Source of the DNA: Cellvibrio sp. KY-GH-1
Lineage (GTDB): Bacteria; Pseudomonadota; Gammaproteobacteria; Pseudomonadales; Cellvibrionaceae
Reading direction: 5' to 3'
DNA length: 64,000 nucleotides
Assembly: GCF_008806975.1 (NCBI RefSeq)
Contig: NZ_CP031728.1
Location: 4,051,501 to 4,115,500, forward strand
Shown here: one piece after another, positions 1-64,000 of the stretch
How positions within the stretch are numbered: position 1 is the first letter of the stretch
How the letters are laid out: each line of letters starts with the position of its first letter
Program-made: the position numbers and the translations under genes
The notes under the pieces: generated by a model
The model's input: the letters and a program-made list of their open reading frames with translations, nothing else
The model's database searches: none
What the model was told of the DNA's origin: nothing

Positions 1-1
1 A

Positions 2-1897
2 GCGCTTGATGAGCAGGCCAGCGCGCAGATTAACCGGGCAACATTTTTCCGTCAGGTGCTGCTTGGTTTGGTCGATGACGAATTGATTGATCTGGATGTA
101 ATCGCTGCTGAAAACCCCGGTACAACCACCAGCGATAGTATGGCGACGAGTGCAACCGATATTGATGCGCAGACGACGCCTGGTCGCGCACCGATGCACG
201 AAGCGCAGCATCAATCACCGCTGCACCAAACAGCCAACGCGATTAATTCTGTTGATCAACATGCGGCGCCAGCGCGTAGCCCACTACCCGCCGCACAAGC
301 GGGTCTCGATGCTGAACAGCAGACTCGTCAGCGACTCGCGCAATTGGTGCAGGAGCTGCGTGCGGGGCGAATAGATCCGTTTGGTTTGCGCATGAGCCTT
401 TATTACTGGCAGCGTCTGGTTGAACAATCGTTAACAGCAAAGGGTGGCGATTCATCGCATCACACTGAATTGCGTGAAGCCATAGGTCGCAGCGGCAGTG
501 ATGCGACTGACCCCAATTATTTCTACCAGCAAGTGATTCATGCGCTTCTGGCGGACTTGCCGCTGGATATGGAGGCGTTTGCGCGCGGCACAGCGGCAGA
601 TCATCACGCCCGGGAAACCGAGTCCGCCAAGCATCACGATGATGCAATCCTGCATGAACATAGTTCTGCACAAGCGACTAAAAAAATCGAACCAACGTTC
701 ACCTCTGTATCCATCGACAAACAGTCGTTGGAAGCCGTTGCACCTGGGGACAATGATTTTCACGATGCAGCGCAATCGTTCCCGGATGCAACGGGTACCG
801 ATACAGAGCCATCAGGAAATGGAGACATGTTGCGTACACCGGAACTCACGCTGGAGCAATTGCTGCGCGAACCTACAACACTAACCACGCAGCAGATGCA
901 GCAATTGCAGCAGCATGTCAATTTACTCCTGCAGCACTTTAGCCAGGCACAAGCACAGGAATGGCTACGCATTTTGCGCGAACCTGCCTGCGCGCAGCGA
1001 TTGATCCAGCAAGTGCCCGGCCATTTGTTGCATCAAATTGTGCAACGTTTACAGGCTGGGCCTTTTGCAGCCTTGGACCCAATTGTAAAACTCGCCAGTG
1101 AAGCACTTGCGTTACTGCTGCCGGGTGCCGATCCGCTGTTGTTGAAGCAGGCGCGCTGGGAGTTTGTATTTGGGCGTTTGTTCGGTTCAACCAACCCGAT
1201 GGACGCCGCGCAATTGCTGCAAGCTTGCTGCGAGCAATTAGCGCAAACTCTGGGTGTGAGTGATAGCCAACGGTTGTTGCAATTAGCAGAGCGTCGCCTC
1301 GCATTGTTAAAACCGGTAGCTGCCGCGCGCCCAAGCATGTCACTTAACGACGGTAATACGTCGGAAGAACCTGTGTTGAATTTTGAAGCCGGAGTGCACC
1401 TGAACAATGTGGGTATGGTGCTGGCGTCGCCCTTTTTGCCGCGTTTATTTTCCATGTTTAATTTATTGGAAGATGGAAAATTTATTCACCCGGGGGCGGC
1501 CGATCGCGCTGCGCATTTATTGCAGTACATGGTGACTGGCCAAAGCGAAACACCGGAATACGAATTAACCCTGAACAAAATATTGTGCGGCATTAGCACC
1601 AGCATGCCCATTAGCGCCGGCATTGAAGTGACTGAGCAGGAAAAACAGGTTATCGAGCAGATGCTGCAAAGCATGATCCAGCATTGGAAAGCCTTGGGTT
1701 CAACGTCAGTCGCAGGTTTGCGCGAAACCTTTATGCAGCGGCAGGGCTGGTTGATTCTGGATGAAGACTATTGGCGATTAAAAGTGCAAGAGCGCACCTT
1801 TGATATGTTGCTGGATCGCTTGCCCTGGAATATCTCCATGATCAAACACGCCTGGATGGACCGACCACTGCGCGTGTCATGGCGCGAACAATCCTGA
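2..1897 (+). CDS. Contractile injection system tape-measure-type protein (5' end outside window)
   Basis: The reading frame is open from base 2 with no stop, so the gene begins upstream and only its last 631 residues are seen. The C-terminal 170 residues carry the conserved block of the eCIS tape-measure family (CIS_TMP): a GMVLASPFLPRLF segment, a LLEDGKFI segment, LLQYMVTG, LTLNKILCG, then SVAGLRETFMQR and LLDRLPWNISMIK before a short C-terminus. The N-terminal half is low in conservation, Gln/His/Ala-rich and probably flexible. In this family the protein sets tube length and sits inside the sheath-tube complex. The next gene is the eCIS ATPase, 60 bases on, which fits the order in known eCIS loci. 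Recognition is by motif memory; no search was run. Confidence 0.85.
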   Translation, partial: ALDEQASAQINRATFFRQVLLGLVDDELIDLDVIAAENPGTTTSDSMATSATDIDAQTTPGRAPMHEAQHQSPLHQTANAINSVDQHAAPARSPLPAAQAGLDAEQQTRQRLAQLVQELRAGRIDPFGLRMSLYYWQRLVEQSLTAKGGDSSHHTELREAIGRSGSDATDPNYFYQQVIHALLADLPLDMEAFARGTAADHHARETESAKHHDDAILHEHSSAQATKKIEPTFTSVSIDKQSLEAVAPGDNDFHDAAQSFPDATGTDTEPSGNGDMLRTPELTLEQLLREPTTLTTQQMQQLQQHVNLLLQHFSQAQAQEWLRILREPACAQRLIQQVPGHLLHQIVQRLQAGPFAALDPIVKLASEALALLLPGADPLLLKQARWEFVFGRLFGSTNPMDAAQLLQACCEQLAQTLGVSDSQRLLQLAERRLALLKPVAAARPSMSLNDGNTSEEPVLNFEAGVHLNNVGMVLASPFLPRLFSMFNLLEDGKFIHPGAADRAAHLLQYMVTGQSETPEYELTLNKILCGISTSMPISAGIEVTEQEKQVIEQMLQSMIQHWKALGSTSVAGLRETFMQRQGWLILDEDYWRLKVQERTFDMLLDRLPWNISMIKHAWMDRPLRVSWREQS

Positions 1898-1957
1898 TTT
1901 ATCGGGCTAGATCCAAAACTATTTAACGACAGTGAACAAACACAGCGAATAGACACA

Positions 1958-3319
1958 ATGGTTAATACGGTTAGTCAACAAAACGCAGCAACACTCGAAC
2001 GCGAACTCAATTGGTTTGCCGATGTGCTCAATTTGCGTTTTACCCATTATTTTGGTTCGCCCGAAATTCAGGCGGCCACCGCCGATATTCGCAGCATAGC
2101 AGCGCCGGATCTAGCGCAAGATAATTCCGAGTACGCGCAACTGGTGCGCCGCTATGAGATGGGGTTTGATGAACGTCTGGTATTTATTTTGTGTTTGATT
2201 CCCCATGTGCGCCCGCAAGCATTGGATATTTTTTTCACCCAAAGCCAAATCACTGGCCGCGCCTATACCGAATTTGGCGGTTGGCGCGGCAAAGCCCACA
2301 GCGGTTTTTTGCCCAGTGCGGAGACAGCGGTATTTTTACTGGCAGGGCAAGATCTGGAGCGGCGCTTTGCGGCGCTGCAATTGTTTGATGAGCATCATTA
2401 CTTTTTAAAACAAGGTTTGCTTAAGCTCGAGCACCAGGCAGCGGGCGAACCTTTTTTAAATGCGACTATTTCTGTGAGTGCAGAAACTTTGCATCGCTGC
2501 ACTCATGGTCAGGTACACAAACCCGATTACAGCATGGAATTTCCGGCGAAATTAATTACCAGCCCTTTGAGTTGGAATGATTTGGTGTTATCGCAAGATG
2601 TGATGGAAGAAATTGATCACCTGCACACCTGGCTCAAGCAGGGCAAGGAGTTGATCAACCGCTGGGAATTAACGCGTGCGGTAAAGCCTGGTTATCGCAG
2701 TTTATTTTTCGGGCCACCCGGTACCGGTAAAACACTCACTGCCACCTTGTTGGGCGCGAGTGTCGGTGTGGATGTGTATCGCATTGATCTATCGATGGTG
2801 GTTTCCAAATATATCGGCGAGACAGAAAAAAATCTCGCCGGCGTATTTGATCAGGCGCAAAACAAAAACTGGATTTTATTTTTCGACGAAGCCGATTCAC
2901 TGTTTGGCAAACGTACCCAAACCAGCAACTCCAATGACCGCCATGCCAACCAGGAAATCTCGTATTTGCTGCAACGCATAGAGGATTTCCCCGGGGTGGT
3001 GATTCTGGCCAGTAACATCAAAGCCAATATCGATGAAGCCTTTGCACGGCGCTTTCAATCGATTATTTATTTTCCGCTGCCCGATGATGTGGAGCGTTTG
3101 CGCTTGCTGAAAAATTTATTCCCCAACAGTAATTTCCTGGCTGACGACGTCAACCTGCAACAGTTGGCAGAGAAGTATGAATTATCCGGCGGGTCGCTGA
3201 CCAATGTCGCGCGTTACGCCGCTATACGCGCGACACGCCAGCAGCGCAACAAAATCCAGCATGCCGATTTGGTACAAGGCATTAACAAAGAACTTCTCAA
3301 GGAGGGGCGTACGCTCTAA
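1958..3319 (+). CDS. eCIS-associated AAA+ ATPase
   Basis: This 453-residue protein has an N-terminal helical region of about 220 residues followed by one AAA+ module. Walker A (GPPGTGKT) lies near residue 252, Walker B with a DEAD core near 310, and the arginine-finger segment FARRF near 362. A sensor-2-like helix (SGGSLTNVARYAAIRAT) follows. eCIS loci (Afp, PVC, MAC types) regularly encode such an ATPase next to the tape measure, with a suggested role in assembly, disassembly or cargo loading. The start ATG lies 60 bases after the previous stop, and the next gene begins within seven bases of its stop, so this is one operon. Confidence 0.9.
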   Translation: MVNTVSQQNAATLERELNWFADVLNLRFTHYFGSPEIQAATADIRSIAAPDLAQDNSEYAQLVRRYEMGFDERLVFILCLIPHVRPQALDIFFTQSQITGRAYTEFGGWRGKAHSGFLPSAETAVFLLAGQDLERRFAALQLFDEHHYFLKQGLLKLEHQAAGEPFLNATISVSAETLHRCTHGQVHKPDYSMEFPAKLITSPLSWNDLVLSQDVMEEIDHLHTWLKQGKELINRWELTRAVKPGYRSLFFGPPGTGKTLTATLLGASVGVDVYRIDLSMVVSKYIGETEKNLAGVFDQAQNKNWILFFDEADSLFGKRTQTSNSNDRHANQEISYLLQRIEDFPGVVILASNIKANIDEAFARRFQSIIYFPLPDDVERLRLLKNLFPNSNFLADDVNLQQLAEKYELSGGSLTNVARYAAIRATRQQRNKIQHADLVQGINKELLKEGRTL

Positions 3320-3325
3320 TTGACC

Positions 3326-6300
3326 ATGATGAAAGTTTCTTCATCCAAACGTATTTTTTCACTCAAACCTGGTTGGGGGCCGGTAGCGAAATTACTGGTT
3401 GTCGCCACGTTTTTGTTGGCAGCAGGCGTTGGTGCGCAGACCCCATCAGACGCTTCGGGAAGTTTGCCCGAAGGGGCGCGAGTTAATAAAGATAAATGCC
3501 TCGGCTATGAAATGGATTATAAAAAATATCCCAAGCCGGTGATCGCCAAAGTACAAGCGGATATGTACCAGCTCTACCATCAAGACGCGGATTGGAAGCA
3601 CGATGCTGGCTTAAAAGGCAAACCGCTAAACGATGGTATTCTCGGGCCAATTACCTGGTCATGGATGCAGCGCTTTTGTAAAAGTTTCGCGTTGGATATT
3701 AACACCGATGTAGTGTCCGCATTTCCTGCGCGCGCCGATGAAGTTGCCAAATTCTCGGCGACATTTAATGACGATGCTGCGACCTTAATTAGCAAACCCT
3801 TTGCGCAGTGGAGTGCGAGTCACCACAGCGCTTGTAATCTGGATGTGCAGGAAACTCTCGCCCACGGCAGTGATGAACAATTGCAAGCGTTGGTGCGCTG
3901 CTACCTGGAAGGTGAACAAAAAGCACCGGAAGTGCAACCCGCTGCCGCACCGGAACCCATCCAACCCTACACATTATATGTGTTGCGCGAGGATGATTTT
4001 GCGGCGATGGCAGAAGCATCGGCATCCGCGAAAATTACCGCCAAGGCGATTGAAACGCTAAAAGGCAAAGAATTCCCGAGTAGGGCGGATGCACAGGCGG
4101 AGATAGCCAAATTATTAGCCGGATTATCTGAAGCTGAAACCAAACAATTGGGTGACGCACTGCTGGCCCAATTCCAAACCAAAACCCGCTATGAGCTTAG
4201 CGATCAGGTATTGAATACGCTAAACCAACAGGGAATTAGCGATGCACTTTTTGCGGCGCTGCAAGCTTTACCGCAAAAAAGTTTTGCTGATTTGTCGGCA
4301 CTCACCAAAGCGATTAATGCCGCGGTTGCAAGCGTTAACAAAAATGCAAGCGCGCAAGTAAATACCCCCGCTCTCCAGGACGCGGCTTCAGCGAACAGCC
4401 AGGCGGTTTCCAGTGCGCCGGCGCCTGAGGTGGTTAACGCGGAACGGTTAGTGCTGCAAGTACAACTCCTGGCGCGCCAGGACTATTGGATTGCGGCGGA
4501 CATTAACGCAAGTCAATTGCCACTTGCACAAGGGCCAGTAGCGGCACCGGTGATTGAGTTATTGCAAGACCTGAAAGATAGGGAATACCCCGAGGGTCAG
4601 CTGCTGCATATGGCGGCTAAAAATAAAATCCTCAAAGCGGCGGATATTTGCAAGCAGGACAAATCCAATGCGATTGATAAGTCGCTCGCTAAACCTAACA
4701 TCGCGGAAATCAAACAGTATTTACAAAGTGTTATCCAATCCGGCGATCTCACCGATAAATACTGTACTGAAAATTTCTATCGCAAGTTAAATGATTACTA
4801 CGATAAAAACTTAAAGGCCACCATTGATAAACTCTATTCAGAACCTATGCCTGCCTATAAACACCAACCGATTAATTGGTCGGGGGCGAGTAAAGATTGC
4901 GGTTGTGTGCCGGATGAAATACAAACCATGGCCTATGGCATTTTCCCCTATTGGGAAACCACTGAAACGCCGCTGGAATTTGATTTCAGTACCTTCTCGC
5001 GCACCGCGTATTTTGGCTTGACCATTGGCAATAGTGGAAAGCTGCAACAAATAAACAGCCTGGGTGTGGATTTGCTGAAAGACAACAGCAGTTCGGCAAA
5101 GGCGTTTATTCGCGAAGCGCGTCGCTATGGCAGCAAAGTGGATTGGATTCTGGAAAAAGAATTTTCTGCCGCCCCGGAGTTGGAAAATGAGGCCGCCCTG
5201 CAAATATTTTTCAGCAACCTGCAAGCGGACATTATCAATTTACTGGGCACACCGCTCACCGATGCGGAATCGCGTTTGCGCCCGCTGCTCAGCCTGGGCC
5301 TCGCCAGCCAGCCACGCAATGGCGATGGCGTAACCTTCTATTTTAAAAATTACCCAAACACGGCGGCGGCCAAACAAAAATTTGACGATTTCTTTAATAG
5401 CCTGAAGGACAAGTTGCGCCAGCTGGATGACGAGCGCAATAGCTTTCACCCGGTGAAGGACATTACCTACGTCAACATCATGCTCACCAAATCGACATTT
5501 CTAAGCGAAGAAGGTACCTTCAATCGCGAGCATCTGGACACCCTGACTAACGTTGAGGAATGGGCAGAAAAGAATCTTTCTATTGTGGAAGTTCAGGACC
5601 GCGTGCGCACCATGCTGGTGTTAATTATGGAAGATCCCTACTACACCTCACTCGATGAAATCTATGCGGTTACCACCGGCATAGATCGCAATATTATTGC
5701 GCCGCTGATGTTTAGCGATTACTCATTAATGGACACCACCACCGAGCACAAGGGCCAAAGTGTGGATGAGCGTAAAAAGCGTCTGGCCTATGTGCATGAA
5801 AGTTTTGGTGCTGGTACTTTCTGGCCCATGGTGCAGTATAAAAATAGTAGCGATGGAAAAGACTACCGCGAATTTAACGATTATATCGGCAAGCATTTTT
5901 CGCCGGGTTACACCGAATCATTCTGGAACGAAACCCTCTGTGCCTATCGTTGGCAATTAATTTATGTGTTGAATTTGTGGCTGCTATTGGCGTTTATTTA
6001 TTTAATCACGTTCTTCTATTTGTTTCCGCACCGCTGTAAAGATTTACCCATGCTGTTGCGCTGGTTGCAACACCCACTCACGGTCGTTGGAATTATTCTA
6101 CCGCCGATCGTACTTTGGGGTTATCTACTGCTGATGGACTCGAGCTTTACCTTGTTGAATCTCTCCAGCCTTTTGTGTTTGCTGTTGTTGGGTTTAGCAA
6201 TTACAGCAGGTGTGGACGCGGTGAAAGCATTGCAACAGCAAAAACCCAATCGCAATTTGCTGCAATACCAAAAATTGGCGACTGCACCGACCAGCGAAAA

Positions 6301-6358
6301 TACAGAGGTTGTCGGTGAAGAAGTGGATGAAGAGATTTACGATAATGAGAGGACCTGA
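3326..6358 (+). CDS. Large periplasmic, membrane-anchored protein with PG-binding-like and GH18-like regions
   Basis: The protein is about 1010 residues. An N-terminal hydrophobic stretch ending near GVGAQ looks like a signal peptide. Residues about 55-130 resemble a peptidoglycan-binding repeat (regular VQ..Y spacing, then DGILGPITW..MQRF). Near residue 535 a segment beginning YGIFPYWE with DFSTFSRTAYFGLT resembles the first strands of a GH18 (chitinase-fold) barrel, but I cannot identify the DxxDxDxE catalytic motif, so activity is doubtful. Three hydrophobic helices follow near residues 875-970, then an acidic tail. It would be anchored in the inner membrane with a large periplasmic part. 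The start is uncertain: TTG at 3320, ATG at 3326 and ATG at 3329 are all possible. No firm family is known to me; the domain calls are inference from patterns. Confidence 0.6.
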   Translation: MMKVSSSKRIFSLKPGWGPVAKLLVVATFLLAAGVGAQTPSDASGSLPEGARVNKDKCLGYEMDYKKYPKPVIAKVQADMYQLYHQDADWKHDAGLKGKPLNDGILGPITWSWMQRFCKSFALDINTDVVSAFPARADEVAKFSATFNDDAATLISKPFAQWSASHHSACNLDVQETLAHGSDEQLQALVRCYLEGEQKAPEVQPAAAPEPIQPYTLYVLREDDFAAMAEASASAKITAKAIETLKGKEFPSRADAQAEIAKLLAGLSEAETKQLGDALLAQFQTKTRYELSDQVLNTLNQQGISDALFAALQALPQKSFADLSALTKAINAAVASVNKNASAQVNTPALQDAASANSQAVSSAPAPEVVNAERLVLQVQLLARQDYWIAADINASQLPLAQGPVAAPVIELLQDLKDREYPEGQLLHMAAKNKILKAADICKQDKSNAIDKSLAKPNIAEIKQYLQSVIQSGDLTDKYCTENFYRKLNDYYDKNLKATIDKLYSEPMPAYKHQPINWSGASKDCGCVPDEIQTMAYGIFPYWETTETPLEFDFSTFSRTAYFGLTIGNSGKLQQINSLGVDLLKDNSSSAKAFIREARRYGSKVDWILEKEFSAAPELENEAALQIFFSNLQADIINLLGTPLTDAESRLRPLLSLGLASQPRNGDGVTFYFKNYPNTAAAKQKFDDFFNSLKDKLRQLDDERNSFHPVKDITYVNIMLTKSTFLSEEGTFNREHLDTLTNVEEWAEKNLSIVEVQDRVRTMLVLIMEDPYYTSLDEIYAVTTGIDRNIIAPLMFSDYSLMDTTTEHKGQSVDERKKRLAYVHESFGAGTFWPMVQYKNSSDGKDYREFNDYIGKHFSPGYTESFWNETLCAYRWQLIYVLNLWLLLAFIYLITFFYLFPHRCKDLPMLLRWLQHPLTVVGIILPPIVLWGYLLLMDSSFTLLNLSSLLCLLLLGLAITAGVDAVKALQQQKPNRNLLQYQKLATAPTSENTEVVGEEVDEEIYDNERT

Positions 6359-6359
6359 C

Positions 6360-7544
6360 ATGGACTCGATAAGGAATAGCGCCGGTAATTATCGTTTAGC
6401 CCTGGCGTTTGCGTGTAGTGTTTTCCTGCAGGCCGGAAGCGCTTTGGCAAGTGAACTAACCTGTGCGGATAATTTTCCTGCTGCGACGAAAATCGTGAAG
6501 TTGGGAATGAGCACCGCACTTAGCGGGCCCAATCAGTATTTGGGTTTGTCTATGTCGCAAGGTGTCAGGGCGCGTATTGACGAAGCCAATTGCGCTGCGG
6601 AATGGCGCCGGCAAGGAATTCAATTTGAATTGATTGTGCTAGATGATAACTACGATCCACAGATTGCTGCGCGCAATACGCAAACATTAATTGAAGACCA
6701 CAAGGTGGTTGCTATTGTTGGCAACGTAGGAACGCCCACCGCCGAAAAAAGCTGGCAGATTGCCAATGAAAAACAAGTGGTGTTTTACGGCGCTTACACC
6801 GGGGCAAATCTATTGCGCCTCAACCCGCCCGCACCCTTCGTATTTAATTATCGCCCCAGTTATGACCAGGAGATGGAAGCTGTAGTGGCTGACATAGTCG
6901 CGCGCGGTATTCCGATCAAATCCATAGGATTATTTTTGCAAAATGATTCCTTCGGCAATGCCGGTCTCGCCGCTTTGCAAAAGGCATTGGAAAAAATTTG
7001 CGGCGACTGCCAGCAGGACATTTTCCAAATGCGCTATGAACGCAACAGTTTAAAAACCGGTGCTGCGGTAGAGGAATTTATCGCTGCTGAAGTTAAACCC
7101 CGCGCCGTAATTCTGGCCGGCTCACTGGAACCCTCTGCGGAGTTTATTCGCTTTGCCCAACGTCTATCGCCGGTAACACGCTTCTATTGCCTGTCATTTA
7201 TTAGCCCCAGTGCGCTGCAAAAGAAATTGGTTGTGGGACGCTATCAACTCACCTCATCACAGGTATTGCCTGAACAAAGCGCAATGACTGCAGGCTCAAC
7301 GAACGCGACAGGCGAAGCGTACACTAATGAGGTGTATCGCGAGGGCTATATGGAAACTCAATTGTTGCTGGATGCAGTAGCCGCGATACAAGGTTCGGTG
7401 ACGGGCGAAACCCTGCGCCAAAGCCTGGCGCGCCTGGAACGCCAGCTACCCGGAAATCCCGGCGATCAACAGATGATGAATAATGTCTGGTTGGCACAAG
7501 TGTACAACCACGAACAATCCGGAGTGGCCGCGAGTGTTAAATAA
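6360..7544 (+). CDS. ABC-type solute-binding protein (Leu/Ile/Val-binding-like) without a transporter
   Basis: This 394-residue protein is exported: the first 32 residues form a signal peptide ending near GSALA. The mature part follows the type I periplasmic-binding pattern of amino-acid and amide receptors (Peripla_BP_6): KLGMSTALSGPNQYLG at its start, a DDNYDP segment, AIVGNVGTPTAEK, and a second lobe with GLFLQNDSFGNAG. The start ATG at 6360 is chosen for the GAGAGG ribosome site and because it follows the previous stop by one base. No permease or ATPase gene is nearby. Instead the stop overlaps the start of a Cache-channel fusion, so the likely role is presenting a ligand to that sensor-channel or sensing on its own. 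The ligand is unknown. Confidence 0.85.
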   Translation: MDSIRNSAGNYRLALAFACSVFLQAGSALASELTCADNFPAATKIVKLGMSTALSGPNQYLGLSMSQGVRARIDEANCAAEWRRQGIQFELIVLDDNYDPQIAARNTQTLIEDHKVVAIVGNVGTPTAEKSWQIANEKQVVFYGAYTGANLLRLNPPAPFVFNYRPSYDQEMEAVVADIVARGIPIKSIGLFLQNDSFGNAGLAALQKALEKICGDCQQDIFQMRYERNSLKTGAAVEEFIAAEVKPRAVILAGSLEPSAEFIRFAQRLSPVTRFYCLSFISPSALQKKLVVGRYQLTSSQVLPEQSAMTAGSTNATGEAYTNEVYREGYMETQLLLDAVAAIQGSVTGETLRQSLARLERQLPGNPGDQQMMNNVWLAQVYNHEQSGVAASVK

Positions 7545-9675
7545 TAAATCACGCATTGCGTATTTCGGGTTGCTCCTGGTGACTGGTGCACTCTTGCTAT
7601 TTGCGCTCGCGCAAGCTGCTTTTTTGGTGAGGGATGATCAGCAACAGCAAACGGCATCACGCCAATGGGCGGAACAACAAACGCTCGCGCTGGCGAATGA
7701 TCTCGCACAAAAAATTCAGCGCATTTCGTCCATAGCGGATCAGTTGGCTGAACAAATTAGCGCGGCCAGTTGCAGCCCTTGCGATATCGAAAAAGCGCTG
7801 CGCGAACACTATTTGCGACACACGGATTTTACCGCCCTGGGCCTAGCCTTTGACGCGGAAACGTCAGGCACCGCGTTTCGCCTTTACGCACCTTTCATTC
7901 GCCAAAAAAACCAGGCAGCCGCCATTGAACGGCTAGATAGCTTCTATGACTATCTAGCAAATCAGGATGCAGCGGATGTGCGGGCTAATCCAGAAGCCTG
8001 GTATACCCACGCGCAGCAGCGTGAACGCCAATGGCTTGAACCTTTTTATGAAGCGGCGCTGGGTCAGTATGTTATTCGCTACACAGCGCCAATCTATAAC
8101 GCGCAGCAGCAAAAAATCGGTTTGGTATTTGTAGACACCGAGTTGGAGTGGCTACACGATCAAATAGAAAAATACGATATCAAAGATAACAACTATCTGA
8201 GCCTGGAATCGGCGCAAGGCAAAGAGCTATACCACAGCTTCAAAGGAATAGCTGAAATCATTCTGCAATTTTCCCAGCCCGCGCCTGTGCATACCAAAAC
8301 GCAAAGCACAGTGAATGTATTAACGGACGAGCCTGCCTGGCAACATAACTACCCTATTGCTGCGACCCAATGGCAACTGCACAGTGTTATTTCCAAATCC
8401 ACCATTGCCGATTTGGCGACTACAAAAGACAACGCGCAGGCGATGGCGAGTGTCGAACAACTGCATAAATTAACGACCAATGATCGTATTGATTGGGTGG
8501 TGTTGGTGGTGGTGTTGGCAATGTTGATATTTAGTTGTGTGCGTTTGCGACGCAAGCGCACCAGCAAAGTACAGCTGTGGGTTGATACGGCTATTTATAC
8601 AATTATTTTATTTTCCGGGGTGATTTCAATTTGGATATTGGAATACGGCACAGTTGCACCGGGCAACTCCATCATCCTTGCGAATCAAGCGATAATCCAA
8701 AAATTTGAACGCGATAACGCCCAACGCGCACTGATCGCGCACAACGACGCGCCTGTCTATGTGCCGGTGGGATTATTTATTCAATCGATTGAATTCCTTA
8801 GCGCGAGTAACGTGAATGTTACCGGCTATGTTTGGCATCGCTATCAGGAAGGCCAGGAATCCGACTATGAAGTTGGCACAGTCTTTCCTGAAGCCATTGA
8901 AACCAATATCAATTTGGCCTACGAAAAAACGGTCAATGGCGAAACCCTAAAAGGCTGGTACTTTGAAACCACGCTGCGTGAAAATTTCAATCCGGATCGC
9001 TTTCCATTGGATCGCCAATCGGTGTGGATCAGGCTTTGGCATGAAAAAATCGGCGACAATATCGTCCTGGTACCTGACCTGAAAGCCTACAACAGCTTAA
9101 ATACGCGTTCCTTGCCCGGCATTGAAAAAGATTTTGTGCTGGCTGGTTGGTCGCTGTTCCGCTCCTATTTTGAAGTGCGTGAAAACCAATACAACACGCG
9201 CCTGGGGATTGCGAGCAGCGCGCCCGGAGGCGTGGTGCCAGAGCTGTATTTCAATGTGGAAATCATGCGCAACTTTATCAATCCATTTCTGGCGCACCTG
9301 TTTCCGCTGTTTGTGGTTGTGCTTATGCTCTATGCCATCGTTATTACCATGTCGACCGATGAGGAGAAAAAAGATTTCCTCGGCTTTAATGCGGCGGGTG
9401 TGGTCGCCTCCTGCTCGGCACTCTTCTTCGTGGCATTAATTTCGCACGTACAATTGCGCAACGAGTTAGCGGCCAATTCAGTGGTGTATCTGGAGTATTT
9501 TTATCTAATCACTTATGTACTGATATTGTTGATCACATTGAACGCGGTGTTGTTGTCGCTGAAAGTCAAATTTGCATTTATCCAGTTCCATGACAATTTA
9601 TTGCCTAAACTGATTTACTGGCCGGCCATATCCGGCGCATTATTTATTTGCACCGTCTGGGCATTCCGTCATTAA
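7534..9675 (+). CDS. Cache domain fused to a pentameric ligand-gated ion channel (pLGIC)
   Basis: This 713-residue protein shows, in order: TM1 (about 7-32); a periplasmic double-Cache-like domain (about 40-315) with the pattern W.EPFYEAALGQYVIRYT, then APIYN, KIGLVFVDTELEWL; TM2 (about 320-338); TM3 (about 349-372); a pLGIC extracellular domain (about 375-580); and four terminal helices M1-M4 (about 582-606, 614-637, 650-677, 691-711). The channel assignment rests on VPVGLFIQSIEFLSASN followed by GYVWHRY (strands 1-2), the FPLDRQ signature at about 490 matching the FPFDxQ Pro-loop, a proline in M1, and an M2-M3 junction (QLRNEL..) followed by YLEYFY. The GTG start at 7534, after GGAG at 7521, overlaps the previous gene by 11 bases. 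An upstream start at 7483 is possible but less likely. Confidence 0.8.
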   Translation: MLNNKSRIAYFGLLLVTGALLLFALAQAAFLVRDDQQQQTASRQWAEQQTLALANDLAQKIQRISSIADQLAEQISAASCSPCDIEKALREHYLRHTDFTALGLAFDAETSGTAFRLYAPFIRQKNQAAAIERLDSFYDYLANQDAADVRANPEAWYTHAQQRERQWLEPFYEAALGQYVIRYTAPIYNAQQQKIGLVFVDTELEWLHDQIEKYDIKDNNYLSLESAQGKELYHSFKGIAEIILQFSQPAPVHTKTQSTVNVLTDEPAWQHNYPIAATQWQLHSVISKSTIADLATTKDNAQAMASVEQLHKLTTNDRIDWVVLVVVLAMLIFSCVRLRRKRTSKVQLWVDTAIYTIILFSGVISIWILEYGTVAPGNSIILANQAIIQKFERDNAQRALIAHNDAPVYVPVGLFIQSIEFLSASNVNVTGYVWHRYQEGQESDYEVGTVFPEAIETNINLAYEKTVNGETLKGWYFETTLRENFNPDRFPLDRQSVWIRLWHEKIGDNIVLVPDLKAYNSLNTRSLPGIEKDFVLAGWSLFRSYFEVRENQYNTRLGIASSAPGGVVPELYFNVEIMRNFINPFLAHLFPLFVVVLMLYAIVITMSTDEEKKDFLGFNAAGVVASCSALFFVALISHVQLRNELAANSVVYLEYFYLITYVLILLITLNAVLLSLKVKFAFIQFHDNLLPKLIYWPAISGALFICTVWAFRH

Positions 9676-9732
9676 ACAGTGCGTTGAACAAACAACAGAT
9701 TATTAACCTGAACGTTTTTTACAATTAATCAC

Positions 9733-9770
9733 ATCACCAGGAAAACCCCGGGAGAACACCATGGCCTTCA
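9733..9770 (+). repeat. Duplicated leader, copy 1 (ribosome site plus first codons of cargo gene 1)
   Basis: These 38 bases match 10642-10679 at 36 positions, beginning ATCACCAGG and ending in the shared start ATGGCCTTCA. The block includes the ribosome site GGGAG and the first codons, so the two cargo genes share both leader and N-terminus. This points to a recent duplication or conversion. Confidence 0.9.
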
Positions 9771-10567
9771 GCATTCGCCAGGCTGCCAGCGCAAAAGAGT
9801 CCGGGCAGGACGTGGCGGCCAAACCCGGGCCTCCTTTATTTAACGATCAGCGCGCTTCAACCGGTGTGCAATTAAAACAACAAGAGTTGTTACGCACCGC
9901 GCAGGTTCCCGCTCAACTGACGGTGATTCCAGGAACAGTAGCCTACGTACCAAGCAGCGGGCGTGCAGGTACATCGAAATTGGCATATATCTGTGATGGT
10001 TATGATTACGGGAAACAGAATGAACCTGCGGATAGTGCAACTTCGACTATGCCGATGAGAGATGAGATAGCCTCCACCTATATAAAAACACATCCCAATG
10101 ATCCTTTTGCCATGCACTTGGTAAATGGTCGACTCGGTGGTAGCGGGGCTGATACCGAAAATCTTGCCTGGGGACCCAGTGAGTTAAACAGAAAACATTA
10201 CAACAACTGGGAAAATGACCGGCAGATGGAGGTACAAAGTCGGAGCGGGGAAAGAGTGGATGTTAGCGTACAAGCAACTTATCACTCAAATGACACGAAC
10301 ACCCCCGCAGGCTATTACCTCAAACGCCTGGATTGTACCCACGAAATAGACGGCGATTCAAAAACGGTAGGAATAGAGATTGGCGAACCGGTAGAAGATG
10401 ACGAGGAATGGAAACCGAATAAGAAGAAAAAGCGCAAACACGCGTTACCCGATACTACCAAACCGTCAAAAAAGCACAGCGGGATAAAAAAGAAAAACTC
10501 GTCGAAAGAAAAAAAGGAAAAGAAAAAAGAAGACGAAAAGAAAAAGAAGAGATTTTATGGGCGTTAG
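9761..10567 (+). CDS. Probable eCIS cargo: nuclease-like effector with lysine-rich tail
   Basis: This 268-residue protein has no signal peptide. Its first 50 residues (MAFSIRQAAS, then LFNDQRASTGVQLKQQ) closely resemble the start of the DUF4157 protein downstream and recall the FxDNRP..QR motif at the start of many eCIS-linked proteins. The middle contains AMHLVNGRLGGSG followed by ENLAWGPSELNRKHYNNWE, which resembles the His and Asn core of DNA/RNA non-specific endonucleases of the Endonuclease_NS_2 kind. I read it as a candidate nuclease; catalysis is not proven. The last 50 residues are extremely basic (KKKKRK, then many Lys/Glu), like a nucleic-acid-binding or nuclear-localisation tail. 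It follows the channel gene by 85 bases. Confidence 0.65.
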   Translation: MAFSIRQAASAKESGQDVAAKPGPPLFNDQRASTGVQLKQQELLRTAQVPAQLTVIPGTVAYVPSSGRAGTSKLAYICDGYDYGKQNEPADSATSTMPMRDEIASTYIKTHPNDPFAMHLVNGRLGGSGADTENLAWGPSELNRKHYNNWENDRQMEVQSRSGERVDVSVQATYHSNDTNTPAGYYLKRLDCTHEIDGDSKTVGIEIGEPVEDDEEWKPNKKKKRKHALPDTTKPSKKHSGIKKKNSSKEKKEKKKEDEKKKKRFYGR

Positions 10568-10641
10568 CAAAGCCGATATATTTTGAATGAGCAAGTTTAT
10601 ATAGAAACGTGCCTGTTGCACGAGTTTCTAACATTAACCAG

Positions 10642-10679
10642 ATCACCAGGGAAATCCCGGGAGAACACCATGGCCTTCA
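10642..10679 (+). repeat. Duplicated leader, copy 2
   Basis: Second copy of the block at 9733-9770, differing at two of 38 positions. It carries the GGGAG ribosome site and the ATG at 10670 with the same first codons. This conservation is the main reason for starting the DUF4157 gene at 10670 rather than at an in-frame ATG 87 bases upstream. Confidence 0.9.
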
Positions 10680-11839
10680 CCACTCGTCAGGCTGCCAGCG
10701 AGCAAAAATCTGCCCAGGAAGCGGCGGCAAAACCCAGCGCACAATTGTTTAGCGATCAGCGTGCTTCCACCAGCGTGCAGTTGAAACAACAGCAATTAAT
10801 GCAGACTGCACAGCTTGCGGCAGAAGAGGAAGAGCCGTTGCAAGGCAAATTTGAAACGGCGCAGCTTGCCGCAGAAGAGGAAGAGCCTCTGCAAGGAAAA
10901 TTCGCCACGGCGCAATTAGCCGGGATGGAAGAAGAAGTACCTATGCAAGGAAAATTTGCAACTGCACAACTGGCCGCCCTGGAAGAAGAGCCGCTACAGG
11001 GAAAATTTGTGGCGCAACGCGCAGAGGAAGAGGAACCATTGCAGGGAAAGTTTGAATCGCCTGCACCAGCGCAGCGCGAACAAAAACCGAATAACACCGG
11101 TATGCCGGACAATTTGAAATCCGGTATCGAAAATCTATCCGGCTATTCCATGGACGATGTAAAAGTCCATTACAACTCAGACAAGCCGGCACAATTAAAT
11201 GCCCACGCCTATGCACAGGGAACGGACATTCACGTCGCTCCGGGACAAGAGCAACATCTACCCCACGAAGCCTGGCATGTTGTGCAACAAAAACAGGGCC
11301 GCGTACAAGCCACTATGCAAATGAAAGCCGGTGTACCGGTAAACGACGATGCAGGCTTGGAAAATGAAGCGGATGTGATGGGGGCAAAGGCTGTTGAGCA
11401 GCAAACGTTAGCAGTCCAGAGTGCGCCCTTTTCGCTAAAAGCGCTTTCCAAAAGCGGCCCGAAGCAATTGATGTCCGTTAGAACCGTGAACAAAGTGCCT
11501 ACTGTCGAGTTATCTAAGCACTTGGTCCCCCTGGCGAATCAAGAAGCATGGGCAACGAGTAAAGCAAAACCAAAAACAACGTTCATTTCCGACAGCGCCG
11601 AGGTTGTTGCAGCGGTGAACACAAGTACACATGATTTCACTGCTGCTACCGCAGTAATGGAATATAAAGAAATTAAACCGACAATAACGACGACCCAATA
11701 TGAAAAAACTCCTGCGGGTGACGGTCCAGGTAAGCCGGTAACGCGTACGTTGGATGCGGCTCCTCGAGAATGTGTAGTGGGTGTTACCAAAAAAGCCGGC
11801 GTAGATGAAATTGTAATTAATCACTTAGCGAACGTGTAA
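10670..11839 (+). CDS. DUF4157 (eCIS core domain) protein, metallopeptidase-like, with EEEPLQGKF repeats
   Basis: This 389-residue protein begins with the shared N-terminal module (MAFTTRQAAS, LFSDQRASTSVQLKQQQ). Five tandem repeats of about 17 residues follow at about 45-130, each ending in a form of EEEPLQGKF. The DUF4157 domain spans about 145-235: GMPDNLKSGIENLSGYSMDD, VKVHYNSDKPAQLNA, AYAQGTDIHVAPGQ, and the zinc-protease-like motif HEAWH at residues 199-203. DUF4157 proteins are the most widespread eCIS-linked accessory and cargo family. The C-terminal 150 residues are unrelated to anything I recognise and may be the toxic part. The repeats are typical of the family and may act as a spacer or loading segment. 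Confidence 0.88.
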   Translation: MAFTTRQAASEQKSAQEAAAKPSAQLFSDQRASTSVQLKQQQLMQTAQLAAEEEEPLQGKFETAQLAAEEEEPLQGKFATAQLAGMEEEVPMQGKFATAQLAALEEEPLQGKFVAQRAEEEEPLQGKFESPAPAQREQKPNNTGMPDNLKSGIENLSGYSMDDVKVHYNSDKPAQLNAHAYAQGTDIHVAPGQEQHLPHEAWHVVQQKQGRVQATMQMKAGVPVNDDAGLENEADVMGAKAVEQQTLAVQSAPFSLKALSKSGPKQLMSVRTVNKVPTVELSKHLVPLANQEAWATSKAKPKTTFISDSAEVVAAVNTSTHDFTAATAVMEYKEIKPTITTTQYEKTPAGDGPGKPVTRTLDAAPRECVVGVTKKAGVDEIVINHLANV

Positions 11840-11867
11840 ATACGGATCTAATTAAGCGAGCTAATTT

Positions 11868-12590
11868 ATGACTTACATCAGAAAAAATATAGCGACGAAT
11901 AATGATACTAATAGTAGTAAACCCGTTGCCCAATCCAACGCGGGGTTTGCCGATAGACGTCAGTCTACTGAGGAGCAAATTGCTCAGCGGCAAATGATTC
12001 AAAATTCGAATGTTCATCAACGAATAGTAAGTAAATTAGGTTCAACTACGCCAACGGTACAACTGGTACCGCAGTATAGTTCTGGATTGACCAGATCAGT
12101 TACCGTTACAGGAAACTCAAAAACGAAAAGTTTTGAAGAATGCACTTACAATTCTGTGGAGTATTCGGCCGGCGATAATCTACTGACTACCGGCACCGGT
12201 ACGGAAACGCCGGCCAACTGGGCTACATGGTTAGTCAACAAAAAAGGCGGGAATAATGCCTCGCAACTGCATGTAGTTAATCGACGTTGGGGTGGATTAG
12301 GTGGCCGTAATGATAAGAATATAGTTCCTGGTTCGCCTGCCGAGAATAGTCATCACCTACATGAAGCCGAAAAGGAGTTTGATAAATGCTTCAGCGCTGG
12401 AAAAGCTATCAATAACTGTAAATATGAATGTACGGTTGCGCCAAAATATGGACAAGCGGTTAATGTAACCGGTGGCCCGGTGGATTATGGCGATCCAACC
12501 ATTACTGTGAGCATCACTGATAACGGCGTGAAAAAGGCATACCCTGTGACCGATGGTGCAGACGGTCTCACGTTTAAAGAAGGCACCTAA
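11868..12590 (+). CDS. Probable eCIS cargo: second nuclease-like effector
   Basis: This 240-residue protein has no signal peptide. It has a diverged form of the shared N-terminus (FADRRQSTEEQIAQRQMIQ), matching the FxDxR.ST..Q..Q pattern of the two genes upstream. The middle reads LHVVNRRWGGLGG, then NDKNIVPGSPAENSHHLHEAE, parallel to HLVNGRLGGSG..ENL in the first cargo protein, so both likely share a His/Asn nuclease-like core. Only 28 bases separate it from the DUF4157 gene. The ribosome site is weak (AAGCGAG). The first and third cargo genes thus flank the DUF4157 gene as distant paralogues. Confidence 0.6.
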   Translation: MTYIRKNIATNNDTNSSKPVAQSNAGFADRRQSTEEQIAQRQMIQNSNVHQRIVSKLGSTTPTVQLVPQYSSGLTRSVTVTGNSKTKSFEECTYNSVEYSAGDNLLTTGTGTETPANWATWLVNKKGGNNASQLHVVNRRWGGLGGRNDKNIVPGSPAENSHHLHEAEKEFDKCFSAGKAINNCKYECTVAPKYGQAVNVTGGPVDYGDPTITVSITDNGVKKAYPVTDGADGLTFKEGT

Positions 12591-12611
12591 TGTACATCCA
12601 AGGGAACTAAA

Positions 12612-13622
12612 ATGAAAAAGCTAGTAAGTCATTTATTGAGTGCGGGTGTATTTTTTTTAATATTGGCTTATGTGATTCCATTTTGTGTTTCCTTAGGCGC
12701 GTGGGCATCTGATTTTCCATCAGATTGGGAACCGTGGTACTACCGTGTAGGATTTTTCATGGCTATAGGTCTTTCCGCTGCGATAGTTTACACAGGATCG
12801 AAAAGCTTCCTGGAGAGCATGTTGGGGAACATGTTTATAAGAAAATCGTTACTGAAATCATTCGATCACGATATATTTGATGGCGATATTATGAAAATCG
12901 CTGAAGACCATTCGGTTGCAAAAAACTTAACCCGCACTGAATCATTAATAGCTGTTGGTAAGGAAATACAGTGGCTATTAAGATCAAATACTAAAAAAAA
13001 CCAAGATTTGGCCTTAGCAATACTAAGCTCGCAGGCGAATAAAGAGAAATTAAAAAATGAATTGAAAGTTGAGCGTATTAACTCGGAATCCGATATCTAT
13101 ATAGCTTCGTCGGAGGTCTATATGCCAACATGTGAAGATGATGGATTGACAGGAAGGCTTGAGTTAGGAGTTGACCACTTATTCTTCTATGCGTCTGATG
13201 AAAATTATAGGTCCGTTATACTATCGAAAGTGGGAAAAGATGCTGGATATAAAATCGCAGAAAAATTTGGGGACAACGCTCATCCGCTGATTGGTGTTGC
13301 TGTACAAATCGCGAGCATTGCCATATCGGATAATAAAAAAGAATTTAAAAAAAATTTAACTAACAGCATATCAGTTCGACTTGCCGACATAGATCACGTA
13401 GTAGTAACAAAAAATGGTTTTATTGGACGGGAAAAGTTAGTCGAGATTAAAGTGAAGAATTCCAATGGAATAAGTAGTTATAGTTTCGGTACATTCGATG
13501 AAATGGATCAAGATTTTAGCGAGATTTGGCTCGAGAAAATTGAACTGGCTTGTTTATTGTGTGGTTCTATCATAAACCGTGAAATTGGGCCAAAAGCAGT
13601 CGCGAAAATTGAACCTTGCTAA
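12612..13622 (+). CDS. Unrecognised membrane protein next to eCIS cargo genes
   Basis: This 336-residue protein starts after a good ribosome site (AAGGGAAC) 21 bases downstream of the last cargo gene. Two hydrophobic helices lie at about 8-30 and 45-68; the remaining 265 residues are predicted soluble, probably cytoplasmic, rich in Lys and Ile. Base composition turns AT-rich here compared with the eCIS genes upstream. I do not recognise a family. Its place directly behind a candidate toxin makes an immunity or self-protection role possible, but this is only inference from position. Confidence 0.65.
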   Translation: MKKLVSHLLSAGVFFLILAYVIPFCVSLGAWASDFPSDWEPWYYRVGFFMAIGLSAAIVYTGSKSFLESMLGNMFIRKSLLKSFDHDIFDGDIMKIAEDHSVAKNLTRTESLIAVGKEIQWLLRSNTKKNQDLALAILSSQANKEKLKNELKVERINSESDIYIASSEVYMPTCEDDGLTGRLELGVDHLFFYASDENYRSVILSKVGKDAGYKIAEKFGDNAHPLIGVAVQIASIAISDNKKEFKKNLTNSISVRLADIDHVVVTKNGFIGREKLVEIKVKNSNGISSYSFGTFDEMDQDFSEIWLEKIELACLLCGSIINREIGPKAVAKIEPC

Positions 13623-13709
13623 TACAGTTGCTGTAAATCAAATTCGGAAACGCTCAAGTAGTCAGATGATAGGAATCCAAGAATATGAGCGATAAATATT
13701 CTAGATATT

Positions 13710-14303
13710 TTATAACTGCTTATTCCAAACATCCAAATCCACACTCCCAGTAACGCCATCCACGTTTCCACTTTGTGAATACTGCCAAAAGTTCCATGCA
13801 GTCCAACCGAATGGAATTTTTGGTGTAGTCACACCATATTCTGCAACCCACAGTGGGTATTTGGAAAAATCTGAATTAATAGTTTGATTCCAGAATGAAG
13901 GGCCGGTGTAAATCATGGGCGTGCGGCCCAGTGCTTTTTCCACCGTATCCAACCAGATTTGCAAATTTGCGGCGACGCTGTTGCTGCCGTAATTACCTTT
14001 AAAAATTTCTATATCCACAACGGGTGCTAAATCATTCGCATCTAGCGAACCCACCGCAGCAACAAAATTATTCGCTTGGGTAACAGGGTCATCATTGGTT
14101 TCATAAAAATGGTAAGCACCGCGCAAAACCCCGGCGGCTTGCATAGCTTGCCAATTCGTGTGGAACTGCGGGTCAGTGTAAGTATTACCATCGGTAGCCT
14201 TCGCATACGCAAACGCAATTCCCGCGGCCTTAACTTTTTTCCAATCCACCGTACCCTGGTAATGGGAAACGTCTATGCCTTGCAGTTGGTTGGTGGTAGT
14301 CAT
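13710..14303 (-). CDS. GH25 lysozyme (N-acetylmuramidase)
   Basis: This 197-residue protein is a single GH25 domain of normal length. It starts with GIDVSHYQG (Asp11) and carries the catalytic pair in APVVDIEIF (Asp97, Glu99), plus RGAYHFYE, PMIYTGPSFW, LWVAEYG and a final FWQYSQSG..DLDVWN. These enzymes cleave the glycan strand of peptidoglycan. There is no signal peptide, so export would need another route such as the neighbouring injection system, holin action or cell lysis. Lysozymes are common in tail-like and eCIS loci, where they may free particles from the producer or help puncture targets. It is convergent to the cargo operon, with its stop 88 bases from that of the membrane protein. 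Confidence 0.92.
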   Translation of the reverse strand: MTTTNQLQGIDVSHYQGTVDWKKVKAAGIAFAYAKATDGNTYTDPQFHTNWQAMQAAGVLRGAYHFYETNDDPVTQANNFVAAVGSLDANDLAPVVDIEIFKGNYGSNSVAANLQIWLDTVEKALGRTPMIYTGPSFWNQTINSDFSKYPLWVAEYGVTTPKIPFGWTAWNFWQYSQSGNVDGVTGSVDLDVWNKQL

Positions 14304-14596
14304 GAGGTAATCCTATGTAAGCCAAGAGAGGAAACTAGCCATTTCGTAGGCTGTGTGACGATCATTATGGAAAAATATTTTTTATGCCATATTGGACATT
14401 AATTGACTGCATAATTTATTCAATTTTTTTCTCTTTCAAAGAGCTTTGAATTTCTAGGCTCACAATACAAACCATTCAGAGAATTTAGTTTAGTCAGTTC
14501 GTTTGTTCGAGCTATAGTATGATAGAAGGTGCGATATATTTCTATTTTATAAACTGTTCATTATACGCAGGGTGGTTGTTGTTACACTATTTAGAC

Positions 14597-14875
14597 TCAA
14601 TCACCAAATAGCTTTCTACCTCTGTTTAGTAAATTCTTACACCACCAGTACAAAATAAATAAATAGACTAGAGACTTGATTGTTACACCTAAAATAAACA
14701 TTTTTGGGTCTTCGGAGTAGGTGATAAAACCACTTTGGCCGTATTTAGTAAACGAATAAAATTTCCCGCCCGCACAATCACTCCAAAAGACGACCATATA
14801 GAAGGCGATGCCAGTTAAAATGAAAAGCTCTATGAAGTACCTTATTTTTAGCGTTGATTTTTTATGTGCGCTCAT
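14597..14875 (-). CDS. Small two-helix membrane protein, unknown
   Basis: This 92-residue protein has two hydrophobic segments (about 11-28 and 60-80) separated by a polar loop with KFYSFTKYGQSGF. No family is recognised. It is AT-rich, reads in the same direction as the genes of the cassette-like island to its right, and may be an island gene itself. Confidence 0.55.
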   Translation of the reverse strand: MSAHKKSTLKIRYFIELFILTGIAFYMVVFWSDCAGGKFYSFTKYGQSGFITYSEDPKMFILGVTIKSLVYLFILYWWCKNLLNRGRKLFGD

Positions 14876-14962
14876 AGTGAGAAGGTCAAACGAAAAGTTA
14901 ATGAGAGGTTTGAAATGTGTGCATTTGCTAAAAACTTTTTTGTAGTGATTTCGCTAGAGCCA

Positions 14963-15002
14963 CGACAGACGAAACTGTTCAGCGCGCGAAATGCGTCTGT
15001 CG
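14963..15002. repeat. Perfect 9-bp inverted repeat between island genes
   Basis: CGACAGACG (14963-14971) and CGTCTGTCG (14994-15002) are perfect reverse complements around a 22-base loop. The hairpin lies just after the end of the minus-strand gene at 15018-15368, where a cassette recombination site or a terminator would sit. No GTTRRRY/RYYYAAC boxes are evident, so I call it only an inverted repeat. Confidence 0.5.
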
Positions 15003-15017
15003 GAGTACATATTATGC

Positions 15018-15368
15018 TTAGCGTGCAATATTTAGAAACGCAGAAACAGCGCTAAACACCATTAGAATGAGTAAGGTTATGTGACACCACATAAATATTT
15101 TATACCTTGACCTTTGATTTCTGAAACGAGAACTCACTTGAAATAATAATACGATAAAGCCAGCAAAAAAAAGAGCGCCACATGCTCCTCCGATGGCTTG
15201 TGGCTGATTTCCATTTGACTCCACATACTGTTGGAAATAACCAGCTGCCATGTTTGGCAAAGCAAATACAACAGTAAATATCTTCAACAATATACTTGCA
15301 TCGGTTGGAGTTTTTTCGGATTGAATTTTTAGGTTTGATGTAGGTGTTTCGTATATTTCTTGAGTCAT
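15018..15368 (-). CDS. Small membrane protein, unknown
   Basis: The start is placed at the internal ATG giving MTQEIYETPTSNL, an N-terminus common among small bacterial membrane proteins; the longer frame to 15440 adds an unlikely polar leader. The 116-residue product has three hydrophobic segments (about 26-48, 60-80, 92-114). No family or function is recognised. Low GC and orientation match the cassette-like genes to the right. Confidence 0.55.
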   Translation of the reverse strand: MTQEIYETPTSNLKIQSEKTPTDASILLKIFTVVFALPNMAAGYFQQYVESNGNQPQAIGGACGALFFAGFIVLLFQVSSRFRNQRSRYKIFMWCHITLLILMVFSAVSAFLNIAR

Positions 15369-15663
15369 GTTGTATTCAACGATTTTGCTTGTCAGTTTAT
15401 CCCGCAGCCCAGGGCGTATATAAAGGAAACCCATCGCCAATCAATTACCGCAACACAGCTATCCATAAAAACTTGAGTCGGGGTGAGTAGTAAATTCGTA
15501 TATATGGGGTTCTGAATATTCAGCTTACTCGCTTAGCGATTCCAATTAAAGTCCGCAGTCGGTGAGTGGTTGGGCTTTGGTACCCAATCTGCGCGATTAA
15601 ATCAATTGAGCAGAGTAACGTGTAATTGACGATATCTTTAGTATAAAACTTTCCGAATTAAAA
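15369..15663. other. Gene-poor stretch before the IS element
   Basis: No convincing reading frame, tRNA or terminator is visible in these 295 AT-rich bases. It ends at the stop codon of the lipoprotein gene that the IS element has cut, so it is that gene's original downstream region. Confidence 0.5.
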
Positions 15664-15708
15664 TTAATTTTCAATTATTTCAACTGCCTTTTTAGTTAAG
15701 ATATTGTT
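15664..15708 (-). pseudogene. Detached 3' end of the IS-interrupted lipoprotein gene
   Basis: Read on the minus strand and joined to 16961-17275 after removing the IS and one target copy, the codons continue in frame as NILTKKAVEIIEN and stop at TAA (15664-15666). Thus these bases are the last 13 codons and stop of the lipoprotein gene, cut off by the insertion. Confidence 0.85.
15706..15708. repeat. IS target-site duplication GTT, left copy
   Basis: GTT at 15706-15708 directly precedes the left inverted repeat, and GTT at 16961-16963 directly follows the right one. A 3-bp duplication is usual for IS3-family elements. Joining across it restores an open gene, which supports it as a true target duplication. 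Confidence 0.85.
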
Positions 15709-15770
15709 TGATCCCCTCCGCGAATATCGGACACCTTAGAAACTGAGTAAACTTACTCCAGAGGTGATCC

Positions 15771-16064
15771 ATGAGCAAGAAACCAACCCCAAAAGAGAAT
15801 AAGAAGTATACAGCCGAGTTCAAAAGTGAGGCCATTAAACTGGCCGAACGATTGAGCGTAGCGGAAGCCGCCGAAAAACTGGGCATATATGCCAGTCAAA
15901 TTTACAGTTGGCGTAGCGCACTCAACAATAGCCGTACTGATGTTGAAAGAGAATCGCTCCTCGCCGCTGAAAATGCACGCCTCAAGCGTCAGCTCGCCGA
16001 GCAAGCAGAGGAGCTTGAAATCCTAAAAAAGGCGGCTACCTACTTCGCGAAGCATCAAAAATAA
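15771..16064 (+). CDS. IS3-family transposase OrfA
   Basis: This 97-residue protein carries a helix-turn-helix region (YTAEFKSEAIKLAERLSV, then AAEKLGIYASQIYSW) followed by a leucine-zipper-like helix (ENARLKRQLAEQAEELEIL). OrfA binds the terminal repeats and regulates transposition. Near its end the heptamer A AAA AAG (16025-16031) lies in the correct phase for -1 frameshifting into OrfB. From 16031 the -1 frame is open into orfB, so a fused OrfAB transposase can be made. Confidence 0.93.
   Translation: MSKKPTPKENKKYTAEFKSEAIKLAERLSVAEAAEKLGIYASQIYSWRSALNNSRTDVERESLLAAENARLKRQLAEQAEELEILKKAATYFAKHQK
16025..16031 (+). other. -1 ribosomal frameshift heptamer A AAA AAG
   Basis: In the orfA frame the codons are CTA AAA AAG, giving the A_AAA_AAG arrangement used by IS3-family elements. 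The -1 frame entered here stays open through 16079 to the orfB stop, so slippage would produce the OrfAB fusion transposase. Confidence 0.8.
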
Positions 16065-16078
16065 AACGCTACGAATTT

Positions 16079-16930
16079 ATGCTGACAAATAGCGCGCTAT
16101 ATTCAATCGCGATGATGGCGCGCGTTCTGTTGGTTTCGCGAAGTGGGTATTACAGCTGGCTTGATAATCGTGAAATGGTTAGTTGGCGCATGCAGCAAAG
16201 AGAAGCGATTGATGCGTTGGTAAAGGCAGCATTTGAGGCTGGAAAAGGCCGGTATGGCGCGGATCGGATTTTTTATGATTTGGCGGAGCAAGATAATCCG
16301 CTCGACATAAAAACCATTCGGAAAAGCCTGAAACGGCAGGGGTTAATTGCAAAAGCGGCCAAGCTGTTCAAGGTGACTACGGACAGCAATCATACACTAC
16401 CTGTTGCGCCCAACCTGTTGGCTAGAGATTTTTCTGCGCAACAACCTAATGAAAAATGGGTGACCGATATTACTTATATTCAAACTACAGAAGGTTGGTT
16501 GTATCTGGCCGTGATGATTGATTTATATTCTCGAAAAGTTGTTGGTTGGTCGATGAGCAAACATATTGATGCGCAATTGGTTTGTGATTCATTGATGATG
16601 GCGTTGTGGCGACGAAAATTCCCAAAAAGCGTTATTGTTCACAGTGACCGTGGCAGCCAATATGTATCGCATGCGTTTAGGGATTTACTGGAAAAATATT
16701 CGCTAATACAGAGTATGAGTCGCAAGGGTGATTGCTGGGACAATGCGTGTGCGGAAAGCTTCTTTCATTCACTTAAGGTTGAGCTGGTTCACGGCGAGCC
16801 ATTGCTAGATGGAAAGCACACGCGCGAGTCTATTTTTGAATATATCGAAGTGGATTACAATCGCTACCGCCGTCACAGCGCTATTGGCTTTGTTAGCCCC
16901 GAGCGCTTTGAGGCAAAAAATGTATGTTAG
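16079..16930 (+). CDS. IS3-family transposase OrfB (DDE integrase catalytic domain)
   Basis: This 283-residue protein is the catalytic part. An HTH_21-like region (KGRYGADRIFYDLAE) precedes the rve core. The three catalytic acids are in WVTDITYI (Asp), VHSDRGSQY (Asp) and the final block containing CAESFFHSLKVELVHG (Glu), with the closing YNRYRRHSAIGFVSPERFE typical of the family. It is probably expressed mainly as the OrfAB fusion through the frameshift at 16025-16031. No disruption is seen. Confidence 0.95.
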   Translation: MLTNSALYSIAMMARVLLVSRSGYYSWLDNREMVSWRMQQREAIDALVKAAFEAGKGRYGADRIFYDLAEQDNPLDIKTIRKSLKRQGLIAKAAKLFKVTTDSNHTLPVAPNLLARDFSAQQPNEKWVTDITYIQTTEGWLYLAVMIDLYSRKVVGWSMSKHIDAQLVCDSLMMALWRRKFPKSVIVHSDRGSQYVSHAFRDLLEKYSLIQSMSRKGDCWDNACAESFFHSLKVELVHGEPLLDGKHTRESIFEYIEVDYNRYRRHSAIGFVSPERFEAKNVC

Positions 16931-16957
16931 TTAACTGTCCGAAGTTGGCGGTAGGGA

Positions 16958-17275
16958 TCAGTTCTTCACCAGGCCGAAAAATAGGATTCCGCTTGGAATA
17001 TTCGCGGAGTCAATTTGGATACAGTGGAAGAAATATACTTCAGCGCCTGATTTTTCATTAAGCATAGCGTCTAGTTCTTGATTAGGTAATTTAATTTCTT
17101 GATTCTTGGCGATGGCATAAGCATTTTCGCTGTTCAATGGGCCAAAAATTTTACACCCTTCATAGCCCAACAATTTTCCGAAGCTCGAAGGTTGTTTTAT
17201 TTTAGAAGAGCTAGAGCATCCAATGTTAAAAATTACGGCAAGCACCATAAAAAGTATCGAAATTGAAAATTTCAT
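16958..17275 (-). pseudogene. Lipoprotein gene truncated by the IS element
   Basis: This encodes a small lipoprotein: signal MKFSISILFMVLAVIFNIGC with a lipobox ending in Cys20, then a Ser-rich linker and about 80 residues of unknown function. The ribosome site GGAG precedes the ATG. The present stop codon TGA is formed by the first bases of the IS right end, so the protein now ends ...FFGLVKN at 105 residues. Without the IS it would be 118 residues, ending at 15664. The loss is only 13 residues, so some function may remain. The base composition and strand match the neighbouring cassette-like genes. Confidence 0.8.
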
Positions 17276-17593
17276 TGATTCTCCATCATAGCAAGCTAAG
17301 CCGAAGCATATGATTTTATATCTTGCGTACTACTTTCTCGTAGAAATATCTAAACCACTAGGTCAAAGTGTCTGGTCCAACTGAGTGATGCAATACTACA
17401 AAATAAATTTCTTTAACATGTCTTACTCCTTAACCATATCTTTAAAGAAGTTTTCTGAGGTTGTGTTTGTTTTCAGGGGATATATGTAGAAATCCATTTA
17501 CATGCTAAAAAATTAATACTTAACTTACTTTTAATCGCCAGCGGAAAATTAATAATAAAAATGGCTGCAACTAATCACGCTAGGTTGCTATGG

Positions 17594-17731
17594 TTAAGAT
17601 TCCTTCGATTTTTCTTCCAGTCGTTTCTGTATTTGAGACAACCTACCTTCGCGTTGCCTTTTGTCACTATGAATTTTCTTTATAACTAAAAATAGCGGTA
17701 AACCAAAAACCAACAATATTATCCACAACAT
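17594..17731 (-). CDS. 45-residue single-helix membrane microprotein
   Basis: The frame ATG 17731 to TAA 17594 encodes MLWIILLVFGLPLFLVIKK followed by a charged helix (HSDKRQREGRLSQIQ, KRLEEKSKES). One hydrophobic segment at 1-17 with a positively charged flank suggests an inner-membrane protein with a cytoplasmic amphipathic tail. An in-frame GTG three codons upstream is an alternative start. No family is recognised. It sits between the truncated lipoprotein and the AlkB-like gene on the same strand, so it may be another cassette gene. Support comes from coherent hydropathy only. Confidence 0.45.
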   Translation of the reverse strand: MLWIILLVFGLPLFLVIKKIHSDKRQREGRLSQIQKRLEEKSKES

Positions 17732-17827
17732 TTGTTTCACTCACTTGGGTTATAAATAAAAAAGTACGCCAAAAATACAATGGTAGATTTCGTAGGCTAG
17801 CGCCAAAGTCGTTTTGTCCATTTCGTA

Positions 17828-17871
17828 CTACAAACTATTCAGCCGCGCAGCGGCGTGTTGCTGTGTTAGAA
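17828..17871 (-). repeat. Possible short attC-like site after the AlkB-like gene
   Basis: On the minus strand TTCTAAC follows the stop of the AlkB-like gene and is followed by a GC-rich hairpin (ACGCCGCTGCGCGGC) and GTTTGTAG. The layout resembles the site at 18877-18929, but the arms pair poorly and the site is short. The inner boundary is uncertain. Confidence 0.35.
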
Positions 17872-18393
17872 CTATTTGATAATTTGACGGAAAGTTAAAC
17901 TGATACGCTCACCACTAGTACCAACTTTAGGTATTGCATGAAGCCAAAACTCTTGCATTTCTTGTGACATATAAAGCAATGAACCATTCTCTAATGGGTA
18001 GAAAAACTCTACAACCGGTTCCAGCTTTGAACGATATGCTATTTCACGCACAGCCCCGAGAGAAACAATTGCTACACCAGTGCCTTTTGCCAATTCCTGA
18101 CTAGAGTCAGAATGAAAACCCATTGAAGAGTTGCCATCAAGATAATAATTTAGAAGACAATTATTGGGACGAAAACCAAGCTCTAGTTCAATAAGCCCAC
18201 AAACAGTTTCTAATTCAGGCAGCATTTTTACTTGTTCATAAGATATTTGCGAGTAATCATAGGAAACGCCAAAGCTAGCTGTTTTTCTCGCTCTCATACG
18301 TTCGTCCCAAATAATTGAATTGCGAAGAAACGTGAATAACTCGCTAGGATGTGAGACGAATTTTGATTTTAAATATATTGGTGGTCTTTCCAT
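17872..18393 (-). CDS. AlkB-like 2-oxoglutarate/Fe(II) dioxygenase
   Basis: This 173-residue protein follows the AlkB pattern: NNCLLNYYLDG, the iron ligands His94 and Asp96 in FHSDSS, SLGAVREIAYRS, His152 in LHAIPK, and Arg163 and Arg169 in GERISLTFR that bind 2-oxoglutarate. Members demethylate alkylated DNA or RNA bases, though some act on other substrates. It is shorter than E. coli AlkB (216 residues). It lies between attC-like hairpins with almost no spare sequence, as integron cassette genes do, and is AT-richer than the surrounding chromosome. Confidence 0.85.
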   Translation of the reverse strand: MERPPIYLKSKFVSHPSELFTFLRNSIIWDERMRARKTASFGVSYDYSQISYEQVKMLPELETVCGLIELELGFRPNNCLLNYYLDGNSSMGFHSDSSQELAKGTGVAIVSLGAVREIAYRSKLEPVVEFFYPLENGSLLYMSQEMQEFWLHAIPKVGTSGERISLTFRQIIK

Positions 18394-18412
18394 ATTCTGA
18401 AGTTCTAACGCT

Positions 18413-18543
18413 TTGCTAAACGGCGCACAGCTAGGTGATTGGTTTTGCGTAAAATTGGCGAAGCCAATGCAAAACCAAGCGCCGAGTTGGGCGTCCAGTG
18501 ACGGCCCGAAGGGCCGGAACGATGTTTGAGCAACTTGTTATAA
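18413..18543 (-). repeat. attC-like recombination site (integron cassette)
   Basis: On the minus strand the site begins TTATAAC at the stop of the 106-residue gene and ends GTTAGAA just before the start of the AlkB-like gene, 131 bases in all. Inside are CAAGTTGCTCAA, a CGGCCCTTCGGGCCG hairpin and a second hairpin with arms GGTTTTGC/GCAAAACC. The CAAGTTGCTCAA...GCGTTAGAA ends look like classical 59-base-element ends. Length and placement fit attC of chromosomal integrons. Confidence 0.65.
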
Positions 18544-18858
18544 GCTAAGTTCTTCTGGCACACTATTATAGAACTCGAATTCATTTGCCATGCCTACACC
18601 GTTACCACCATCTAAGTACCTGACTCCGACTGCTGTACCCTCGCTACAGTTTTCCATTTGAATTACTATGCAAGGTATCCTTGTATTTTTTTCGCTATCT
18701 ATTTGTATTGCAAATAGTGGCAGTTCCATTTCATATGGTTCGCTACCACTTGTAATGTGAAATACAGCTCTACCTTCTTCAACGTCTTTTTCGGTGGCTG
18801 ATCTCCCACTAGTGAATGGTACGTTTTTCCAATTTTCTATTTCGATTTTTTCCCACAT
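18538..18858 (-). CDS. Hypothetical cassette protein (106 residues)
   Basis: A small soluble acidic protein with a beta-rich pattern (FHITSGSEPYEMELPLFAIQ, then IPCIVIQMENC, VGVRYLDGGNGVGM). No signal or membrane segment and no family recognised. It is packed between two attC-like hairpins: its stop overlaps the start of the site at 18413-18543 and its ATG lies 18 bases after the site at 18877-18929. This packing is the main support that it is a real cassette gene. Confidence 0.65.
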   Translation of the reverse strand: MWEKIEIENWKNVPFTSGRSATEKDVEEGRAVFHITSGSEPYEMELPLFAIQIDSEKNTRIPCIVIQMENCSEGTAVGVRYLDGGNGVGMANEFEFYNSVPEELSL

Positions 18859-18876
18859 AGCTCAGATTCTTGGTGG

Positions 18877-18929
18877 CTTACAACCTGTCGAGCGCACGAA
18901 GTGCGCGGTGCTGGAGCGCCTTGTTAAGT
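18877..18929 (-). repeat. Short attC-like site
   Basis: On the minus strand ACTTAAC (a perfect RYYYAAC box) overlaps the stop of the 120-residue gene, followed by AAGGCGCTCCAGCACC, a perfect hairpin GCGCACTTCGTGCGC, and a closing GTTGTAAG. At 53 bases it is near the lower size limit for attC, and the second box is imperfect. Confidence 0.55.
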
Positions 18930-19286
18930 ATTGATGTATTGAATATATTCTTCATGTACGTCAACATCTATTTCTACGCCTCTATTACCACCATACAATC
19001 GATTATTCTGATCTTTTCTTGGACCAGAAATCCAATAATGATCTCCGGATTCAACTTCGAAGTAGTTCGCTTTGAAACCGCTACCTTTTAGGCTTTGAAA
19101 TTTTTTACCTCGATAATATAGTGTTTTCCCCGACTTAGAAAAATACACACGACCAATACGAGCAGCACCGTCCAACCCTTCAGATTTGTCTTCAACGTAC
19201 ATTATTTTCGATCGAGACAATCTAAATTCCGACGGATGTTCTTCTCCTACTAGGTCTAGATTTTCATTTTCCAAATTTTTATCCAT
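18924..19286 (-). CDS. Conserved hypothetical cassette protein (120 residues)
   Basis: A soluble 120-residue protein with the segment ARIGRVYFSKSGKTLYYRGK, then FQSLKGSGFKANYFEVESGD, YWISGPRKDQNNRLYGG and a C-terminal VEIDVDVHEEYI. I recall this family as a common uncharacterised bacterial protein, often found in accessory regions and cassettes; its function is not known to me. The ATG lies seven bases after one attC-like site, and the stop TAA is part of the next one, an arrangement typical of integron cassettes. Confidence 0.75.
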   Translation of the reverse strand: MDKNLENENLDLVGEEHPSEFRLSRSKIMYVEDKSEGLDGAARIGRVYFSKSGKTLYYRGKKFQSLKGSGFKANYFEVESGDHYWISGPRKDQNNRLYGGNRGVEIDVDVHEEYIQYINT

Positions 19287-19292
19287 AGTGAC

Positions 19293-19410
19293 ACTTAACG
19301 TTGTTATAAGCGGTGGTTTTTAAGTAGCACATTTATGCCACAAAATGTAGCGAAGCGGAATGGCATGAATGTGCTATTTAAAAACCATCCACTTGATGAC
19401 CTTGTTAGAA
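19293..19410 (-). repeat. attC-like recombination site with long hairpin
   Basis: On the minus strand the site runs from TTCTAAC (right after the stop of the zinc-ribbon gene) to GTTAAGT (a perfect GTTRRRY box), 118 bases. The inner arms pair extensively: GGTTTTTAA.TAGCACATT.ATGCCA with its complement TGGCAT.AATGTGCTA.TTAAAAACC. Downstream the next gene starts after seven bases. This is the clearest attC candidate in the array. Confidence 0.72.
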
Positions 19411-19415
19411 TGCTT

Positions 19416-19859
19416 TTAAATATTCCTTGCCTCAAACTCAAAAACATCATTTTTTTGTCTACTTGCGACTATAACCAAGGCTACAAATGTTGGCACCAAT
19501 ATAACTAAACTGTATAGACCAAAAAAATTAGTTAATGTAAAACCAAGTACGACATTAAAGGCAATGAGTGAAACCGCTAACTTTTCATGTTTGGATTTAA
19601 TATATTTGTAGCAATAGGGGCACGTATAGGTAGGCTTTCTAAGCCTATACCAAGCTCCTTTTTCTGGATAGAAGACTAGGCGAACCTGAAACACTGAGAA
19701 AAACTGATTGCAATGTGGGCATTTCTTGTTTTTTTTCCCTACATTCGGCTTGGTAGTATTTTCCAGTTGCATTTCGTACTTTTCAAAATTTGATTCGCAG
19801 TGCTGGCATGTAGAATTTATTGATTCCAGTTCTTTTCCACAGCAGGAGCAATACGCCAT
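19416..19859 (-). CDS. Zinc-ribbon membrane protein (cassette gene)
   Basis: The start is placed at the ATG giving MAYCSCCGKELESINSTCQHC, preceded by GGAGAG. The 147-residue protein has an N-terminal zinc ribbon (CSCC...CQHC) and a second Cys pair set (CPHCNQFF ... CPYCYKY), then two hydrophobic helices near the C-terminus (about 95-115 and 118-138). It would be a membrane protein with a cytoplasmic zinc-binding head. No specific function is recognised. It is the rightmost gene of the cassette-like array. Confidence 0.7.
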   Translation of the reverse strand: MAYCSCCGKELESINSTCQHCESNFEKYEMQLENTTKPNVGKKNKKCPHCNQFFSVFQVRLVFYPEKGAWYRLRKPTYTCPYCYKYIKSKHEKLAVSLIAFNVVLGFTLTNFFGLYSLVILVPTFVALVIVASRQKNDVFEFEARNI

Positions 19860-19950
19860 TATTTTCTCTCTCCGACTTTCTAACAGTTTATTAAATTGCA
19901 CCGACTATATAACCCGAAGATCATTATCTCAACTAATTTGGCGTTGCGCC

Positions 19951-20044
19951 GTATAACTCCAACAAAGTAGATGAACCTCAATCGATTTAGCTCGTGCTAA
20001 ATCAAAAGGTTAACTCTCACTCTGAATTAATAATGGAGTTATAC
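19951..20044. repeat. 94-base hairpin, possible attC or attI at the array end
   Basis: GTATAACTCC (19951-19960) and GGAGTTATAC (20035-20044) are perfect reverse complements. Inside lie AACCT...AGGTT arms and a perfect stem GATTTAGC-TCGT-GCTAAATC. The outer boxes GTATAAC/GTTATAC resemble attC core boxes. It would close the array on its right side. No integrase gene is next to it. Confidence 0.6.
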
Positions 20045-20574
20045 AGCACAAGTTACCTCAATTAGTTGTCGCGCTCATTTGGCAGACTGACCGCTTTGGG
20101 CCAAGCCTTCCTAAATAATGTTGCGGTTCGAAAGCTCACCACTACCTACAGGGGCCGTGTAAACCTACCGTGGCAACTTGCTATTCGTCGGGTTGATTTC
20201 GCATTGCGCGATGGAATAAAAAGTCAATCAAAGACCATAGCCATAATCAGCGCCAGCATAAATTACAGCATATTACTGGCTCGCGTCGACACGATGCCTT
20301 CATCCCATTGCTCGCTAAATTAAGCCGTCGGGCCTTTCCTTCACGCCGCAAGCGATTAAGGGAATTGCGCGTGTGATTAAACGGATTTAGGAATATTTGA
20401 AGACGTAAACGACACAATAAAATAACCGGCGACAAAAAACAAACGTCGTTATGGGCGACGTCTTTTTAAGAATCGGCGGCGCGATACACACTGTAATATT
20501 CTGTAATTTGCTCTTTCCAGGAATGGCAGCAATGCTTAGTCCGTAAATTTTTCAATCAGAAATAAGGAGTTTTT
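20045..20574. other. 530-base stretch without a supported gene
   Basis: Only short frames occur here and none has a good start with a protein-like composition. Parts of different plus frames read like a broken gene (for example an Arg-rich LLAKLSRRAFPSRRKRLREL), so a decayed gene is possible. A terminator-like hairpin lies at 20443-20467. Confidence 0.4.
20443..20467 (+). terminator. Rho-independent terminator-like hairpin
   Basis: ACGTCG-TTATGGG-CGACGT forms a perfect 6-bp stem followed by CTTTTT. It reads on the plus strand and lies about 110 bases before the next plus-strand gene, so it would insulate that gene from transcription out of the array region. Confidence 0.55.
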
Positions 20575-21249
20575 ATGAATCTTACATTGCATGTCGCCAA
20601 ACGTTTTTTTGCGGTATTAATAGGGATAACATCAATTGGTTTTATTGGGCAAGCTTCCGCTGATGATTCTATGGCGTGTTCGTGTACGGCTAGCGCGTGT
20701 GGGAATAACGCGGTAGGGGGTGACCAGGGGGATGTATTTAGTGGGCTTTCCCAAACGACCGTGACGGAAATGTTTTTAACAAATCCAAACACCGGTTGGA
20801 CTTGTGTGGTGCCAGCAAAAGTGAGAGGTAGTGGCGGCCCATTAGCCTGCTTCTGCGCAGGTTATTGCGGTAACGGTGGCATAGGTGCGGACCCGGATTA
20901 TTTTGATCTTGGGCTCTCACAATCCACAGTCGCTAATGATTATGGTGGCGGAAAGCCGGGGAATAAGACTGGCTGGTTATGCGGAAACTACCGCGGCACT
21001 ATTAATTACACTCCACCTAAAACCACTTACAAAGTAATGGATTTTGGATTTAACGGGTGCAGCGTTACTTGGGGGCCATTGCAAACCAATGTTAACGAAG
21101 CAGCGATGATCAAACTTGCGACTGACGCTAATGCCAAGGGTTTTACTTATCAGCCGCAACTCAATTTTGGTCAGCTCTTGATTGGAAACTATCCGATGGA
21201 TTGCAAATCACCGGCTAAACTGTCTTGGCCGCTATATCTTAAACAATAA
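20575..21249 (+). CDS. Secreted Cys-rich protein with an internal duplication, unknown
   Basis: This 224-residue protein starts after AAGGAG and has a signal peptide ending near GQASA. The mature part contains two related repeats of about 45 residues: ACSCTASACGNNAVGG...VFSGLSQTTV...TGWTC and ACFCAGYCGNGGIGA...LGLSQSTV...TGWLC. The cysteines probably form disulfides. A third region follows without a clear repeat. No family is recognised. It stands alone, with its own ribosome site and a terminator at 21306, so it is probably a single-gene unit for a periplasmic or extracellular protein. Confidence 0.75.
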   Translation: MNLTLHVAKRFFAVLIGITSIGFIGQASADDSMACSCTASACGNNAVGGDQGDVFSGLSQTTVTEMFLTNPNTGWTCVVPAKVRGSGGPLACFCAGYCGNGGIGADPDYFDLGLSQSTVANDYGGGKPGNKTGWLCGNYRGTINYTPPKTTYKVMDFGFNGCSVTWGPLQTNVNEAAMIKLATDANAKGFTYQPQLNFGQLLIGNYPMDCKSPAKLSWPLYLKQ

Positions 21250-21305
21250 AAAAATCAGAGTGATTCCCGTCAATTTTTAAAACGGAATATTGTTGAATAA
21301 CTAAG

Positions 21306-21335
21306 CATGGCGGCCATCAGCCGCCATGTTATTTT
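21306..21335 (+). terminator. Rho-independent terminator
   Basis: CATGGCGGC-CATCA-GCCGCCATG is a perfect 9-bp stem followed by TTATTTT. It lies 57 bases after the secreted Cys-rich gene and before the convergent YkgJ-type gene, so it could serve both directions. Confidence 0.75.
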
Positions 21336-21417
21336 CCTGCCACAAATATCCAGTATGCAACTCGCTAAAAGCTACAATGCGCCGGCGACATACCACCACC
21401 TGCTGACTAAAACGCAA

Positions 21418-22095
21418 CTAGCTAATTTCTATCGCCCGCTGAAAGGTTTTTTTGCCGCGTTGATAGCGCTTCAACGTTTGCTCATCGGTTAAGGCTTCAA
21501 GTAGTGCGGTGTTGAAATCGTAGATGCGATTATCCTTCCCGAATTGTTCCGTTGCGGCTTCAAAGCCCTGGGTGTGGGCGTCGGCGAGAATGGCTACTTG
21601 TTCAATCATGCCCGTAGACGTTTCCATATTGGTGGGATCATTGAAGGAAGTTTCGCACGCTTGGGCGTCGGTTGAATGAAAATTGCGGCAGCGGAAGGGA
21701 CGCACGGGATACACACCGCATTGATTATTATCCAGCAGCGCGCATTTTAAATTGGTGGTGAGGTGTTGCTCTGGCGTGAGGTTGCGAATAACGGTAATGT
21801 TGGCTTCCAACGCTGCTTTTAATGCGGCAATTTTTTCAGCACTGAAATGTTTGCCGATGTATTCCTTGATTAGCAAGATCTCATGGGCGCGCGCTTCAAC
21901 TTTGTAGTAGCAACAAAAAGCACAGCCTGCTTTGCAGTCGGGTTTAGTGGATGATTCATCAAACGACTTGGCGATTAAATTGTCGTAGCGCTCGTAGGAT
22001 TTTTTCAGCGCGCTATTGGCATCTTTGCTGCCTTTTAATTGTGCGGCGGCGCGTTGGTATTCTTGTTGGGCGGTGGTTTGGAAAATGTCGGACAT
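21418..22095 (-). CDS. YkgJ-family cysteine-cluster protein
   Basis: This 225-residue soluble protein carries the YkgJ (UPF0153) cysteine cluster: CKAGCAFCC near residue 54, then CALLDNNQCGVYPVRPFRC with a following C. The cluster is thought to bind zinc or an Fe-S centre. The function of the family is not established. It reads alone toward the terminator at 21306 and is separated from the endonuclease gene upstream by another terminator. Confidence 0.85.
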   Translation of the reverse strand: MSDIFQTTAQQEYQRAAAQLKGSKDANSALKKSYERYDNLIAKSFDESSTKPDCKAGCAFCCYYKVEARAHEILLIKEYIGKHFSAEKIAALKAALEANITVIRNLTPEQHLTTNLKCALLDNNQCGVYPVRPFRCRNFHSTDAQACETSFNDPTNMETSTGMIEQVAILADAHTQGFEAATEQFGKDNRIYDFNTALLEALTDEQTLKRYQRGKKTFQRAIEIS

Positions 22096-22148
22096 GGCGG
22101 TAATTGAATAGGTGCTGTTGAACCGGGTTGAATTGCATAAATTATAAA

Positions 22149-22180
22149 TAAAAAAAGGGCAGCCTGCAGCGGCCGCCCTT
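22149..22180 (-). terminator. Rho-independent terminator after the endonuclease gene
   Basis: On the minus strand AGGGCGGCC-GCTGCA-GGCTGCCCT forms a 9-bp stem with one G-T pair, followed by seven Ts. It lies about 60 bases after the endonuclease stop. Confidence 0.8.
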
Positions 22181-22241
22181 AAGAGAGTAAGAAGATATTT
22201 ATTGGTGTAGGTTAGCCTGCAACAGAACCTGAAAGCAGGAA

Positions 22242-23354
22242 TTAATTACATGCACTGCCCCAGAGTTGGTTAGCCCAGGCCGGGTAATCCACAAACGGAT
22301 TGCGATTGCCCTGGCGAGTCACTATACGCGCGTGACGATTGATCTCTTCCTGACTGACCGGGTCCTGGTTGTGCCAGGCAAGTAAGGTGCAGATTTTTCC
22401 GAGGTTAGCGCCGCTGGTGCCAGTGCTGTTTACCAACACCAGATTTTCTGTTCCGGTGCTGTCGTTGCTGTTATAGCGCACATCCATGTAGAACATCATG
22501 CGTGCAAGATCGCCTTTTACGGCATTGCGCGGTTCAAAGCTGTCGGAGTCAGTGTAATTGCCCGGTGCTTCGCCAATGCTGGAGCCGCCGTTATCAAAAT
22601 CTTTATTGCCGCGTGTTGAATTTACGGAAGCATCTTCCGGGCGCAAGTGATGAATGTCGGTGTAAGCCCAATCACTTTCATCGGGGAAGCCGTGGCTTTT
22701 CGGCCAGGTGTGTTCGCGGTTCCAGGCATCCGGGTCGCTATTGCCGCTGGAGTTAAACGTCTTGGCTTGTGAGCGACCGGTGTAAATTAAAATTACGTTG
22801 TTGGAATTGTTTGGATCTTCATCGGTGTATTTCAAGGCATCCCACACTTGTGAATAGCTCATGCGCGTGTGATTGCGTGCAGAAATATTTGCCAATGCAT
22901 TTTTTAAATTGGTTCCGGTTAAACCAATTGCGCTTGCATAGTAAGCATCAAACCCCGACCAGGTAGCGCCGCCGGTTGATGTACCGTTTACTGTGTAACT
23001 TACTTTTAACGTAGCACCACTGTAACTGGAATAACCCTGCAACAGAATGTGCCAGGTTCCTGCGGCCGGTGCAGCAAACGTGCAATTTTCCGTATTGCCA
23101 CTGGCATAAGGGCGGCAAGTGTAACTACTGGTGGTAGGTGCTGTGCCCTGGCGCACATAAAGATCCAGATCGCCAGTGCCGCCGGAAGTCGCAATAGAAA
23201 GATTGGAGGCATTCGCGGGAACTGCCAATTCGAAACGGGTTTCCGAGTTGGCCGCACCACTTAAATTGGTACGTGTTTCATTATTATTAATGGTGACGCC
23301 AAAAACATTCGCGCAGAGAGAAAAAACACTTAAACCGAGTAAATATTTGTTCAT
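22242..23354 (-). CDS. Secreted endonuclease I family nuclease with PPC domain
   Basis: This 370-residue protein has a signal peptide (MNKYLLGLSVFSLCANVFG). Residues about 25-125 form a pre-peptidase C-terminal (PPC) beta-sandwich (DLDLYVRQG...CTFAAPAAGTWHILLQGYSSYSG). The remainder is an Endonuclease_1 domain with REHTWPKSHGFP, the Mg-binding His and Asn in DIHHLRPEDASVNSTRGN, and ARMMFYMDVRY. Such enzymes digest DNA outside the cell for nutrient use or biofilm turnover. The start at 23354 is chosen over 23381 because AGGAG lies eight bases before it. PPC usually sits at the C-terminus of secreted proteins; here it is N-terminal. Confidence 0.92.
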   Translation of the reverse strand: MNKYLLGLSVFSLCANVFGVTINNNETRTNLSGAANSETRFELAVPANASNLSIATSGGTGDLDLYVRQGTAPTTSSYTCRPYASGNTENCTFAAPAAGTWHILLQGYSSYSGATLKVSYTVNGTSTGGATWSGFDAYYASAIGLTGTNLKNALANISARNHTRMSYSQVWDALKYTDEDPNNSNNVILIYTGRSQAKTFNSSGNSDPDAWNREHTWPKSHGFPDESDWAYTDIHHLRPEDASVNSTRGNKDFDNGGSSIGEAPGNYTDSDSFEPRNAVKGDLARMMFYMDVRYNSNDSTGTENLVLVNSTGTSGANLGKICTLLAWHNQDPVSQEEINRHARIVTRQGNRNPFVDYPAWANQLWGSACN

Positions 23355-23449
23355 ACCCATAGCTCCTTTGAAATGAGCCATGAGTATGCGGAATAAATAT
23401 TGCGAATTGATTATAGGGAAAGCGCGCGAAATATCGCTGCAATCACCGA

Positions 23450-24064
23450 TTAATTTTTTATAGCCAGTAGCGTACCGCTACCCAGCATTATTCCACCGGC
23501 AGTAATATTTAACGCGCGGTTTGCTTTGGTGTTGGTAAATAATTTTCTCGCTCTACTTGCGGCATACGCATAGGCCGCCATAACACCGCCGACCGCGATA
23601 CTCGCAATTGCCATAATAATTCCGGCATCGAGAATCGAGACGGACTGCATATCAATAAAGGCGGGAAAAAAACTCACATAAAACAAAATCGCTTTCGGAT
23701 TACTCAGCGTTGTTAATAACCCGGTCATAAAATTACGCAGCGTTGATACTGCGTTTACTTCGGGTAATTTTGCATCGATAGGTTTGGCTTTTAACATCTG
23801 CCAGCCGAGCCAACATAAATAAGCGGCGCCGGCATATTTAATCACTAAAAATAAATCGCCCATGGATTGCGCCAGTGCAGACAAACCGTAGAGCGAGAGC
23901 ACAATAAATACGTAATCACCAAACACAATACCAACCACGGTCACTAAGCCTTGGGATAATCCCGACGAAATAGAACGTGCAACTACGGCAAATATGCCGG
24001 GACCCGGACTGACGGCGACAATTAACATGGCGATAAATAGGGAAATGCTGGCGGTAATGGTCAT
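23450..24064 (-). CDS. LysE/RhtB family amino-acid exporter
   Basis: This 204-residue membrane protein starts MTITASISLFIAML after an AAGGAG site; the longer frame to 24097 lacks such a site. The LysE hallmark AVSPGPGIFAVVARSISSG is at the end of helix 1, followed by helices with LFLVIKYAGAAYLCWLGWQMLK and a NPKAILFYVSFFPAFI segment. Members export lysine, threonine, homoserine or homoserine lactones by proton exchange. The substrate here cannot be told. It reads alone on the minus strand. Confidence 0.92.
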   Translation of the reverse strand: MTITASISLFIAMLIVAVSPGPGIFAVVARSISSGLSQGLVTVVGIVFGDYVFIVLSLYGLSALAQSMGDLFLVIKYAGAAYLCWLGWQMLKAKPIDAKLPEVNAVSTLRNFMTGLLTTLSNPKAILFYVSFFPAFIDMQSVSILDAGIIMAIASIAVGGVMAAYAYAASRARKLFTNTKANRALNITAGGIMLGSGTLLAIKN

Positions 24065-24228
24065 TAAATCTCCTTCGCTCGCCGCAATGCCAAGCAATGA
24101 AAGGCGGATAGTGGTGCATAGGCACCACTATCGTGTTGGGGCATTATCTTAACGGTGGCAATCGCGTTTGTATTTATTGAATGACGATAAAATTCAACAA
24201 ACTCTCACCGACTGCCTGGCAGACTCCG

Positions 24229-24672
24229 TTAGTGGGCAAGTGCGATGGAATTTACCACCAGGTTTACATCGATATTGCCGCGCGTCGCATTAGAGTAAGG
24301 ACATACCTGATGCGCTTGGGTCACTAAGGCTTCGGCCTGTTCCTGGGTCAAACCAGGCAGTGCAATATCGAGTGTCACTTCCAACGCGAAACCGGTGGGG
24401 ATGGGGCCTATACCAACACTCGCGGTGATGCGGGTGTCATCTGCCAGGGCGATGCGGTTTTTGCCCGCAACAAATTTCAGCGCACCGATAAAACACGCGG
24501 AATATCCGGCCGCAAATAACTGCTCGGGGTTAGTCCCGGCGCCACCGGCACCGCCCAGCCCCTTGGGTGTGGAAAGCACAACCGAGAGTGCGCGGTCATT
24601 GGATTCCGAACGGCCTTCGCGGCCACCGGTAGAAGTTACTTGTGCAGTGTAAAGAATGTTTTGTGGTTTCAT
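24229..24672 (-). CDS. ohr: Organic hydroperoxide resistance protein (Ohr family)
   Basis: This 147-residue protein has both reactive cysteines of Ohr/OsmC: Cys60 in GYSACF and Cys124 in VCPYSNATRGN, plus TNPEQLFAAG. Ohr reduces lipid and organic hydroperoxides using lipoylated partners. In most bacteria it is paired with the MarR regulator OhrR; here the divergent neighbour is an AraC-type regulator, so control may differ. An AGGAG ribosome site precedes the ATG. Confidence 0.95.
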   Translation of the reverse strand: MKPQNILYTAQVTSTGGREGRSESNDRALSVVLSTPKGLGGAGGAGTNPEQLFAAGYSACFIGALKFVAGKNRIALADDTRITASVGIGPIPTGFALEVTLDIALPGLTQEQAEALVTQAHQVCPYSNATRGNIDVNLVVNSIALAH

Positions 24673-24790
24673 GGTAAAGCTCCTGTTTAGTGAAGTTGGT
24701 TTGTTGTGTCAACGAGGAGCATTGTTATGGATTTATCGATACGAAATGCTACAATTCGTCTTGCAAATTTAACATATCGTATGGATTTCT
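24673..24790. promoter_or_regulatory. Divergent promoter region, ohr / AraC regulator
   Basis: This 118-base AT-rich gap separates the two divergent starts and must hold both promoters. No single operator stands out. The arrangement suggests the AraC-type protein controls the Ohr gene, itself or both. Confidence 0.55.
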
Positions 24791-25621
24791 ATGGCAGACC
24801 GACTGGCAGCACTGTTAGCGCACTTTTCCATGAGTGCCCGTACTTTCCAATCCGGCCCCCTGTGTGGTGTTAACCGGCTGGACGGGGATTTGCCCTATGG
24901 GCAACTTCACCTCATCCGCGCCGGGCAAGTCGAGGTCTGGCACGGCAACCGTAAAGCCGAGCAGATCAATGAGCCGAGCTTGTTGTTTTATCCCCGCCCT
25001 ACTCCGCATTACTTCGTAACAGACGCTGAGCAAGGTGCCGAATTTGTCTGCGCCCATGTGACTTTTGAAGGCGGCGCGGCCAATCCCATCGTAAGCGCAC
25101 TGCCGGCATACCTCTGCCTGCCATTAGCGCGCCTGGAACATAGTTTGCCCGTACTGGAATTGTTGTTTGCCGAATCTTCCGCGCACTACTGTGGGCGTCA
25201 GGCGATGCTGGACCGGTTGTTTGAAATACTGTTGATTCAGGTGTTGCGGGTATTGATGGAAGAGGGGAAAGCGCAGGTTGGTTTGCTCGCGGGCTTCGCG
25301 CACCCTCAGGTTCGTCGTGCCATTGTGGCCATTCACGATACGCCCGAACGCGAATGGTCGGTGGAAGATCTGGCGCAGGTGGCGGGTATGTCGCGCAGTG
25401 TTTTTTCCAATTTATTTCGCGATCTATTAGGTGAGACGCCCGCGGCTTATATGCAGCGTTGGCGCATTGGGTTGGTAAAAAAGTGGTTGGCTCAGGGCCG
25501 CCCCCTGAAGCTCATCGTAGAGGATGCTGGCTACAGCAGCGAATCGGCCTTATCGCGCGCGTTTAAATCGATTTGCGGTGTTTCGCCGCGCGAATGGTTG
25601 AAAGAAAGTGCTTCCCATTAA
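24791..25621 (+). CDS. AraC-family regulator with N-terminal cupin domain
   Basis: This 276-residue protein has an N-terminal cupin-like sensor of the cupin_6 type (VNRLDGDLPYGQLHLIRAGQV, then LLFYPRPTPHYF) and a C-terminal AraC domain with two helix-turn-helix units (WSVEDLAQVAGMSRSVFSN and PLKLIVEDAGYSSESALSR, ending FKSICGVSPREW). Regulators of this subgroup often lie beside oxidoreductase or stress genes. It is divergent from ohr, its probable target. The ribosome site is weak. Confidence 0.9.
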   Translation: MADRLAALLAHFSMSARTFQSGPLCGVNRLDGDLPYGQLHLIRAGQVEVWHGNRKAEQINEPSLLFYPRPTPHYFVTDAEQGAEFVCAHVTFEGGAANPIVSALPAYLCLPLARLEHSLPVLELLFAESSAHYCGRQAMLDRLFEILLIQVLRVLMEEGKAQVGLLAGFAHPQVRRAIVAIHDTPEREWSVEDLAQVAGMSRSVFSNLFRDLLGETPAAYMQRWRIGLVKKWLAQGRPLKLIVEDAGYSSESALSRAFKSICGVSPREWLKESASH

Positions 25622-25625
25622 TCGC

Positions 25626-26249
25626 TTAATGAGTATGTAGTTCTGCACGCGCATGTTTTACTACTTGATAAGACGCGGTTAATGCGAGCGTTGCCATGAT
25701 TGCTGCAACTATCAAATCCGGCCAATTAGTCCCTGTGCCAAACACACCGATTGCAGCGAACACTACCGCGATATTGCCCAGCGCATCGTTGCGAGTGCAC
25801 AGCCATACACTGCGCATATTGCTATCGCCATTGCGATAGGCGTACAACAAAAACGCCACGCTTACATTGGCCGCGAGCGCCAGCAAACCTATCAACGTCA
25901 TAGCCTGCGCATCTGGCACCACGCCGGTAATCGCATTCCAAATGGCATGGGCTAACACGCCTACACCAAACAATCCCATGGACGCAGCTTTTAACAGCGA
26001 TGCCTTCGCACGCGTCTGCACACTCATGGCCAACACCCAAATGCTAATTCCGTAATTAGCTGCATCGCCCAGAAAATCGATAGAGTCCGCGAGCAGCGAC
26101 ACCGAATTGGCGCGTTGGCTAAAAATAATTTCAATCAAAAACATCAGCGCGTTAATAATTAATGCGATCCACAAAATACGACGGTATTTGGGATCGGGTG
26201 AATGCGACGGCTCATGATTGTGGTCGTGATTACAGCAGTTGGCGCCCAT
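25626..26249 (-). CDS. Cation diffusion facilitator (CDF) metal exporter
   Basis: This 207-residue protein has a short His/Cys-rich N-terminus (CCNHDHNHEPSHSPD) and six hydrophobic helices. The metal-site acids are in helix 2 (LLADSIDFLGDAANY) and helix 5 (CTRNDALGNIAVV). CDF proteins exchange Zn, Co, Cd or Fe for protons. It lacks the usual long C-terminal cytoplasmic domain, so it is a short form. It lies downstream of the CzcCBA genes on the same strand, with one small gene between, and probably moves metal from cytoplasm to periplasm for the RND pump. Confidence 0.9.
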   Translation of the reverse strand: MGANCCNHDHNHEPSHSPDPKYRRILWIALIINALMFLIEIIFSQRANSVSLLADSIDFLGDAANYGISIWVLAMSVQTRAKASLLKAASMGLFGVGVLAHAIWNAITGVVPDAQAMTLIGLLALAANVSVAFLLYAYRNGDSNMRSVWLCTRNDALGNIAVVFAAIGVFGTGTNWPDLIVAAIMATLALTASYQVVKHARAELHTH

Positions 26250-26251
26250 GT

Positions 26252-26770
26252 CTATTGCCCTTCAATTTGCTTTTGGTATTTCTTAAATTCTTTATTCTTT
26301 ACTTGAAATAGGAACCCACATACCAGACCTACAGCAAGTGAAAGAAAAAATCCGGGAGTATTAAAAAAATATCGCTCTTTTCCCCACAGGAAGGATATTC
26401 CATTGGTATAAAACCATAGCACAGGAGGACAATAAATCGCTGCCAGTACCGGCCCGGATAAATTGCTCCAGATTTTTCTGGATAGTGCCTTTGGCTTTGA
26501 ACTCTCCCATACAAGATAAGTATCCGATTCATATTCCCAAAATGACTTGCAACAATTATAGAAGCCGTAGAGGTTTATCAGTGGTCCAAATAAAACCAAA
26601 AGAAATGCTTGTGCGTCAGACTTGCCGGAATAGTTCCCTTCGTTTGGAAGGATATTACTTGGGCCGTTCGAATAAACAGCTACCAAAAAGAAATCGGCTA
26701 TAAGCACAGCAAAGAATAAAATATGAACATGCTGAAACCATTTGGAAACTACTGTAAACCAGTAAACCAT
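26252..26770 (-). CDS. Unknown four-helix membrane protein
   Basis: This 172-residue protein has hydrophobic segments near 12-30, 52-70, 103-125 and 138-155 and a Lys-rich C-terminus. It ends two bases before the CDF gene, suggesting co-transcription. Its base composition is more AT-rich than the metal genes around it. No family is recognised. Confidence 0.65.
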   Translation of the reverse strand: MVYWFTVVSKWFQHVHILFFAVLIADFFLVAVYSNGPSNILPNEGNYSGKSDAQAFLLVLFGPLINLYGFYNCCKSFWEYESDTYLVWESSKPKALSRKIWSNLSGPVLAAIYCPPVLWFYTNGISFLWGKERYFFNTPGFFLSLAVGLVCGFLFQVKNKEFKKYQKQIEGQ

Positions 26771-26841
26771 TCTTTTCTGCTCATTTTATTATCAATGGCG
26801 AGGTGAGGTCAGACATAGTCTGGCTTCACCCCGGTCCAAAC

Positions 26842-31225
<4,384 letters not shown>

Positions 31226-31229
<4 letters not shown>

Positions 31230-32542
31230 GGTGTTGGCTCGGATTCGGTCGCTGGGGTGGCAATGGCGGGCGCGGATGCGGTCAAGCGCTCCAGTTCAAT
31301 ACGGGTTTCGTGGGCGCGCAGCGCGGCGCGGATGAGCTCGGCGCGGGTATCCAGCAGTTCGCGCTGGGCCATGGCCAGTTCGAGCGAGCTGTAGCGCCCC
31401 TGCTCAAAGGCGCTGGCGGTGGCGCGGCTGGCCTCTTGCATAAGTGGCAATATCTGCTCGCGCAGGCTTTTCACCTCGCTCCAGGCTTGTTGGTGGGCCG
31501 TGAAGGTCTGCTTCAAGCGGCTTTCAAGCTGAATTTTGGCGCTATCTTCGGCTAATTCGGCGGCATTTTGCTCAGCGCGCGCCGTTTGTATCGCCCCGCT
31601 CGCCCGTCTGCCACTGGCCAGTGGCATACTCAGGCCAACTACCAGTGCGGTATCACTGGTCTCCTGTAACTGGCGTACCCCGGCATTCCAACCCAGGGTT
31701 AGTTTCCCCTCGGCTTCAGCCTTGCGTACTTCCGCGGCGCGCAGACGGGTAGCGTCGCTCAAGAGCGCCAAATCCGGGTTTTGGTTAAGGCGGGCTTGCC
31801 AGCTGGCAAGGGATTCAGGGTCTGTGCTCTCGGCATTGCCAAGTGCAAACAAATCGCCGCTGGCACGGGTGAAATCCGGGCTTGAATCGGCCCAATAGCT
31901 ACTCAATTGCAGGGCTTCCTGCTGTGCCTGTTGGCGCGCTTGTTCCAGTGCTATCCCGGTGCGGGCAAGCGCGGCACGGGCGCGCATCAACTCCGCCTGC
32001 GGGGTGCTGCCGGCTTGTACGCGTTTGACCAGGCTATCCACCAGTTGCCGGGCGAGATGTTGTGCCTCCTCTTCCAGGCTTACTTGCTCCTGCGCGGCCA
32101 GCAGCGCGACGAAGCGATAATTTACCGCCGCGACCAGATCTAATACCGCCATGCGTTCTTCACTGGCCAGTTGCTGTTGGCGCGCAGTGGTGACCGCCAG
32201 ACGACTATCGCGCTGGCCGCCCAGTTCAAGGATGGAGGCAAAAGACAGCGTCAGTTCTGCGGCATCGACACCGGAATAGTTACCGGTACCGGTCAGGTTC
32301 TCCGCGTCCAACTGCAGGCGAGTTTCTGGCCGGAGCGCCGCGGTAGTTTGCTCGCCGGCCAGCGCCACACGGCGAAATTTATAACCGGCGAGTTGTGGAT
32401 TCTGCTGCAGGCTCAGGCTGAGCGCCTGTTGCAGATTAATGGCGGGTTGGGAGTGATTTGGCTGTGGGTCGCGCGCATTGGCAGACGTACAGGCGAAGCA
32501 GGCACTGGTTACCAGAACCAGTGCAGATAAAGACAATTTCAT
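31226..32542 (-). CDS. czcC: CzcC-type outer-membrane factor (TolC family)
   Basis: This 438-residue protein has a signal peptide starting MKLSLSALVLVTSACFAC; the start at 32542 follows AGGA, whereas the frame to 32578 adds a leader without a good site. The rest is long Ala/Gln/Glu-rich helices with the two-repeat pattern of the OEP family (LSLQQNPQLAGYKFRRVA; LNQNPDLALLSDATRLRAAE). It forms the outer-membrane duct of the tripartite pump. First of the three overlapping czc genes. Confidence 0.93.
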
Positions 32543-32636
32543 AGCAGATCCTGCCGTGATTGCGTTTTTTAGGCGCAACGTTAATCAGTAAAGCTGCAGG
32601 GGCAGCTCGCGGAAAAACAGTTCAGACAAAAGAAGA

Positions 32637-33011
32637 TCAGGCAGTGAGTGGTGGCGCACGCAGCGGCGGGCGGGTGTAAGGAGTATAGGTGGGGATGAGG
32701 GATATGGAGCGGCTAATCAGAATCTGGCGCGGCAGTACGACAAACAGCAGGGCAACGACTGCCAGCAGGATCAAACCCTGATCCAATTTGGTCAGTTTGG
32801 CGATGGCCGATTGGAGTAAATCAACATCGGCATCCTGATGCGGCTCATCATCATGGTGCTCGGGGTGATCGCCCAGCATATGCATATGGACTGACACTGG
32901 CGGCTCCTGGCCATCAAAGCAAAAATGGCCATGGGCACCGAGCCAGTTGCCAAGCAACCAGAGTGCGAATGCCAAAAAGGCCAGATTGTGATAACGCCGT
33001 ATAAATGCCAA
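32637..33011 (-). CDS. Small His-rich membrane protein of the czc operon
   Basis: This 124-residue protein starts at TTG after AAGG. It has a hydrophobic helix near 8-28, a metal-binding-looking loop (HGHFCFDGQEPP, then HMHMLGDHPEHHDDEPHQDAD), a second helix near 78-97 and a Pro-rich tail. The layout resembles small accessory proteins found before czc genes (CzcI or DUF2946 type), whose role may be metal sensing or buffering in the periplasm. It reads directly into czcC. Confidence 0.72.
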   Translation of the reverse strand: MAFIRRYHNLAFLAFALWLLGNWLGAHGHFCFDGQEPPVSVHMHMLGDHPEHHDDEPHQDADVDLLQSAIAKLTKLDQGLILLAVVALLFVVLPRQILISRSISLIPTYTPYTRPPLRAPPLTA

Positions 33012-33076
33012 AGCAATACCTTTTATAAAACCCCAAACCGCTGGGTGCGGTTCGGGTACAGCTTACCTAAAAGCCA

Positions 33077-33205
33077 CTAGTCGCAACAAGGTGCCTTTTC
33101 AGTACAGCAGAGTAATTCCAAACAACAGGGAACCACGTCTGCCAGTACCGCAACAGAACCCAGGCAAAGCAGCGCCATAAGCGCATATTTAGCCAATGCT
33201 TTCAT
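33077..33205 (-). CDS. 42-residue Cys-rich microprotein of the czc operon
   Basis: The frame ATG 33205 to TAG 33077 encodes a signal-peptide-like start (MKALAKYALMALLCLGSVAV) followed by ADVVPCCLELLCCTEKAPCCD. Three CC pairs in the last 17 residues are typical of a metal-thiolate or disulfide-linked peptide. A ribosome site AGAGG lies eight bases upstream. It sits between the 89- and 124-residue genes of the metal operon on the same strand. Length makes automated gene calls likely to miss it. The metal-binding role is inference from composition and context. Confidence 0.6.
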   Translation of the reverse strand: MKALAKYALMALLCLGSVAVLADVVPCCLELLCCTEKAPCCD

Positions 33206-33254
33206 AGTGCATCCTCTTTAGAAAATGGAATTGATGTCGGCGGGAGTGGACTAT

Positions 33255-33524
33255 TTATTGCGGCGGGCGCCAGATGAGACGTGGAAAGCCGGCGCGATAA
33301 CAAACGCATAACCCCAGTAAGACCGCAACTATCAACGGCAATTCGTTGGTGGGTATAGTCATCGCCAAGGGTGTTTTTACGCACCCGGGGCAATTGGGGC
33401 TGGCGCATTGCATACTGGGTGCGCAGTCGTCCATCCCGAGGCAACAGTCGTCCAGCAGCCACTGGTACAACCCGGTGTGGTTGCACACAAATACCAGTGT
33501 TAGCAGGGCGATGAGCGAGCGCAA
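33255..33524 (-). CDS. Small Cys-rich membrane protein of the czc operon
   Basis: This 89-residue protein begins at TTG with GGAG seven bases upstream. A short hydrophobic start (MRSLIALLTLVFVC) precedes a Cys-rich loop (DDCCLGMDDCAPSMQCASP, NCPGC) and a second hydrophobic segment (ELPLIVAVLLGLCVCYR). It is the first gene of the set of three small Cys- or His-rich proteins before czcCBA. An overlapping frame at 33202-33486 on the same strand is less protein-like. No established family is recalled. Confidence 0.6.
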   Translation of the reverse strand: MRSLIALLTLVFVCNHTGLYQWLLDDCCLGMDDCAPSMQCASPNCPGCVKTPLAMTIPTNELPLIVAVLLGLCVCYRAGFPRLIWRPPQ

Positions 33525-33615
33525 CGAAAAGCTCCGTCAGTATGAGTTAAACAGCGAGTGGTATCTGGATCAGAATACGCCGGTTGCTAATTAGTTGGCA
33601 ATTGTTCGCCAAAGT

Positions 33616-34893
33616 TCACTCCGCCACAAACACCGGTGCAAAGCCTCCACCCTGCGTGCGGAAATTCGTTGTCTGCCCTTGGTATAAGCGCGCTGCGAGC
33701 AATTGAATTTTTCCAGCATAAACATAAGCGCGAATATCCATTTTCAATTGCTTCTGTTCATCATCTACCAAAATGCCGCGCTCGCTCGGCGGTACCTGCT
33801 GTTGGGCAATATAATCGCCTTGCAAAATTTCCTGCCAGACGCTTTTCGTGAGCTTGTCGCCGCGATAGGCCGCCTTGCTGCCGTAACCGGTGGCGGGTTT
33901 GAAAAATAATTGCTTGCGCGTGTGCCACAAATGATCGGCGTTTTCGTGATTAACTAATTGAGTGTGCGGAATTCCTGCACTAAGGATTTCGATATCCGCC
34001 GGCGCCGCCCCTAAAAGCGATAATTGCTGCGCATCGCCCAGCAAAGTGAGATTACGTTTGTCTGCATAAATGGCGTGGTGTACAGGATTGGGGGTGAGAA
34101 CAACGGCGTTTTGTTCGTAGGCGATACGCAGCAGGTTATTGGTTGGTTGAGTGAGCGAAAAATCTGTTAGCCGGTTGTATACCAAATCAATGACGTCATC
34201 GCCGCACAGGAGCTGCTGGTTGTGCCAGCGAAGTTGGCCGGGGTCGAGAATAAACGTCTTGATGCCGGCCTGTTGAAATATCGCTTGGGCTAACAAAAAT
34301 TCCGGATAGAGAAATTGTTCAGTGGGTGATTCATCGACAATAGCGATACTACGCAAGGGTAAAGCGCCGCGCGATAGCTGCCACTCAGCGCGAAACATGG
34401 CCACAAATTCCGCCTCAAGTTGTGACTGCAAGGGTTGATCGACACTGCCCTCGGCATTGCAGCAGGCTATTTGCGCACTGCGCAACGCGGCATTTAAAAA
34501 TCCGCCGCCGGCATTGGTATTGATTTCAATGACCTTGGGGCCGGCATCGCTTAAGTGAAAATCAATGCCCATAAAAACACCCGGTGTGGTAACCAGCGGC
34601 GCGGCGAGAGTGGATACTCTGCTCAATGCCTGTTGTTGGTAGGCGGGCAATTGAGTTACGCGCGCGATGGTTTGCACCAACTGCTGCAATTGCTGTTGTT
34701 GGGCGGGCGAAATAAAAACCGAGGTATGAGAGAACAATTGTTGTTGATGTTGCAAAACCGCGTCCGGCAACTGTTGGGCGTGCAAACGGCTGAGCAATTG
34801 CGCGCGATCCAGTGTTTTGCAAAAGCACGCACGATTTAACCGTTCAGCTACCGATTGCCCTGACGTATTGCACCGGCTATCACACTCGCTCAT
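33616..34893 (-). CDS. ATP-grasp-like protein in the arsenic operon, unknown substrate
   Basis: This 425-residue cytoplasmic protein carries an ATP-grasp-like segment: FMGIDFHLSDAGPKVIEIN with NTNAGGGF, similar to the metal-binding end of the fold, and a later KQLFFKPATGYGSKAAYRG resembling the nucleotide-binding lysine loop. The order (metal-binding motif first) suggests a circularly permuted ATP-grasp. Such enzymes join a carboxylate to an amine or thiol using ATP. The start has GAGGAG upstream and lies 18 bases after the channel gene, so it is the last gene of the ars operon. What it ligates is unknown; a thiol or peptide conjugate linked to arsenic stress is a guess. Confidence 0.65.
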   Translation of the reverse strand: MSECDSRCNTSGQSVAERLNRACFCKTLDRAQLLSRLHAQQLPDAVLQHQQQLFSHTSVFISPAQQQQLQQLVQTIARVTQLPAYQQQALSRVSTLAAPLVTTPGVFMGIDFHLSDAGPKVIEINTNAGGGFLNAALRSAQIACCNAEGSVDQPLQSQLEAEFVAMFRAEWQLSRGALPLRSIAIVDESPTEQFLYPEFLLAQAIFQQAGIKTFILDPGQLRWHNQQLLCGDDVIDLVYNRLTDFSLTQPTNNLLRIAYEQNAVVLTPNPVHHAIYADKRNLTLLGDAQQLSLLGAAPADIEILSAGIPHTQLVNHENADHLWHTRKQLFFKPATGYGSKAAYRGDKLTKSVWQEILQGDYIAQQQVPPSERGILVDDEQKQLKMDIRAYVYAGKIQLLAARLYQGQTTNFRTQGGGFAPVFVAE

Positions 34894-34911
34894 CGCAAAA
34901 CTCCTCGTAGA

Positions 34912-35337
34912 TTACTTCACTCGCCAATGCTTCTGCATTTCCAAATACATAAACGAGGCGGTCCAGGCGATCAACAAGAGCCCAGTCAATGCCTCCACGC
35001 CAGCTAAAAAGCGCAACCAACCGGAAGGAGCAATATCGCCAAAACCAAGCGAGGTGTAGCACACCAGTGAAAAATAAATACAGTCAATAAAACTGGCGAA
35101 TTGCGCACCGGATAGCTGCCCGAAATCTCCCATCTGCAGGTAAATAAAATACGCCAACGCAAAAATCAGAACTTCCAGAATATGCGCAAAAAAGCAGGCG
35201 AAGAGGCTAAACAGAATGCTGATCCGCGGCGAACGCTTGGCACTAAAGAGTGTGTTTGTCAGAATATTAATGGTTTCGAAATGAATCAGCACAGAAATAG
35301 CGACAACAACAAAATTAATAAACAGTGAGATCAGCAT
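34912..35337 (-). CDS. Two-helix potassium-channel-like protein in the arsenic operon
   Basis: This 141-residue protein has helices near 3-25, 40-65, 75-92 and 115-135 with a pore loop before the last: SLVCYTSLGFGDIAPSG, which resembles the K-channel filter TTVGYGD with Leu-Gly-Phe-Gly. It belongs to the ion_trans_2 pattern. The ATG at 35337 shares its first base with the arsJ stop (TAATG), so the two are translationally coupled; a longer upstream frame overlapping arsJ is unlikely. Why a channel should be coupled to ArsJ is not known. Confidence 0.78.
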   Translation of the reverse strand: MLISLFINFVVVAISVLIHFETINILTNTLFSAKRSPRISILFSLFACFFAHILEVLIFALAYFIYLQMGDFGQLSGAQFASFIDCIYFSLVCYTSLGFGDIAPSGWLRFLAGVEALTGLLLIAWTASFMYLEMQKHWRVK

Positions 35338-36554
35338 TATCTGGTTTCCTCGCTGATAGATTCCTTTGGCAATCCAATCGACAATCCAACGACTAATAAT
35401 AAAAACACCAGGCTGCCCCAAAGGCATAGCGTTAATCCGCCCTGCTGGTAAAGATAGCCGGAGAGCAGTGTTCCCACCAACCGACCTAGCGCATTGGCCA
35501 TGTAATAAAAACCTACATCCAGCGATACACCGTCGTTGTTGGCGTAGCTCACAATTAAATAGGAATGTAGCGAAGAATTAATAGCAAATACTACGCCGAA
35601 CACCAACAAGCCGATAATTAATACATAACTGGCCGACCCGCTGATACTCAGTGCTGCTGCTAATAGGGTCGTTACCAGTGCGAGTAAACTGGCCCACACC
35701 ACAGCCGCGCTGCCACCGGGTGTTGCACGCGTTTTGGTGCGCAGAATGTGAGGGGCAACGGATTGCACCAGTCCATACCCGATAATCCAGCTCGCGAGGA
35801 ATCCGCCCGTTTGCCAAAAATCCCAACCGAGATGGCTGGTTAAAAAAACGGGCAGCGCCACGACAAACCAGATATCGCGTGCACCGAATAAAAACAGCCG
35901 CGCAGCGGATAAAAAATTCAACGCGCGGCTTTTGGAAAACACATCGCCAAATTTAGGTTTGTTTTTGGCTTTACCTAAATCCTGCGTTAAAACCAGCAAA
36001 CCAAGCACCCAGACTAGCGCGAGCAGGGTCGCCATAAGGACAATGGCCTGGGTAAATCCAAACGCGGCGAGTAAGGTGCCGCCGAGAAAAAATCCTACAC
36101 CTTTCAAGGCATTTTTGGAGCCGGTCAGTAGCGCGACCCAGGTAAACAAACGGCTTTGATTATCGGCGGCGACCAATTGTTTGATCGAACTTTTCGCGCT
36201 CATTTTGTTCAGGTCTTTGGCAATTCCCGAAAGCGCCTGGGACGCCATCACTAGTGGAACGGTTAACCACTGGCTGGGTAACGTCAGCATCGCCAGCGCA
36301 ACCACTTGCAAACCCAAACCTATATTCATAGTGCGATTCAAACCAATGCGCGCACCTAAATAGCCACCCAATAAATTCGTGATAACGCCAAACAATTCAT
36401 AAAATAAAAACAACCCCGCAATCGCCAACGGGCTATAACCCAATTGATGAAAGTGCAACACCACCAACATGCGCAAGGCGCCATCGGTAAGCGTGAACGC
36501 CCAATAATTGCCGGTGACGATTGCGTATTGGCGAATAGCGGGAGAATTATTCAT
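35337..36554 (-). CDS. arsJ: Organoarsenical efflux MFS transporter ArsJ
   Basis: This 405-residue MFS protein starts MNNSPAIRQYAIVTGNYWAF, a typical ArsJ N-terminus, and includes LYELFGV-like helix ends (FYELFGVITNLLGGYLGARIG) and SGIAKDLNKMSAKSSIK. ArsJ exports 1-arseno-3-phosphoglycerate, made when GAPDH uses arsenate in place of phosphate; the product then falls apart outside. Its gene follows the GAPDH gene, the known partner. A terminator-like hairpin lies between them. Confidence 0.93.
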   Translation of the reverse strand: MNNSPAIRQYAIVTGNYWAFTLTDGALRMLVVLHFHQLGYSPLAIAGLFLFYELFGVITNLLGGYLGARIGLNRTMNIGLGLQVVALAMLTLPSQWLTVPLVMASQALSGIAKDLNKMSAKSSIKQLVAADNQSRLFTWVALLTGSKNALKGVGFFLGGTLLAAFGFTQAIVLMATLLALVWVLGLLVLTQDLGKAKNKPKFGDVFSKSRALNFLSAARLFLFGARDIWFVVALPVFLTSHLGWDFWQTGGFLASWIIGYGLVQSVAPHILRTKTRATPGGSAAVVWASLLALVTTLLAAALSISGSASYVLIIGLLVFGVVFAINSSLHSYLIVSYANNDGVSLDVGFYYMANALGRLVGTLLSGYLYQQGGLTLCLWGSLVFLLLVVGLSIGLPKESISEETR

Positions 36555-36633
36555 ACATTTCAAATCTATTCGAATATTTTTTACATAGCCCGTATGGAGC
36601 CTGGCGCAATGCGGGGAATTTTTTGCAAACATA

Positions 36634-36667
36634 AAAACCCCCGCATTCCGTTACACTCCATGCGGGC
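36634..36667 (-). terminator. Terminator-like hairpin between the GAPDH gene and arsJ
   Basis: On the minus strand CCCGCAT...ATGCGGG forms a 7-bp stem followed by GGTTTTTAT. It sits between two genes that must act together, so it may be an attenuator giving more GAPDH than ArsJ, or a weak terminator that is read through. Confidence 0.6.
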
Positions 36668-36671
36668 TAGG

Positions 36672-37679
36672 TTAATCTGCGGAACCCACAATTTTCGCCA
36701 ATTCCGCGGTACGATTTGCGTAACCCCACTCGTTGTCATACCAGGCATAAATTTTTACCAAGCTGTTATTGACCACCATGGTAGAGAGCGCATCGACAAT
36801 TGATGAGAGTGGATTGCCACAAAAATCACTGGATACTAACGGACGAGTTTCGTAACCGAGAATATCTTTGAGATAAGTTTCACTCGCTGCTTTTAGCAGT
36901 GCATTGACTTCATCTGCTGTGGTATTGCGTTCAACTTCAAATACGCAATCGGTAAGTGAACCGGTAGCGAGCGGCACGCGCACGGCGTGGCCATTCAACT
37001 TGCCGCGCAGCTCAGGAAAAATTTCTGCAATTGCAGTAGCAGAACCGGTGCTGGTGGGAATTAAATTGGAATGGGAGGCGCGCGCCCGACGTAAATCTTT
37101 GTGCGGTTGATCCAGAATTGATTGGGTATTGGTTAAATCGTGAATTGTGGTAATTGCACCGTGTTTAATGCCCAGATTTTCATGAATCACTTTGACAACG
37201 GGCGCGAGGCAGTTAGTGGTGCAGGAGGCTGCCGTGACTATGCGATGCACCCTAGAATCAAATAAATGCTGATTAACACCCACTACGACATTTAATACGC
37301 TCGGTTCTTTAACCGGTGCGCTGACAACAACGCGTTTTACACCTTGATCCAGGTATGCTTGCAGCAAACTGACTTCGCGCATTTTGCCGCTGGCTTCTAT
37401 TACCAGATCGCAACCGCTCCAGTCGGTTTCGCCAATCGTTTTATTGCGCGTAAAGGCAATGCGTTGGCCGTCAATATAGATTGAATTTTCATCACCACTG
37501 GTTTCGGGACTCCATTGACCTTGCACCGAATCGAATTTCAACAAGTGAGCAAAAGTAGCGGCATCGCCCATTGGGTCATTGATTTGTACAAATTCGAATT
37601 CCGGCCAATGCCAGCTGGCGCGCAGTGCCAGGCGACCAATACGACCAAAGCCATTAATACCAATTTTAATTTTTTTCAT
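36672..37679 (-). CDS. ArsJ-associated glyceraldehyde-3-phosphate dehydrogenase
   Basis: This 335-residue enzyme has the full GAPDH set: the Rossmann start [36 protein letters not shown], the catalytic cysteine in [12 protein letters not shown], the [11 protein letters not shown] segment and the closing [11 protein letters not shown]. In ars operons this isozyme makes 1-arseno-3-phosphoglycerate from glyceraldehyde-3-phosphate and arsenate for export by ArsJ. It is the first structural gene after arsR. Confidence 0.95.
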
Positions 37680-37716
37680 AGAAGCTCATTCATTTCAAAA
37701 AATTTAGTTACAAGAA

Positions 37717-37790
37717 ACGTGACAGTGGGTGTGATAAATCACACCCCTACTACGCCCTTTCCCGTAGGGGCGCAATTTATTGCGCCCTAA
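37717..37790. repeat. Palindromic REP-like repeats between arsR and the GAPDH gene
   Basis: Several short palindromes are packed here: GGGTGTGATAAATCACACCC, CCCCTAC...GTAGGGG and GGGCGCAATTTATTGCGCCC. They look like intergenic REP-type units. A run of nine Gs follows at about 37812-37820. They lie inside the arsR-GAPDH gap and may act on mRNA stability. Confidence 0.65.
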
Positions 37791-37834
37791 TTTATTGCCT
37801 CAATTACCCAGGGGGGGGGTGCTTTAATGATTGT

Positions 37835-38176
37835 TTAACAACAACGCTTGGGCCTGTCTTCCATCGCGCACAAACGTGCATGATTTTCTTCCAACCACTC
37901 TGTGTTGGCATCAAGCATTGTCTTCAGGGTTTTGTTAACCCATGCCGGTAACTCCGGGTGCAAACGGTAATAAACCCACTGCCCTTTGCGGCGATCGGCC
38001 AGCAAACCGGATTCGCGCAAGAGCGCCAGGTGGCGGGAAATTTTCGGCTGGATTTCATCGAGCGCGCAGGTCAGCTCACACACGCACAGCTCTTTTTCGC
38101 GCGCGACTAATAGCGCTATGCGTGCACGGGTTGGGTCAGCAAGGGCTTTGCAAAGGGTGTCGGGTGTAAATGGCAT
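37835..38176 (-). CDS. arsR: ArsR-family arsenic-responsive repressor
   Basis: This 113-residue winged-helix protein carries the arsenite motif ELCVCEL (Cys31, Cys33), the recognition helix QPKISRHLALLRESGL and the wing RRKGQWVYYRLHPELP; the tail ends KRCC. In the absence of As(III) it represses the operon. The start at 38176 (MPFTPDTLC) is favoured over a GTG two codons upstream. It is the first gene of the ars operon. Confidence 0.93.
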   Translation of the reverse strand: MPFTPDTLCKALADPTRARIALLVAREKELCVCELTCALDEIQPKISRHLALLRESGLLADRRKGQWVYYRLHPELPAWVNKTLKTMLDANTEWLEENHARLCAMEDRPKRCC

Positions 38177-38182
38177 TATCAC

Positions 38183-38759
38183 TTGGCTTTCTTTGATATA
38201 TGGATTTTCATATATATTGATAAGTGTATATTTCTAATGAGAAATGAACAAGTTGTTAGTTTGTAAAGGCGATCGTTTTTCGTATTTTGAGCGGTATATT
38301 GCTCAAAATTTCGAGTTGCGGCTAAATATGAACAATATATTGCTCATGTTGAACTGAAAGCAGGTTGCCCCAGTTTCGGTAGGTTTGGAGCGTATTCAGT
38401 GGGCAAAAGAGACTGTCAAAATTGAATTCAAAGAAAGTCTGGAATTTCCTCAGCCTTATCGGCGAATGGGTTTTTGGAAACTCAAGTGATCTTCAATTGG
38501 ACAAACATGCTGAAACTCGGGCTGGGCGCAAAGTTATTTCGCTCGCGTCAAAGATTTGGAAGCGTTTCGCGTGGGTTTATTAAGTGCAATAGAAAAAAGG
38601 CATAGCCCGTCAGAGCAGAAATTAAAAATGCGTAGCCGCTATACCAACAAACCATTTGTGGTGGATGAAGCACAAAGGTCTATAACCGTTACCGGTTATG
38701 GCTCGGGTCGCAATGCTCAGCAAGTGTATTTCTATTGAGTGGGTTGCTAATAAGATAAT
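38183..38759. other. 577-base gap: ars promoter, then a probable decayed gene
   Basis: The left end holds the ars operator and promoter. From about 38400 to 38738 codon-like plus-strand pieces in different frames (for example LDKHAETRAGRKVISLASK and, in another frame, FRVGLLSAIEKRHSPSEQK) suggest a gene broken by frameshifts. No intact frame is supported. The region 38285-38350 is AT-rich with repeated ATATTGCTCA. Confidence 0.4.
38196..38215. promoter_or_regulatory. Palindromic operator upstream of arsR
   Basis: ATATATG-GATTTT-CATATAT is a perfect 7-bp palindrome with a 6-base spacer, 20 bases before the arsR start codon. Its size, AT-richness and place fit an ArsR-type operator overlapping the promoter. 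Confidence 0.65.
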
Positions 38760-40436
38760 TTAGAGAGCCCTGCAAGGCTTCACCATATCCAAATTGTCCC
38801 GGTAGACGTTGGTGCTGATATTGAGCAGGCCGAGCGTTGTGTGGAACAGATTGTCATGGGAGTAGGCTTTGGTGGTTGAGCGTTGCAGACATTGGCTATC
38901 TATTGCGTTGGCCCGCGTGAAACCTTCAGAAAACCAAAATAAAAAAGGCACGTGCTTTTGTTCCTTGGGCGCAAACCGATAAGGCATGCCATGCAAATAG
39001 AGGCCGTTTTCACCGAGTGATTCGCCGTGATCCGAAAGATAAATAAAAGCCGTGTTGTATTGAGGTGATTGTTGTTTCAACCATTCGATGGCGCTATTTA
39101 AAAAATAGTCGGTATAGTGAATGGTGTTGTCATAAGCATTGATCACTTCTTCTTTGCTGCAATTATGTAATTGGTTGGTGTTGCAAACCGGTGTGAAAGT
39201 GGCAAAACCTTTTGGGTAGCGATCCGCGTAGTCAGGGCCGTGACTGCCTTTTTGATGCAGGACAATGACTTTATCGCGTGAACTCATTGCAGCCAGTTTT
39301 TTGTCGAGGTCGTGCAGCAGTATTTCATCGAAACATTCAACGTCGGTGCAATGATCCGGCAGCGCTAAATGTTGGACATCTTCATAGTCAACGCGATTAC
39401 ACGTGCCTTTACAACTGGAGTTGTTATCGCGCCATAGCACATCGATGCCTGCATGTTTAATCACGTCCAATAAACCTTCCTGTGCTTTTGCCTTGCTATC
39501 CGAATAACCTGCTCTGCCTAATGCGGAAAACATACACGGCACTGATACAGCGGTTTCAGTACCACAGGACGTAACATTGGAAAAATTAATAATTGATTGG
39601 CGTGCTAGCAAAGGATTGGTTTGACGCGAATAGCCGTTTGTTGAGAAATGATCAGCACGTGCGGTTTCTCCAACAACCAGTACCAATAATGTCGGTTTGC
39701 TGAGCGATTTTCCGAGTGCGTTGATGGCAGCATCATGCTCAATAGGTGCAACAACAGTGGCGTTTCCACGGTTGGAAAAAAAGGATGCGGTGGCGTAAAC
39801 CACATTGAGCGGATTAGCCATTTGGCGAATATTTTTGTGATTGCGAAAAAATGATGCGTAATCTGCTGACATACATAAAATCAGTAGCACGCTGGTGATT
39901 AATGCTGCCCCAGTGAATTTTAATTTTCTTACAAGTTCTTGTTTAAAGCCGAGAAAATCTATGTTTAGCCTGAAAATCGTGAGCGTCGGGATTACGCCTA
40001 GTACCGCGATATAGAGAATCAGTTTTGCATTGATTAGATTTTTCGTTTCAGAAAAATCTGTTTCCATCGCATTCTGGATCATCAAACGGTGAATCACTAC
40101 CCCGTAGGCATCCATAAAATATGCGGTGCTTCCGGCAACAATTAATAAAAATGCTAATAGCGGTTTGCCAAGGTAAGGCAGTGTTATCAGCGAAATAAAA
40201 ATAAAGTTTAATAGCCAGAGTACGAGGCCGATATTTAGCAGGAAAAATACGCCTCTGATGCTGGATAAATCGATGATGGCGATGGCGGCGTTAAAAAAAG
40301 CCAGGTTATAGAAGGCAACCAATAAAAATGAAATGGACAATGAAAGTCCAACACTGCCAATTTTTTCCGGGATATGGGCATTTGTCGCTGCGGATGAAAA
40401 TAACGCAAGCTTTTTGAGTGAAAACTCCAGATTCAT
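38760..40436 (-). CDS. eptA: Lipid A phosphoethanolamine transferase (EptA/MCR family)
   Basis: This 558-residue inner-membrane enzyme has five N-terminal helices (to about residue 175) and a periplasmic sulfatase-fold domain. Metal and catalytic positions are visible: VVGETARADHFS, the Thr nucleophile in CGTETAVSVPCMFS, LHQKGSHGPDY and the closing YLSDHGESLGENGLYLHGMPY. Six or more cysteines fit the conserved disulfides. It moves phosphoethanolamine onto lipid A phosphates and lowers binding of cationic peptides such as polymyxin. It overlaps the PAP2 gene upstream by four bases. Confidence 0.93.
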   Translation of the reverse strand: MNLEFSLKKLALFSSAATNAHIPEKIGSVGLSLSISFLLVAFYNLAFFNAAIAIIDLSSIRGVFFLLNIGLVLWLLNFIFISLITLPYLGKPLLAFLLIVAGSTAYFMDAYGVVIHRLMIQNAMETDFSETKNLINAKLILYIAVLGVIPTLTIFRLNIDFLGFKQELVRKLKFTGAALITSVLLILCMSADYASFFRNHKNIRQMANPLNVVYATASFFSNRGNATVVAPIEHDAAINALGKSLSKPTLLVLVVGETARADHFSTNGYSRQTNPLLARQSIINFSNVTSCGTETAVSVPCMFSALGRAGYSDSKAKAQEGLLDVIKHAGIDVLWRDNNSSCKGTCNRVDYEDVQHLALPDHCTDVECFDEILLHDLDKKLAAMSSRDKVIVLHQKGSHGPDYADRYPKGFATFTPVCNTNQLHNCSKEEVINAYDNTIHYTDYFLNSAIEWLKQQSPQYNTAFIYLSDHGESLGENGLYLHGMPYRFAPKEQKHVPFLFWFSEGFTRANAIDSQCLQRSTTKAYSHDNLFHTTLGLLNISTNVYRDNLDMVKPCRAL

Positions 40437-41155
40437 TGTAATTCTCCCACGGTCATAGGCGCATTCTGCGGAATGCGCGGCAGTTCAAAAAAAATGAGAT
40501 AAAGGGAGAGTGAGCAGAACCAACAGATGGCGAGTGTCCATAAATCGTGAGATAAAAAATGGGCGCCGCGAATTTGTTGGGCGATTCCAAATACAAGGCC
40601 TGCCAAGAGCGCTATTGCCAAGCCCAGCCAGCGTAGTGGCGATTGAAAAGAGAGGCCGAAAAAATACAGTGCAATCCAGCTGTATCCAGCACTGGCATGA
40701 CCTGCGGGAAAGCAGCCATCTCCGTTGCGTTGAATTAATTGCTGGACAACATTGATGTAGGGTAAATGCCCGCCATAAATGTCAAACTCCCAGGGGCAGG
40801 AAATAGCGAGGGATGCCTTAAGGGCACTCACCAACAAACTGCTGCCCAGTAGTGCCAGCAGGAGGTACCCAAGTGGTTTACGCAGACCTGCCCAGGGTAA
40901 ATAACACCAGCTGGCGATTAGTGCTCCCAAAACGAAAAGTGCAAGCGAAATGGAGAGGTTGCGCCCGCCCTTATGCAGTAGGTTTTCTGTTAACCATGCG
41001 TTTTTCCACAACCATGTATTGCCTTGCAGCTGATATAAATAGTCTGCAACAACCTTATCAAGATTAAAAATAATAATGACCGCCGTTAGGACGGCCAGAC
41101 TATAAACCGGATACTGGTAGTGATATTTCAGGAATGGTGCCTGTTCCACTCTCAT
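40433..41155 (-). CDS. PAP2-family membrane phosphatase
   Basis: This 240-residue protein has six hydrophobic helices and the three PAP2 motifs: the KASLAISCPWE segment (motif 1 region), CFPAGHASAGYSW (motif 2) and RGAHFLSHDLWT (motif 3). Members remove phosphate from lipid phosphates such as undecaprenyl pyrophosphate or lipid A. Being translationally coupled to eptA, it may dephosphorylate lipid A or recycle the diacylglycerol by-product. The promoter lies in the 146-base divergent gap. Confidence 0.9.
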   Translation of the reverse strand: MRVEQAPFLKYHYQYPVYSLAVLTAVIIIFNLDKVVADYLYQLQGNTWLWKNAWLTENLLHKGGRNLSISLALFVLGALIASWCYLPWAGLRKPLGYLLLALLGSSLLVSALKASLAISCPWEFDIYGGHLPYINVVQQLIQRNGDGCFPAGHASAGYSWIALYFFGLSFQSPLRWLGLAIALLAGLVFGIAQQIRGAHFLSHDLWTLAICWFCSLSLYLIFFELPRIPQNAPMTVGELQ

Positions 41156-41301
41156 AATTTGGGAATTCCTATAAGTACTGCGGTTATCCTAGGGGGCAAA
41201 ACTTAAGGGAAACTTAGCAACGCTATTTCAATGGCAGAAAAGTGACGTTTATGCCCTTATAATGTTAGGTGTAATGAAGAAATTGGTTATAAAAAAACAT
41301 A

Positions 41302-42447
41302 ATGAAAACCCCGATATTTAATATCCACGACCTGATTCTGGTGCTTACCCTGGCGGTTTGCGTGCTACTGGTTATTTTTCAGTGGTTGCTTTCCAAACAA
41401 AAAACCAGCGCTTCCTGGTTGCTGAGCGGCTTTTTTGTAGGCGTGGGTGTAACGGCGCTGTGCAACTTACTCTTGTGGAATGATTACATTCAGAGCGATG
41501 CAGCCCCCGCGAAGATATTGCTCTCGAGTTTGCTGGCTACGGCTGTAGTGGGGAAAAGCGTGTGCCTCTATTTTTACGTGGTGGCGATTACGCGTGCGCA
41601 ATTCCAATGGCGGTGGCCTTATGCTTTGCATGGGATAACGCTGTTTGCGATGATGGTATTGATTGCGGCTGCTGATCTGGATTCAGATCGCTTGCGATTT
41701 TTAATCACTAGTGATTCTGAAGCCCGCGTGCGCATCACCAATTTTTTCTGGCATTACCTGAAAACCCTGCCCGTGGTTTATGCGCTCGCGGCCGTCTGGG
41801 TAGCCTTGCAGTACAAACAACAATTAAAAGAATTTTATTCCACTTTTAGTTTGCAGGCGCCACTCTGGTTGTTGCTATTGACGCTGGGCTTTGCATTAAA
41901 TTGGAGTTGGTCGCTGGTGGTGCATGTGTTGGGGCAATCGGTGGGTATCCAATTAGCGGATATGTTTGGTATTGCCGATAACTACATTACCTTTTTATTG
42001 GTCAATGCGCTCTTTGTGTACAGCTTGTTGTATGCCCATGAATTATTGGGCACCAAGGAAAAGCCGGCGGAAAAAGAAACGGCGGCTGTTGCAGAAATTT
42101 CGCCTGATGCCATAGAGCGCATTCGTCGCACTATGGAAGACCAGCAGTTGTACTTAACGCAAAACCTAAATATCGAAGAGTTTGCCAAGCATGTGGGCAT
42201 TCATTACCGCGAGGTTTCCAGCATCATCAACAAACACTTCAATACTAATTTCTTTGAGTTTGTGAATGAGTATCGCGTGAATAAAGCCAAGCAAATGCTG
42301 GTGGATAAAAATTTTGCCGATATGACGATTCTGGATATTTTGCTGGAATCCGGTTTTAACAGTAAGTCGTCATTTCACCGGTTTTTTAAACGTTATACGG
42401 GAATGTCGGCGGCGGATTTCAGGAAACAGAATTTGAATCCCCCCTAA
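41302..42447 (+). CDS. Membrane-bound AraC-family regulator
   Basis: This 381-residue protein has seven hydrophobic helices in its first 250 residues and a C-terminal AraC DNA-binding domain (LTQNLNIEEFAKHVGIHYREV, then TILDILLESGFNSKSSFHRF with FKRYTGMSAADFRKQ). It likely senses a membrane or periplasmic cue and acts on DNA from the membrane. It is divergent from the PAP2-eptA operon, its probable target. The last codons and stop (NLNPP*) lie in the repeat that begins at 42436, so the C-terminus has been altered by that insertion. Confidence 0.9.
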   Translation: MKTPIFNIHDLILVLTLAVCVLLVIFQWLLSKQKTSASWLLSGFFVGVGVTALCNLLLWNDYIQSDAAPAKILLSSLLATAVVGKSVCLYFYVVAITRAQFQWRWPYALHGITLFAMMVLIAAADLDSDRLRFLITSDSEARVRITNFFWHYLKTLPVVYALAAVWVALQYKQQLKEFYSTFSLQAPLWLLLLTLGFALNWSWSLVVHVLGQSVGIQLADMFGIADNYITFLLVNALFVYSLLYAHELLGTKEKPAEKETAAVAEISPDAIERIRRTMEDQQLYLTQNLNIEEFAKHVGIHYREVSSIINKHFNTNFFEFVNEYRVNKAKQMLVDKNFADMTILDILLESGFNSKSSFHRFFKRYTGMSAADFRKQNLNPP

Positions 42448-42614
42448 CCCCCCTTTTGCAAAGGGGGAATTCGGTGCGCATTTCGAATTTAGTAGAAATC
42501 GTTTTACGTTCGCACTTCGAACTTATGTCTGGATTGATATTAATCTCAACGTAAATAGCCCAAAATTAGCACGATCAAGTTCCCCCCTTTGCAATAGGGG
42601 GGTTAGGGGCGATT
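42436..42614. repeat. MITE-like repeat, copy 1, flanking the DUF559 gene
   Basis: This 179-base unit starts AATCCCCCCTAACCCCCC and ends in the inverted form TAGGGGGGTTAGGGGCGATT. The core (CGCATTTCGAA ... GTAGAAATCG ... CGTAAATAGCCCAAAATTAGC) matches 43017-43195 almost base for base in the same orientation. Its ends supply stop codons to both neighbours. Confidence 0.9.
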
Positions 42615-42971
42615 AAGCCTTTCAGTAACTACCGAAAAAATTTTTTCTATAACGCGCTCAAGTTCAAAGATAACCTGCCTATTATCAAACCTAATCACTA
42701 GCAATCCCATAGCTTCCATCATCCTATCTCTTTCTTTATCTTGCGCTTGGTGCTCAGGTAATAAATGTTGTGATCCATCTAATTCAATTACCAGCATGGC
42801 CGCAGCTGAATAGAAATCAGCAATATAAGCGCCAATTGGTTTTTGACGATAAAACTGAACACCTAGTATTTGTTTACGTCGCAATCGCGACCAGAGAATT
42901 TGTTCAGCATCAGTCATACTGCTGCGGAGTGTACGTGAGAAGGGTTTAATAGTTCTGTTATAGGGGAGCAT
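42603..42971 (-). CDS. DUF559 (Vsr-like) endonuclease-fold protein
   Basis: This 122-residue protein shows the DUF559 pattern: LRSSMTDAEQILWSRLRRKQ, FYRQKPIGAYIADFYS, then LVIELDGSQH with the catalytic-type Asp and Glu of the PD-(D/E)xK/Vsr fold, and a closing VIRFDNRQV. The function of the family is not established; it is related to very-short-patch repair nucleases. Its TAA stop lies inside the right end of repeat copy 1, and copy 2 lies 45 bases upstream of its start, so gene and repeats look like one mobile unit. Confidence 0.92.
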   Translation of the reverse strand: MLPYNRTIKPFSRTLRSSMTDAEQILWSRLRRKQILGVQFYRQKPIGAYIADFYSAAAMLVIELDGSQHLLPEHQAQDKERDRMMEAMGLLVIRFDNRQVIFELERVIEKIFSVVTERLNRP

Positions 42972-43016
42972 TGTTAAATCCTTTTAACGATTGTGATGTG
43001 GGATTATTGCATGTTT

Positions 43017-43195
43017 AATCACCCCTAGTCCTCTTTTTCAAAGGGGTGAATTTGATGCGCATTTCGAATCTAGTAGAAATCGTTTTACGTTCGCACTTCG
43101 AACTTATGTCTGGATTGGTATTAATCTCAACGTAAATAGCCCAAAATTAGCATAATCAAGTTCCCCCCTTTGAAAAAGGGGGGTTAGGGGGGATT
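43017..43195. repeat. MITE-like repeat, copy 2
   Basis: Second copy of the unit at 42436-42614, in direct orientation, with more decay at its left end (AATCACCCCTAGTCC) and an intact right end (GGGGGGTTAGGGGGGATT). It lies four bases from the stop of the first GH16 gene. Confidence 0.9.
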
Positions 43196-43198
43196 CAA

Positions 43199-44203
43199 TT
43201 ACTTTCTCCCGCGACCAGCAAGCAACAATCCACTCAATGCCAATAGTCCCCACAGCGGAATTGATCCCCCACCGCCTCCACCGCCAGAATTGCTCCCCGT
43301 TGTTGCGGTAGAACTCGCGGCTTTTGATGAAGCAGGGGCGCTGCTGGCCATTGAACTGCTAGCTGCGCTTGAACTTGCTACGGAACTGGAGCTTGCCACC
43401 GAACTGGCGCTGGAACTGCTGGCAGGTTCATCGGCTGGTGGTGTGCCGGCATAGCCCATGGCATTTTCTTTAGTGAGTGCGAGTACCAGTATGCCATTTT
43501 TTACCAGCGCATTTTCCGGTGCAAAATCCACACGGTTGCCATCAAAACTCCAGTTGGCTTTGCTCCAACGGCTGGTGTCAAAGGTATCAAAGTCATCGCG
43601 CCAGCCCGCTTCAAAACTTTTTGTGGTTGCGTTGTAAGTTTTGTAGTCGATGTAATTCACGAATTGATACACGGGTAATACAGAATCATTCCAGGCTCCA
43701 ACCCATTCGGCCGATTCGGATGACCAGATATTGAAACGCAAACTTTGTGCATTGGTGAGGCTGGTGACGGTGCTGGTTCCGATAATACGGCGCACTTCAA
43801 CGCCATCCACAAACCAGGCCACGTAATCGGGGGTCCATTCCAAGACATAGGTGTGGTAGGCATCGGCGAGCGATTGCGGCGCCGTGTGGACTTGCTCCGT
43901 GTGGAGGGTGGGACGCGAGCTGCCGAGAATCACATTGCTCTGCCATTGGGTTGCATTATTTTTACCGAAGACTTCGATATCAATTTCTTCCCAAAACGTA
44001 TTGCCTATCTCTGATCCATTTTTGTAGGTGAAGAAGGTGGATAAAACCCCGCTCGCGTTGGCGACTCGCATGCGCATTTCGTAGCGACCATAGAGATAGC
44101 TTTGATTTGAAAAGATCTCTGCACCTTTGTAAGACTTGGCGGTGGTGACGCCGGCGGCAAGACTTGCACACAGGGCAAGAAGGAAAATCGAAATACGGCG
44201 CAT
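43199..44203 (-). CDS. GH16 beta-glucanase, circularly permuted, with GlyGly-CTERM-like anchor
   Basis: This 334-residue enzyme has a signal peptide (to about 22). The mature chain starts at SYKGAEIFSNQSYLYGRYEM, normally the middle of a lichenase, runs through the catalytic EEIDIEVFG (Glu73, Asp75, Glu77), and ends with WRDDFDTFDTSRWSKANWSF and ENALVKNGILVLALTKE, which is the N-terminal part of ordinary GH16 lichenases. This order matches the natural circular permutation known for Fibrobacter 1,3-1,4-beta-glucanase. A polyserine linker follows, then SGGGGGGGSIPLWG, a hydrophobic helix and RGRK, the layout of a GlyGly-CTERM surface-sorting tail. It hydrolyses mixed-linkage glucan. Confidence 0.9.
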   Translation of the reverse strand: MRRISIFLLALCASLAAGVTTAKSYKGAEIFSNQSYLYGRYEMRMRVANASGVLSTFFTYKNGSEIGNTFWEEIDIEVFGKNNATQWQSNVILGSSRPTLHTEQVHTAPQSLADAYHTYVLEWTPDYVAWFVDGVEVRRIIGTSTVTSLTNAQSLRFNIWSSESAEWVGAWNDSVLPVYQFVNYIDYKTYNATTKSFEAGWRDDFDTFDTSRWSKANWSFDGNRVDFAPENALVKNGILVLALTKENAMGYAGTPPADEPASSSSASSVASSSSVASSSAASSSMASSAPASSKAASSTATTGSNSGGGGGGGSIPLWGLLALSGLLLAGRGRK

Positions 44204-44325
44204 GCTTGTTACCTCGTTGACTCGGATGATACAAAACTCGATTGATTTATAAATAAAAACGGGGCCGGGGCCCTAATCATTTTCCCCAACCCCAAAGGCT
44301 GTAAAACACTGTTGTTTAGAAATTG

Positions 44326-45519
44326 CTAATTAATTTTAGTCAGTTTGATCCAATCAATATTAAATCCGCCGCTGTTGGCATAAATCGCCAGATTTTGTGT
44401 GCCCGCATTTAAGTAGATATTGTGCGAGATAGTTTGGTAAGTCCCCCAGCCGCCGGTGTTGGGTACGCTAATGGTGCCCAAGCCAACGCCGTCGCGATCC
44501 AGGGTGAACTGTGCAGTGGTCAGCGCCGAGGCAACCCGGTATTCCACTTTGTAAGTGCCGGCTTGCGGGATGTTCACATTGCGGTATTTGAACCAGTCAC
44601 CCGCATCTATGTAACCCACCACGCCACCCGATACAGTCAAGCTACCGCCTACTTCGTTGTAGCTCTCTGCTTCAATATGGATACTGCTCGCCGCCGGCGC
44701 AGAACTTGATGAAGAACCGCCACTGGTTCCGGTATCTGCCGGTGGAGTGCCGGTATAACCCGTTTGGCCTTCGCGAGTCAGTGCCAGTACCAGTATGCCG
44801 TTTTTCACCACCACGTTATTGGGCTCAAAATCGGCGAGGTTTTCACCGAAGGTCCAGTTGGCTTTGTTCCAGCGATTGGTATCAAAGCTGTTGAAGTCAT
44901 CTCTCCAACCGGTGCCGAAGCTATTAGTGCCAGAGTTCCAAGGCTTGTAGTCGATGTAATTTACGAACTGGTAAACAGGCAGGATATTGGGATTCCAGGC
45001 CCCCACCCATTCGGCAATATTGGCCGCCCAGAGATTAAAGCGAATGTCCTGCGGGCTAGTCAGGCTGGTGACGAACTGGCCACCGTTGATGCGGCGTACC
45101 TGGGTGCCGTTCACGAACCAGGCAATGTAGCTGGGGGTCCATTCCAACACATAGGTGTTGTAACCATCGCCCAGCGAATAGGGCATGGTGTGCACGCCTT
45201 CGGTTTTGGTGGTGGGGCGATTGGTGCCGATAATCACATTGCTCTGCCATTGGGTGGCGTTGTTCTTACCGAAGATCTCGATATCGATTTCTTCCCAGAA
45301 CACCCCGGCTTGCTCGGAACCATTTTTGTAGGTGAAGAATGTGGAAAGCACGCCGCTGCCCTTGGCGACGCGCATGCGCATTTCATAGCGGCCGTATTTG
45401 TAGGTTTGCTTGGAGTAGATTTCCGCGGCCTTGTAAGGCTTGGCTTGGGCACTGGTGGTAAAGCAGATTGCGGTGGCGAGCATCAGCAGCGCACCGGTAA
45501 AACGGTTGAGATTGAACAT
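44326..45519 (-). CDS. GH16 beta-glucanase, circularly permuted, with CBM6
   Basis: This 397-residue paralogue has a signal peptide ending AQA. The catalytic domain has the same permuted order: KPYKAAEIYSKQTYKYGRYE first, catalytic EEIDIEIFG (Glu77, Asp79, Glu81), then WRDDFNSFDTNRWNKANWTF and VVVKNGILVLALTRE last. A short SSSS linker leads to a family 6 carbohydrate-binding module (HIEAESYNEVGG, YIDAGDWFKYRNVNIPQAG, FNIDWIKL). It lacks the sorting tail of its neighbour, so it is probably secreted free or bound to substrate. The two genes are tandem duplicates 122 bases apart with different C-terminal parts. Confidence 0.93.
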   Translation of the reverse strand: MFNLNRFTGALLMLATAICFTTSAQAKPYKAAEIYSKQTYKYGRYEMRMRVAKGSGVLSTFFTYKNGSEQAGVFWEEIDIEIFGKNNATQWQSNVIIGTNRPTTKTEGVHTMPYSLGDGYNTYVLEWTPSYIAWFVNGTQVRRINGGQFVTSLTSPQDIRFNLWAANIAEWVGAWNPNILPVYQFVNYIDYKPWNSGTNSFGTGWRDDFNSFDTNRWNKANWTFGENLADFEPNNVVVKNGILVLALTREGQTGYTGTPPADTGTSGGSSSSSAPAASSIHIEAESYNEVGGSLTVSGGVVGYIDAGDWFKYRNVNIPQAGTYKVEYRVASALTTAQFTLDRDGVGLGTISVPNTGGWGTYQTISHNIYLNAGTQNLAIYANSGGFNIDWIKLTKIN

Positions 45520-45935
45520 AGCGAGTACCTTTTATCTTTATTAGAAACGCTTGATGTCTGTAGAAAAAAGTCTGTAGCAGACACTTGTGGTTGAGTGGCA
45601 ACAACCGAATACCACAGTGCTTATGTTGCCGAGGTGCGAAACAGGCGTCGCACCAGTTTGCGCAGCTTGCGTAAAATGGTGCGGAGCAGTTTAGAGGTGG
45701 GAATTCTGGTGAGGGGATTCTGCGGTCTCTCTGGTTCGGGGCGCGGTTAAACCTCTGAGACTGTCGGAGACAGGGATGTCGACGACAAGCCCCCATGGAT
45801 GGGTTCACGGCGTGTCTCAGAGGTTTAACCGCGTCACGAGCAAGGCACTTAGAAGAGTAAAAATCGCTGCAACTTTTCCCAAACACGTCCGTAGATAGGA
45901 TTAACAACACGCAAATTGAAGGAAACCTGTGTCCA
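45520..45935. other. 416-base gap between GH16 and sigma-factor genes
   Basis: No gene is supported. It must hold the promoters for both divergent units. The clear feature is the long inverted repeat at 45742-45833; the rest is unremarkable. Confidence 0.5.
45742..45833. repeat. 92-base element with perfect 19-bp inverted ends
   Basis: CGCGGTTAAACCTCTGAGA (45742-45760) and its exact reverse complement (45815-45833) enclose 54 bases containing GGAGACAGGGATGTCGACGA and CCCATGGATGGGTTCACGG. The inner part resembles a dispersed palindromic repeat that I recall from other gammaproteobacterial genomes. It looks like a MITE or REP-type element. Confidence 0.85.
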
Positions 45936-46502
45936 ATGACGCTCGCTGACGATAACCAGGATGATCAGTTAATAAACCTGATTGCCCGCTGCGCCCTGCG
46001 CGACCAGGCTGCGCTGAAACAGCTTTTTGATCAGGTTGGCCCCTACCTGAATGCGGTCGCCTGGCGGATTTTGAAATCCTCCGACTTGAGTAATGAGGTG
46101 TTGCAGGAAGCCTTTCTGCAAATCTGGAATAACGCCGCCAGCTACCGGCCCCATCTGGCCAGGCCGCTGACCTGGATGGCCAGTATCACCCGCTACCGCG
46201 CGCTGGATCGGCTCGACAAGGAATCTCGCACCGGCAAACACACTCGCGCCTTGGAAGATGAGGAAGATTTTCCCGGTGGTGATGAACCTGAGCAGGCACT
46301 GGGCGCCAGCCAACTGCGTTTTCACCTGCACCAGTGCCTGACCACTCTGGGCGACAACATCAAACGCAGTATCGAGTTGGCCTACTTGCAGGGCTATTCG
46401 CGCGAGGAGATTGCGGAGAAATTGTCGACCAATGCCAACACAGTTAAATCCTGGCTCCACCGTGGCGCCGAGAGGTTGAGACTATGCCTAGAAACCAAAT
46501 GA
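45936..46502 (+). CDS. ECF RNA polymerase sigma factor
   Basis: This 188-residue sigma-70-family protein has region 2 (LIARCALRDQAALKQLFDQV, then SDLSNEVLQEAFLQIWNNA and LTWMASITRYRALDRL) and region 4 (AYLQGYSREEIAEKLSTN, then NTVKSWLHRGAERLR). Regions 1 and 3 are missing, as in extracytoplasmic-function types of the SigK/RpoE group. It overlaps the next gene, its probable anti-sigma factor, by 19 bases. Confidence 0.94.
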   Translation: MTLADDNQDDQLINLIARCALRDQAALKQLFDQVGPYLNAVAWRILKSSDLSNEVLQEAFLQIWNNAASYRPHLARPLTWMASITRYRALDRLDKESRTGKHTRALEDEEDFPGGDEPEQALGASQLRFHLHQCLTTLGDNIKRSIELAYLQGYSREEIAEKLSTNANTVKSWLHRGAERLRLCLETK

Positions 46503-47230
46503 CCGGGCCGGGAAACCAAACAACAGGCGCAGGCCTAAGCGAACCGCAACTCGCCTTTGATTATGTCACCGGTGTCATGCGTGGCAGTGAACGCCGACGT
46601 TTTACTGAACGTGCGCAACGCGATGCGGAATTACAGGCACAAGTGAGTTATTGGGAAGAAGAGTTGATGCGTTTGAGTGACAAGGAACAAGTGTTGCGCC
46701 CGGAAGAGGCTACCTGGGACAAAATTTCCGCGCGTATAAACCGCACCCAGCCTGATACGCGCGGCTTTTGGTCGCGCTGGTTCTGGCAAAGCGTCAGTGC
46801 AGCCACCTGCATTTTATTTGCAACTTTTGTGTGGCTGACACAGGGCAATGTTAGCGTGCAGCAACCCAATGCTGACTACGTTGCGGTATTGACCGATGAA
46901 GCCGGTGCGGCCCAGTTAACCGTGTTGACTGCCAATGGCGGCGAAAAGCTTTGGTTGAAATGGGGCGCGGTTGAAATTGCTGCAGAGAAAAACCTGCAGC
47001 TATGGGCGATCTCCAAACGCGATGGCCAAATTCGACCACTGGGCGTGTTTGCTGCCACCGACGGTGAGGAACTGCCAATTACTGTGGCGCAGTCGCGTTT
47101 AATTAAAGACTCGTCACACCTGATTCTCACGGAAGAGGATGTTGGTGGTTCGCCGCTGGATGAGCCGAGTGAAACCATTATTGCCAAAGGTGTTTGTGTG
47201 TTGCTGGCAAAAACGGAGAAAACTATTTAG
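46484..47230 (+). CDS. Anti-sigma factor, RskA/anti-sigma-K type
   Basis: This 248-residue protein has a cytoplasmic N-terminal part with the zinc-less anti-sigma pattern (FDYVTGVMRGSERRRFTERA, then LQAQVSYWEEELMRL), one membrane helix near 110-128 (SVSAATCILFATFVWL) and a periplasmic RskA-like domain (KLWLKWGAVEIAAEKNLQLWAI and RPLGVFAATDGEELP). It would hold the ECF sigma factor at the membrane until a periplasmic signal arrives. It overlaps the sigma gene. Confidence 0.9.
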   Translation: MPRNQMTGPGNQTTGAGLSEPQLAFDYVTGVMRGSERRRFTERAQRDAELQAQVSYWEEELMRLSDKEQVLRPEEATWDKISARINRTQPDTRGFWSRWFWQSVSAATCILFATFVWLTQGNVSVQQPNADYVAVLTDEAGAAQLTVLTANGGEKLWLKWGAVEIAAEKNLQLWAISKRDGQIRPLGVFAATDGEELPITVAQSRLIKDSSHLILTEEDVGGSPLDEPSETIIAKGVCVLLAKTEKTI

Positions 47231-47628
47231 GGAATTACTGGTTCGGTATTAACCGGTTAGGCAATTAACAAGTTAGGGAAAGAATCAGGGAACTGCCAGG
47301 GGTGGCATAGGAGCGGGAGTGGAAAGATCAGGGAAACTTAGGGATGGTCGAGGGATGGGAATGAATACAGACAGGAAGCCGGATCAAAGGAGCGTTGGGA
47401 AAATCAGGATGAGTCAGGATGACGCTGGGTGAAACAGGAAAAGTGGGAAAGTTAATGATTGGCAGGAGGCCGGGTCATGGCGCTGAGCAGGAAAGACCGC
47501 AAAGGAACAATGAATTTAGGAATTAATTAACAGCCTCCAGCAATTTAGCTTTTATAATGCGCCGCCTGAATTTGCATTTATGCAAACAGGCTGCGCATTT
47601 TTTTTAGCAAGGAAAAAAGTGGCTCGTT
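47231..47628. other. 398-base gap with a G/A-rich strand-skewed segment
   Basis: From about 47265 to 47515 the plus strand is strongly purine-rich and carries many AGGGAA, GGGATGG and CAGGA units, with few pyrimidine runs. No frame or clear hairpin is supported. It lies between the anti-sigma gene and the LRR gene, whose promoter must be at its right end. Confidence 0.5.
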
Positions 47629-48270
47629 ATGAACATCATTCGCTGGGTATTAATACTATTAATTTGTGCTAGTGCAAACCAGGTAAAGGCATTGGAGTTA
47701 ATCTTTGCCGATCAAAATTTAACTGCCTGTGTGCAGGAAATTATTAGTAAAAAACAGTGGCAAGCGTTGGAGCAAGTTACCAGTGTGGAATGCCACTCCA
47801 AAAAAATTGCCTCGCTTGTCGGTATTGAGCAATTAACCAAACTGCAAAAACTATCACTTTATAATAACAACCTGACTGATGTGAACCTGGGCAATTTGCC
47901 TGAGCTAAATCATATCAATCTCGCCAAAAATCAGATTACCCGGATAACGCTCACACAACTGCCGGCGTTGGCCGAATTGTATTTATTTGGCAACCGTCTG
48001 GAAACGTTTGATTTGCAACACATGCCTGCACTCAAGCTACTGAAGATTAACGACAATCGCATCCTGACATTTACTTATCAGGAGCTACCGGCGTTAGAAA
48101 AAATCTATATGTTCAACAATCTTATGGAACACGTGGATATTTATCACCTCCCCGCCATGACCTATATGGACGCGCGCCAAAACCCTATGCCAGATCCACT
48201 TTATGAAGAGATGGATAAAATCAAAGGCGTCACTTTTTTGCACGATGGCAATGCCGAAGATTGGCAATAA
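47629..48270 (+). CDS. Secreted leucine-rich-repeat protein
   Basis: This 213-residue protein has a signal peptide (to about 22, ending VKA). After an N-terminal cap with Cys residues it carries about six leucine-rich repeats of about 21 residues of the LxxLxLxxNxL kind (for example LQKLSLYNNNLTDVNL, LNHINLAKNQITRITL, LAELYLFGNRLETFDL, LKLLKINDNRILTF). Such repeats form a curved binding surface in the periplasm or outside. The partner is unknown. The stop lies 53 bases before the chosen start of the porin gene, suggesting one transcript. Confidence 0.82.
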   Translation: MNIIRWVLILLICASANQVKALELIFADQNLTACVQEIISKKQWQALEQVTSVECHSKKIASLVGIEQLTKLQKLSLYNNNLTDVNLGNLPELNHINLAKNQITRITLTQLPALAELYLFGNRLETFDLQHMPALKLLKINDNRILTFTYQELPALEKIYMFNNLMEHVDIYHLPAMTYMDARQNPMPDPLYEEMDKIKGVTFLHDGNAEDWQ

Positions 48271-48323
48271 TTCTTCTTATCACATTTTTCTTATCTAGTT
48301 ATTCACCAAGGTTGGCATTCGGA

Positions 48324-49535
48324 ATGAAACAATTTTTTTTACCGGTATTCATCAGCAGTTTATTGGTGGTAGACGCGCACGCGGAAATACAACATCAATG
48401 GGATTGGGGCAGTCGCGCGCGCTACGCGAATGTCGATGCTGCTAACAGCGGTCAATCCGCGTCGTTGCTACTGCGAGGCAATTTAAATTCGCAGTGGAGT
48501 GAATGGCTTACCACATTTGTAGAAGTCGATTCAGTTGGCAGCACGTTTAAAGACGATCACAGCGACGGTGTGCGTCTCAACGGCCAACCGCTGTTGCAAG
48601 ATCCGCCTGGCACGGAATTTAATCAGGCCTTTATCGCGGTGAATGGTGATAATTTTTTAATGCGTCTGGGGCGTCAGCGAATTAATATCGATAACCAACG
48701 CTTTGTGGGCGGCAATGGTTTTTGGCAAAACGAACAAACCTTTGATGCGATATTTAGCCAATATAAATTCGCGAGTAATTCACGTTTTACCTACAGCTAT
48801 ATCGGCAATGCCAATCGTATTTTTGGTGACGATGCGGATAAAAATTATCCCGGCCGCGGCCCCTTGCCCAATGGCACCACCCCGCCGCGCCCAGCGGTAA
48901 ATTATGGCGATCACGAACAGCATACTCACCTGAGCCATTTGGAATGGAATGAGTGGGACTACACCCGCATCACCGCCTATGCACACCGCATGGAAAATTT
49001 GGATATGCCCGCTGCGAGCAACGCAACCTATGGCGCAAGCTACAGCTTCAATTACAAAGTTGGTCAGGTGAAATATCGCCTGCAATTAGAGGCGGCACAG
49101 CAAGACAGATTTGATATAGAGCGCGATCAATTGCCCTACTATTTAGTCGAAACCGGTGTAGGGCTGGGCAGTGTGGAGCTTATCGCCCACTATGAAATTC
49201 TGGGCGAAAAAAATGGCGCTGCGTTTATTACGCCGCTGGGCTCCAATCACAAATTTGAAGGCTGGGCCGGTGTGGTGGGCAACACGCCTAACAGTGGCGT
49301 GCGCAATACGTCGGTAGGATTACTCTGGCGCGCCTCACCCGTTCGCATCGAAACCCACTATCACCTATTTGATAAAGATGTGGATGGGGACGCAATTGGC
49401 GCGGAGTGGGATTTGGATATTTCCTTCCGCCCGGCACGCAAACACAATCTATCTCTGCGCCTCGCGCATTTCGACCCGGAAAATAATTCTGCATCAACGC
49501 GTAAAGTATTTTTGGATTACGCGTATAACTTGTAA
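48324..49535 (+). CDS. Outer-membrane beta-barrel of the alginate-export/porin type
   Basis: This 403-residue protein starts MKQFFLPVFISSLLVVDAHA (signal peptide); the frame to 48261 adds an unlikely leader. The mature part reads as alternating amphipathic strands with the alginate-export family features (FEVDSVGSTF-like start, NQAFIAVNGDNFLMRLGRQRIN, FVGGNGFWQNEQTFDAIF, SHLEWNEWDYTRITAYAHRM) and an aromatic-rich C-terminal strand ending DYAYNL. It probably forms a pore for an anionic sugar or similar solute. The substrate is not evident. Confidence 0.83.
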   Translation: MKQFFLPVFISSLLVVDAHAEIQHQWDWGSRARYANVDAANSGQSASLLLRGNLNSQWSEWLTTFVEVDSVGSTFKDDHSDGVRLNGQPLLQDPPGTEFNQAFIAVNGDNFLMRLGRQRINIDNQRFVGGNGFWQNEQTFDAIFSQYKFASNSRFTYSYIGNANRIFGDDADKNYPGRGPLPNGTTPPRPAVNYGDHEQHTHLSHLEWNEWDYTRITAYAHRMENLDMPAASNATYGASYSFNYKVGQVKYRLQLEAAQQDRFDIERDQLPYYLVETGVGLGSVELIAHYEILGEKNGAAFITPLGSNHKFEGWAGVVGNTPNSGVRNTSVGLLWRASPVRIETHYHLFDKDVDGDAIGAEWDLDISFRPARKHNLSLRLAHFDPENNSASTRKVFLDYAYNL

Positions 49536-49674
49536 TTGTTGGTCAGATCGTTAAAGAAAAAGAGCATCATCCGTGATTGCTCTGGGGCATAAATTTAATG
49601 TCCATTACCAAATCTATGCCGGAAAGATCCACCACCGTTGCCAGTGGTGGGGATGAGGCTTTTAAAACGTTTAA

Positions 49675-50760
49675 TTAATAGCTGTAACCGGACGACGAAC
49701 TGGTATAGCTGCTGGAGGAAGCGGCGCTCGAGCTTGCGGCTGAACTTGTCGTCGCTGTTGCCAGTGTCCAGTTAGGTATTTCCCCTTTGATTTCACCGGC
49801 CGCACTATCACCTGCGTAGAAATACAACGGCTGACCTTTAAACGCCCACTGCTTGGTGTTATCGCTGCGCGTCACTACCGAAAAGTCACCAGCGGTTTGC
49901 GCTTCGGCAGCGGCGTAAAGTGGAGGCCAGTTGGCAATACAGGTAGCGCCACAATTGCTTTGATTGGCGGTGTCTTTCGCAAAGGTATAGAGCGTGAAGC
50001 CCGCTTTGCTTTGATCAGCCGTCCCTTGGCTGTTAACGAGAAAACCTTTCCCGATCAAATACTCGCCCTTGGTGGCATGTTGTTGGGTGCCTACCGGAAT
50101 TGGGCGCGCCAGCTGCCAGTTTGCGATGGCCTTACCGGTGGTCTGACCAGCCGCGGTATCGGTTTTGAAGAAGTACAGCGGCAAACCCTGATAAGCCCAT
50201 TGACGAGCAGTCACGCCGTTGCCGAGGCTGCGCTCGATAATGCTGTAGGGCAAGCTGGCAGCGTCTTTTGCTCCCGCCAATAGTGGTGGCCAGTTCGCCA
50301 GGCAATTACCCGCGCAATTGGATACACCGTTGGTGTCTTTGGCGAAGGTATAGAGCGCGAATCCATCGCGACCAATCCATTGTGGTTTGAAGCTGGTGTT
50401 GCTGGCGTCTTCGGGCAAGGCCAACAGAATTTCACCTTTGGCTACCAGATAATTACCATCTGCACTATTGATGGCGGTATCCACCCAAGCCACTGGTGGA
50501 GTAAACCTTGCCAAGCTGGATGCCGCACTTGAACTGGACACTGCTGAGCTGGTAACTGCTGTGCTTGATACCGCAGCGCTGGATGCGATCGAGCTGGACA
50601 GGCTGGAGCTGCTGCTCAAAGCAGCTTTGCTTGAACTGCTGGGAATGGGACTCTTATCGCTGTCTTTTTTGTCGTTATCGCCGCCGCAGGCGCTTAATAA
50701 ACTGGCGCAGCTGATAACCAGCGCCAGGCTCAGGTTATTTTTGTTCAGGCTAAATTGCAT
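49675..50760 (-). CDS. Lipoprotein with two COG4315-type secreted repeats
   Basis: This 361-residue lipoprotein starts MQFSLNKNNLSLALVISCA with the lipobox LLSAC near residue 30, after GGAGG. A polyserine linker (about 40-90) leads to two related domains of the Lipoprotein_15/secreted-repeat family, each with FALYTFAKDTN-type or FTLYTFAKDTA-type strands, a CAGNCLANWPPL or CGATCIANWPPL motif and a closing W.Y.G.PLYFF/Y. A second polyserine tail ends in SSGYSY. The function of the family is unknown; the paired cysteines suggest redox or metal binding. Confidence 0.88.
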   Translation of the reverse strand: MQFSLNKNNLSLALVISCASLLSACGGDNDKKDSDKSPIPSSSSKAALSSSSSLSSSIASSAAVSSTAVTSSAVSSSSAASSLARFTPPVAWVDTAINSADGNYLVAKGEILLALPEDASNTSFKPQWIGRDGFALYTFAKDTNGVSNCAGNCLANWPPLLAGAKDAASLPYSIIERSLGNGVTARQWAYQGLPLYFFKTDTAAGQTTGKAIANWQLARPIPVGTQQHATKGEYLIGKGFLVNSQGTADQSKAGFTLYTFAKDTANQSNCGATCIANWPPLYAAAEAQTAGDFSVVTRSDNTKQWAFKGQPLYFYAGDSAAGEIKGEIPNWTLATATTSSAASSSAASSSSYTSSSSGYSY

Positions 50761-50960
50761 AGGTTGATTCCTCCTCAAATGAATCAGGTGTTGGATTGGG
50801 CGTTAGATTGAAACCTTCGAAGAAGGCGTTTGTGTGATTCGTCAGGAGGGATTTACGGGGCGATTGAAAAAAGGTTGCAGCAAGCCAAAAAAATATTGCG
50901 CGGGAATTTTTATCGGATCAGAATACTGTTTTTATGTACAGTAATCTATAGAGGTGTTCC

Positions 50961-52124
50961 ATGGCAACGAATGATCACGACCGCGACTGTGATTATGGCG
51001 ACCCGGAACCCTGGATCACCGCTAAACCCCAGGCTCATAAAGGGCGCGGCGCCGTAACCAATATTGCCGGCCGCTATGAAACCCAATTAATTGAAACGGT
51101 GGATGATGGTTGGCAGCCCTACGTGGATGACACGGATATTCATCCGGGGTTAAAGACCTTGGTAACCCCCGAATTGGCTAAAACAATTCTTAGTCACAAC
51201 CAATCGCCGGATATTCCTTTTAGTGTGTCCATCAATCCTTACCGGGGCTGTGAGCATGGTTGCATTTACTGTTTTGCGCGACCAACCCATGCGTATCTTG
51301 GTTTATCGCCGGGGCTGGATTTTGAAACCCGTCTCTATGCCAAAACCAATGCGGCGGAGTTATTGCGCCGCGAGTTAGCCCAGAACAATTATCAACCTAG
51401 CCCCATTGCGTTTGGCGTAAACACCGATGCCTACCAGCCGTGCGAGCGCGAGTTAAAAATTACGCGTCAGTGTTTGGAAGTGTTTCATGAGTGTGATCAC
51501 CCGGTAGGCATGATTACCAAATCCGCCTTGATCGAGCGCGATATCGATTTGCTGCAAGATATGGCGAAAAAAAATCTCGCCGCTGCGGCCATTACCATCA
51601 CGACTCTCGATCACAATATTTCGCGCATTCTTGAACCGCGCGCGGCATCGCCCACGCGGCGTTTGCAAACCATTGAGCGCTTAAGCAAAGCAGGTATTCC
51701 CACCATGGTGAGCGTTGCGCCCATCATTCCGTTTATTACCGAACAGGATATCGAAAATGTATTAAGCGCGGCCGCTAATGCTGGCGCAACGGCCGCAGGT
51801 TATACGGTGGTGCGCTTGCCCTGGGAAATTAACCCGCTGTTTCAGGAGTGGTTACAAACTCATTTTCCCGAACGTGCGGAACGCGTGATGAATCGCATCC
51901 GCGATATGCGCGGCGGCAAAGACTACGATGCAAATTTCGCCACGCGTATGCGCGGTGAAGGTTTGTGGGCGGATATGATCCGCCAGCGTTTTATGAAAGG
52001 ATTAAAACGCTACGGCCTCGATAAAAGCCGCCGCTATGGCGAGCTCGAATGCTCGTTGTTCCGTAAACCACTGAGTATTCCCGCGCACGAAAACAAAAAT
52101 GGGCAGATGGATATTTTTGGCTGA
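50961..52124 (+). CDS. PA0069-family radical SAM protein (SplB-like)
   Basis: This 387-residue protein has the radical SAM cluster motif CEHGCIYCFARPTHAYLG, preceded by SINPYRG, the signature of the PA0069 family related to spore photoproduct lyase. Downstream parts include FGVNTDAYQPCERELKITR and TITTLDHNISRILEPRAASP. The substrate is unknown; DNA repair has been proposed from the SplB similarity. GAGGTG precedes the ATG. Confidence 0.93.
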   Translation: MATNDHDRDCDYGDPEPWITAKPQAHKGRGAVTNIAGRYETQLIETVDDGWQPYVDDTDIHPGLKTLVTPELAKTILSHNQSPDIPFSVSINPYRGCEHGCIYCFARPTHAYLGLSPGLDFETRLYAKTNAAELLRRELAQNNYQPSPIAFGVNTDAYQPCERELKITRQCLEVFHECDHPVGMITKSALIERDIDLLQDMAKKNLAAAAITITTLDHNISRILEPRAASPTRRLQTIERLSKAGIPTMVSVAPIIPFITEQDIENVLSAAANAGATAAGYTVVRLPWEINPLFQEWLQTHFPERAERVMNRIRDMRGGKDYDANFATRMRGEGLWADMIRQRFMKGLKRYGLDKSRRYGELECSLFRKPLSIPAHENKNGQMDIFG

Positions 52125-52153
52125 TTGAGTTTTTCGTGGTAATTAGTTTTACC

Positions 52154-52867
52154 TTAACTAAAAATTTGCAGCTCTAACGTCCGTCTAAGTATTGATAGAA
52201 GATAGGATATTGGAATTGATATGCACATTGCGATAACGAATGCTATTGTCGATTTTGCCTTGCTAACGTTGTTAATGTAACGATAGCAACCCCATGAGTA
52301 TAAAAGCCAAACAAGAATAGCTATATTCCCTAATATATTTAATGCCACTGCTAAAAGCCCAGGGTTACTTTCATACAAAGCGAGATAAATATCCGGGTTC
52401 GTTTGATCATGATTAGCTACGAACTCTTTGAAAATTGGTAGCAGATCAGGTTCTTCTATAAGTAGGATGCTTTTGGATGTTGTGCTTATTATTACGCTAA
52501 CTAAATATGCAGGCCCAGCAATGTATAGATTTATAATAATATGATTTTTTAATGAGGCTTTACCTCCAACAGCAAAAAAGCCGGTTTTATATGCAAAAGC
52601 TACCAAAAAACTTGTTAGCACGAAGAAGATAAAAAGCGTGGCAAAAACTTGATAAAGCTCTTTTGTTGTGGCAATGAAACTCAGTTGAAATATAAATGCT
52701 ACCGCAAGGCATGAAAGATTGAATGCTAACACCTTTCCGAGGGTGCTCTTTTCATCAAAATTTAGCTTACGAATAAAAGTTTTTGGACCCGATAGTATGT
52801 CAGTAAGTGTCGAAATAAAAATAGGGCCATGTGCGGTAATACTTTCAAAAAACTCTTTAGCTGACAT
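52154..52867 (-). CDS. Unknown integral membrane protein (YIP1-like layout)
   Basis: This 237-residue protein starts MSAKEFFESITAHGPI after AGGA; a start at the upstream MNN or at 52903 is possible. An amphipathic N-terminal part with ILSGPKTFIRKL is followed by five hydrophobic helices. The layout recalls YIP1 or DUF-type membrane proteins, but similarity is weak. It is AT-richer than its neighbours. Single gene, convergent with the radical SAM gene. Confidence 0.65.
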   Translation of the reverse strand: MSAKEFFESITAHGPIFISTLTDILSGPKTFIRKLNFDEKSTLGKVLAFNLSCLAVAFIFQLSFIATTKELYQVFATLFIFFVLTSFLVAFAYKTGFFAVGGKASLKNHIIINLYIAGPAYLVSVIISTTSKSILLIEEPDLLPIFKEFVANHDQTNPDIYLALYESNPGLLAVALNILGNIAILVWLLYSWGCYRYINNVSKAKSTIAFVIAMCISIPISYLLSILRRTLELQIFS

Positions 52868-53020
52868 ATTGTTCATCCTGGATGTTATCAAGCGCTCAGA
52901 CAAATAGGAGAGAAGTCGTGCCTGACAGTAGCGATTTAGTACAGGATACTATCAGTCAAATATTCCAATAAACAACTTGTCATGGTTTTTTGATGGAGCA
53001 TTACTCGGGTAAAAATAGCG

Positions 53021-53104
53021 TGTAGGTTGGGCAGTTATGCCTAACAATATTTTGATCACCAACGTGTTGGGCACTCGTGTCTGCGTGGCGAGACCCAACC
53101 TGCA
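53021..53104. repeat. Inverted-repeat element with AGGTTGGG ends
   Basis: TGTAGGTTGGGC at the left and GACCCAACCTGCA at the right are near-complementary around about 60 bases, with inner GTTGGGC and GAGACCCAAC arms. The motif is common in dispersed palindromic repeats of proteobacteria. Confidence 0.6.
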
Positions 53105-53112
53105 TCAGTGCG

Positions 53113-53619
53113 TTAATCCAACTTTTCTTCAACAATTTTTTTCGGAGCTGGATTCGGGAATTTAGTGCGATCTTCAGCGGTGGCTTTGTCGTAACATTCG
53201 CCGAGAATATTCATCGCGCCACGGCGTGATTGTGTTTCCAGTTGGCGATAACCATTGCGGCAAAAGCCGGTGTCTTCCAGTTTGGCGAGCAAGCCCTCTT
53301 CTGTGAGGTGCTTTAGTCCATCCATCCAGTCCTCACTATCACCCGGTTTTGGGCCGCGGCCGTGCCCGCCACCGGGAGGTGGGCCATCGGGGTGACCGCC
53401 CATGCCGCCGCGCATTCCTCCATTGCCTCCGCGTGGGGGTTTATCACCTCTGCCTCGTTCAGGCTGTTCCATCGTCAGCGTGTAGCTAAATTGTTTTGTG
53501 CCATCGGGCTTGGTGAGGGTATAAAAAATTTCCGAGGTTTTCGGTGGTTTGGGTTCGTTGCTTGCGCAGGCGAACAACATCAGGGACAGCGGAAGAACGA
53601 ACAAACGCAGGTAGATCAC
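53113..53619 (-). CDS. Small lipoprotein with Gly/Arg/Pro-rich middle, unknown
   Basis: The start is placed at the GTG with GGAG six bases upstream, giving a compact lipoprotein signal (MIYLRLFVLPLSLMLFAC). The 168-residue product has a short beta part (TSEIFYTLTKPDGTKQFSY), a low-complexity region (GRGDKPPRGGNGGMRGGMGG and more) and a C-terminal helical domain with two cysteines (GFCRNGY, LGECYDKA). No family is recognised. It is transcribed alone, away from the MocR gene. Confidence 0.7.
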   Translation of the reverse strand: MIYLRLFVLPLSLMLFACASNEPKPPKTSEIFYTLTKPDGTKQFSYTLTMEQPERGRGDKPPRGGNGGMRGGMGGHPDGPPPGGGHGRGPKPGDSEDWMDGLKHLTEEGLLAKLEDTGFCRNGYRQLETQSRRGAMNILGECYDKATAEDRTKFPNPAPKKIVEEKLD

Positions 53620-53729
53620 GTCAAACTCCATAGATTATTTGTGGCGACTATGGATATTCTGACATTCATCCGGGAGAACTGTTGATGTAAGGCGATTGCT
53701 TGCACAATCTTTGGATAATTCCCGGCGCG

Positions 53730-55139
53730 TTAAAAGCCGTTGATCAATTTTCCCAATACCGACATAGCCTCATCAATTTCCTTCGTCCATGCATAACCGT
53801 AATTCAAACGAATACAATTGCGGAAACGGCGCGTGGCAGAAAATATGGGGCCAGGGGCGATGCTGATCCCTTGTGCGAGTGCCATGGAAAATAATTGCAA
53901 GCTGTCTACCTGCTCGGGCAACTCTACCCATAAAAAATAGCCGCCATTAGGACGAGTAACCCGGGTATTTTTTGGAAAATATTTGGCGATGGCATTCAGC
54001 ATTAATTGTTGCTGGTGTTCCAATGTTTCGCGCAGCTTGCGTAAGTGGCGATCGTAACCGCCCTGCTGTAAATAATCCGCCAGCGCTGCTTGTGCCGGAA
54101 TAGACGGAGAAATAGTCGTCATTAATTTCAAACGGTGAATCTGTTCGGCGTAGCGCCCAGCCGCCACCCAGCCTACACGATAACCCGGTGCCAGATTTTT
54201 GGAAAAAGAACCGCAGTGCATGACTAAGCCCGCACGATCAAAATGTTTGATGGGCTTGGGCGAATTAATTCCAAAATACAATTCAGAGTAGACATCGTCT
54301 TCAATCAACGGCACTTGATACTGATGTAATAAATCATAGAGCTGCTGCTTTTTTTCGTCGCTCATGGAGGCGCCGAGCGGATTGTGAAAGCTGCTCATTA
54401 ACCAGCAGGCTTTAATCGGCAAACGTTGCAAACTTTCTTCCAGCGTTTGCAAATGAATGCCATCGCGCGGATGCACAGGAATTTCTACGGCTTTTAATTG
54501 CAATCGCTCCAGGATTTGCAGTGCCGCATAAAAGGTAGGTGTTTCAATTGCCACCAGATCGCCCGGTTGGGTGACGACTTGCAGGCACAAATTTAAGGCT
54601 TCCAATGCGCCATTGGTAATGACCAGCTCTTCGGGCGCGTGCATGACCCCGTTAACGCGATAGCGCAATGCGATCTGGCGACGCAATTGCGGATTGCCAC
54701 TGGTGATGTCAGTAAGAATGGATTTGGCAGGCATTTGCTGCAGGCTCTTGTTCATGGAGCGCGCTATACGTGCGAGCGGAAATAAATCCGGGCTGGGAAA
54801 GGCAGAGCCGAGCGGAATCGTATCCGGATCTTTAATCGAACCTAACACCGAAAAAACTAACTCACTGACATCGACCGGCGTTGTCTCAGTGCTGCGCGGG
54901 CTCATCTCTGGTTCGGCGAGTGCGTTTTTTGCCTGGGCGCAAACAAAATAACCCGAGCGCGGCCGCGCCTGAATCAGGCCGCGGCTTTCCAACAAATAAT
55001 AGGCTTCGAATACGGTTGCGGGGCTCACATTGTAGGTTCTGCTTGCGGTGCGTACCGAAGGTACTTTTTCATTGGGTGCAAGCACGCCGCTGCGAATTAA
55101 TTCGGCGATTTCATCAGCTAGCCGTTCATAGAGTTTCAT
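53730..55139 (-). CDS. MocR-type regulator (GntR DNA-binding plus aminotransferase domain)
   Basis: This 469-residue protein has an N-terminal winged helix of the GntR kind (KLYERLADEIAELIRSGVLAP, then VRTASRTYNVSPATVFEAYYLLESRG) and a C-terminal fold-type I PLP domain with the lysine in CGSFSKNLAPGYRVGW and the final Arg in RRFRNCIRLNYGY. MocR proteins use PLP to sense amines or amino acids and control transport or vitamin B6 genes. The target is not obvious; ccoG lies directly upstream. Confidence 0.94.
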   Translation of the reverse strand: MKLYERLADEIAELIRSGVLAPNEKVPSVRTASRTYNVSPATVFEAYYLLESRGLIQARPRSGYFVCAQAKNALAEPEMSPRSTETTPVDVSELVFSVLGSIKDPDTIPLGSAFPSPDLFPLARIARSMNKSLQQMPAKSILTDITSGNPQLRRQIALRYRVNGVMHAPEELVITNGALEALNLCLQVVTQPGDLVAIETPTFYAALQILERLQLKAVEIPVHPRDGIHLQTLEESLQRLPIKACWLMSSFHNPLGASMSDEKKQQLYDLLHQYQVPLIEDDVYSELYFGINSPKPIKHFDRAGLVMHCGSFSKNLAPGYRVGWVAAGRYAEQIHRLKLMTTISPSIPAQAALADYLQQGGYDRHLRKLRETLEHQQQLMLNAIAKYFPKNTRVTRPNGGYFLWVELPEQVDSLQLFSMALAQGISIAPGPIFSATRRFRNCIRLNYGYAWTKEIDEAMSVLGKLINGF

Positions 55140-55177
55140 GTGCGGTTATAAAGTTTCAATGAAAAAGTTCATAAAAA

Positions 55178-56593
55178 TTATTGTGCCGGATACATAAAGT
55201 TAGCCGCTTCCAGTGTAACCAGATTAGGCGCTGAATGATTGATTAATTCGAAATCAAAATGAATCATGCCGGCCTCTTTGGTGTGCACAGGTTTCATTTT
55301 TACTGTTACAGGAAAATCGTAAACTTCACCGGCAGCGAGCCTAAAGTGATGGGTGCGCGGTAGCGATAAATCGTCTGCATTTTGCAGCTGCAAAGTGTAT
55401 TCGGCAGGCTGTTGGGTTTTGTTGGTTACTTTCATGCGATACACATTCACAATATCGCCGTCACTGGTGTAGCGATAAAGCACGCTGCGATCTTTCACTA
55501 CACTCATATCCACCAGCTCACGCGCATTCAGCGATACCACGAGTGCGGCGAACATAATTACGATCAACGCACTGTAACCCCATAAACGCGGGCGCAAGAT
55601 TTTTTCCGGCTCACCGGCAAGGGCTGCTTCCGAAGTATAACTGACCAAACCGCGCTCATAGCCCATTTTATCCATCACCTCGTCACAGGCATCAATACAG
55701 GCGGCGCAACCAATACAATCCATTTGCAAACCATCGCGAATATCAATACCCGTCGGGCAGACTTGCACACACATATAGCAATCGATGCAGTCGCCCAAGC
55801 CGAGCGCTTTAGGGTTGTCCGTTTTTTTGCGCGAGCCTCGGGCATCGCCGCGTGCGCTATCGTAAGCAATCACCAGGGTATTGCGATCAAACATCACGCT
55901 TTGAAAGCGCGCGTAGGGGCACATATGCAAACAGACTTTTTCGCGCACCCAACCAGCATTTACATACGTCAAGGCTGCAACTATACCCACCCAGATGGCG
56001 CTGCTGCTCAACCATTCGAAGTGCGCGAGGTTTTGCACCAATTCGCGCACAGGCACAAAGTAGCCAACAAAGGCGATGCCGGTGGCAAGGCTCATCAATA
56101 ACCATAAAAAATGTTTGCTGCTGCGCTTAAAAATTTTGGCACCGGAGAGCGGTGTATTTTGTAATTTGATGCGCTGGTTGCGATCACCTTCGGTTAAATT
56201 TTCAGCCCAGATAAACGCCCAGGTCCACACACTTTGCGGGCAGGTGTAACCGCACCAGACGCGCCCCGCCACCATGGTGACGGCAAATAACAAGAGCGCG
56301 CCGATAATCATCACCAAGGACAGCAACATAAAATCCTGTGGCCAAAAGGTAGTGCCAAACACATGAAACTGGCGGGTTTCCAGATCCCACAATACTGCCT
56401 GGTGACCATTCCAGTTCAACCAGGAGGTGCCAAAAAACAAGAGCGCCAAAAAACCTGCACCGAGCAGTCGCAGGTTGCGAAAGCGACCGGTAAAGCGGCG
56501 CGTGAAAATCTTACCGTCGTGCACGCCCAGGTTGGCGGGAGTTTTATCGGAGGACAAATTTTTGGTGGGAATTAGCAGGGGGGAATTGCTCAT
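55178..56593 (-). CDS. ccoG: Cytochrome c oxidase accessory protein CcoG
   Basis: This 471-residue membrane protein has five helices in its first half with WCGYTCPQSVW, and a two-cluster ferredoxin domain (CIDCYMCVQVCPTG and CIGCAACIDACDEVM) followed by a periplasmic immunoglobulin-like domain. CcoG (FixG, RdxA) is a copper reductase for cbb3-type cytochrome c oxidase assembly. Other cco genes are not in view, so it stands apart from its usual operon. Confidence 0.94.
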   Translation of the reverse strand: MSNSPLLIPTKNLSSDKTPANLGVHDGKIFTRRFTGRFRNLRLLGAGFLALLFFGTSWLNWNGHQAVLWDLETRQFHVFGTTFWPQDFMLLSLVMIIGALLLFAVTMVAGRVWCGYTCPQSVWTWAFIWAENLTEGDRNQRIKLQNTPLSGAKIFKRSSKHFLWLLMSLATGIAFVGYFVPVRELVQNLAHFEWLSSSAIWVGIVAALTYVNAGWVREKVCLHMCPYARFQSVMFDRNTLVIAYDSARGDARGSRKKTDNPKALGLGDCIDCYMCVQVCPTGIDIRDGLQMDCIGCAACIDACDEVMDKMGYERGLVSYTSEAALAGEPEKILRPRLWGYSALIVIMFAALVVSLNARELVDMSVVKDRSVLYRYTSDGDIVNVYRMKVTNKTQQPAEYTLQLQNADDLSLPRTHHFRLAAGEVYDFPVTVKMKPVHTKEAGMIHFDFELINHSAPNLVTLEAANFMYPAQ

Positions 56594-56639
56594 AGTGGCC
56601 TCATGCGCAGTTAACTGCAGACAGGGTCACTATGCGCGT

Positions 56640-56662
56640 GAATCTGTACTGAAAACAGATTC
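56640..56662. promoter_or_regulatory. Inverted repeat upstream of ccoG
   Basis: GAATCTGT-ACTGAAA-ACAGATTC is a perfect 8-bp inverted repeat with a 7-base centre, 47 bases before the ccoG start and between it and the PACE gene stop. It has no T-tail, so it is more likely an operator than a terminator. It does not match the FNR box. Confidence 0.45.
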
Positions 56663-56701
56663 AGTTTCTTCTAAAAAAACCGGATCAGATGGCGATTCAG
56701 A

Positions 56702-57163
56702 TTAACTTGCCAGAGCCTCGGCCGACCCCGGCAGGCCAAACACCCGGTCAAAGGCCCAGGTAAATACAAAGGTGTAAACCAGGAAAAACACCAGAAGCCG
56801 CAGATCCATTAGCAGGGCTTGCCAGAGGCCGATGCTGTACCACCAAGCCACCAGCGGTACTAGCAGAACCAGCAAGCCGCTTTCAAAACCCATTGCATGA
56901 GCAACGCGTACGCCCAGGCCGCGGCCGGATTGGTGGCGGCGCGATTCCCAGCGTTCGAACAGGCCGTTGAATACCAGATTCCAGATAATGGCAACCGCCG
57001 AGGCCGCAATGGCTAATCCGAGCGACTCTGCGGCCCCCGCGCTGCTCATGATTTCCAGCAGTATGGCGGACAGGAGTATCGCAATAAATTCGTACAGGCC
57101 GACATAAACCACCCGGCGTTTGGTGCCGTGTAATCCCTCCAAGGGCATTTCTACCGGTTTCAT
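56702..57163 (-). CDS. PACE-family efflux transporter
   Basis: This 153-residue protein consists of two BTP-domain repeats, each with two helices: KRRVVYVGLYEFIAILLSAI ... IWNLVFNGLFERWE and RVAHAMGFESGLLVLLVPLVAWW ... FVYTFVFTWAFDRVF. The conserved Arg, Glu and Asn residues of PACE proteins are present. Members export short-chain diamines and biocides such as chlorhexidine by proton exchange. A LysR regulator lies on the other side of a 111-base gap, the usual arrangement for this family. Confidence 0.92.
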   Translation of the reverse strand: MKPVEMPLEGLHGTKRRVVYVGLYEFIAILLSAILLEIMSSAGAAESLGLAIAASAVAIIWNLVFNGLFERWESRRHQSGRGLGVRVAHAMGFESGLLVLLVPLVAWWYSIGLWQALLMDLRLLVFFLVYTFVFTWAFDRVFGLPGSAEALAS

Positions 57164-57274
57164 AATTACCTCATTGCCGGGTCATTTGAATAATCGGCAG
57201 GCATTTTTAGCGGTTTTGATTGATAGGAAAAGTTGGCTAATATCAGTAAAACTGAAAGATGCTAGAGGTGAGCG

Positions 57275-58204
57275 ATGAGTGGGGTGTTTAACTCAGAGAC
57301 AGTAGCTGTGTTCTTGGCGGTGTTAGACAGCGGTTCCTTTTCTGCGGCGGCGCGCCAGCTGGGGCGAGTGCCTTCGGCAGTCAGCATGGCAATTGCCAAC
57401 CTGGAAGCGGAGTTGGATCTGGAATTGTTTGATCGGGGTGGACGCGAACCAAAACCAACGGCTCAGGCCCTGGCGCTGGAACCACAGGCGCGCCTGCTAA
57501 TCGCCCAATTGCAGCAGCTCAATACCCAGGCACTGGAATTGAGTCAGGGTCTGGAAACCCGGCTAACACTGGTGATCGCACCGGAGCTGCAATCCACTCC
57601 CTGGGTTCGCCCTTTGCAGGTATTGGCCCGGGAACACCCTTCACTCGAGGTACAGATAATCACCGCGCCGCAGACCGATGCGCTGCGCTTCCTCCATGAG
57701 GGCGGCGCGCAATTGGCACTGGTGTTCCAGCGGCCAGCAGCGGACGGGCGCGAGAGTTTTCAGGAGGTAGGCCGCGAAACCCTGGTGGCGGTGATCGCGC
57801 GCAAACATGCGGTGCTGCAGGAACTATCCCCCACTGGCCAAATAAACGATCACCAACTGCGGCCTATCCGCCAAGTGATGGTGGGTAGCCGCAGTCAGGA
57901 TGACAGCAATGCCCCCGGCGGACCCTTTTGTATTACCTCGGAACACTACTGGCGCGTCGATCACCCCGAGGCGGCGTTGCAAATGGTTCTAGCCGGCCTA
58001 GGCTGGGCCTGGTTACCCCGCGCTTTTGTCCAGCCTTACATCAACGGCCAACTGCTAGCAGAGCTACCCATCGCCAACTTCACCAACGGCGAGGAGTTGT
58101 GGATCGACCTCGTTTGGTCGCGCGAGCGACCCCTGGGTTTGGGAGGGCAGCGGTTTGTCGAGTTGATGGCAGAAGAGTATCGGGGAGCTACATCAATCCG
58201 TTGA
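57275..58204 (+). CDS. LysR-family regulator of the PACE transporter
   Basis: This 309-residue protein has the LysR winged helix (VAVFLAVLDSGSFSAAARQ, then VPSAVSMAIANLEAELDLELF) and a type 2 periplasmic-binding effector domain. It is divergent from the PACE exporter and probably controls it in response to a polyamine-like ligand. GAGGTG precedes the ATG. Its stop overlaps the convergent radical SAM gene by 17 bases. Confidence 0.92.
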   Translation: MSGVFNSETVAVFLAVLDSGSFSAAARQLGRVPSAVSMAIANLEAELDLELFDRGGREPKPTAQALALEPQARLLIAQLQQLNTQALELSQGLETRLTLVIAPELQSTPWVRPLQVLAREHPSLEVQIITAPQTDALRFLHEGGAQLALVFQRPAADGRESFQEVGRETLVAVIARKHAVLQELSPTGQINDHQLRPIRQVMVGSRSQDDSNAPGGPFCITSEHYWRVDHPEAALQMVLAGLGWAWLPRAFVQPYINGQLLAELPIANFTNGEELWIDLVWSRERPLGLGGQRFVELMAEEYRGATSIR

Positions 58205-59678
58205 ACTGCTGGGCGGAGTCCATCAACGGCTTACGATTGATTTTATGGACTACCTTTAACAAGTTCACCTTTGCTCGACGATAAGCCGAGTCGCGCGCGG
58301 CGGGATATTGGTAACGTGCGCGTGCGTAGCGATAATCCCATTCGGGTTGTATGACATTTGGATATTTTTCTGGTCGACGCGCCATGCGCGTTTCGAAAGC
58401 TGTTCCCGGAATCGCCTTAAACCGCGACAGCTTAACCCGATCGATTGCGTCAAAATGCGTTGTGAGGAAATCAGCAGTCGCCTGCACATCTTCGGGAGTT
58501 TCCTGCGGATACCCGAGGATAACGGTAGTGCGCACGCTGATACCGCTGCTCGCTGCATCCCTCACAAATTGGCTGTTGCGCGCAACACTGGTGCCTTTGA
58601 GCATCAATTTGTTCAAGCGTTGGCTGCCCGTTTCAAGGCCGAAACTGATGCGCCTCAAGCCAGCAGAATAGGCGCGTTTAAGGGTTGCCAGCTCAAGTCC
58701 ATTTTCTCCTTTAGCATCGACATGTACTGATGCTACCCAGGCTGCTCCGGGTACAACTATCTGAAAGTGTTCTATTAATCCGTACCAAATTTCCAAATCT
58801 GAGTTTAATTTGCTGTCAAAAAAAATAAAGTTATTGGCTCGGTAGCGGGTGGCTTGCGTCTGCAGCTCCGTCAATACCGATTCCAGATGGCGACTGCGAA
58901 AGGTGCGAGTACTGGCGGTGGTTACGTCGCTGCAAAACAGGCAATGGCCCCAGGCGCATCCGCGACCCGCCATCACCGGAATAACTCGATGCGGATATTC
59001 CTCCCAGTGAAAGTGGTCAAAATCCGGAATGGGTAAACGATCACCGAGCATTACTGGCGGTGCTGGTTGGCCGATCATCGTCACGTCCTGACGAAATATA
59101 CCCGGGATATTCTGGAGCCCCTTACCTGAGATCAACGCCTGGGCCAGATCGCATACAGAGAAGTCTGCCTCACCACCAAAGATGGCGGTAACTCCATCAA
59201 TTTTTAGCCACTCCTGCGCGACTTTGGGTTGGTTGTAGTAAGGGCCTCCCAACAGAAGGGGGAGATCGTGGCGCTTTGCCTCGGCGGCTAGTGCAACCAT
59301 TATCGGGTAATACTGCAAGTAGCAAGACACCATAATGCCGTCAAAGCGTTTGCTGGATAATACTTCCTTGAATTGCGCTATCAGGTTACTGGTTGCGCGG
59401 AAACGCAGGCGATGATAGGTGTTGTAGATGAGTTCATTGGCCCAGTGTAGCAGGCGATTACCACTAAAAAAAATGCGTGCCACGGCGTAGTCAGCAAACG
59501 TTTCCTGCTGATCGCGGGCGAGGGGTTTCATGCCATGGGCGAGGGGGGAAAATACCTCTACCTGATATCCTCCTTGTTTTAGGGGGGCGGCCAAAGCGCC
59601 GATAGCCATGGTTGGGTATGGGGCTTCGTTGTTCAGGTCGATCAGCAAAATTCGTCGGTTTGAGGGTGATCCATTCAT
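58188..59678 (-). CDS. B12-binding-type radical SAM protein, unknown substrate
   Basis: This 496-residue protein has an N-terminal B12-binding-like Rossmann region (ILLIDLNNEAPYPTMAIGAL, then GIMVSCYLQYYPIMVALAAEA) and a radical SAM core with the cluster motif CAWGHCLFC followed by FIFFDSKLN and ISFGLETGSQRLNKLM. Similar enzymes act in methylation, hopanoid or natural-product pathways, or on tRNA and proteins. No partner gene is beside it, so its role cannot be told. Confidence 0.88.
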   Translation of the reverse strand: MNGSPSNRRILLIDLNNEAPYPTMAIGALAAPLKQGGYQVEVFSPLAHGMKPLARDQQETFADYAVARIFFSGNRLLHWANELIYNTYHRLRFRATSNLIAQFKEVLSSKRFDGIMVSCYLQYYPIMVALAAEAKRHDLPLLLGGPYYNQPKVAQEWLKIDGVTAIFGGEADFSVCDLAQALISGKGLQNIPGIFRQDVTMIGQPAPPVMLGDRLPIPDFDHFHWEEYPHRVIPVMAGRGCAWGHCLFCSDVTTASTRTFRSRHLESVLTELQTQATRYRANNFIFFDSKLNSDLEIWYGLIEHFQIVVPGAAWVASVHVDAKGENGLELATLKRAYSAGLRRISFGLETGSQRLNKLMLKGTSVARNSQFVRDAASSGISVRTTVILGYPQETPEDVQATADFLTTHFDAIDRVKLSRFKAIPGTAFETRMARRPEKYPNVIQPEWDYRYARARYQYPAARDSAYRRAKVNLLKVVHKINRKPLMDSAQQFNGLM

Positions 59679-60156
59679 AGCCAGCTCCAGCGCAGATTAT
59701 TGTTGTTCAGTGCAAGGTGGGTGTTGATGCGTCGACCGATTCTGCCGGTTTGGCTGAAAATTGCGAATACGTGACATTACAAGCCACTGCGGAAACCTAT
59801 CCTGCAGTCGTCTGCTATCCAGTTCGGCACACTAATGCCATCTGAGTTAGCGTTAACAACCCATATAACCTTTAATCAGCCTGTGATTCGGTGCACATCT
59901 ATGGCTGGATTTATTATCATATAAGTGTGAAAATGCGCCGAAATTGCTGCCTTTTAAAGGCTTAAGGGACAGCAGTCCTGCGAAGTTCGGGATTTTTCGA
60001 GTCGGTGGCCTGTATCTATACCGTTTCCAATTGTGGTGCCCGGGTAACAGCAGATAACAATAAGATTGCGCTACCAAACTTTTTTGATTCGCGAAAAAAA
60101 TAAGCCTGGTTTCGGTCAATCCGTCTAACAACAAATTACTCCGGACGGAATTCATT
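59679..60156. other. 478-base regulatory gap before the pectate lyase
   Basis: This divergent gap between the radical SAM and pectate lyase genes has no supported gene. It contains several small hairpins (for example GCCTTT-T-AAAGGC near 59951) and a run of AT-rich bases at 59895-59930. A long leader for the pectate lyase is possible, but no known riboswitch motif was found. Confidence 0.45.
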
Positions 60157-61848
60157 ATGTCTACACAATTCAAAACTACAGCTCCAGGTTTTACTCTCAA
60201 GGCGACTGCGGCAGCTATTGCCCTGGCGACTGGCTCTACCGCATTTGCAGCGGCCACTGGCGGTTTCTCTACCACCGATGGCGGCAGTGCTTCCGGTGCA
60301 AAATCTTTCACCGCCGCTACCTATCAGGAAATTAACACCATTATTGCCAACGCCAAGCTCGATGCGAATGGCGATAAGGTAACTGGCGGTGCCTATCCGG
60401 TCATCATTACTTATACCGGTAACGAAGATTCAATGATTGCGCAGATGATCAAAGACCACACGGTCGATTCCTCCGGCAACTGCCCGAATCCGCGCTGGAA
60501 CGATGCCTATCGCTATGTGGAAATCAAAGAATTCACCAAGGGCGTTACCATCCTCGGTGCCAATGGCTCATCGGCCAACTTCGGTGTGGTGGTGAATAAA
60601 TCCAGCAACGTGATTATTCGCAATATGAAAATCGGCGCGCTCGCCGGTGCCAACAACGATGCCGACATGATTCGCGTGGACAGCGGCTCCAACGTCTGGG
60701 TAGATCACAACGAATTGTTTGCAGTGAACAACGAGTGTAAAGGTTCACCGGATGGCGATTTGACTTTCGAAAGTGCAATCGACATCAAGAAAGAGTCACA
60801 CAATGTGACTGTGTCTTACAACTATATCCACGACAGCAAAAAAGTGGGTCTCGATGGTTCCAGCAGCAGCGATATCGCGGGCGGGCGCGAAATTACTTTC
60901 CACCACAACATTTACAAAAATGTAAACGCGCGCTTGCCATTGCAACGCGGTGGCTGGACCCACATGTACAACAACCTCTACGACGGCATTACCGATTCCG
61001 GTATCAACGTGCGTCAGGCCGGTTACTCGCTGATTGAAAGCAACTGGTTCCAAAATGCCAAAAACCCCATTACCTGCCGCTACGACAGCAGCAACTGCGG
61101 TTTCTGGGATCTGCGCAACAACAACGTGAAGTCGCCAGCAGATTTTGCCACTTACAACATTACCTGGAGCAGTGGCGGCACTGTCGATGCAACCAACTGG
61201 ACCACGACGGCGCCCTTCCCAATCGCAATTCCTTACAGCTATTCGCCGATGACACCCCAGTGTGTGAAAGACAAGTTGGCGACAGTGGCGGGTGTTGGCA
61301 AAAACGGTGCGACCCTGACCTCTGCGGTTTGTGGTGGCAGCTCAACCAGTTCATCTACTCCTAGCTCAACACCTGCAACTTCCAGCAGCAAGTCATCCAG
61401 CTCAATTGCAGCGACTTCAACCAGCAGATCATCCAGTTCGGTTGCAGTGACTTCTTCAAGCAAGTCATCCAGTTCAGTTGCAGCGACGTCGTCAAGCAAG
61501 TCATCCAGCTCGGCAGCGACGACTTCCAGCAAATCCAGCAGCAGTGTTGCAACCACTCAGGGTAATTGCAGCTACGTGATTGTGAATAACTGGGGCTCGG
61601 GTTTTGTGGGTGCGATTCGTATCACCAACAAAGGTACCAGTGCAATTAACGGCTGGAACGTGAGCTGGAAATACGCCAATGGCACCACCTTGACCGGCAC
61701 CTGGAACGCGAACTTCTCTGGCAGTTATTCAGCGAGCAACCTGAGCTGGAACGCGGTTATCCAACCTGGCCAAACCGTTGAGTTCGGTTTCCAGGGCAAC
61801 CACACCACCGCAGAAACACCGGTAGTGACTGGTTCAGTGTGTAATTAA
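60157..61848 (+). CDS. Secreted pectate lyase PL1 with polyserine linker and CBM2
   Basis: This 563-residue protein has a signal peptide ending AFAAA. The PL1 parallel beta-helix (about 35-390) shows VIITYTGNED, VWVDHNELFAVN, FESAIDIKKESHNVTVSYNY, KVGLDGSSSSD, ITFHHNIYKNVNARLPLQRGG and NVRQAGYSLIESNWF, the calcium and arginine sites of the family. A serine-rich linker (about 395-465) with repeated SSKSSSS units joins a C-terminal CBM2a-type cellulose-binding module (QGNCSYVIVNNWGSGFVG, GWNVSWKY, GTWNANFSGS). It cleaves polygalacturonate by beta-elimination while held on plant cell wall cellulose. Followed by a terminator. Confidence 0.95.
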   Translation: MSTQFKTTAPGFTLKATAAAIALATGSTAFAAATGGFSTTDGGSASGAKSFTAATYQEINTIIANAKLDANGDKVTGGAYPVIITYTGNEDSMIAQMIKDHTVDSSGNCPNPRWNDAYRYVEIKEFTKGVTILGANGSSANFGVVVNKSSNVIIRNMKIGALAGANNDADMIRVDSGSNVWVDHNELFAVNNECKGSPDGDLTFESAIDIKKESHNVTVSYNYIHDSKKVGLDGSSSSDIAGGREITFHHNIYKNVNARLPLQRGGWTHMYNNLYDGITDSGINVRQAGYSLIESNWFQNAKNPITCRYDSSNCGFWDLRNNNVKSPADFATYNITWSSGGTVDATNWTTTAPFPIAIPYSYSPMTPQCVKDKLATVAGVGKNGATLTSAVCGGSSTSSSTPSSTPATSSSKSSSSIAATSTSRSSSSVAVTSSSKSSSSVAATSSSKSSSSAATTSSKSSSSVATTQGNCSYVIVNNWGSGFVGAIRITNKGTSAINGWNVSWKYANGTTLTGTWNANFSGSYSASNLSWNAVIQPGQTVEFGFQGNHTTAETPVVTGSVCN

Positions 61849-61868
61849 TTTTTTAACTAGGTAAAAAT

Positions 61869-61903
61869 AAAAAAACCGATGGCGCGAGCCATCGGTTTTT
61901 TTA
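61869..61903. terminator. Bidirectional rho-independent terminator
   Basis: AACCGATGGC-GCGA-GCCATCGGTT is a perfect 10-bp stem with A-run before and T-run after, so it can stop transcription from both the pectate lyase gene and the convergent receptor gene. Confidence 0.92.
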
Positions 61904-62006
61904 TGCGTTATCTGTTGCTTTAACCGATTATGTAACTTCTTTAATCGATTGTTTAACCGAAGAAATACAAATTAAAAATCAATCAGCAATATTTTTAAAA
62001 CAAACC

Positions 62007-64000
62007 CTAGAACGTACGCGCATAGCCCAAATTAACACTGCGGCCTACCCCGGTAAAGTTGCGAATATCGTTAGGGCTACTTTGTGAGTAGTAGGTGAAA
62101 TAATATTCGTCGGTCAGGTTTTGAATCGCCAGTGATACAGTGCCATCAAAGGCCGCGATGGTTGCGCTCAAATCGTACGTGGTGTAACCATCGAAACTGT
62201 TGGTGATAACCCCGCTGCTATTTTTTACATCGCGATCAAACAAATAATTTGCTTGCAGGCGAGTGTCTATAGTGTTGCTCCAGCTGCGATCCCAACTCAG
62301 GTTTAATCGATCCGGTGAAATATTGGTGCCACCCAAATCAGAATCCACGCGGCCATCTTTATTGGAATCGTAACGCCCGGTTGCTTCGGCGTAACGCAGG
62401 CCAAATAAATCCAGATCTGTCGCTGCCCATGAAAGGGTAAATTCAATGCCATCGATGTTAGTTTTTTCGCGCTGCACAGTGTAAATACCATCGGCGTCGC
62501 GTTCCAAACGCTCACCAAAATCCGAGCCGGATTCGTAGTAACTCAACTGCGCGGTAATATCGCCTGTTTTAAATTCCACACCCAGCTCACTGCTTTCGGT
62601 GAGGATGGGTTTTAAATCCAGAAAACTTTCCACGCTTTGATTGGGGCGATTAATGGCGCGCAGCACGCGGCCCACATCGGGCATGGAAAAGGCTTCGGCG
62701 TAGTTAGCGAACACCCGCCAGCTTTCAGTGGCTTGATAGGTGCCGCCGTAGTTGTACAGGGTTTCTGAAAATTCCGGCGAACCACCTTCCACAACGCGAC
62801 TGCCATAGGATGCGAGCGTGGTGAAGTCATCCACCTTGAGTTTGGATTTTTCGTAGCGCACACCACTGGTGAGTGTAAGTTTATCGATGCCGGTAAATTC
62901 TGCTTGCAAATAAGGCGCGGTATTTTCGTATTCGCTGGGCGGCACCCAGGCGCGGCCAGTTTGGATTAATTCCTGCCAGGTTTTGTCCTTAATTAAATCC
63001 ACACCGTAAACAATATTCACTGGCAAATTGGCGAGCTGATCTTTCACTAGCGTAATTTTTGCGCCGACTTTTTCCGAATTATTTTGCGATTGGTCAATTA
63101 AATTGGGGCCGTATTTGGGATCTTGAAAGGTTGCCAATGGCACAGCTTCCGCACCGTAGGTTGCGGCAAAATCCTGGCTGAAACCTTGTACACGCAATTT
63201 GTGCCCGAAGAATTCATCGTTAGTGTAATTCACGCTAATTGCGGTCACTTCGTTGCGCGCGCCTTCACCGGTAATATCACCTTTGACTGCACTGCTGGGC
63301 GTTTGGGTGGACACTTTGCCCGGCACGGAAATCCAATTGTTTTTGTTTTCAATGTCGTAGCGATTCAGCATTAATTCGATGCGCTGGTCATCCCAATCAA
63401 AACCGGTTTTAACAAACCCGTTTACCGATTTGGAATCCATGGTATCGCCCTGGGTGTTGTCGGCGCCGATGATTTGGCCCTTGCCGTCATAAGCCACACC
63501 CATGTCGCGCAGGCTGATACTGGCAATCAGGTCCACATCATTATCAAAGCGATTGGAGAGGCTGTAGCTCATCGCGTAATCGGCGCTCTCGCCCGCGTCT
63601 TCAGTTTGGAATCCCGTGCTAAAGCGAATGCCCTGCTCCAGTTTGTCGGCTGGTTTGCGTGTGATCAGGTTTATTACTCCGCCGGCCGCACCCAGGCCGT
63701 GAATCGCATTGGCGCCGTGCAGAACTTCCACCCGTTCAATCACCACCGGGTCAATGGTATTTCCCTCGCGGCCGCCGTCGCGCAGCGGGTTGGATTGGGG
63801 AACGCCGTCGATCATATAAAGCGGCTTGCGTCCGCGCAGGGTTTCACCGGCGTTGGTCATCTTCTGGCGACTGGGCGAAAAACCGGGAATCAAATTACCC
63901 AGTACAGTAGACAGGTCATCCTGGATGGATAGCTGCTGTTCCAGCTCCGCCGGGCTAATTACCGTCACCGTATTGGGAATAGTGCTGAGTGGGCGTTCAG
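62007..64000 (-). CDS. TonB-dependent outer-membrane receptor (5' end outside window)
   Basis: The frame is open to the window edge (visible start ERPLSTIPNTVTVISPAEL), so the signal peptide and TonB box are missing. The plug domain is clear: DDLSTVLGNLIPGF, ETLRGRKPLYMIDGVPQ, IERVEVLHGANAIHGLGAAG, GVINLITRKP. The 22-strand barrel follows, ending in NLTDEYYFTYYSQSSPND and GRSVNLGYARTF with the terminal Phe. The layout resembles siderophore or metal-chelate receptors (FecA/FepA-like), but the ligand cannot be told and carbohydrate receptors are also common in these bacteria. Confidence 0.93.
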   Translation of the reverse strand, partial: ERPLSTIPNTVTVISPAELEQQLSIQDDLSTVLGNLIPGFSPSRQKMTNAGETLRGRKPLYMIDGVPQSNPLRDGGREGNTIDPVVIERVEVLHGANAIHGLGAAGGVINLITRKPADKLEQGIRFSTGFQTEDAGESADYAMSYSLSNRFDNDVDLIASISLRDMGVAYDGKGQIIGADNTQGDTMDSKSVNGFVKTGFDWDDQRIELMLNRYDIENKNNWISVPGKVSTQTPSSAVKGDITGEGARNEVTAISVNYTNDEFFGHKLRVQGFSQDFAATYGAEAVPLATFQDPKYGPNLIDQSQNNSEKVGAKITLVKDQLANLPVNIVYGVDLIKDKTWQELIQTGRAWVPPSEYENTAPYLQAEFTGIDKLTLTSGVRYEKSKLKVDDFTTLASYGSRVVEGGSPEFSETLYNYGGTYQATESWRVFANYAEAFSMPDVGRVLRAINRPNQSVESFLDLKPILTESSELGVEFKTGDITAQLSYYESGSDFGERLERDADGIYTVQREKTNIDGIEFTLSWAATDLDLFGLRYAEATGRYDSNKDGRVDSDLGGTNISPDRLNLSWDRSWSNTIDTRLQANYLFDRDVKNSSGVITNSFDGYTTYDLSATIAAFDGTVSLAIQNLTDEYYFTYYSQSSPNDIRNFTGVGRSVNLGYARTF

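What the first reader, a model, noticed from the sequence alone, without database searches (positions are those of the whole stretch)
7534..9675. Cache domain fused to a pentameric ligand-gated ion channel
The sequence shows an N-terminal Cache-like sensor between two helices, a third helix, then a pLGIC extracellular domain with FPLDRQ (Pro-loop) and four closing helices. Known prokaryotic channels such as GLIC and ELIC lack a sensor domain; some bacterial pLGICs with extra N-terminal domains are known, but a double-Cache unit with its own membrane helices would make a seven-helix subunit and a pentamer with five sensors. It may be a new class of bacterial chemoreceptor channel.
Basis: partly seen in the sequence, partly recalled or inferred. 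Interest (0 to 1): 0.88.

Follow-up and report, generated by a model that had tools for sequence, protein, structure and literature searches.

The report
Cache-fused ion channel in injection operon
A bacterial relative of nerve-cell neurotransmitter receptors, carrying an extra chemical sensor, sits inside the operon of a phage-tail-like injection machine, and related channel genes recur beside such machines in other microbes.

Summary

Cache-pLGIC fusions were published in 2004, so the fusion is not new. Among 370 class-mates the family is in 10, the eCIS tape measure in 12, both in 8 (p=2.7e-12); in 7 of the 8 a channel gene lies 3.4-6.7 kb downstream. Canonical pLGICs show no such link (1 of 10, p=0.28). 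The link is not obligatory: 57 of 78 carrier genomes lack the tape measure.

Best reading: a ligand-gated channel that informs the eCIS-producing cell about outside chemistry. Linkage is shown, fold predicted; conduction, ligand and effect on the eCIS are inferred.

The parts
7534..9675 (+). Cache-pLGIC gene (713 aa)
   Evidence: ORF; SD-like CGGAG 7520-7524 and 11-nt overlap with the SBP stop; family of 259 homologues
7561..7623 (+). TM1 (residues about 10-30), start of the long first helix 7-77
   Evidence: hydropathy; model
7651..8424 (+). periplasmic dCache sensor (residues about 40-297)
8485..8550 (+). TM2 (318-339), followed by a basic hairpin RRKR, predicted cytosolic (net positive in 62 of 77 homologues)
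8566..8643 (+). TM3 (345-370), leads back to the periplasm; the first helix of several Cache-less short forms
8740..9273 (+). pLGIC extracellular beta-sandwich (403-580)
9001..9018 (+). Pro-loop FPLDRQ (490-495)
   Evidence: P491 77/77, D493 76/77
9277..9348 (+). M1 (582-605) with invariant P591; invariant pre-M1 R579 just before
9391..9468 (+). M2 (620-645), putative pore helix; invariant R642 at its outer end
9487..9558 (+). M3 (652-675)
9598..9666 (+). M4 (689-711)
6360..7544 (+). periplasmic substrate-binding protein, LIV type (Peripla_BP_6), signal peptide by eye; such a gene is adjacent to the channel in 23 of 79 related loci
   Evidence: Pfam 1.3e-36; PDB 4kv7 1.7e-52; ATG one base after the previous stop
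3320..6358 (+). 1012-aa protein: GH18-like barrel (533-874) without the full catalytic motif, C-terminal TM helices
   Evidence: homologues in the eCIS loci
1958..3319 (+). eCIS-type AAA+ ATPase
   Evidence: Pfam AAA 4e-29
56..1897 (+). C-terminal part of the eCIS tape measure (whole open frame 1627 aa, starts upstream of the window)
   Evidence: CIS_TMP 1.8e-76
10583..11839 (+). eCIS_core (DUF4157) protein
   Evidence: Pfam 6e-9
9761..10567 (+). DNA/RNA non-specific endonuclease-like protein, candidate eCIS cargo (inference)
   Evidence: Endonuclea_NS_2 8.5e-9

Best explanation
The gene encodes a subunit of a (homo- or hetero-)pentameric channel of the pLGIC superfamily. Its N-terminal half is a periplasmic dCache sensor held by its own two membrane helices; a third helix leads back to the periplasm, where the channel's ligand-binding sandwich and the M1-M4 pore domain follow. 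The coupled substrate-binding protein probably presents a small molecule to the Cache and/or channel domain, and binding shifts the gate. Because the gene lies in the eCIS operon and channels of this family recur at that place, the most likely job is to report extracellular chemistry to the eCIS-producing cell as an ion flux or potential change that controls eCIS production, membrane docking, release or firing. Shown: sequence, homology, operon position, co-occurrence. Predicted: fold and topology. Inferred: pentamer, conduction, ligand, and the step of the eCIS cycle controlled.
For: Fold and homology. All 77 channel halves hit the HMM of 50 canonical-type channels, 0 of 770 decoys; reverse 48 of 50, 0 of 1000 decoys; HHalign E 6e-16 over 256 columns (42 of the 51 canonical-type proteins found carry PF02931). 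Operon: no gap between AAA and the 1012-aa gene, 1 nt before the SBP, 11-nt overlap SBP/channel; Pvc16_N, sheath, tube and baseplate genes upstream in the same genome. Co-occurrence: family in 10 of 370, CIS_TMP in 12 of 370, both in 8, p=2.7e-12, without the own genome 6.7e-11; by taxonomic family about 1e-6 to 4e-6 (number of families assumed). In 7 of the 8 a channel match (Cache form in 6, short form alone in G298) lies 3.4-6.7 kb from the tape-measure match, same strand, downstream. Control: canonical PF02931 channels 1 of 10, p=0.28. Several placements in the tree: the eCIS label needs 6 changes, 5 forced by starred branches. Two eCIS operons hold three channel genes each: short, Cache and canonical-like (L068; L128). 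SBP next to the channel in 23 of 79 loci, upstream, downstream or divergent. CIS_TMP in 21 of 78 genomes that carry the family; a survey by other criteria found eCIS in 1.9% of bacteria (PMC8213781, heading seen).
Against: The eCIS link is not obligatory. Only 6 of 79 genome-contig loci show my eCIS markers within the held flanks, up to 10 kb; 57 of 78 carrier genomes lack CIS_TMP. In the 21 carriers that have it, a channel gene lies within 7 kb in 4 (G060, G070, G076, G087; short form in G070 and G087), on the same contig 22-25 kb off in 2 (G052, G085), and on other contigs in 15. Of 37 relatives 9 have CIS_TMP and only 2 the full channel; five such eCIS loci lack it in the 8-15 kb examined. 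In G398 channel and tape measure are about 186 kb apart; G226 and G243 carry the family without CIS_TMP. Genomes of one family are not independent. No conserved charged ring lines the inner end of M2 (D/E in 11 of 77, K/R in 8 of 77 at residues 619-628), so conduction and selectivity cannot be predicted. No pentamer was modelled.
Confidence: 0.5

Rival explanations
1. A general chemosensory channel (SBP + Cache-pLGIC cassette) that only happens to lie in the eCIS island of two Cellvibrio genomes; it serves chemotaxis or nutrient sensing and has nothing to do with the eCIS.
For: The window protein and L003 nest inside a clade of SBP-linked members without eCIS markers in their held flanks, for instance in Nitrosomonas, Nitrospira and Shewanella; five other Cellvibrio eCIS loci lack it; in 15 of 21 carriers with CIS_TMP the channel is on another contig. 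Tasneem et al. proposed chemotaxis for prokaryotic pLGICs.
Against: It sits at the place where other eCIS operons carry different members of the family; co-occurrence p=2.7e-12, canonical control p=0.28; tight gene packing with the eCIS genes.
Confidence: 0.25
2. A pLGIC-fold protein without ion flux: a ligand-binding membrane scaffold or anchor that docks the eCIS or its GH18-like partner at the inner membrane and signals by conformation only.
For: No conserved charge ring by M2 and an M1-M2 segment with mixed charges; a neighbour with C-terminal TM helices and a degenerate GH18-like barrel is found in all 12 eCIS loci mapped.
Against: M2 is strongly conserved (S628 63, A629 73, L630 76, F631 72, F632 75, H638 73, R642 77 of 77), as is the Pro-loop/pre-M1 coupling set, which is what a gated pore would need.
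Confidence: 0.17
3. An eCIS cargo or an immunity protein: it lies in the 3' part of the operon, where eCIS toxin genes tend to lie.
For: Position just before nuclease-like and eCIS_core genes; PMC8213781 says toxin genes tend to lie at the 3' end (passage).
Against: Seven-helix membrane protein coupled to a secreted binding protein; a widespread family mostly without eCIS markers in the flanks; no eCIS_core domain in the Pfam column of the 120 listed homologues.
Confidence: 0.05

Closest known systems
Prokaryotic ART-LGICs with MCP-N + Cache domains (Methanosarcina, Cytophaga, 'Microbulbifer degradans' = Saccharophagus degradans), Tasneem et al. 2004, PMC549065
   Same: Cache-type sensor N-terminal to a pLGIC core; the paper also reports PBP-I fusions and operons with stand-alone PBP-II or Cache genes; sporadic phyletic spread
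   Different: The parts read describe a signal peptide + LBD + 4 TM with domains in between, no extra membrane helices, and no contractile injection system. Whether those proteins belong to this very family was not tested; likely at least for Methanosarcina, since Methanosarcinaceae genomes hold this family (L025, L031, L044).
GLIC / ELIC and canonical PF02931 pLGICs, including the 332-aa one of this genome (L091)
   Different: Extra Cache unit, three extra helices, 12-15% identity to the GLIC and ELIC rows listed, below Pfam detection; canonical ones do not track eCIS (1 of 10)
DeCLIC (PMC9897478, passages read)
   Same: pLGIC with a two-lobed periplasmic N-terminal domain
   Different: DeCLIC's lobes are jelly-rolls on the ECD periphery, in a subunit described with four TM helices; here a dCache with two TM helices of its own and a third linking helix
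dCache chemoreceptors (McpU, PacA, TlpQ, PctD, MkcA)
   Different: Output is a pLGIC module, not an MCP or kinase; the amino-acid-motif Arg position is Glu154 here
LuxP-LuxQ (recalled, no call)
   Same: A periplasmic binding protein working on a Cache-like two-lobe receptor domain
   Different: LuxQ is a histidine kinase; here the output would be a channel
Extracellular contractile injection systems surveyed in PMC8213781
   Same: Same kinds of operon components (sheath, tube, baseplate, AAA, DUF4157)
   Different: The main text has no occurrence of Cache, periplasmic binding or sensor; its Pfam-based enrichment would miss this family's channel half, which Pfam does not detect

Membership tests
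pLGIC (Pro-loop/Cys-loop receptor) superfamily | ECD beta-sandwich followed by a four-helix TMD | tested here: met
pLGIC (Pro-loop/Cys-loop receptor) superfamily | [F/Y]PxD Pro-loop with invariant Pro (PMC4795631) | tested here: met
   F/Y490 77/77, P491 77/77, D493 76/77
pLGIC (Pro-loop/Cys-loop receptor) superfamily | Pre-M1 Arg (salt-bridge partner of the Asp) and M1 Pro | tested here: met
   R579 77/77, P591 77/77
pLGIC (Pro-loop/Cys-loop receptor) superfamily | Sequence homology to accepted members | tested here: met
   HHalign E 6e-16, 256 columns; canonical-type HMM hits 77 of 77, 0 of 770 decoys; reverse 48 of 50, 0 of 1000
   No hit at E<=10 for residues 333-713
pLGIC (Pro-loop/Cys-loop receptor) superfamily | Basic residue at M2 0' (79% of members in PMC4795631, so not universal) | tested here: inconclusive
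   K/R at 619-628 in 8 of 77; register of M2 not fixed without coordinates
pLGIC (Pro-loop/Cys-loop receptor) superfamily | Pentamer and ligand-gated ion conduction | not testable with these tools
   Only monomer prediction available
dCache_1 sensor domain | Two-lobe periplasmic Cache between two TM helices | tested here: met
dCache_1AA (amino-acid-binding) subfamily | Arg two residues before the WY pair (R126 of PctA; PMC10104139) | tested here: not met
   Position 154 is Glu in the window protein, by my reading of the alignments (motif passages)
dCache_1AM (amine-binding) subfamily | Aromatic pair, final Asp and upstream charged pair | tested here: inconclusive
   W156 76/77, Y/F157 77/77, D201 present here but in 36 of 77; upstream charged pair not aligned
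eCIS operon component (this lineage) | Recurrent co-location with the eCIS tape measure | tested here: met
   8 of 10 carriers among 370 have CIS_TMP, 7 of those 8 within 7 kb; control family 1 of 10. In the other sample 4 of 21 within 7 kb.
eCIS operon component (this lineage) | Effect on eCIS assembly, release or firing | not testable with these tools
   Needs deletion in the host

The most novel reading that the evidence does not exclude
A lineage of contractile injection systems carries its own neurotransmitter-receptor-type channels, homomeric or built from up to three subunit types (Cache, short, canonical-like) encoded in the eCIS operon, so that an extracellular small molecule (here brought by a dedicated binding protein) opens an ion channel that triggers release or firing of the particles. 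That would be, to my knowledge, the first ligand-gated ion channel controlling a protein-injection machine.
Probability: 0.35. Interest if true: 0.92.

Novelty: new variant of a known kind. Interest (0 to 1): 0.76.

Why it matters
What prokaryotic pLGICs do in their own cells is, to my knowledge, unknown, and how eCIS-producing cells decide when to make or release particles is largely open. A recurrent physical link between the two gives pLGICs a concrete, testable role and gives eCIS a candidate environmental sensor. It also shows that Pfam-based surveys of eCIS neighbourhoods would miss such accessory genes, and it supplies Cache-containing, five-helix (Cache-less) and multi-gene natural variants for structural work on gating.

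Tried and rejected

Rows dropped before counts: A1 used 77 of the 121 sequences at hand (mostly representatives at 80% identity, 600-800 aa); one search used 50 of 51 canonical-type proteins (over 290 aa), of which some lack a PF02931 mark (42 of 51 have it); the tree left out L105 (same genome as L003) and rows with under 250 model positions; 48 of its 90 rows carry no label and were not counted in the label changes. My ORF caller called no family gene in L039, L071 and L075 of the 79 loci, nor in L133 (G243), probably because an overlapping frame won. L121-L125 are 5 of the 7 eCIS-positive relatives without the full channel; G002 and G008 were not inspected.
Full report

HOMOLOGY. This genome also has a canonical PF02931 pLGIC (332 aa, 36.1 bits, cut-off 26). 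A search with it gave 51 proteins, 42 of them marked PF02931. An HMM of 50 of these hits 77 of 77 channel halves of the Cache family and 0 of 770 shuffled decoys; the reverse gives 48 of 50 and 0 of 1000; HHalign gives E 6e-16 over 256 columns. The superfamily's most conserved residues (from PMC4795631, abstract, passages) are present: [F/Y]PxD (77, 77 and 76 of 77 for F/Y, P and D), pre-M1 Arg 77/77, M1 Pro 77/77; M2 ends in an invariant Arg642. So it is a divergent pLGIC, below Pfam's sight.

ANATOMY. Predicted topology: TM1, periplasmic Cache, TM2, a short basic hairpin (net positive in 62 of 77), TM3, periplasmic pLGIC sandwich, M1-M4. Several Cache-less short forms (about 380-400 aa) start directly with the equivalent of TM3, so TM3 belongs to the channel module and acts there like a signal anchor (inference). 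Seven helices per long subunit are therefore well supported by prediction; the pentamer is assumed from the family.

IS THE LINK REAL? In 370 genomes of the class (drawn by the tool, completeness 90 or more), the channel family (profile A2, E<=1e-20) is in 10 and CIS_TMP (E<=1e-10) in 12; 8 have both; one-sided Fisher p=2.7e-12, 6.7e-11 without the own genome. Counting taxonomic families (5 with both, 2 with the channel only, 4 with CIS_TMP only; total assumed 150-200) p is about 1e-6 to 4e-6. In 7 of the 8 a channel match lies 3.4-6.7 kb from the tape-measure match, same strand, downstream. In G298 the near gene is the short form and its Cache form is on another contig; in G398 the distance is about 186 kb. 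The four CIS_TMP genomes without the channel have a compact tape measure (open frame 493-535 aa, one nearly full match); the eight with it have long frames (764-1627 aa), with a split match in seven and a partial one in G225. That looks like an eCIS lineage marker, but rests on 12 genomes. Control: canonical PF02931 channels in the same 370 genomes: 10, one with CIS_TMP, p=0.28.

HOW OFTEN NOT. Among 37 relatives, 9 have CIS_TMP and 2 the full channel (most other A1 matches there are Cache-only); in five eCIS loci of the others (L121-L125, 8-15 kb examined) eCIS_core follows the 1012-aa gene. Of 79 loci from one-per-species genomes (best 80 of 168 matches kept), 6 show my eCIS markers in the held flanks and 23 a binding-protein gene, one of these both. 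CIS_TMP occurs in 21 of 78 carrier genomes: within 7 kb of a channel gene in 4, on the same contig 22-25 kb off in 2, on other contigs in 15 (many are draft assemblies). The family is thus wider than eCIS.

SEVERAL CHANNELS PER OPERON AND SEVERAL PLACEMENTS. L068 and L128 each hold three channel genes near the tape measure: short, Cache and canonical-like (the last hit by the canonical-type HMM at 8e-47 and 3e-46). L126 holds Cache + canonical-like; in L130 the canonical-like gene is split over two ORFs. In a 90-row tree eCIS-linked members fall in a Cache clade (L068, L126-L128, L130; 100/100), in the short-form clade, among Methanosarcinales/Methanosarcinaceae (L029, L044, beside eCIS_core genes) and, as the window + L003 pair, inside a clade of mostly binding-protein-linked members (98/80, 100/99). 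The label needs 6 changes, 5 forced by well supported branches, against 12.0 in shuffles. The window's cassette thus looks like an SBP + Cache-pLGIC unit placed where other eCIS operons carry other channels of the family; I read this as repeated recruitment, though losses could account for part of it.

MECHANISM. Most likely the binding protein or a free ligand acts on the Cache and/or channel domain, gating an ion flux that informs the eCIS-producing cell. A binding protein docking on a two-lobe Cache-like domain has a precedent in LuxP-LuxQ (recalled). Which eCIS step is controlled is unknown; I favour production, release or firing. Ligand: the amino-acid motif Arg position is Glu154, the aromatic pair is kept, the final Asp is present here but in 36 of 77 of the family (motif from PMC10104139, passages read): not a typical amino-acid Cache; amines neither shown nor excluded. 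Selectivity cannot be read from M2.

PRIOR ART. Tasneem et al. (PMC549065; passages, sections 6 and 17) described MCP-N + Cache + pLGIC fusions, PBP-I fusions, and operons with PBP-II or Cache genes. The fusion is therefore known; whether their proteins belong to this very family was not tested. DeCLIC's N-terminal lobes are jelly-rolls (PMC9897478, passages). The eCIS survey PMC8213781 has no occurrence of Cache, periplasmic binding or sensor in its main text (section 10 read); searches found no relevant paper joining the topics. Verdict: new variant of a known kind, with an unexpected and statistically strong genomic home.

Noticed in passing
window 3320-6358; homologues in L068, L105, L121-L130, L134: A protein with C-terminal TM helices and a degenerate GH18-like barrel follows the eCIS AAA ATPase in all 12 eCIS loci mapped (and in L068), with or without the channel; no Pfam hit over cut-off in the two scanned (structure).
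   Followed up: partly
L068, L128, L126, L130: Two or three different pLGIC genes (Cache form, short form, canonical-like about 366-369 aa) close together in eCIS operons, which might make heteromers; the canonical-like gene of L130 is split over two ORFs.
   Followed up: partly
L058, L059, L062, L064: Tandem pairs of Cache-pLGIC genes in filamentous cyanobacteria, without my eCIS markers in the flanks.
   Followed up: no
L126:6746-8209 (-), L128:7603-9021 (+): TPR proteins with about three hydropathy TM segments between the pseudo-GH18 gene and the channel gene.
   Followed up: no
window 10823-11009: Tandem repeat, period 51-54 bp, 3.1-3.5 copies (73-77% match), coding a repeated acidic 17-18 aa unit (EEEPLQGKF..) before the eCIS_core domain.
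   Followed up: no
window 9761-10567, 10583-11839 and 11868-12590: Two nuclease-like proteins (Endonuclea_NS_2 8.5e-9, and a weak 0.098 below cut-off) flank the eCIS_core gene; by eye all three share a similar N-terminal stretch (..F.DqRaST..Q..Q..), perhaps a loading signal (sequences).
   Followed up: no
window 13710-14303 (-): GH25 muramidase (6.3e-55) just beyond the eCIS cargo region, opposite strand; could serve lysis or delivery.
   Followed up: no
window 15771-16930: Transposase gene pair with an rve integrase core (IS3-type by recall) downstream of the eCIS region, a sign of possible island mobility.
   Followed up: no
L091:1216-2211: The genome's canonical pLGIC (332 aa) follows another gene 3 nt apart (CpaE/ATPase-like by eye, not searched); the G017 relative (L102) has the same pair.
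   Followed up: no
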